Shown here: piece after piece, positions 1 through 27,353 of the stretch
Numbering within the stretch: the first letter of the stretch is position 1
How the letters are laid out: every line of letters begins with the position of its first letter
DNA from: a virus
Virus record (IMG/VR): IMGVR_UViG_3300031566_000301
Coordinates: 1-27,353 of that record
Length of the DNA stretch: 27,353 nt
Direction: 5' to 3' (one strand)
Made by a program: the position numbers and the translations under genes
The notes under the pieces: generated by a model
Told to the model about the DNA's origin: nothing
Seen by the model: only the letters and a program-made list of their open reading frames with translations
Databases searched by the model: none

Positions 1-1525
1 TGGAGAAGGATTCTGAAGCACCTGTAACCATTCCTTTAAGAGATTCCAGAAAATTATTCATTAATCCTACGACTTCACCAAACCATGGAATCATAGAATT
101 TATTTGTATAGATGACCAGCTATTTATTTTTCCAACACCTGCAGCAAGAAATTCAAATCGACCATTAGGATGTTCAATAAGTTTCGCTAATTTAAAAGCA
201 TCATTACAAGTCTTTAAAGCTACAACCATTTCTTTTGAATCTTGCCCTTCAAAACTACCGGCTTGTTCTGTCTCTTTTTTATCCCCGCAAGCTCTTATGA
301 TATAATAATAGTTTAAAGCTGGTACTTTTTTGCCCGTGTCATCTATATAATAAGGTATTTGTAGTTTCGTACCTTCTATTACAGCCTCTTCTGTATTTAT
401 AAAAAGATCTGTATATTTTAAAGAAGGGCTCACACCGGCCGGTACATAAACCGGTTTACCTTCATTGAAGTCTGGATCATTATAAATCCTTACTTCCCTT
501 TCAGGGTATGCTATAGGGACATCTTTTTCATCATTTCTAAAAATATTCAAGAACCATGTACGTATAATAGAAATTAAACCCAATTCTCCAGTTTCTTTAT
601 CATCCTGAAGTGTCCTTGGTATATATTCCTCAACCTGAGTAGTTCCTCCAGGAATTCGACTTCGATAAATATTAAAACCTACTGCTGTGTATGTCTGATC
701 CCATTCCAGTTGTACTCCATATTTCTGCTTCGTAGCATCGTCAGGATCTGTAAAATATCCACAAAAGCCTTGAATATTAGCAGGAGGCGTAGGTCTCATA
801 TTCAGGCCAAACCCTCCCATAAAATCAAATATAGACGCCATCTGAGACATTCCTATCCACATATCCGATAAAATCTCAGTGTCAAGCATCACAACCAGAC
901 CACCTACATAATCATTAACAGAGAAAATAGGCCTTTCTTTATCTTTTGGATTTTCAACAGAACTTTCTAACCGAGTTAAGAATCCTTCAAAACCCCCACG
1001 TAATTCATTCATTGAACCTATATCACCAGAGGATTTTGACAACAATGCTGGTGGGGCTATGACATTAGTAAAAATGCCAACTTTAAATATATCATCTGTG
1101 TATTCATTCAATTTATTCTGAGCCAAATTAATAGCACTAAGAATGAGTTTCGAAAAAGAATTAAACCCATTAAGAAAGAGTTCTATAATCCTGAGGATTT
1201 TTCCAAGCTGTGAAATAATTACATTTAAGGCATTTAAACTCTTTTCAAGTCCTGAAGTAATATTACCTATAAAGTCAAGACCTATGCTTAATGAAGCTGT
1301 TTTCCATTCATCGGTACCCACAATTCCCGCACCAGGAGGACTCCCCAAACCTATAAGTTCTGAGAGATCACTAGGAATTTCACTGACGACTTCTGATAAA
1401 GAATTTATGAAGTCCTGAAGATCAGCTGTGTCTTCTTGAGATTTCTGACCAGGATCAAGAACGTAGGGTTTCACATAAGGAAAGGCTTTTAACTGTCCCT
1501 TCAAATCAATTTGACTACTATTCAT
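1..1525 (-). CDS. Virion structural protein with fibronectin type III-like domain (3' end off the window)
   Basis: An open frame runs from an ATG at 1525 to the left edge (508 codons) with no stop, so the C-terminus is missing. The start follows the 74-aa gene's TAA by one base, showing tight operon packing. Residues ~70-115 are hydrophobic and helix-prone (contains NALNVIISQLGKILRII). Around residue 275 the stretch LEWDQTYTAVGFNIYRS has the look of a fibronectin type III strand pattern (hydrophobic-x-W, then 'FNIYRS'). FnIII-like domains are common on exposed tail and baseplate proteins, where they are thought to aid surface contacts. It lies last in the visible baseplate cluster, so a peripheral baseplate or fibre-attachment role is inferred. 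No enzyme motif is visible. The reading frame is secure; the function is only a class-level guess. Confidence 0.82.
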   Translation of the reverse strand, partial: MNSSQIDLKGQLKAFPYVKPYVLDPGQKSQEDTADLQDFINSLSEVVSEIPSDLSELIGLGSPPGAGIVGTDEWKTASLSIGLDFIGNITSGLEKSLNALNVIISQLGKILRIIELFLNGFNSFSKLILSAINLAQNKLNEYTDDIFKVGIFTNVIAPPALLSKSSGDIGSMNELRGGFEGFLTRLESSVENPKDKERPIFSVNDYVGGLVVMLDTEILSDMWIGMSQMASIFDFMGGFGLNMRPTPPANIQGFCGYFTDPDDATKQKYGVQLEWDQTYTAVGFNIYRSRIPGGTTQVEEYIPRTLQDDKETGELGLISIIRTWFLNIFRNDEKDVPIAYPEREVRIYNDPDFNEGKPVYVPAGVSPSLKYTDLFINTEEAVIEGTKLQIPYYIDDTGKKVPALNYYYIIRACGDKKETEQAGSFEGQDSKEMVVALKTCNDAFKLAKLIEHPNGRFEFLAAGVGKINSWSSIQINSMIPWFGEVVGLMNNFLESLKGMVTGASESFS

Positions 1526-1526
1526 A

Positions 1527-1751
1527 TTATAATCTCGTGAATTTTTTTAGGTCTTTCTCAACCTGTTTACTGTAATCAACAATAGAGTGAGCCATAATAC
1601 CCGTCAGCTCTCTTAATTTCTTAATCATTTTATTATCAGGATTAGTCCTTTTCCACTGTAAAGGAGCTAACCCACCAGGCCCCGATTGATCTGTAGAGCT
1701 GACTGATTCGACTCGATCTGTTTTTCGATCTGCTTGAGTCTCGCGTAACAT
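1527..1751 (-). CDS. Small hypothetical protein overlapping the giant baseplate gene
   Basis: This 74-residue frame starts at an ATG at 1751, preceded by a good Shine-Dalgarno sequence (AGGAGACAGGG just before the ATG), and ends with TAA at 1527. Its first ~28 codons overlap the end of the 2100-aa gene in another frame. That is a long overlap for this operon, where junctions are otherwise -1 to +21 bases. The N-terminal part is polar and low-complexity. The C-terminal half is a charged helix (MIKKLRELTGIMAHS, then KQVEKDLKKF) of the kind seen in small coiled-coil accessory proteins. The next gene starts one base after its stop, which supports a genuine cistron. The ribosome site and the fit between neighbours argue that it is real; function unknown. 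A shorter form starting at an internal ATG (MIKKLREL) is possible. Confidence 0.6.
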   Translation of the reverse strand: MLRETQADRKTDRVESVSSTDQSGPGGLAPLQWKRTNPDNKMIKKLRELTGIMAHSIVDYSKQVEKDLKKFTRL

Positions 1752-4700
1752 CCCTGTCTCCTGTTAAATCGATTGTTTGCCCATATATATAAATCACTGG
1801 GATCACCTTTATTATCTCCGGTATTCTCCCGTAAAATTTCCTCACTGAATATATTACTAATAATCTGATCCTGCCTGGTCTCATCTATATATTCTATTCT
1901 ATCTACCAGGTAATCCCTCCGGTCTCTTGCAAAATCTAAACGCAAATCAATTATCCTATCTGAAATTGTCTGATAATTAGCACAGGTATCTCTCAGCCCT
2001 GAATATACTGTGGCATCGAGAGGTCCGGACCCTAACACAAAAGCCTCACAGAAATCTGAATCATACATGACAGGTCCCTGTACGAGTACACCGGTAATTG
2101 TTGCATCAATACCAGTCTTCATATCGGATACAAGAGGATAATTATCATACGAGAATATCTTTTGTATTGTTGTTGTATCCTCTTCCCATAGAAGATTTAC
2201 AGATGTTAAATCTATTGCATATCTTATGTCCTTCATTTCAAAATAGACCTTAAATAATGGTGTAACCGGAAGCCTTATAAATGTCCCAGGAGCCAAAGCA
2301 TCTATTGATCCTGAAGCTGAGGGTAATATAGCATAACTGTAGGAAGGGTCAAATTTGCCTTCAACAGTCATCCCAGGAATACCATCTATTGCAGTCTCTA
2401 ATATACCCAGTGTTGAATATGAGGCATACAAAAATTCTGATTGAATTAAACTAGGTCCAATTGCTCTCCATATCGATAAAGCTGTCATATCAGTTTTATA
2501 AATTGGTAAAGAATCTGTGAATAGACCTGTACCGGGAGACGACGATTCCATTGTGCCACTGTCAGGTATAAGGGTTGAATAAGAATAATTAGAATCAAAA
2601 TAGCCCACTACATTAACATTTGGTACAGTATTTACAGCAGATCGAAGATCTCCAACAGTTGGATATGAGAAATAAGTGAAAGATGTTTGAGTCCCATCAT
2701 AGGAATAAATTGCCAATGCTGAACTATCCGCTATATAAGTGTGAGGAGTAACATCTGTTGAATACATATTGAATAATAATGTAGAGACATCAGATGAATG
2801 CATACTGAATGCAGGAGAAAGATTTCCAGAATAAACCGACACACCTGGGTAACCTGAAATGGGTGATGCTAAAGTTAATTGTAAATTTGTATAATCATAA
2901 TTAGTATCATATCCCGTATAAGAGACTCCAAAGCCACTCACGGCATTGATACCGTTCATAAGACTTTGTACAGAGGGGTATGAACCGTAATTAAATACTT
3001 TACTCTGTAGACCTCCAGTCTCACCCCAATTGAGACTATAATCTGTAAGAGTCGTCTTAAATGCAGTGCCTGTAAATAAAGGATCATTTCTCAGAGTAAA
3101 TATTAATTGAGAATTAAAATGGAATGTTATCTGATTGTCCACACTATAAGAACCATCTACATAAGAAGAAGTGTCCCATCCCGTCCAGGAACCATCTACC
3201 GGCAAACCATTATTTTCATAAGTGAGTTGGGGGGTGAAGGATGTCCCATCAATCGTAGCATTTAAAAATCGTACCTCATATCCTGCAGGAGTCTCAAGAA
3301 TAAAAGTATCCTGTCCTCCTATAGAAATTATACCTGGACCTGAGGATTGATCCACTCCAGTACCATCGAGAGTACCGCGGATATACTGAGTAGAATCTGT
3401 AAAATCAAGCACCCATTTCCAGTTATTTGTTTTATCCTGCCAATCAGGATAAATATCAGCAGCATAATTCCGGGCTGCAATAGCATTTGTCCGGGCAATC
3501 AAGGCTTTATTATAAGCTATGAGCGAATTGCCATAAGAGGGTAATGTAGACTCTTGAAGGATAGTACCTAAAGCACTTACCTCTGTATTTAATCTTGTCA
3601 CCTCAACATTCAGATAACCAAGTTCTGTTCCGACACGTTGATAAACATCATCCACAACATCAAGAGTTGTAGAATCTATACGATTTAATTTATTTAAAAG
3701 ACCTGTAGCATCTATCTGTTCCAAATCAGCTATTTCATTTCCTGGAATATCAGGGTCAGGATCAGTACGAAAAGCCAATTCATAAAGTTCTTGGTTATCC
3801 ATTAACAACTCAGGAGTGTGGTCTGCAGTATTTAAATTTCCATAGACAACTTGTCCAGGAGTGAAGCCTAATTTCGAGACAGCAGAACCAGTACCCAATT
3901 GAATTTTATTTGCAACTCCATCTGATCTCAGAACTAATGTATTTCTATAACCATAAGTTGTATAAGGATCAACCACACGTTCTGCCGTACAGACCATTCC
4001 GGGAATTGCTGAGGTCAATATTTTAGCAACATCCTCAGCATCATAGCGCTTTACCTGTAATAATAAATAAAGTAGTAAAGGGAGTACCGGAGGAACTAAT
4101 GGGCCAGGAGGATCCTCAAATGTATATGAGTAATAAACACCATCTATATAACAATTAAAAACGTCTGGTGTACCAAAAGGAGGAGGAGTGCCATCAAGAT
4201 CAAAATTTCCTGATTTTGTTCCGACGACTTTAAAACCTAAATTACCATCATCATCATAAATAGGATAGGTCGTTCCAGCTCCATAATAAGAGCCCTCAGG
4301 ATTAATGCTAAGATTCGTTGAGGTCTCTATAAAGGGCTGAGTAAGAATTATACTGGAACTATTGGGTACATTGGCTATTTGATACCTCTTAGTAGAATCC
4401 GTAAACCCTATGAAATCCCCTGTAGTTAATTGATTTGTCCAATCAGCACTACCCACATTACTTACTGCCACACTTCCATTCGTGAAGACAGCCCCAGTGG
4501 TATTAAAATATCCGGTTAAAGGATTAACCCACATGGGTTCAAGATTGGTATAATCAGGATTAGGGAATATCCTATTAACAGTCTTTGCTCCTGCAGCCTG
4601 TTGAGCCTTATTAAAGATACCGTCATTATTGAATAGCCGGTAGCCAAAAGCTGCATCATACTCATTACCCATGGCCTCAATACGGTTACTGAAGAAATCA

Positions 4701-7700
4701 TATATCTTCTCAAAAACACGACACTCTATCTCAGTATCCTTACGCAGATATTCTGTATTTGTCAGGCCTCCCTGGGTTGCTCCCGAATTAGTATCACCTG
4801 TTAAACTCCCACCTTGACCCACATTATCATTAAGCTGAAAAGCTTCTTCTGTCATCCGAGGTATAGATACCGTTTCAAAGAAATCTCTTTGATCCAAAAC
4901 CTGGACATAAAACTGGTCCAAATTATCGTATTCAAATGAAGCACTTATTTTAGACCCGGCCGGCAGACCTACAAAAAAGTTTACTGAATATTCTACCTGA
5001 CTATCACTGAGAAATTCACGACCCATATAATCCAGTTTATATCGATCTTTTCTCTGCAGAGGATTATCAAGTAAAATAGTCCCAGCATCACTTACAGTAT
5101 AAGAAGTCGTATCTGTATAAACTGTAGCATCAATATCCTGATATCTCAGAGCACTGTATACAGATAAGATTGTACTGGAATCTGTATAGATCGATATGTT
5201 CTCTACCGGAATAATCTTATCACTCTGCCATAAAGGTACATATGTTGTCACGGTTAAAGAAGAGATGTTTGAGGAATCAATAGCTGATGACATATCTCCT
5301 AGAGTAGGGTTACTCTCATAAAGAAATGTCGTACCATCTATCTGCAGCCCAGTAGCATCCGCATTGACTTTAATTATAGCGCCATCATTACTCATGATGA
5401 AACCGGGTTGGTCCATGATAGTTACCACAGGCATAAAAGGGGTAATTTCTGTGGTAGCCTCTACATAAACAGGATGATCACTACACTCTATACTACCGAG
5501 ACTTGTAGAATCCGTAGCATCATAAACAATCTCTGAATTTAATGATATTACATTAGCTTTCAGATCACTATCATAGGTAGCCCCATTAACCTGGTAAGAA
5601 TCTGTACCTATTCTAAGGATAGTGTACTGTCTAAAAAGATTCCGTATGTTCTCTCCCGGGAAAGTCACTGACATAGAACCAGAAGTTATCGGACTAGCCG
5701 TCAGGGGTACAGTATTGAAAATAACCGGATCATCTGAAATGTACATCTTAGGATTAATTACATCTTCCGGTATAGGCGTCGTTAATCCTAAAATTGTTCC
5801 ATAACCATCATAAGCACTACTATCTACCGTGAAATAAAATTGGGTAGCAGAATCAGGCTGTTGTAAATTTATCAAAGCACTAGTATCCACATAAGAGGTA
5901 AGGTCTGTACCTTCTATATAAATACTCTCGTCACCTTCTGACATGACAAGATAGTTTACTGTTATAGGAGCATACTCTGTTGTTTCATTAGCAAACTTAT
6001 AATCAATAAGGACTAAGTCATCTGCAACTAAACCTATTGACGTATTAATTGAGGTCTTTCGTAATGAAATGCGGCCTCCATCAATAGTCACTCCTGTCAA
6101 ATCATAATCTTTATCCTTATTCTCATTATAGATTCTCAGAATCTGAATATTAGCAGGGTCCAAAGCCACATTCACTAATTTGAATTCATAATTTTTAACA
6201 TTTGTAATAGTCAGGCGTGAATCATGAACAGTACAATACCATGCACCGCCCTCATAGGTCAGATCATTCACCTGTTTGGATAAAGGGGTATAACTAATGA
6301 CTATAGAATCATTATCTTCTAAATTTGTAGTAAATGAAATTCTTCCTGTTAAGTAACTAACAAAATAATCATCACCTTCATCAAGAATCGTTCCATTTTT
6401 TATAAGAAAGATAGATTGCTGTTTAACAGGGTATTGAGAAACTTCTATTATCTTCTGTCCTGCTGTACCTATTATCGTCTCATCAATTACCGGGGTAGTC
6501 TCCACCATATAATCGATTTGATAAATATCTCCTGAACCCGGATGATCTTGATCCCGGGGTTTCATTCGACCGGTATAGGTCTGAAATATTACATCATCGT
6601 TAATTTCAGGAGGGAATGATATTTTCTGCTTTGTACCATTCAAATAAATCTCAAATCCATAATCAATAATCTCACTATAACTAACACCCACATATTTAAC
6701 AATCTGCTCATCAATTGGAGATTCTGTTATCTCAAGAGTACCAGTATTATATTCAAGGACATAATCCTCATACACATTTTGTGATGTTCCATCAATATAA
6801 ATTTCCTCTGAACCAGGCATGATGTCTGTGATGTCTTGACCGGTAGCATCGGTAATCCGTATCTGCCCTGACTCAGTTAGAGAGGTATCAGGCTGTACAT
6901 TGTAAGCCTTATCCAAGAACATAAGGTTAGCCACTTTCCTGTCATCAGGAGGGGGAGGAGGCACATACACAGGCATTTGTGAATAACTAATAACATAGTC
7001 ACGTTCTCCGGCCGGGAACATGTCCTTTTTTACATCATTTATATAAAGTTCCATGGTCTCAGGATGAGGGACTACCGGAAGAGAAAATTGAAAAGTATCA
7101 TACTGAGTCTCCCGGGATAACACCAGAAAATCCTCTGTAGCCACATCCATTATATCAGGAGCACTCTCAGAAATAGAATTAGTAAATCTTAAAGTGATAC
7201 CATCCCATAAAGGTTGAAAACTGGTAGACGTAGTAACGTCATATCTTTTAATTTCTTCATAGGTCCACTTACCTGACTGATTATCATAATCAATATCATT
7301 CTTTGCGAATCGAATCTTTGTACGGCCTATTTTCCATCTCTTTGCTGTGTAATCACCGGTAGTGGTATCGCCGGTATAAGGGGACCATAAATCGAGAGAT
7401 GTGTTATCAAAGACCTCTTTTATTTTAAAGTACTCCTGGAAGCCATTATGCTTAATGAAGTCATCAGTAGCTAAATTAGCTAAACTATCGGACCAATCAG
7501 TTCCAGTACCTATAACGGAAGCATTTCCCTGAGTAAATGTAGCCTGCCCAGTCTCTGTTGTATTGGTGGCCACGTCGGGTTCAATAAGATAATCCCGATC
7601 AGAGAGTGCAAACGTAGTAGGCTTTGTTCCGTTAAATCCCGAGTTCCGGTCAATAACAAAAATGTCCGTTGCATCAATCCTTGTGATCTGAAAAGTGGAG

Positions 7701-7969
7701 GAATCAACTGTCAAAGGATCTCCGATTTTCAAGCCTTCAGTACCAAGACCTACATAAGGAGCATCAAAAGCAAAGTCTATTACAATACTACTGTCACTGA
7801 CGAAGGAACCATCACCAGTCAAATTACTCTTTGCTGGAAAATAATTGCCATCTGTATAAACCGGTCCAGTTGTCCGAGCATTACCTATACCTGATTTAGC
7901 TCCACGAATCTCAAAGAAATTAAGATCAATTGATTGATACGTTAAGATTTTATCTAGATCTGTTGACAT
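1667..7969 (-). CDS. Giant multi-domain baseplate/tail fibre protein (2100 aa)
   Basis: The gene starts at an ATG directly abutting the preceding TAA (TAAATG), with AGGAAGG about 9 bases upstream, and ends with TAG. The protein is almost entirely beta-rich, Thr/Ser/Asp/Tyr-rich sequence. Residues ~150-600 hold several short beta modules of the 'ngt.ld.g.dY.vsY.tG.i.f' type. A proline run (VPPPPPDD) sits near residue 335 and a hydrophobic segment (VPPVLPLLLYLLLQ) near residue 1300. At ~1655-2010 there are four diverged copies of an ~80-100 aa module. The last ~120 residues are charged and helical (LRLDFARDRRDYLVDRIEYI; RLKQIEKQIES), probably a coiled coil. Its place after hub, spike and tip genes fits a large baseplate-wedge or short-fibre protein. 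No known catalytic motif was seen, and it matches no T4 baseplate protein that I recognise. Confidence 0.85.
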   Translation of the reverse strand: MSTDLDKILTYQSIDLNFFEIRGAKSGIGNARTTGPVYTDGNYFPAKSNLTGDGSFVSDSSIVIDFAFDAPYVGLGTEGLKIGDPLTVDSSTFQITRIDATDIFVIDRNSGFNGTKPTTFALSDRDYLIEPDVATNTTETGQATFTQGNASVIGTGTDWSDSLANLATDDFIKHNGFQEYFKIKEVFDNTSLDLWSPYTGDTTTGDYTAKRWKIGRTKIRFAKNDIDYDNQSGKWTYEEIKRYDVTTSTSFQPLWDGITLRFTNSISESAPDIMDVATEDFLVLSRETQYDTFQFSLPVVPHPETMELYINDVKKDMFPAGERDYVISYSQMPVYVPPPPPDDRKVANLMFLDKAYNVQPDTSLTESGQIRITDATGQDITDIMPGSEEIYIDGTSQNVYEDYVLEYNTGTLEITESPIDEQIVKYVGVSYSEIIDYGFEIYLNGTKQKISFPPEINDDVIFQTYTGRMKPRDQDHPGSGDIYQIDYMVETTPVIDETIIGTAGQKIIEVSQYPVKQQSIFLIKNGTILDEGDDYFVSYLTGRISFTTNLEDNDSIVISYTPLSKQVNDLTYEGGAWYCTVHDSRLTITNVKNYEFKLVNVALDPANIQILRIYNENKDKDYDLTGVTIDGGRISLRKTSINTSIGLVADDLVLIDYKFANETTEYAPITVNYLVMSEGDESIYIEGTDLTSYVDTSALINLQQPDSATQFYFTVDSSAYDGYGTILGLTTPIPEDVINPKMYISDDPVIFNTVPLTASPITSGSMSVTFPGENIRNLFRQYTILRIGTDSYQVNGATYDSDLKANVISLNSEIVYDATDSTSLGSIECSDHPVYVEATTEITPFMPVVTIMDQPGFIMSNDGAIIKVNADATGLQIDGTTFLYESNPTLGDMSSAIDSSNISSLTVTTYVPLWQSDKIIPVENISIYTDSSTILSVYSALRYQDIDATVYTDTTSYTVSDAGTILLDNPLQRKDRYKLDYMGREFLSDSQVEYSVNFFVGLPAGSKISASFEYDNLDQFYVQVLDQRDFFETVSIPRMTEEAFQLNDNVGQGGSLTGDTNSGATQGGLTNTEYLRKDTEIECRVFEKIYDFFSNRIEAMGNEYDAAFGYRLFNNDGIFNKAQQAAGAKTVNRIFPNPDYTNLEPMWVNPLTGYFNTTGAVFTNGSVAVSNVGSADWTNQLTTGDFIGFTDSTKRYQIANVPNSSSIILTQPFIETSTNLSINPEGSYYGAGTTYPIYDDDGNLGFKVVGTKSGNFDLDGTPPPFGTPDVFNCYIDGVYYSYTFEDPPGPLVPPVLPLLLYLLLQVKRYDAEDVAKILTSAIPGMVCTAERVVDPYTTYGYRNTLVLRSDGVANKIQLGTGSAVSKLGFTPGQVVYGNLNTADHTPELLMDNQELYELAFRTDPDPDIPGNEIADLEQIDATGLLNKLNRIDSTTLDVVDDVYQRVGTELGYLNVEVTRLNTEVSALGTILQESTLPSYGNSLIAYNKALIARTNAIAARNYAADIYPDWQDKTNNWKWVLDFTDSTQYIRGTLDGTGVDQSSGPGIISIGGQDTFILETPAGYEVRFLNATIDGTSFTPQLTYENNGLPVDGSWTGWDTSSYVDGSYSVDNQITFHFNSQLIFTLRNDPLFTGTAFKTTLTDYSLNWGETGGLQSKVFNYGSYPSVQSLMNGINAVSGFGVSYTGYDTNYDYTNLQLTLASPISGYPGVSVYSGNLSPAFSMHSSDVSTLLFNMYSTDVTPHTYIADSSALAIYSYDGTQTSFTYFSYPTVGDLRSAVNTVPNVNVVGYFDSNYSYSTLIPDSGTMESSSPGTGLFTDSLPIYKTDMTALSIWRAIGPSLIQSEFLYASYSTLGILETAIDGIPGMTVEGKFDPSYSYAILPSASGSIDALAPGTFIRLPVTPLFKVYFEMKDIRYAIDLTSVNLLWEEDTTTIQKIFSYDNYPLVSDMKTGIDATITGVLVQGPVMYDSDFCEAFVLGSGPLDATVYSGLRDTCANYQTISDRIIDLRLDFARDRRDYLVDRIEYIDETRQDQIISNIFSEEILRENTGDNKGDPSDLYIWANNRFNRRQGCYARLKQIEKQIESNQSALQINRGLVG
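2030..3010 (-). repeat. Four tandem diverged protein modules inside the 2100-aa protein
   Basis: Each copy carries a line such as YGSYPSVQSLMNGINAV, YFSYPTVGDLRSAVNTV, YASYSTLGILETAIDGI or YDNYPLVSDMKTGIDA. In most copies this is followed by G-x-V, a 'D.nY.Y' element and a Ser/Gly-rich turn. Copies start near residues 1660, 1765, 1848 and 1940, so the period is about 80-100 residues. A more distant fifth version (DVAKILTSAIPGMVCTAERV) lies near residue 1310. Similarity is at protein level; the DNA copies are strongly diverged, so this is old duplication. Confidence 0.7.
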
Positions 7970-8578
7970 TTATGTTAACCTTCCTATTCCTGGTGCTGCT
8001 GGTATTAAAATAGGACCAATTGGAGGAGAAGCAGCTACTCCTATATTGGTTATTGTCACAACAGCTGTTGACATTATATGATTACACACTCCAAAAGCTA
8101 CACATGATATCATAGAACGTAATTTTGAACCTGATAATAATCTGAATGTTGATTGAGCCCATATTAGAGTCTCAAGACCTTTAGGAACCAATCCCGCTAT
8201 TTTTCCTGTACCGGTGCCCGGACCCGCTCCTATTATAGTCCCCTGCATTACAATAGATTTCGTAGCATTTACAATACCAAAAGAAACAGCATCATAGAAT
8301 TTTTTTATATCTTTTCCTGAGAGACCAAGAGACGCTGATTTAAGCATCATTAATGAGGACATAGCTGTGGGTACGAGAGCTGTTATTCTTCCTGTCTGAG
8401 TGCCGGCTCCTGGACCTAAAGCAATATTTGTGCTGTTCACTGTCGATACTGAAAGAATATACTGAGATGCTGCTCCGGATATAGCTGCTACCATATCAGG
8501 TAATTTACTTCCCGACATTAATTTTGAGGAAGCCTTCAATTGAATAAAACTTTTAATTGCAGAGGGTGAATAAGGCAT
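7970..8578 (-). CDS. Triple-repeat protein, candidate spike-tip or hub-associated protein
   Basis: The 202-residue protein starts one base after the spike gene's stop and its own TAA touches the next ATG. It is built of three tandem repeats: residues ~4-70, 71-132 and 133-202. Each has a hydrophobic helix, an 'L.SG..L..M' element, a small-residue helix, a beta strand ending '.T.IG/A', and a Gly/Pro-rich loop. The loop reads GPGAGTQTGRI, GAGPGTGTGKI and SPPIGPILIPAAPGIG. It lacks Cys/His pairs typical of zinc-bound PAAR tips. Threefold internal repetition immediately after a trimeric spike gene suggests, as inference only, a protein with pseudo-threefold symmetry at the spike or hub. Alternatively it may be a small baseplate protein with no spike contact. 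I know no named family for it. Confidence 0.82.
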   Translation of the reverse strand: MPYSPSAIKSFIQLKASSKLMSGSKLPDMVAAISGAASQYILSVSTVNSTNIALGPGAGTQTGRITALVPTAMSSLMMLKSASLGLSGKDIKKFYDAVSFGIVNATKSIVMQGTIIGAGPGTGTGKIAGLVPKGLETLIWAQSTFRLLSGSKLRSMISCVAFGVCNHIMSTAVVTITNIGVAASPPIGPILIPAAPGIGRLT

Positions 8579-8579
8579 A

Positions 8580-10550
8580 TTATCCTACACTTACTTTCAT
8601 GGATCCTTTCAAAGGTGCCCCTGACATATAATCAAAATGATTAGGTTTCCCCGGTAGTCCTGAAACAATACCTCCCACTAATGCCCCTTTACCGACCTTT
8701 ACCAATGGGGCTTCTATATTAACTAAAGCAGTACCTTTAATTGCAACAGTAGTTCCTGACACTGTAACGGTACCGAGATTTGTCTTCAATTCTATTCCCC
8801 CGGTAGTCACATTTAATTTATAGCTTCCCAGTTTTATAGAAGTCTCATAAGAACCTGTACCGATTGATTCCTCTATACCACCACTGAGAATGCTTGTCTT
8901 TCTTTTTCCAAAAGTAGTAATACTCTCATCTATATTGCCTCTTATAACTTCAAGCTCATCATTGCCTGTAGTTATCGTGGTCTTCCTCTTCCCAAATTTA
9001 CATTGCTTTTCTTTTGTAACATTCTCAGTAGATACTCCCAGGACATTTACAGTCTTATCACTCTGAACAGCTTCAGTAGTTGAGCCCAGAACATTTTCTG
9101 TCTTCAGGCCATTAATTTTCATGGTCAGATTAGAGCATGACAGTTTTTTATCTCCTGAGACATTCTCATCAACATTACCCTGCAGAAATTCTCTCTTAGC
9201 ATAGCCTTCATCATCAGCAGCATTAACATCAAGTCTAACGCCTTTCGAAGTCTTTATATGTATACTTCTACTTTGTAAGTCTGAGCTATGATTTCCGACA
9301 TTCCAAAGAATCCCCCCTTTTGTTGTAAGGTCCCATGAATTTAGTTTCTTTGCAGAGGCTCCCCATATCTCTTTAAGATTACCTTTAGCAAGTATTGACA
9401 TTGACCGACCTGCACCTAAAGGATTTTTAGAAGATGCCTGAAGATACATGCTATAATGCCCCTCTTTATCTATACCAATAAAGGAGTTATTACCTCCTCC
9501 ATACAACTTAGACTTTTTCATATCAAGAGCATAAGCAAGACCTAATATAGAAGGCTCATCGAGAACATTATTCTGCACACAATTTTCTAAACTAAAAAGA
9601 CCCTTCTGATCATCTACGGATTCAAAAAGTTTAACTTTCTGTATATAGCCATATTTTTGAGGATCATCTCTGTTGGACCCTATATAATTTCCTAATGCCA
9701 TTACTATTACAGGGTCTTTATTTGATGAAGGAAAAGAGCTATTTATCTCATTTTGAGGAAGTTTCCCATCACCTTTTTCATCTACTTCTATTCTATATTC
9801 TGAATAAAATTCTGTATCTGCATCTACTTCTTTACCGAAAGGTACTATGCAAATAAGGTCATCTCTATTCTCTGTAGGTAAGGTAGCTCCGTTGTTTAAT
9901 ATCCTTCTTCCATTATTATCATAAAGCCTCATACCAGGTCTTAAAGCAGGTCCCATACATACTGAAACACCGTTAGCAAAAACTAAATTTTGCAATGAGG
10001 TCGTTATTATACTCTGTTCATCTTCACTAAATTTTATACTATCCTGAGCATTATCATACAACTCCACATTATTATTTACAAATAGAGCTCCCCCATCAGC
10101 AGAAGCGAATATCAGGTCTCCATCTGTTAATTTTCTGAACTTAAAAAGAATTTCATTAACATCACTTGTGGCTATAGCATCAGGCAATACTTTTACTACA
10201 TTAAAATTTAAACCTGCATCAAGACCTGCAGGAAGATAATTTAATAATAGTGGCTTTCCTTTACCATCGCCCTCATTCATAAAACCAAAAATTCCTATAG
10301 CGCCCCTCTCAGGTAGACCCCCTATACAGCTGGCGGGACCTGAATAAGGTAAACTGATAGGTATCTTTGTAGGTTGACCTGTTTCTGATGCCCATTGAAC
10401 AGTCATCTGATACTTGTCATAATCTACATCGACTATTAACCCTACTCTAATGTAGAAGTATTGATTGTATTTATTAAAACCAGCATGATGACTATGAACA
10501 TAATGCGGCAATGCTCCCGAATTAATATTAGGTCCCCAATCAGGCGCCAT
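8580..10550 (-). CDS. Baseplate central spike protein (OB-fold plus beta-helix needle)
   Basis: This is the membrane-piercing spike at the tail tip, comparable to T4 gp5C/gpV/VgrG-type proteins. The N-terminus (residues ~33-115) has the features of a phage spike OB-fold: YFIYRVGLI-like start (here YIRVGLIVDVDYDKYQMTV), then IPISLPYSG and GGLPERGAIGIFGF. The middle is beta-rich with an insertion of unknown role. From residue ~470 there are short repeats around GKRKT (FGKRKTTITTGND, FGKRKTSILSGG) and 'Gsy..ti.lGsy.l.vttGgieL', typical of a triple-stranded beta-helix. No lysozyme or other peptidoglycan hydrolase motif is visible, unlike T4 gp5. The start codon directly follows the hub gene's TAA, with GAGGAG about 9 bases upstream. 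Position after the hub gene supports the call. Confidence 0.82.
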   Translation of the reverse strand: MAPDWGPNINSGALPHYVHSHHAGFNKYNQYFYIRVGLIVDVDYDKYQMTVQWASETGQPTKIPISLPYSGPASCIGGLPERGAIGIFGFMNEGDGKGKPLLLNYLPAGLDAGLNFNVVKVLPDAIATSDVNEILFKFRKLTDGDLIFASADGGALFVNNNVELYDNAQDSIKFSEDEQSIITTSLQNLVFANGVSVCMGPALRPGMRLYDNNGRRILNNGATLPTENRDDLICIVPFGKEVDADTEFYSEYRIEVDEKGDGKLPQNEINSSFPSSNKDPVIVMALGNYIGSNRDDPQKYGYIQKVKLFESVDDQKGLFSLENCVQNNVLDEPSILGLAYALDMKKSKLYGGGNNSFIGIDKEGHYSMYLQASSKNPLGAGRSMSILAKGNLKEIWGASAKKLNSWDLTTKGGILWNVGNHSSDLQSRSIHIKTSKGVRLDVNAADDEGYAKREFLQGNVDENVSGDKKLSCSNLTMKINGLKTENVLGSTTEAVQSDKTVNVLGVSTENVTKEKQCKFGKRKTTITTGNDELEVIRGNIDESITTFGKRKTSILSGGIEESIGTGSYETSIKLGSYKLNVTTGGIELKTNLGTVTVSGTTVAIKGTALVNIEAPLVKVGKGALVGGIVSGLPGKPNHFDYMSGAPLKGSMKVSVG

Positions 10551-12872
10551 TTATGTTCTCTCCTCTAATTTTTTTCCACTTAAATTTTTTGTGGTAAGTT
10601 GCAATGCCGGAGGCATTACATTATCCGCTATCTTCATATATGTTATCTCTTCTGATATATCCGGAGTGATTACAAGTGTTTCTTTAGCATTTTTTACATT
10701 ACTATTTTTATTCTGACTGCCTGTCTGAGTGGTCTCTAGTAATTGTTTGTCGTCTATATCAATATCCTGAACTTCTATTCCTAATTTCTCAGGCATAGGG
10801 TTCTGTCCTGTATTAAGGTAACCCGGAACACTTCCCTCTTTATCCTCAAAAAAGAGAACCTCCATAGCATCTGACTCACTCGTATAAATAGGTCGAGCCA
10901 TAGTCGTTAGCCATACCTCTTTTAACACCGGTATATTTGTCTGATTTGACAAAACAGCTATGGGATTAACATTACGTCCATAAGGAAAGGATCCTACTAA
11001 TTGATAACCATCTTCATCAGTATAAGGTACAGTAGTTGTTGTAGCTGTAACTTCTAGAGCATGATTTTTTGGATCCTTATAAGCAAGAGTTCTATCACTT
11101 ACATCATAACGACCCTGTTCCATAGAGATCATTCTTTGTTGTCCCGCTAACAATTCTTGGGACTTCTTATCTACCACATCCCGTGAAAAAATCTGTGGGG
11201 GCTGATTCTTTTTAGCTTTTCCTTTTTTCTCTTCTTCATCCTTTTTCTTTTTATTAAGCCTAAAAACTTTATCCTTTAAAGGTACCCATGTATCAAATGA
11301 ACTATTAGAGAAATCTTGACCTTTAGGAGGACCAAATAATTTTCTTCTCTCACCTTCTAAAGAAAGCGTTGTTGTGAATGTCCCCCCGTAATCAAAACTA
11401 TGATTTATAGATTTCACAGAATGAAAAGTATCTCGATGTTCCATATATACTGGGAAACCTAGTCTCATTTCAGGCCTACCTGGTATTGTAACAGAACCTC
11501 CCAATGTCTTATAATTTATACTAGACATCTGACCCAAAGCTAATGATCTGGCCATATCAGCATTAGTAACATATTCCATCATAATTTCTCGATGTCTTAT
11601 ACCGTATTGTTTTGCCAAATCCAAATCCATATGAAAACCCATACCTAAATCAAAAGGTGTTATTTTTAATCTAGGATGCATTGGGGTTTTAACTGTTAAG
11701 ACTGTTATGATACCTTCTGTCTGTGTACTTACAGAATAGCTCTGTATTTCGTTATTCAATAGAGTATAAGGTAAAATTCCTTTTACATTTAGATTAAAAA
11801 AAGGTGGCTTAAAAACAAAAGCCCCATCCACATCTTGATAAAACTCAAAATCGATACGACTTTTTATGGTTGTTGCTATTTCAAGTTTGGTCATAAATTC
11901 AGCATTATCAAATTTACCCATATTTTGATAATCTGCAAATGTCTGAAACTTTCTGATATAATCTATATCAAGTTTAAATTGCTCATCATCTTTAGCTACA
12001 GCAGCTTCCTGGGATTCAGAATCTTTTTTATTAGTAGTCTTAGTAAATTCAGGTAGAATAACCTGAAAGCCGTTTTTATCTACACGAGTACCTCCTAAAC
12101 CATACATGCGTAGAAGACTTGCCATATTAGGAAGACGCTGTTGCCAATAAGACATTATTCCCGCAGTAACCTTTCGAAACAAATCGGTAGGGTATATAGT
12201 TTGTAAAGGGGTTTTCTGAGCTGGCCAAGCCACGGTCACAAATTCATGCATGCCCATACCTTTAGCCATAGCATAAATTATTTGATAAGGGTTCTGAGTA
12301 TCAAAAATTGTACTCCACACCGTAAGTTTCTGGCCACCTCCAGCCATAATGTTACTTGCAGGAACCGGATGGACATTAATAGTACTATAAGCCCACCAAT
12401 GAAGCATATCGACACAATTTAGAGTTATCTTATAGAGCCCTCCTGAATAATTTTCTTCAACAGTAGTTATAAGACCCCAAAAAGCTGGATAATACCGAGG
12501 TTTTCCTTCAACTAAAAATCTCCCTTTAAAATAAATTTTTACTTCTGTCATAGGAACAAACAAAGGGGCTCTCACCGGTACCGTTTTATCCATACCTTCA
12601 TATAGAACCCAATATTTTGATTTCTCTCCATATATGGGTGTATTTACTTCAATAGTAGCTGATGAACTTCCGGGAGGGTCAACATTATTTTGAACAGTAA
12701 TGGCTGTTATACCATCATTAAAAGAAAGAGTGTCATCATTATTACAGACAGGAGCAATGACTCGCATTTTTAAACTACCGCCTACATAAACCAAGGCATC
12801 GGGAGCTAATTTAATAACTCCTCGATTATAAAATTCTTCCAGTGTAAATAAACCACTGCTTGTATTAGCCAT
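10551..12872 (-). CDS. Baseplate hub protein (gp27/gpD-like)
   Basis: The 773-aa protein probably forms the trimeric hub joining tube to spike. The N-terminal half contains the hub-type pattern FWGLITTVEENYSGGLYK, then ITLNCVDMLHWWAYS (a fold hallmark: the strand before the 'D.L..l/w' helix). Around residues 430-510 comes 'IPGRPEMRLGFPVYMEHRD' followed by SINHSFDYGGTFTTTLSLEG, the usual hub C-terminal sequence in which a strand recognises the tube interface. Beyond this is a Lys/Glu-rich linker (near residue 545) and an extra C-terminal region of unknown role. A Shine-Dalgarno GAGG lies about 7 bases before the ATG. It is followed immediately by the spike gene, the expected order. Confidence 0.8.
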   Translation of the reverse strand: MANTSSGLFTLEEFYNRGVIKLAPDALVYVGGSLKMRVIAPVCNNDDTLSFNDGITAITVQNNVDPPGSSSATIEVNTPIYGEKSKYWVLYEGMDKTVPVRAPLFVPMTEVKIYFKGRFLVEGKPRYYPAFWGLITTVEENYSGGLYKITLNCVDMLHWWAYSTINVHPVPASNIMAGGGQKLTVWSTIFDTQNPYQIIYAMAKGMGMHEFVTVAWPAQKTPLQTIYPTDLFRKVTAGIMSYWQQRLPNMASLLRMYGLGGTRVDKNGFQVILPEFTKTTNKKDSESQEAAVAKDDEQFKLDIDYIRKFQTFADYQNMGKFDNAEFMTKLEIATTIKSRIDFEFYQDVDGAFVFKPPFFNLNVKGILPYTLLNNEIQSYSVSTQTEGIITVLTVKTPMHPRLKITPFDLGMGFHMDLDLAKQYGIRHREIMMEYVTNADMARSLALGQMSSINYKTLGGSVTIPGRPEMRLGFPVYMEHRDTFHSVKSINHSFDYGGTFTTTLSLEGERRKLFGPPKGQDFSNSSFDTWVPLKDKVFRLNKKKKDEEEKKGKAKKNQPPQIFSRDVVDKKSQELLAGQQRMISMEQGRYDVSDRTLAYKDPKNHALEVTATTTTVPYTDEDGYQLVGSFPYGRNVNPIAVLSNQTNIPVLKEVWLTTMARPIYTSESDAMEVLFFEDKEGSVPGYLNTGQNPMPEKLGIEVQDIDIDDKQLLETTQTGSQNKNSNVKNAKETLVITPDISEEITYMKIADNVMPPALQLTTKNLSGKKLEERT

Positions 12873-12893
12873 TAATTTTCCTCTTCACATAGT

Positions 12894-13715
12894 TTAATCA
12901 TAAGAAAAATCTTTCTTCAGATCATTTAATGTCTTGATAGATGTCTCCTCTTTCTTTTTTACCGGTACACGTTTAAAATGGCCCCTCACCTCATTATAAA
13001 CACCACTTAAAGAACTTACAACAAATTCAAAATTATAATCAAATAGAAAAGGTCTTTCAGCATTTTCATCTATTGTAAAATTATTAAAATGGCCCATAAA
13101 AGTCTGATTATCATATATCATTTCCACACCATGTATCAAACCAATGACACGAGTAAGTTGTTGTTTCAAAGCTGTAGGGTCATAGAATTGATAACCATTA
13201 TTTCTATAGGTAAAAAGAAAAGATAAGAAATTTCCATAAGCAAGTGATCTTCGTCGAGCAGTGTTTGTTAAGCCACCTCCTTCAATCATAAATGCTGCGG
13301 TCGTCCCATTAGATGTAATAAGACCCTGATTAACACCCCATACCTGAGTAACATAACCTTCTCTCGTATAGGAGCTGTTTACAGTTGAAGTCTTACCATG
13401 GTTCATTGATGTTGGGTTAATCAACAACTGAAATTGTAATCTATTTCCATTCTTGTCAGCTATAGCAAATTCCATAGGAAGAACAGCTGAATAAGCTCCT
13501 GTAACAAATGGATTAGGTTGAGTTAATTGAGCAGCATTTACAGCACCTAACTCCTGAAGATTCGTAACAGCTGAATCAATTCTCAATGGAGCAAAATCAG
13601 AAGTATTAGATACGACACCGTCAAGAAAGGCATCCACCTGTCTTCTTATTTTCTCACGATCTTGATTTCTTTCATCAGACCGGATATTCCAGCCTAAATG
13701 AGAATTGTCAGCCAT
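12894..13715 (-). CDS. 'INP'-type tail-tip/baseplate protein, paralogue B
   Basis: This 273-aa protein resembles its upstream neighbour in order of motifs: LQFQLLINPTSMN (neighbour: LLINPATMN), then a 'T.eGyVtqvWG' segment, then GTTAAFMIEGG (neighbour: GSTAAFIWGG). After these comes a helix with FLSFLFTYRNNGY, a strand FMGHFNNFTIDENAERPF, and a closing strand FLFDYNFEFVV. Such 'INP...W' proteins occur between the tape measure and hub in large contractile phages, and are thought to build the distal tube or baseplate inner ring. The N-terminal ~60 residues are charged and probably helical. Spacing to the neighbour is two bases. The paralogy is seen directly; the structural role is inferred from position. 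Confidence 0.72.
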   Translation of the reverse strand: MADNSHLGWNIRSDERNQDREKIRRQVDAFLDGVVSNTSDFAPLRIDSAVTNLQELGAVNAAQLTQPNPFVTGAYSAVLPMEFAIADKNGNRLQFQLLINPTSMNHGKTSTVNSSYTREGYVTQVWGVNQGLITSNGTTAAFMIEGGGLTNTARRRSLAYGNFLSFLFTYRNNGYQFYDPTALKQQLTRVIGLIHGVEMIYDNQTFMGHFNNFTIDENAERPFLFDYNFEFVVSSLSGVYNEVRGHFKRVPVKKKEETSIKTLNDLKKDFSYD

Positions 13716-13717
13716 AA

Positions 13718-14461
13718 CTACCTCAGAAAATTGTACAGAGTTTTTTCAGCTTTAAAAGTCATTATATAATTAAATTTGAAAGGACTAGCACTATCTTCAG
13801 TCACATCTATACTCTCAAAATACCCTCGATATGCCGCATAATCATAAGACATCTCTATATAAAAGCGCTCCTTTACAAATCCTCTAATATCAAAAGTACA
13901 TGCTTGAGCATTCATAAGATTCATAATTCTTCTAAACTCATCATAGGATAATACATCACGTCTTCTCTTTACCGTTAAACCGCTGTGATCTCCAGGTCCT
14001 ACAGGATCAGCAGGAGCAAGATTAGGAATCTTCACATAATTATTGAAAGTGTCTCTTATTTCCTGTGGAGAATCCGACAAAGGTCCCATAGCAAAATCAG
14101 GACGAGGACCTCCCCATATAAAAGCCGCGGTGCTCCCAGCGAAGGTCACTGTATCAAGCTCTTCCCCCCAATGATCCTCTACCCATCCTGTCATAGTCGG
14201 AGTTCTATTTATTATTTTTGACAAATTAGCATTCATAGTCGCCGGATTTATTAATAAGTTTAATCCAACAAATGTTAGTCCTTGACTAGTAAAAATCTTA
14301 GCATTTCCATCTTTATCCACAGTCTGTATGTGAAAGGGTATTTTATCATAGCCTTTAGGTATTCCACGATTGTATTGATAACTATCCAAATCAGGAACAT
14401 AATACTGACTTGATGCTGTAGTATTTAGAAAACTTTCTAAATTATTTGAACGTAAAGACAT
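13718..14461 (-). CDS. 'INP'-type tail-tip/baseplate protein, paralogue A
   Basis: This 247-aa protein follows the tape-measure gene by ten bases, with AAAGGATAAG as a ribosome site. It holds LLINPATMNANLSK, a 'TMTGWVEDHWGEE' segment, GSTAAFIWGG and a C-terminal FESIDVTEDSASPFKFNYIMTF that matches the same positions of the downstream paralogue (NFTIDENAERPFLFDYNFEF). The two genes therefore arose by tandem duplication and then diverged strongly. The likely role is tube initiation or the collar linking tube to hub, a position filled by LysM-bearing proteins in simpler contractile systems; no LysM was seen here. Confidence in coding is high, in exact role low. Confidence 0.72.
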   Translation of the reverse strand: MSLRSNNLESFLNTTASSQYYVPDLDSYQYNRGIPKGYDKIPFHIQTVDKDGNAKIFTSQGLTFVGLNLLINPATMNANLSKIINRTPTMTGWVEDHWGEELDTVTFAGSTAAFIWGGPRPDFAMGPLSDSPQEIRDTFNNYVKIPNLAPADPVGPGDHSGLTVKRRRDVLSYDEFRRIMNLMNAQACTFDIRGFVKERFYIEMSYDYAAYRGYFESIDVTEDSASPFKFNYIMTFKAEKTLYNFLR

Positions 14462-14471
14462 CGCTTATCCT

Positions 14472-17400
14472 TTAGGGCATTTGATAATCATTAATTACTC
14501 TTCTACACACATTTGCTATTCTCTCAGGTAAATCTCTTTCATTCGCATTTATAGTTATTGCTATGGGAGTTTTTCCTTGGGCGGCACCTCCTGCACCACC
14601 AGGAATATTGATAACCTTTTCAGGAGGTATTATAGGAACGGGCTCAGATTTAAAATCACCATAATTTCTAGGCATTATCATCTCATCTGGATGCAGGCTG
14701 ACGATACCAGGAGAAGTAACTATTCTAGGACTCGTTAATCCAGCAAATTCCTTTGTTTGTGTTGGGTCAGAACCAGCTTCTGTAATTTCTACCTCTCTCT
14801 TATATTCAGCAATTCTTCCAGTCATGCCCTTAACTTTCTCCTCAAATTCTGCAAATGATTCAAAGCCGTAATCCATAGCCAGGGCCTCTTTTTTAGCATC
14901 TCTTTCTTTCTTACTTAAATCATCAGGCAATAATTTTAACTGAGCATTTATATCATCAGCAATTTCAGCCATTGCTTTTGGATCAGACTTTATTCTAGCC
15001 ATCTCCCATTTTTCTACTTTTGCATTTGTAGCACTTAATTCCTTTAAATTTGTCAACATGTCTTCTTGAATTCCTTTTTGACTTTTAAGAAGTTCTTCCT
15101 CTTTCACACTAATTTCATATTGACTCTGATTTTTCTTTTTTGCTACCAAACTGTTTTTTATAAGAATATTATCGGCTTTCTTTTTTCTATCACCATCACT
15201 ACTTGTACTACCATTTAATTCGGTTAATTCAGTAACTATATCTCTCACATACTGTTGTAATTCTGGGTCTTCAGTTTTTATAGCTGAGAGGATACTGCCA
15301 AAGTCTGCAGGAGTCATTTGTCCAACTTCTGCTCTTGCAGTAACCTCAGCTATCTTTTTTTGAAGACCGAAAGTCTTTTCCAGCTCACTCTTCTGAGCAG
15401 TTAATGCAGCTATAGTTTCTTTAGCCGTATTAACTACAGCTGAATTTTCATCTTTACCACTCTTAATTAAAGCATCTTTATTCTTCGTAGCCTCTACTAT
15501 AGAAGCCTCTATAGCAGTTACTGGATTATCTTTTTTCAGAGCACCCGCAAGAGCCTCTGAAACTTTTCCTTGACTTGCTAATTTATTATTTACTTCATCT
15601 AATTTTTGTACAACAGCTTTAGTCAAATCACCCTGAGATGACGCTGTTATTCTCCCTTTTTTAACTTTTAATTTAGCTGCTAATTCTTTATTTCCCGACA
15701 TAGTTGCTACTAAAGTCTGTTGTGCTATTTTCTGTGATTCAGACATATAATCTTTATCATTTCTTACCATAAAACTAAAAATATTCATAACTCCAGCGTT
15801 CAATGCCTGAAAAATTCCAAGACTACTAGCTCTCCATTTAATCTCATCCTTAGCTATTTCCATCATTTCTTTATATGAAAGTGTTTGTCCCACAATACCT
15901 TTAAAAGTATCCTCTGCAGCAGCAGCCATCTCCTCTTCAGTCTTTTGTTGAGTTTTAAATCTAGTTGAAGTTAAATTTTTTATGGTCTCAGAAGAAGTTA
16001 ATAACTCTTTTAATCTTTCTCTACTTTCCGGATCACCTTTACCAATAAGTTTTCCTATTTCTATCGAATTAGCGTTTCCAGCTTTTAATACATCAACGTA
16101 GTCCTGAGCTTTATCAAGTGTCATACCGGTCTGTTTTTGGATAAGTTTTGCCAATTGATCAGCTGCCACAATCTGTTCATCATCTTTACTATTAAGTACT
16201 TTCTGAATACCCGTTTGTATATCCGCATTTCCTGCAATTTTACTTAAAAGACCATCAGAGGTGCTAGCTAAATCTTCCAGTCTTTTCTCTGTCACTTGAG
16301 ATGTTCTAACGAGCATACGAACGGTCTTCTCACTAACACCCATTTGTGCTGCAGCTTTAATGGCAACCCACATTCTATCCCCGGTTATCTGGGTCATATC
16401 CTTCACACCAGTCATCCCTTGAACAGCCCTCATAAGAAGTTCAGGAGTTTTATTAGCAAGCATACCCATCTGTGCTGCTTGTGTAACGGAGTTCTTTCCA
16501 ATAGAATCCAGGGCTTCCTGTTGTTGAGACTGTGCGGCATATAATTCAGCCCGGGATTTTTTTAATTCTTCTACAACTTTAGGAGTTTGATCTTGAGATT
16601 CAAGGAGTGTTATTTTTCCTTTTAATTCCAGTGCTCTAGTTCCTTTCTCTCCTGCCAACTCTTTAAAAGCCTCATTGATCTCTTTTGTTCCTCCTTTAGT
16701 ATGCTTCACCATATCTAAAATAGCAGCCTGGTTCTCTAATGAGCCTTTCTTAAAAACATCATACATATCACCAACAGCCTCTTCAGCATCATCCGCTCCA
16801 CCAACCATATCCTCTGTAAAACGTTTCATAGTCTTACTTGCAGAACTCATTACCACTCCATAAAGAGCTAAATGAGCTGTAGCATTCATTACAGCACCCC
16901 AGAATCTATCTGTAGACAATCCTGATTTTTTTGCATCAAAACCAACTTGAACAAAAGCCTTATCTACATCATCAAGATTCATACGTAAATCAGTAAACAT
17001 TTTACTTATTGCAGAGCCTACCATTGGAAGCTCCATTCCCAATGTCTTACTTGCTTTTGATGCTACATAAATAGCATCACGGTAACCCATTAAACCTTTA
17101 TTCAACACTGTAATATTCATGCCAGCTGAAACCATAGATTCTAAAAGACCTCTAATTTGAGAGACGTCCATCCCTGTACGTAAATTATCACCTGTCTTAA
17201 AAATCTGATCATTAAATTCTTTAAATTGGCTTTTTACATCTGATGTGATATCAGGTCCACGAAGCCGGGCAAAAGCTTTATTTGAATCCTTGACAAATTG
17301 ATCAGCTTCCATACCTACATCCCACAATTTTTTTACGGCCATCAAAATAAGACCTGGCCATCCTGCAAACATCTTTGAGACACCTCCAAGGGTCTTTCCT

Positions 17401-18020
17401 AGCCCCTTAGCCGCTCCACCAGTCAGCTTTAACAGACCTGGCATCTTTCCCATACTGGTTCCGGTTTTATCAAACATGGCACCCCATCCACCTATCTCTT
17501 TTGAGACGCCTTTCTGTTTCCCTATCATTTTTTGCACAAAAGAAGGACCTGATTTTTCCATGGCTTCACCAAAACTCATAGCAGCCAATTTAGCTCCTTC
17601 TAGCCCATCCACTATTTTATCAATATCTTTCTGAATTTCCTTTATCTCTATTTTCTGAGCCTTCCATTCATTAGCACCTGCACCAGCTTTTAAACTCTTT
17701 AATTTTATTAATCGGTCCTGTAATTTACCCAATTCACTATTTAACTTTGAAGCTTCATTAGTATCGAGAGCATCTTTAAGATGGAGTTTCGAAATATCTT
17801 TACTCATTTTCCTGATTTTACCGGTACCCTCATCAATCTCATCAGTAAAATCACTCAAATATTTAATATTTTTCTTGAGATTTTTATCCAAGCCTTTATA
17901 GGTTGTGTTACTAGTCTTTCCAAATTCATTAATTAATTTTATAGACCTTTCAAGTGTTTTATTGGTAACTCCTAAGGACTTTGCAACAGTATCTATATTT
18001 TTAGGATCAATCTCAGCCAT
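14472..18020 (-). CDS. Tail tape measure protein
   Basis: This 1182-aa, largely helical protein sits downstream of the tube and chaperone genes, the canonical tape-measure place. The N-terminal ~150 residues are a charged coiled coil. A Gly-rich hydrophobic segment follows (LKLTGGAAKGLGKTLGG, then AGWPGLILMAVKKLW near residue 223), with another hydrophobic patch near residue 745 (ALNAGVMNIFSFMV). The C-terminus has the motif PGIVSLHPDEMIMPRNYG, a form of the short conserved box near the end of many tape measures, then a Pro/Gly linker. If the common ~0.15 nm per residue rule holds, the tail would be roughly 170-180 nm; that is an estimate. No lytic transglycosylase or peptidase motif was noticed. 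AGGAAG lies 7 bases before the ATG. Confidence 0.88.
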   Translation of the reverse strand: MAEIDPKNIDTVAKSLGVTNKTLERSIKLINEFGKTSNTTYKGLDKNLKKNIKYLSDFTDEIDEGTGKIRKMSKDISKLHLKDALDTNEASKLNSELGKLQDRLIKLKSLKAGAGANEWKAQKIEIKEIQKDIDKIVDGLEGAKLAAMSFGEAMEKSGPSFVQKMIGKQKGVSKEIGGWGAMFDKTGTSMGKMPGLLKLTGGAAKGLGKTLGGVSKMFAGWPGLILMAVKKLWDVGMEADQFVKDSNKAFARLRGPDITSDVKSQFKEFNDQIFKTGDNLRTGMDVSQIRGLLESMVSAGMNITVLNKGLMGYRDAIYVASKASKTLGMELPMVGSAISKMFTDLRMNLDDVDKAFVQVGFDAKKSGLSTDRFWGAVMNATAHLALYGVVMSSASKTMKRFTEDMVGGADDAEEAVGDMYDVFKKGSLENQAAILDMVKHTKGGTKEINEAFKELAGEKGTRALELKGKITLLESQDQTPKVVEELKKSRAELYAAQSQQQEALDSIGKNSVTQAAQMGMLANKTPELLMRAVQGMTGVKDMTQITGDRMWVAIKAAAQMGVSEKTVRMLVRTSQVTEKRLEDLASTSDGLLSKIAGNADIQTGIQKVLNSKDDEQIVAADQLAKLIQKQTGMTLDKAQDYVDVLKAGNANSIEIGKLIGKGDPESRERLKELLTSSETIKNLTSTRFKTQQKTEEEMAAAAEDTFKGIVGQTLSYKEMMEIAKDEIKWRASSLGIFQALNAGVMNIFSFMVRNDKDYMSESQKIAQQTLVATMSGNKELAAKLKVKKGRITASSQGDLTKAVVQKLDEVNNKLASQGKVSEALAGALKKDNPVTAIEASIVEATKNKDALIKSGKDENSAVVNTAKETIAALTAQKSELEKTFGLQKKIAEVTARAEVGQMTPADFGSILSAIKTEDPELQQYVRDIVTELTELNGSTSSDGDRKKKADNILIKNSLVAKKKNQSQYEISVKEEELLKSQKGIQEDMLTNLKELSATNAKVEKWEMARIKSDPKAMAEIADDINAQLKLLPDDLSKKERDAKKEALAMDYGFESFAEFEEKVKGMTGRIAEYKREVEITEAGSDPTQTKEFAGLTSPRIVTSPGIVSLHPDEMIMPRNYGDFKSEPVPIIPPEKVINIPGGAGGAAQGKTPIAITINANERDLPERIANVCRRVINDYQMP

Positions 18021-18023
18021 ATT

Positions 18024-19082
18024 TTACTTCCTAGTTAATATCTTGGAACCGATTTTATTAAAATAGCGCTTTTCTTCAGCTTTACTTGCCACTTCTTCAG
18101 ACTCAACAATCACTAGATTATTACGAGATCTTGACATCAGTTCTTCAGTCTCCTTAGCCGTCAAAATTCGATGAGTACCAGTAAGGGTTGTCCCGATACC
18201 TTCTTCTTCACGTTTCTTCCTAATCTCCTGAAGCCTTTCCTCAGTCTGTTTTGCTTGCTTATCTGCTTCTTCCCTAATTCTCCTCATATGATCATCAACA
18301 AATAAATCATGTCTATCTTTCTTTCCTGCCATCTGCCTAAGAAGTTCTTCAACAAGTTCTTCAGCAGTGTCAACAGGAGCAGCCCATTTCTCCGGAGTCC
18401 ATTGAGTCTTTTTTACAGTACCTTTTTGAGAGAGCTTCTTACGACGTTCATCAGTCTTTTGGACAGAGGCATCATGCCGAGCTCTTATACCCCGAGCACC
18501 TTTCGGATTGGATGCAGAAGCCACTAAAATAGCAAGTGAGAGGTATTGATTGTATTTTGCCTCTTCATCCAACATTCTATTTAATGTTATCCAACTCTCC
18601 TGGCAGACATTCAATCCTATACTATTTGTACCCGGAATACCTGTAAGTTCCTCACAATTAGGGAACCTATTCCCTACAAGGCGCCATCTTCTCCGCGATT
18701 GCCCTGTATAACTAAATCCTTCAAGAAAATGTGTTGAATCATAATAGATTTTTCTTAATTCATTAAGTTCTATTAATATCGTTGAACGTAACTTACTAGG
18801 CATTCCAGAAAAAAGATCATAAATAGCTGCGTACTCATCATCTCTTTTTTTTAGAATACATCGACCATCAATTGATAAAAGACTGAATATCAGGAAATTT
18901 AAATTAAACCTATTCGTATAACTCTCTTCATCTGGACTTCCAGTATATATCTTAATTAGATCATACTCTTTTTCATTTACGGTCTTAAAAACAAAAAGTT
19001 TCCCTACCATTTTGAGGCTCACAGTTAGGAAACCCTTGTAAATAAGATCCGATAAAGCCTGATATGCTTCTTTCTTTTCCAT
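18024..19082 (-). CDS. Probable tail assembly chaperone, second of pair
   Basis: The 352-aa protein starts by a TAATG overlap with the preceding gene and lies directly before the tape measure, where tail chaperone pairs (lambda gpG/gpT type, T4 gp26/gp51 region) are found. The N-terminal ~200 residues are helical with hydrophobic segments (NLNFLIFSLLSIDGR; ESWITLNRMLDEE) and no transmembrane or enzyme motif. The C-terminal ~150 residues are highly charged (HMRRIREEADKQ, ERLQEIRKKREEEG), a probable coiled coil. Translational coupling is likely because no strong ribosome site precedes the ATG. A -1 frameshift fusion with the upstream gene is excluded by a stop in that frame just before the ATG. 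Role inferred from position and coupling; no family hallmark recognised. Confidence 0.65.
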   Translation of the reverse strand: MEKKEAYQALSDLIYKGFLTVSLKMVGKLFVFKTVNEKEYDLIKIYTGSPDEESYTNRFNLNFLIFSLLSIDGRCILKKRDDEYAAIYDLFSGMPSKLRSTILIELNELRKIYYDSTHFLEGFSYTGQSRRRWRLVGNRFPNCEELTGIPGTNSIGLNVCQESWITLNRMLDEEAKYNQYLSLAILVASASNPKGARGIRARHDASVQKTDERRKKLSQKGTVKKTQWTPEKWAAPVDTAEELVEELLRQMAGKKDRHDLFVDDHMRRIREEADKQAKQTEERLQEIRKKREEEGIGTTLTGTHRILTAKETEELMSRSRNNLVIVESEEVASKAEEKRYFNKIGSKILTRK

Positions 19083-19672
19083 TATTTATTTATAGCTTTA
19101 CTCTCAGTTTCTGCCATGTGATAATTACGGGCTTCTGCCTCTTTCTTGACCTGCTCATTCATCTTTTCAGTTTCAGTAAGTTCAATAGATTGCTCAGGCT
19201 CTTCTATTTTACGGAAATTTCTCTTTTCTTCATCTTCTGTTGGTGCTTCTGACACACTGAATTTTTTAAATTTTGCATCCTTAAGTACCTTAGATTCCAT
19301 CTCTTTTGCCATATCACTGAAAGCATCAAAAAGTAAATCGATTAGTGTCTGCGGCCAATCTGATAAGAAATCCATCATGAAGATGAATTTTGATTTGGTG
19401 ACGGGATTCCCTTCAGCATCTTTTGTGTTAATCTCTTTCTTATCTCCCAATTCAATTTCATTCATTTTCTTTATAGAATGAGCCAGTGTATGTCTCTTTA
19501 AAGAATCAATATACTTATGCTCTTCGACATCTTTACAGCCTTCAAGGACAAAGCCCTCTTCCTCTGAGGTCAAAGGTTCTATTTCAAAATGTAGGCCGGC
19601 TTCCTTAAGGTCCACATCTCTCCGAGGAGAAAAATTCTCCTTAATTTTTTTTAAAATATCAGAAAAATCCAT
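19082..19672 (-). CDS. Probable tail assembly chaperone, first of pair
   Basis: The 196-aa acidic, helical protein follows the tube gene and a non-coding gap, and overlaps the next gene by one base. Residues ~20-75 (LHFEIEPLTSEEEGFVLE, then DSLKRHTLAHSIKKMNEIE) resemble small tail assembly chaperones that bind the tape measure. In those the beta strand 'l.f.i.pLt..ee..v' precedes helices carrying 'Y...l....la.si..i'. A hydrophobic helix pair (FIFMMDFLSDWPQTLIDLLFD) follows, then a charged, probably disordered tail. The ribosome site AGGAGTG is 8 bases before the ATG. Chaperones are made in moderate amounts and are absent from the virion; the hairpin after the tube gene could set that lower level. 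Confidence 0.65.
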   Translation of the reverse strand: MDFSDILKKIKENFSPRRDVDLKEAGLHFEIEPLTSEEEGFVLEGCKDVEEHKYIDSLKRHTLAHSIKKMNEIELGDKKEINTKDAEGNPVTKSKFIFMMDFLSDWPQTLIDLLFDAFSDMAKEMESKVLKDAKFKKFSVSEAPTEDEEKRNFRKIEEPEQSIELTETEKMNEQVKKEAEARNYHMAETESKAINK

Positions 19673-19770
19673 AAAAAATCACTCCTTTTTTATCTTTATC
19701 CAGAAAATTTTTAAGCAAAAAGTGAAGAATATTTCCGAGGAAATTTCAGAAGAATTTCAGAGGTTTTTAT

Positions 19771-19804
19771 CTTATCTTATTTAGAGAATCTTATCTATTA
19801 TCTG
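19771..19804 (-). promoter_or_regulatory. Paired GATAAGAT motif in the gap before the chaperone genes
   Basis: On the minus strand this part of the 195-base gap reads CAGATAA, then AGATAAGATT, then AAGATAAGAT; the two GATAAG cores are 19 bp apart. A similar array precedes the sheath gene. The gap has no convincing -10/-35 pair, so this may be a phage-type promoter element or operator that restarts transcription after the hairpin. AT-rich chance similarity cannot be excluded. Confidence 0.4.
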
Positions 19805-19817
19805 AATTTAAATTTAT

Positions 19818-19840
19818 GGGGCTCCTATATAAGGAACCCC
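19818..19840 (-). terminator. GC-rich hairpin after the tail tube gene
   Basis: On the minus strand GGGGTTCC, a 7-base loop (TTATATA) and GGAGCCCC can form an 8-bp stem with one G-U pair, 28 bases after the tube stop codon. It is the strongest hairpin in an AT-rich region. No U-run follows immediately, so it is not a textbook intrinsic terminator; it may instead protect the 3' end of the tube mRNA or cause partial termination. Confidence 0.55.
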
Positions 19841-19867
19841 ATTGTATCCTCAGGAATAACTTACTAA

Positions 19868-20551
19868 TTACCCTATTGGCGTAAATCTTGTCGAACGAGC
19901 AGGATTAGTATCCAGTATTGAGTAAGGCTCAATATCAGAAACAGTGTTCGGATACAGACCTGGTCCGGCTAATATGTCTGACACATTAATCGTGACAGTT
20001 TCCTGCACGAGAGCCGCATCAGAGGCATACGATACCGAATAATCTGATATCCAACATGCTTCAAAAAAAGTCAAAACTGCATACTGTCTATAAATTCCTT
20101 TATCAGCATCAGTCGGGAATTGGGATACATCACTTACATTTTGAGCAACACTGCCGTCAGTATTCTCGGCAGCAATACCACTAAACACAACTTCTTGACG
20201 TATATCAAAAGGCCAACGGTGATGCTTCAACGATCTTGCAATACCATCAACACCAGCTTTATATCCAAACACCTGGAATACATTAGATAAATATAGAGCA
20301 GTCCTCGTAACTGATATTGTCATAGGATCAGTTACAGAAGGTACGAGCTCGGCTATTTGGTCTCCAAAACCTATACCCCTCACAGGTTCAATTGTCCTTG
20401 CTTCAGACGGATCAAAAGTAGCTATAACACCGATCTGTACTAATTGACCAGTCGCATTATATGCAAATATTCGGTTTTTAGAGCTAATAACCGATAGGGT
20501 ATTTGGCGTTACACCTTGTCTGAAAATATAGCTATCAACATCTCTAGCCAT
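19868..20551 (-). CDS. Tail tube protein
   Basis: The 227-aa protein forms the inner tube through which DNA passes. Its length and pattern suit the contractile-tail tube family: a short N-terminal segment, then a beta-rich body with GFGDQIAELVPSVTDPMT and an 'isVtRtalYlsn' element followed by a long loop containing RWPFDIRQEV. It closes with 'FFEACWISDYSVSY' and 'V.ETVTINVSDI', which is the usual end of tube proteins (xx..vsy...d..v.E.vtl....). A strong ribosome site (AAGGAGG) 6 bases before the ATG agrees with a high-copy protein. Normally the tube gene directly follows the sheath gene; here the EK-rich gene and the IsrB locus lie between them. Confidence 0.85.
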   Translation of the reverse strand: MARDVDSYIFRQGVTPNTLSVISSKNRIFAYNATGQLVQIGVIATFDPSEARTIEPVRGIGFGDQIAELVPSVTDPMTISVTRTALYLSNVFQVFGYKAGVDGIARSLKHHRWPFDIRQEVVFSGIAAENTDGSVAQNVSDVSQFPTDADKGIYRQYAVLTFFEACWISDYSVSYASDAALVQETVTINVSDILAGPGLYPNTVSDIEPYSILDTNPARSTRFTPIG

Positions 20552-20582
20552 GAAATACCTCCTTTATCTAATTCAATTTTAA

Positions 20583-21509
20583 TCAAAATGTGTACACTAA
20601 ACCACCAAATCTTTGTAATAATACTGTCTTGTTATAAGACACGGGAAAATTATCACTCCATTTAGTTCTTAATGTGATACAGTTAGCTTTTAAACTTCGC
20701 ACAGAACCTACTATGGTACCCCTTGTTCTATGACTGGATTTTACTAAATCATAGTGGCGTAAACCTTTTTTTTCTGTACAAGTCTTAGATGGATTAGACT
20801 CCCAAATCTTTGCCCTTTTCGGTTTAATTTGGTACTCTATTCCAACCAATTTATTACTCTCAACTATTGCACAAGCATCATGGCTATGTCTTTTAGTAAG
20901 ATCAAGTTCAAGTCTTACTTGCTTGGTGATATAGCCAAACGTGACTTCATATACCATACCTAACTTATGAATTTGATCATGTAAATATTCTTTTCCAATT
21001 TCAACTAAAGAGAAAAATTTACCATAAGATTTTTTTGCATGATTAAAAAAAACTTCCTCAACCTTTACTTTCTTGATATTGAGCCTTTTTCTTAAATCAT
21101 TTATAACTCTGATAATACAATCCTTTTTTTGCCTAATGCTCGGAACAATTTTAGATTTAATTCTGTTATTAAACTTTGGTTGACGATTTCTCAATCTAAA
21201 ACGTCTAGCTCTGCGATAATTTCTCCGTTCTTCTACTTTCCTGCTTACATCCTGTCGATGGTTAAGTTGAGCATGAAATACTATTTCATTTGTTTTAACA
21301 TTTTTAACAGCAATACCAACATACTTAGCTCCATCATCTACACCGACTTCAAATTCACCTATTGGATAACTCACTTTTCGATTGAGTTGAATGGTGAAGG
21401 GAACGACTTGTTTAACCACGGCTTTACCTTGATCGAGTAATTGTCTTGCTCGTCTTGGCTTAGTAGGTAAACAAGGTCTACTTTCACTATCAATTACAAA
21501 GACTTTCAT
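20583..21509 (-). CDS. isrB: IsrB-type RNA-guided nickase (RuvC only, IscB family)
   Basis: About 308 aa from the ATG at 21509 (a TTG one codon upstream is less well spaced from GAGG). The N-terminal PLMP/RRXRR domain reads PCLPTKPRRARQLLDQGKA. RuvC-I is FEVGVDDGAKYVGIAV with D58; the arginine-rich bridge helix is RRNYRRARRFRLRNRQPKF; RuvC-II is VKVEEVFFN (E151/E152); RuvC-III is KRHSHDACAIV (H208, D211). Only ~55 residues separate RuvC-II and RuvC-III, including TFGYITKQVRLEL, with no HNH motif. This is the IsrB arrangement, not IscB. The C-terminal ~80 residues match the target-adjacent-motif-interacting region and appear complete. All nuclease residues are present, so omega-RNA-guided nicking of the non-target strand is expected from the family. 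No TnpA is nearby; the next gene starts 31 bases later. Slightly shorter than typical IsrB (~350 aa). Confidence 0.88.
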   Translation of the reverse strand: MKVFVIDSESRPCLPTKPRRARQLLDQGKAVVKQVVPFTIQLNRKVSYPIGEFEVGVDDGAKYVGIAVKNVKTNEIVFHAQLNHRQDVSRKVEERRNYRRARRFRLRNRQPKFNNRIKSKIVPSIRQKKDCIIRVINDLRKRLNIKKVKVEEVFFNHAKKSYGKFFSLVEIGKEYLHDQIHKLGMVYEVTFGYITKQVRLELDLTKRHSHDACAIVESNKLVGIEYQIKPKRAKIWESNPSKTCTEKKGLRHYDLVKSSHRTRGTIVGSVRSLKANCITLRTKWSDNFPVSYNKTVLLQRFGGLVYTF

Positions 21510-21512
21510 CAA

Positions 21513-21700
21513 AAAGCCTCATTTAAGAGGAAACTAAATAGTTATTGTTGTCCTCGGCCATGTCGCCAACGGATTATTCAGAACTGGACACATTCTGACG
21601 TCCTAAATGTTGACTGACGTAGTTGGACATTTCACCCAAACAGCAGGGCTTAATTACCGACTTAACCTCAGAGCTTCTCAAATATGATTTGATTTTCATG
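21513..21700 (-). ncRNA. Putative omega RNA (HEARO-like) of the IsrB system
   Basis: The ~260-base gap between the EK-rich gene and isrB lies on the side where IscB/IsrB omega RNAs are encoded, and is visibly richer in G and C than its surroundings. Possible helices on the minus strand are GCCC/GGGU around a TGCTGTTT loop; AACT/AGTT enclosing ACATT/AATGT; GTTG/CAAC enclosing GGC-GACATG-GCC; and CCTC/GAGG just before the ATG. CCAAC and GTTGG could add a long-range pairing. The guide would be at the 5' end, near 21690-21720, taken from flanking phage sequence. Boundaries are guesses; a covariance-model search would settle it. Confidence 0.65.
21517..21530 (-). promoter_or_regulatory. Hairpin covering the isrB ribosome binding site
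   Basis: CCTC and GAGG, separated by TTAAAT, can pair just before the ATG; GAGG is the isrB Shine-Dalgarno sequence (7 bases from ATG). The structure is short, but it would reduce translation of the nickase when formed and couple omega RNA folding to isrB expression. Confidence 0.45.
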
Positions 21701-21771
21701 GATTCTTTCAATTCCAATAAATTCCATTAGCTGTTATAAGCTCCTTAAAAGGTTATTATCTTTGAAAAAAT

Positions 21772-22791
21772 TTATTTAAAAAGTTGATCTAACGTCGCTG
21801 ATTCCTCAGGAGATAGATCGCCTATGTCTTCAGGCATTAAATAACTTGCAGCCATTTCGATCCCAAGAATTTCAGTATTAACAAGAGTAGGCTCTGTAGC
21901 TTCCTTCTCTTCTTCTGCTTCCTTAGTCTCTACTGGTTTCTCATCAGCCTTTTTCTCTTTGGCTTTTACTTCTTCCTCTTCTACAGGAACTTTTTCTTCC
22001 TTAGCTTCCTTATCTTTATTCATAGGACATTCAGGAGAATCTTTCATAGGACCTGTACCATCAGGAATACCGGGGCCTTTTTTCTTTCCGGCCTCTTTCT
22101 CTTTTTCTACTTCATCATCTTTAGCAGGGTCACTTTCAGAAGTTTTCTTCTTCTTAGCCTCTACTTCTTCTTTTTCTTCATCATCAGACTTACAAGCAGC
22201 CTTTTTATCACCTACAACATCGGCAATAAGGGCTCTCTTCACTGCTTCGGAAGCTTTCTTTGACCAAGCATCCAGATCAACCTGAGGAGTCTCCTCAGCC
22301 GCTTCTATGATCTCCTTAACTTCATCAGCTTTCTTTTTCTCTTTCTTAAAGTCAGGATTTTTTACTACCTCACCTTTATCATCCTTCATAAGCCAAGGCG
22401 GTAATCCTTTTCCAGCCTCAACCATACGCGACTCCAGTTCTTCATCACTCATCTTAGCAACGGCATAAGCCATTGTTCTTAAATCCTTCGCTATAGGATC
22501 ACTCTCTTGAAATGTCTGAGAGAGAATGTCCATACCTGCTATTAAAGTTTTGCGATCCATTGAAGATGCCTCACTTTCATTTGACATTTTATTTTTCGGT
22601 GGATAAAAATCAGAATTGTTTCTCTGATCCCCATAAGTCTTTAATGACTCAGCCTTTGCTTGCTCATAAGATTGATTCTTAAGAATTTCCTCAGGCCTGA
22701 AATACATACGACGTTCAATAGGTACTACAGTAGGGTCGAAAAGAAATTCCAATATATTGTTTGCTATTTTTTTCCTTTTTTCTAAATCCAT
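21772..22791 (-). CDS. Glu/Lys-rich protein of unknown function
   Basis: The 339-aa protein lies after the sheath gene and its hairpin, with AAAGGGAG as ribosome site before ATG. Residues 1-110 contain helices and a Pro-Glu segment (IERRMYFRPEEILK; NKMSNESEASSMDRKT). Residues ~140-290 are low-complexity Lys/Glu/Ala with repeated KK/EE runs (EEKEEVEAKKKKTSES, KAKEKKADEKP). The last ~40 residues are an ordinary folded-looking tail (GIEMAASYLMPEDIGDL). It resembles no recognised tail family. Possible roles include a chaperone-like or scaffold-like helper of sheath/tube assembly, but that is guesswork. The opposite-strand Ser/Phe-rich frame is only its mirror image. Confidence 0.75.
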   Translation of the reverse strand: MDLEKRKKIANNILEFLFDPTVVPIERRMYFRPEEILKNQSYEQAKAESLKTYGDQRNNSDFYPPKNKMSNESEASSMDRKTLIAGMDILSQTFQESDPIAKDLRTMAYAVAKMSDEELESRMVEAGKGLPPWLMKDDKGEVVKNPDFKKEKKKADEVKEIIEAAEETPQVDLDAWSKKASEAVKRALIADVVGDKKAACKSDDEEKEEVEAKKKKTSESDPAKDDEVEKEKEAGKKKGPGIPDGTGPMKDSPECPMNKDKEAKEEKVPVEEEEVKAKEKKADEKPVETKEAEEEKEATEPTLVNTEILGIEMAASYLMPEDIGDLSPEESATLDQLFK

Positions 22792-22811
22792 CGGTTACTC
22801 CCTTTATGAGA

Positions 22812-22832
22812 GGAAGGGACCATAGTCCCTCC
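22812..22832 (-). terminator. GC-rich hairpin after the tail sheath gene
   Basis: In the 59-base gap after the sheath stop, GGAGGGAC and GTCCCTTCC form an 8-bp stem around TATG on the minus strand. No U-run follows. The position, just after the most abundant tail gene, parallels the hairpin after the tube gene and suggests mRNA 3'-end protection or attenuation. It lies close to the next gene's ribosome site. Confidence 0.55.
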
Positions 22833-22850
22833 CCCTTGCCTCCCTTATAA

Positions 22851-25643
22851 TTAGACACTGCTTCGTAAGTTAAACGTAATTACGATCCACAACAGTGGGA
22901 ATACCGGACTGTAATAAGCAACAACATTAACGATTGTCGGATCATTTGCATCCTGCTCAGCTTTTACACCTGTGTAAGCTGTAATTATTGAAGCCTGCTG
23001 TAAAGCTGAAAGATATGATTTAAGCGTCTGCTCAATTTCGGAAATTCTCTGAGTCAGAAGTTTTGATCCGATATAAGGATTCAGATTAGCACGAGCACCG
23101 CGCTGTATAAAATCCTTCGTCCTTATAATCGAGGGCGTCCTGGTTAAAACCGATGAGACATCCGTTGTCAGAGCGAATTTAATCTGAATTTCTGCAGGTT
23201 GTTCTTCAAGCAATGTAAGACCAGCATTTGCTGTTTGAGCAGCTGTTACTGAATCCATTCTCCTGAATAGACGGGTAAAACCTACAATAGGTTTACGAGT
23301 CATAGGCTCAGCTACATCAAACGCCGGAGAAGTGTCTCTTCCGGTTACTGCAGCAGCAAGCATCTCTCCACCAACAAGATATTCGACACTCTGACCAAGC
23401 TCATCCGTAAGAGTTATGACTCCTCCATCAGGATAGATACCGATCATTCTCTCTGAATTCATCGATCTGGCATAGACTTGAGCAGTCTCCGGACTTGTAT
23501 TAGTAGCAAATCCAAAATAAGAGTAATGCTCATTAGCATAACGAATACCCGACTGTCTCGTATTTGATGTCTTAAGATAAGACAGTACTGACGCCGATGT
23601 TGTGACAGGTTCCATCACAGTAGGACGGATACCACCTTCCATTGGCTCATTGAAATAATCGATACCATCTATGTATCTTGAATCAGGAGCGTCATCCCCA
23701 CCTGCGGTCTTCTCAATCTGTAATAATGCTACTATCTGAGCACCATTCAAGAAGGCCAGGTGAGCTGCAAGTCCCAATTTATTCCGAACACTCAAACTGC
23801 CTGTATCTGCCAGAACATTTTTTTCCTGGGTGTACAGTTTAGCTTTTGTTAATCCCTCAGAATCGAACTGTTTTGCCTCTGTAAAAGAGACATAGTAGAA
23901 ATCCCCGATACTCGGTTCATTCCCTGACAAATTATATGTGTTTATGAGGGCTGTATCTCCAACACCAACATCAGTAGTATTTGCAACTGTAACTCTGATT
24001 CCAGGAACAGCTCTTGTAGGAGCAGCATCTGCTGTGAAAGTAGGAGAACTTGTATAACCCAATTTGTCTCCTATCTGATAAACAACCATGGCACCTTCAT
24101 TTATAGTTACCCTGAATCCTGTCTTATTATCTCTATAAGTCTGGTTCACATATCCTGTATTATCTCCTGCAGAACCTGTACCACTTGAATCAGATGACCA
24201 CACGTAGTAACGAGTGGCATCAAGAAACTCAAGATAGATAGTCTCAGCCACTGCAAATCCAGGCATAACCTGTGCATCACTATTACCCGATCCTGTACCA
24301 TTCGGATAAGTCACATTCTCTGCAGCAAAATCCGGATCACCAACTGTGGTATCAGCTGTAGACCATAGACAATCCATTGCAATACCCGTATCCTCACCTA
24401 CTAAAGTGTATTCACCCGTACCTGCAATACCAGCAACTGAGCAAGTCAGTGTCCAGGCATCATCAGGAAGAAGATTAGTATACTGAGTAACATAAACACT
24501 TTCACCAACTGCAGGAGGTGTTGCAAGAAGAACAGTCCTGGCTGTACCATTAAGCTGTAAAGCATCTACAACTGTGGCATCTGTTGGAGAAGTTCCATGA
24601 TAACAAGTAACAAGATCAGGATTATCTGTCTGATAACCAAGACCCTGCCCACTTACCGGAATGCCTTCAAGAGTAAATGTTGCATTAGTACCATCAACAG
24701 TACCTGTCATAGGTCTCCTGAAAGTACGATTATCAAAAAGTGTCCCAGTAATCTGAGTATCATCAAAATACTCTGTAGCGATTGTGTGCTGACCGGAAGC
24801 AATATTGAAGGAGTGACCCCAGTTAATTGTACTGAAGACTCCGGTAGTGTCTACAACAAAATCCGTATTAACGATAAAATCAGAAGTACCAGGAGCATAA
24901 CCAATTTTAGTTACTGCCTCTACATAAGGAGAAGGAAGAATATCAGCGGTGTCTGGCCATTCATTTGAATAATAAGTAACGGCCACTGTCTGAGCTATAG
25001 TCGGAGCCACTGCCAGAGTAATCTGACCTGAATCTCCATCTACAGCGGAAACTGTCACAGCTGTACCATTAACTTTAACTGTAACATGAGTTGGGTCTGT
25101 TGTTGTTATACCACCATTATCTCCCTGAACAATAGGAACATAATGTGTTCGGAAAATCACACGAGTACCATCAACTTGGTCTGTGAGATTCTCATCCGTA
25201 TGAAGTGTGTCTGTACGACTGAAGTAGTAAGTACATAATACTTCTGATCCAGTGCGAGGAATATTTACTAAATAAATTTCTCCAGTCTCTCCATCCACCG
25301 ATGAAACAGGTACCGGTTCAGCATCCACGTAAACAATGACCTTATTAGGGTCATCTGTTACTGTACCAGTTCCATTCCCGCTTACTATAGGGAAATATGA
25401 AACTGTGAAATTACGATTAGTACCGCTTAACTGGCTGGAGACATTCTCTCTAACGATCTTATTATCTGCTATTGAAGATGATCCGCGAATCATCTCATAA
25501 TTGTTGACAGGTATATTTTCCTCACCAACTCCTATGAAAGCGGGGACGCGAATATCGCCGGAAGCCGTAACAAGGGGTGCCTCGTTCAGTGTCTGAGTGT
25601 ACACATTCGGAAACGAAAAACTATCAAAAGGTCCGAGCGCCAT
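22851..25643 (-). CDS. Tail sheath protein with inserted beta modules
   Basis: The 930-aa protein is the contractile sheath. The C-terminal region has the sheath core: RTPSIIRTKDFIQRGARANLN, IGSKLLTQRISEIEQTLKSYLS, and the closing 'VNVVAYYSPVFPLLWIVITF' strand, which swaps into neighbouring subunits in known sheaths. The N-terminus (FSFPNVYTQTLNEAP, then RVPAFIGVG) also fits. It is much longer than T4 gp18 (659 aa) because of inserted modules at ~67-141, ~150-226 and ~312-388. Each has 'dGt...F', 'V.V.v.g', 'v..vdg.tG.i.L..aP..g..V.vtYy'. These probably project from the tail surface. GGAGG lies 7 bases before the ATG. A 48-base upstream region holds a possible extended -10 and the paired motif. 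Confidence 0.88.
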   Translation of the reverse strand: MALGPFDSFSFPNVYTQTLNEAPLVTASGDIRVPAFIGVGEENIPVNNYEMIRGSSSIADNKIVRENVSSQLSGTNRNFTVSYFPIVSGNGTGTVTDDPNKVIVYVDAEPVPVSSVDGETGEIYLVNIPRTGSEVLCTYYFSRTDTLHTDENLTDQVDGTRVIFRTHYVPIVQGDNGGITTTDPTHVTVKVNGTAVTVSAVDGDSGQITLAVAPTIAQTVAVTYYSNEWPDTADILPSPYVEAVTKIGYAPGTSDFIVNTDFVVDTTGVFSTINWGHSFNIASGQHTIATEYFDDTQITGTLFDNRTFRRPMTGTVDGTNATFTLEGIPVSGQGLGYQTDNPDLVTCYHGTSPTDATVVDALQLNGTARTVLLATPPAVGESVYVTQYTNLLPDDAWTLTCSVAGIAGTGEYTLVGEDTGIAMDCLWSTADTTVGDPDFAAENVTYPNGTGSGNSDAQVMPGFAVAETIYLEFLDATRYYVWSSDSSGTGSAGDNTGYVNQTYRDNKTGFRVTINEGAMVVYQIGDKLGYTSSPTFTADAAPTRAVPGIRVTVANTTDVGVGDTALINTYNLSGNEPSIGDFYYVSFTEAKQFDSEGLTKAKLYTQEKNVLADTGSLSVRNKLGLAAHLAFLNGAQIVALLQIEKTAGGDDAPDSRYIDGIDYFNEPMEGGIRPTVMEPVTTSASVLSYLKTSNTRQSGIRYANEHYSYFGFATNTSPETAQVYARSMNSERMIGIYPDGGVITLTDELGQSVEYLVGGEMLAAAVTGRDTSPAFDVAEPMTRKPIVGFTRLFRRMDSVTAAQTANAGLTLLEEQPAEIQIKFALTTDVSSVLTRTPSIIRTKDFIQRGARANLNPYIGSKLLTQRISEIEQTLKSYLSALQQASIITAYTGVKAEQDANDPTIVNVVAYYSPVFPLLWIVITFNLRSSV

Positions 25644-25666
25644 TTTTAACCTCCAAAAGGTATATT

Positions 25667-25672
25667 GTTATA
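25667..25672 (-). promoter_or_regulatory. Possible -10 element upstream of the sheath gene
   Basis: TGTATAAC (a -10-like TATAAC with an upstream TG one base away) lies 24 bases before the sheath ATG. A weak -35 candidate (TTAAAT) is about 18 bases further upstream, within the repeat array. AT-rich background makes this match weak. Confidence 0.3.
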
Positions 25673-25692
25673 CATTTTGCATTATTTTCGAT

Positions 25693-25738
25693 TTAAATCT
25701 TATCCAGATCTGTTAAATCTTATCTTTTATTTTATCTG
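25693..25738 (-). promoter_or_regulatory. Perfect 12-bp direct repeat array before the sheath gene
   Basis: On the minus strand GATAAGATTTAA occurs twice, exactly 20 bp apart (about two helical turns), with palindromic CAGATCTG between them and CAGATAA at the distal end. The array ends 50 bases before the sheath start. A similar arrangement (GATAAG cores 19 bp apart plus CAGATAA) precedes the chaperone genes. Consistent with a dimeric-protein operator or a phage-specific late promoter. Confidence 0.5.
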
Positions 25739-25741
25739 AGG

Positions 25742-26155
25742 TTAAAATGGACCAGCTTCAGAAAACTGACACTGCCCCTTTTTTATTCTGTTTTTTCTGT
25801 GCTCATTTAAAGCTGATGAGTACTCGCTACGCTTTTCTTTGTCCTGAGTAGTTCCCACAGCCATTGCAGGAGATAAACTTCCTTTAGGTAACTTCATAAG
25901 TTCAGGTTTTCTTCCTACAAGTTTATGCCTTCGAGATTGACGATCATGGTACATCTGCCATCTTTTATTGGCTTCCCGACCTATCTTCATGTCAACAGGC
26001 TCTTTAGAAGTACCTCCCTCAATCACTGATGAAAAAGCACTAACTCGTAATTCAACATCACCTTTGCATTTTTTACAAACGACAATGTCATTATTTTTAA
26101 CGAGTTCTTCAAACTCATAATTGCACTTTGTACATTTGTATTCATGAAGAGGCAT
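25742..26155 (-). CDS. FmdB-like zinc-ribbon protein
   Basis: The 137-aa protein opens with MPLHEYKCTKCNYEFEEL, the FmdB-family zinc ribbon start, and has two CxxC pairs: C8/C11 and C27/C30. Beyond residue ~45 it is a basic, probably helical tail (EANKRWQMYHDRQSRRHK; EHRKNRIKKGQC). Such small ribbons bind zinc, and in phages they are found near structural genes with unknown role; nucleic-acid binding or assembly of a virion component are both possible. AGGAGATAGG precedes the ATG. It sits between a tail terminator-like gene and the sheath gene. Confidence 0.72.
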   Translation of the reverse strand: MPLHEYKCTKCNYEFEELVKNNDIVVCKKCKGDVELRVSAFSSVIEGGTSKEPVDMKIGREANKRWQMYHDRQSRRHKLVGRKPELMKLPKGSLSPAMAVGTTQDKEKRSEYSSALNEHRKNRIKKGQCQFSEAGPF

Positions 26156-26208
26156 AACCTATCTCCTGTATATATTTTAAATAGCTATTGTATTAATAGA
26201 TAATTAAC

Positions 26209-27353
26209 CTATGTAAGCCTTTCATAACCCACTATCGGAGCCTTTAAAACGGGTCTTCCATCAGGCAGAACATAGATGTTTTTAATCCTAAATAAAGGTA
26301 AATAAGGCTCAAAAGATTGCCATTCAGTTTGTACATTTACTGAAACTGAGGATACATAATAAAGATCACCTGTCAAATCAATATGAATCTCTTCAGACTC
26401 TCCTGTAGGCTCTACTGAATTCAGAGTTATACCTTCCCACTCAAGAATATTTTTTCTTTTACCCCATAAAAAAGTTACAAGATGATCGGACATCTGCTCC
26501 ATCTGCATAGGGTCTTTAGCTACTACAGCAAGTTCCAGAGACATCTCCCAATGGCCACCATATATCCTGGCTTGCTGCTCACGAATCTGAGATACCTGGA
26601 TAATCTGTTTATCACCCTTCATGGCACGGCGCCCGATTGATATGATCACACCAGGAATAGCATCATGAATTTCCTGATAAGGTTCAAATCGAAAAGGGCC
26701 ACTCATATAATTAGTATCCTTATAATAATAAATAGCATAAATATTATAATTCTTCTCTAAAGGAACCAAAAATGTGATTATACCGGTTGGGTAATTTATA
26801 GTATAGTCCGTCCCGCGATCCAGAGCTGCTATCTTTTGTCCATCAGTATGAGCCAGATAAATAATATCTGAACCAACGTGGATATTAGTATGAGCCAGGG
26901 ATGCTGTAGTCTCAATCCCTGTCGTTCTCTCAATAACTAATTCATCATCAATAGTAAAATAAGGATCAAGATAAAATTCATTATCTTCAGAAAATTCAAC
27001 AACAAAAGTAGCAGGATCAACTATTTGCCGAGACCAATAAGACACTTCTACAGGGACGCCATTACCTGGCGCCCGAGCTAATAAAACAGATTTCTCCTCA
27101 CCATTGACCGCTACAGCATTTAGTTTTATTCCATTTACCTTAACCTTTATTTGACCAGGATCATCTGCAAAGTTTGTATTTCCAGGTCCGGCCAACATTT
27201 GCTTTGTAGTATAAAAGAGCCTCTGCGTAGAGCCTAATTGCTGAGTCACATCTTCTGTGGTAACTTCTGTAATACTGTCAGCATTCTCTCGAACCCATTC
27301 AATAGAATTACCAGGAAAATTCCCTGTCCTTGCTAATCGAGTTAAAGAAAACA
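26209..27353 (-). CDS. Tail terminator/completion-like protein with beta modules (5' end off the window)
   Basis: The frame stays open to the right edge. A GTG at 27249 gives 346 aa, but the codons upstream are also coding-like (NSIEWVRENADSITEVTTED), so the true start lies outside. The visible N-terminal part is a module like those inserted in the sheath ('V.vkVNGi.l..vavng...vLLA.aP..g.pVeVsYw'), followed by a second ('DYTINYPTGIITFLVPL'). The C-terminal ~150 residues (IGRRAMKGDKQIIQV; MSDHLVTFLWGKRKNILEWEGI; SVNVQTEW) resemble proteins that cap the tail tube end before the neck joins. Gene position before the sheath supports a terminator or neck role, but similarity is only by pattern. Ends with TAG. 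Confidence 0.7.
   Translation of the reverse strand, partial: FSLTRLARTGNFPGNSIEWVRENADSITEVTTEDVTQQLGSTQRLFYTTKQMLAGPGNTNFADDPGQIKVKVNGIKLNAVAVNGEEKSVLLARAPGNGVPVEVSYWSRQIVDPATFVVEFSEDNEFYLDPYFTIDDELVIERTTGIETTASLAHTNIHVGSDIIYLAHTDGQKIAALDRGTDYTINYPTGIITFLVPLEKNYNIYAIYYYKDTNYMSGPFRFEPYQEIHDAIPGVIISIGRRAMKGDKQIIQVSQIREQQARIYGGHWEMSLELAVVAKDPMQMEQMSDHLVTFLWGKRKNILEWEGITLNSVEPTGESEEIHIDLTGDLYYVSSVSVNVQTEWQSFEPYLPLFRIKNIYVLPDGRPVLKAPIVGYERLT

What the first reader, a model, noticed from the sequence alone, without database searches (positions are those of the whole stretch)
20583..21700. IsrB-type RNA-guided nickase and putative omega RNA inside a phage tail operon
Seen: a RuvC-only protein with PLMP/RRXRR domain, bridge helix and intact D58/E151-152/H208/D211, no HNH, in the same orientation as the tail genes and preceded by a structured ~190-base gap. 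Known: IsrB proteins use an upstream omega RNA to nick DNA and are usually found in IS200/IS605-like elements. Inference: here, with no TnpA, it sits between the sheath/EK-rich genes and the tube gene of a phage. It could act in homing (nicking rival genomes lacking it), as a domesticated regulator of tail genes, or as a degenerate mobile element. I know of no characterised case in a phage structural operon.
Basis: partly seen in the sequence, partly recalled or inferred. Interest (0 to 1): 0.88.

Follow-up and report, generated by a model that had tools for sequence, protein, structure and literature searches.

The report
Phage-borne IsrB RNA-guided nickase element
A 1.2-kb selfish DNA element made of a guide RNA and a small IsrB-type nicking enzyme (a relative of the ancestor of Cas9) sits cleanly inserted between two virion-structural genes of a probable huge phage, and related copies at other sites in other phages suggest that it spreads by RNA-guided targeting of phage DNA.

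Summary
ORF 20583-21509(-) encodes a 308-aa HNH-less RRXRR/IsrB-type protein with intact RuvC residues. The RNA upstream of it is real: seven relatives share a 53-pair fold with two pseudoknots, 97% of cells paired, 15 pairs with compensatory double changes. Its 3' motif matches the published DtIsrB omega RNA.

The context changes the picture. This is a mobile or homing element, not part of the tail operon. About 20 relatives of the neighbouring gene have an uninterrupted (empty) site. Full-length homologs (69-81% identity, dN/dS 0.04-0.07 in the unsaturated pairs) sit at other sites in other phage contigs, and comparison shows clean insertion for two of them. No TnpA lies in or beside any copy.

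One relative (L014) carries an RNA-only copy at the same nucleotide. Its RNA groups with a different element lineage (99-100% support), so the site was probably invaded twice.

Best reading: an OMEGA element whose guide is templated by its left flank. It would nick unoccupied alleles and be copied in by repair, like phage nicking homing endonucleases. TnpA supplied in trans is the main rival. Nicking, homing and TAM are untested. IsrBs in viruses are already known, so this is a new variant of a known kind.

The parts
20563..21744 (-). Whole inserted element (about 1182 bp), inferred boundaries; 1-3 nt of ambiguity at each end
   Evidence: Joined flanks reproduce the gap length and Shine-Dalgarno-to-ATG spacing of the empty sister L004; boundaries of related elements compared
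21745..21764 (-). Inferred 20-nt guide (CAAAGATAATAACCTTTTAA), i.e. the phage flank left of the scaffold
   Evidence: Position by homology with the DtIsrB omega RNA (20-nt guide 5' of the scaffold, PMC9581776); flank sequence differs between elements while the scaffold is conserved. Not shown experimentally
21510..21744 (-). Omega RNA scaffold with two pseudoknots; conserved core at 21544-21677
   Evidence: 53 pairs, 97.4% of cells paired, 15 pairs with double compensatory change, 0 of 500 shuffles; covariance model match 155.7 bits (built including this sequence); 3' motif similar to DtIsrB omega RNA
20583..21509 (-). isrB-type gene, 308 aa: PLMP domain, RuvC-I, bridge helix, RuvC-II, IsrB-type HNH linker, RuvC-III, C-terminal region
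   Evidence: Pfam RRXRR E 3.5e-42; 8dmb; invariant D58, E151, H208, D211; dN/dS 0.07 against L091
20552..20562 (-). Right flank (GGAGGTATTTC) with the Shine-Dalgarno of the downstream gene, whole on this side; would contain the TAM of the empty allele
   Evidence: Comparison with empty sites; TAM reading GNA is speculative
19868..20551 (-). Downstream virion gene, tube by position only; the insertion lies just before it
   Evidence: 79 viral loci with relatives; 6 of 15 relatives match phrog_985 'virion structural protein' weakly; no PDB or model support
21772..22791 (-). Upstream E/K-rich gene; the insertion lies just after it
   Evidence: ORF; same gene order in empty relatives

Best explanation
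This is a compact selfish OMEGA element (about 1.18 kb, 20563-21744) inserted without gene damage at the ribosome-binding site of a structural gene in a large phage. It consists of an omega RNA and an IsrB-type nickase. The guide at the 5' end of the RNA is whatever phage sequence flanks the left end, so the RNP is addressed to the same site in phages that lack the element. After binding next to a TAM that is adjacent to the target only in the unoccupied allele, the RuvC domain would nick the non-target strand. Recombination repair during co-infection would then copy the element in, and insertion separates target from TAM, protecting the carrier. Shown here: insertion relative to empty alleles; the same element type at several different sites; conserved RNA structure with pseudoknots; intact catalytic residues under purifying selection; no adjacent TnpA; an RNA-only copy of a second lineage at the same nucleotide. 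Inferred: RNP formation, guide use, nicking, TAM, homing.
For: Empty sites in about 20 relatives of the downstream gene; empty sites for L092 and L091. Homologs at different sites in different phages, one copy per record. RNA covariation and DtIsrB motif. dN/dS 0.04-0.07. Catalytic residues. No TnpA in eight of nine records, and in the ninth only in a separate IS605 element. L014 and the window at the same nucleotide although their RNAs belong to different lineages. The L014 guide matches empty relatives: 12/12 seed in L011, 17/20 in L013.
Against: No activity data. The window's own guide has no good match among known empty alleles (9 of 20 mismatches, ungapped, in the sister L004). Homing does not explain arrival at new sites, so some other mobility step is needed. 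A common TAM is not established. Vertical descent with several precise losses could also explain L014, since window-L014 RNA identity (68%) is like that of the flanks.
Confidence: 0.55

Rival explanations
1. Non-autonomous IS200/IS605-type transposon: the ends are mobilised by a Y1 transposase (TnpA) supplied in trans by the host or another element, and IsrB with its omega RNA only restores copies at the donor site after excision (retention).
For: IsrB belongs to the IS200/IS605 superfamily (PMC9581776); the L094 phage carries a complete IS605 tnpA/tnpB element about 17 kb from its IsrB element; the elements sit at unrelated sites; an RNA-only copy exists (L014), as for non-autonomous elements.
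Against: No TnpA in the other records, including one of 195 kb; no right-end constraint in the coding sequence; two lineages at one nucleotide is more expected from guide-directed entry. Most records are fragments, so a TnpA could be missed.
Confidence: 0.33
2. Domesticated regulator: the RNP binds phage DNA or RNA to tune expression of the downstream structural gene.
For: The element sits in the ribosome-binding site of that gene and has the same orientation.
Against: Absent at this locus in nearly all relatives; homologs sit near unrelated genes; catalytic residues are kept, where a domesticated binder could lose them.
Confidence: 0.05
3. Degenerate remnant without function.
For: L014 shows that such elements do decay: its copy lacks the protein gene and the conserved 3' motif of the RNA.
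Against: In the window the ORF is full length, catalytic residues are intact, dN/dS is 0.07 against L091, and the complete RNA is present.
Confidence: 0.04

Closest known systems
DtIsrB, OMEGA nickase of Desulfovirgula thermocuniculi (PDB 8dmb, PMC9581776), and orthologues including K2IsrB from a viral metagenome contig
   Same: HNH-less RuvC protein with PLMP domain, bridge helix and the same HNH-linker motif; upstream omega RNA with pseudoknots; same 3' RNA motif; terminal hairpin carrying the Shine-Dalgarno of isrB
   Different: 308 aa against 351 aa; scaffold about 235 nt against 262 nt; C-terminal half too diverged to align to DtIsrB by sequence; phage-only so far; TAM unknown (NTGA, NTG or NTGG in the tested IsrBs)
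IscB / HEARO elements, including IscBs of Staphylococcus Herelleviridae phages (PMC9755519, PMC13346280)
   Same: RRXRR domain, upstream RNA gap, presence in phages, mostly no TnpA nearby
   Different: Those carry HNH and are predicted to cut both strands; ours lacks HNH
HNH-less RRXRR protein gp171 of Microcystis phage Ma-LMM01 and similar viral proteins of 329-371 aa
   Same: Phage-borne, no HNH, about 200-270-nt upstream gap, RuvC residues conserved
   Different: About 30% identity; their upstream regions do not match our RNA model
Nicking homing endonucleases of phages such as I-HmuI (own knowledge)
   Same: Proposed function: a single-strand nick in an unoccupied phage allele drives copying of the element
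   Different: Target recognition there is by protein alone and the gene sits in an intron; here recognition would be by RNA and the element lies between genes

Membership tests
IsrB (OMEGA nickase) | PLMP/RRXRR domain, bridge helix and split RuvC with catalytic D, E, H, D | tested here: met
   Pfam RRXRR E 3.5e-42; invariant D58, E151, H208, D211
IsrB (OMEGA nickase) | No HNH domain; HNH-linker motif instead | tested here: met
   No HNH hit while controls hit; linker motif shared with DtIsrB
IsrB (OMEGA nickase) | Upstream structured omega RNA with pseudoknots | tested here: met
IsrB (OMEGA nickase) | Phylogenetic grouping with IsrBs rather than with HNH-bearing IscBs | tested here: inconclusive
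   Groups beside HfmIscB and Staphylococcus-phage IscBs with 86/82 support; one HNH-less clade not rejected, p-AU 0.069
IsrB (OMEGA nickase) | C-terminal TAM-interacting domain | tested here: inconclusive
   Sequence aligns through the C-terminus with HfmIscB but not with DtIsrB; model failed
IsrB (OMEGA nickase) | RNA-guided nicking next to a TAM | not testable with these tools
   Needs biochemistry
IS200/IS605 transposon | TnpA in the element, or ends recognised by a TnpA | tested here: inconclusive
   No tnpA in or beside any copy; an IS605 element elsewhere in the L094 phage only; ends not testable
Homing element (functional class) | Occupied and empty alleles at a fixed site, insertion interrupting the recognition site | tested here: met
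   that the interrupted stretch is the recognition site is inferred
Homing element (functional class) | Endonuclease recognises and nicks or cuts the empty site | not testable with these tools
   Needs biochemistry
HEARO RNA (Rfam RF02033) | Match to the Rfam covariance model | tested here: not met
   No match at E<=10; no match on four other RRXRR phage loci either, so weak evidence

The most novel reading that the evidence does not exclude
A free-standing RNA-guided homing nickase of phages: the guide is rewritten by the site of residence, and one nucleotide position before a structural gene has been invaded separately by two element lineages, one of which persists as an RNA-only copy that might be served in trans by another phage's IsrB.
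Probability: 0.35. Interest if true: 0.82.

Novelty: new variant of a known kind. Interest (0 to 1): 0.66.

Why it matters
The natural role of IsrB, the probable antecedent of IscB and so of Cas9, is unsettled. Here is a phage-borne, transposase-free IsrB element family with defined boundaries, matched empty alleles, a second-lineage RNA-only copy at the same site and a conserved RNA. That makes the question whether an IsrB nickase drives its own spread or retention directly testable with empty and occupied targets. The 308-aa protein is also a small RNA-guided nickase candidate.

Tried and rejected
Rfam search: no HEARO hit in the window or relatives, but none on other RRXRR phage loci either, so not used as evidence against. 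AlphaFold2 of the protein failed (pLDDT 37, five sequences), as did the downstream gene (pLDDT 40), so no fold search was run. Genome-collection scans for this subfamily found none; only two peptide patterns each, so the absence is weak evidence. Synonymous constraint at the 3' end of isrB as a sign of a transposon right end: not significant. Similarity of the L014 right end to that of L094: only slightly above shuffles (33 against a maximum of 30 in 200), so not claimed. Reading GGAG at the left junction as target sequence: disfavoured, because L092 shows a compensatory change there (A-U to C-G) inside the first stem. Promoter and terminator consensus scans: no more sites than in shuffles. 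Downstream gene as tail tube: not confirmed by Pfam, PHROG, PDB profile or model. The same RNA at more distant viral IsrB loci: none found.

Full report
WHAT IS THERE. The ORF at 20583-21512(-) exists; its natural start is probably ATG 21509, giving 308 aa. Pfam RRXRR matches with E 3.5e-42. Among solved structures the best sequence relatives are HfmIscB, TbaIscB and the IsrB nickase 8dmb. The last shares the HNH-linker motif (query FNHAKKSYGKFFSLVEIGK, DtIsrB FNHARDRNGKYFSTVEIGK). HNH is absent, while the same scan finds it in Staphylococcus-phage IscBs. D58, E151, H208 and D211 are invariant in an alignment that reaches down to about 29% identity. No usable structural model was obtained.

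RELATIVES. Scans of viral contigs found two near-identical copies of the same locus in other assemblies (L002, L003), four full-length homologs at 69-81% identity (L091-L094) and one cut by a contig end (L084). Two scans of GTDB genomes found no member of this subfamily. Selection on the protein is strongly purifying: dN/dS 0.04-0.07 in the pairs where synonymous sites are not saturated.

THE RNA. Each homolog is preceded by a 205-235-nt conserved region. On seven sequences, 53 pairs in ten helices are 97.4% paired, with 15 pairs showing double compensatory change, none of 500 shuffles reaching that, and collapse when partners are slid by 1-3 columns. Two helices are pseudoknots: the 5' AACAG with the loop CUGUU, and the loop GUCC with the 3' GGAC; I chose these by eye from the alignment before counting. 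The 3' motif of L092 and L093 aligns with the published DtIsrB omega RNA (PMC9581776) in the same place, 0 of 500 shuffles as good; for the window itself 5 of 500. As in DtIsrB, the terminal hairpin holds the Shine-Dalgarno sequence of isrB (sequences). One copy per record was found with a covariance model. Rfam HEARO finds none of these, nor other RRXRR phage loci tested.

THE INSERTION. The downstream gene has at least 79 viral relatives. In most of the closest ones the gene equivalent to the E/K-rich gene is followed after 31-77 nt by the downstream gene. In the sister L004 the junction reads TATAACCTTTAAGGGGGTTTTCAATG. Joining the window's flanks gives ATAACCTTTTAAGGAGGTATTTCATG with the same Shine-Dalgarno-to-ATG spacing, so the element lies in the ribosome-binding site, which is whole on the right side. 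For L092 the empty relative L105 has an overlapping stop/start between two baseplate-type genes, and the joined L092 flanks restore the frame. For L091 the relatives likewise have the two genes abutting. The sites are unrelated to each other: before a structural gene in the window and L014, between baseplate genes in L092, before a baseplate-like gene in L091, near a primase gene in L084. So the element is a mobile insertion and not a conserved part of the operon.

SAME SITE, SECOND LINEAGE. L014, a relative with an equivalent gene pair, has an insertion (gap 364 nt) at the same nucleotide that contains the RNA without the protein and without the RNA's 3' motif. Trees of the downstream gene and of the sheath place L014 among empty phages and the window beside empty L004, needing two gains or one gain and several precise losses. 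The RNA tree joins L014 to L084 with 98-100% support, away from the window. Two invasions of one nucleotide position are therefore favoured, though not proved: RNA identity between window and L014 (68%) is about that of the flanks.

MECHANISM. No TnpA is in or next to any copy. The only Y1 transposase among nine records belongs to a separate IS605 tnpA/tnpB element in the L094 phage, about 17 kb away. By homology with DtIsrB the 20 nt left of the scaffold (21745-21764) are the guide, so each copy is addressed to the unoccupied form of its own site. Joined flanks start GGA, GGA, GAA, GCA, GTA and GGG at six sites, a speculative GNA TAM. The proposed cycle is a nick in the empty allele, recombination repair from the occupied genome, and protection because insertion parts target from TAM. 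This parallels nicking homing endonucleases of phages (own knowledge). Weak points: the window's own guide fits no known empty allele well, and arrival at new sites still needs another step. TnpA in trans is the main rival; a regulatory role and decay are unlikely for the reasons given under the rivals.

PLACE AMONG KNOWN THINGS. [quoted passage not shown] What seems new here, as far as the searched papers show, is a short, so far phage-only subfamily with its own RNA type, defined boundaries and empty alleles, and repeated occupancy of one site. Whether it descends from IsrB or lost HNH separately is unresolved (86/82 support beside IscBs; one HNH-less clade not rejected, p-AU 0.069); the shared HNH-linker motif speaks for the former.

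Noticed in passing
L085 (NC_008562.1, Microcystis phage Ma-LMM01), locus positions 2182-3598: gp171, listed as RRXRR domain-containing protein, has no HNH and follows a 268-nt gap, so a cultured phage probably carries an IsrB with its own guide RNA.
   Followed up: partly
L196-L226 (viral contigs): Many further viral contigs encode HNH-less RRXRR proteins of 329-371 aa, most after gaps of about 180-300 nt; their RNAs do not match our model.
   Followed up: partly
L184 (phage contig of L094), 1486-3186: A complete IS605-type tnpA plus tnpB pair inside a large phage genome, about 17 kb from its IsrB element.
   Followed up: partly
L102, L103 (Staphylococcus Herelleviridae phages): IscB genes with HNH follow gaps of about 270 nt in two Baoshanvirus phages, with different upstream neighbours; Rfam does not detect their RNA at the gathering score, although a paper reports HEARO in related Silviavirus phages (PMC13346280).
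   Followed up: no
L014 5840-5990: The right half of the RNA-only insertion (after GTTGGC) matches no known RNA family and only marginally the right end of L094; its origin is unexplained.
   Followed up: partly
window 25742-26155: A small FmdB-like zinc-ribbon protein is encoded between structural genes and is also present in L014's contig.
   Followed up: no
L084 6270-6980: A roughly 700-nt stretch without a long ORF lies upstream of the IsrB element in this phage; not examined.
   Followed up: no
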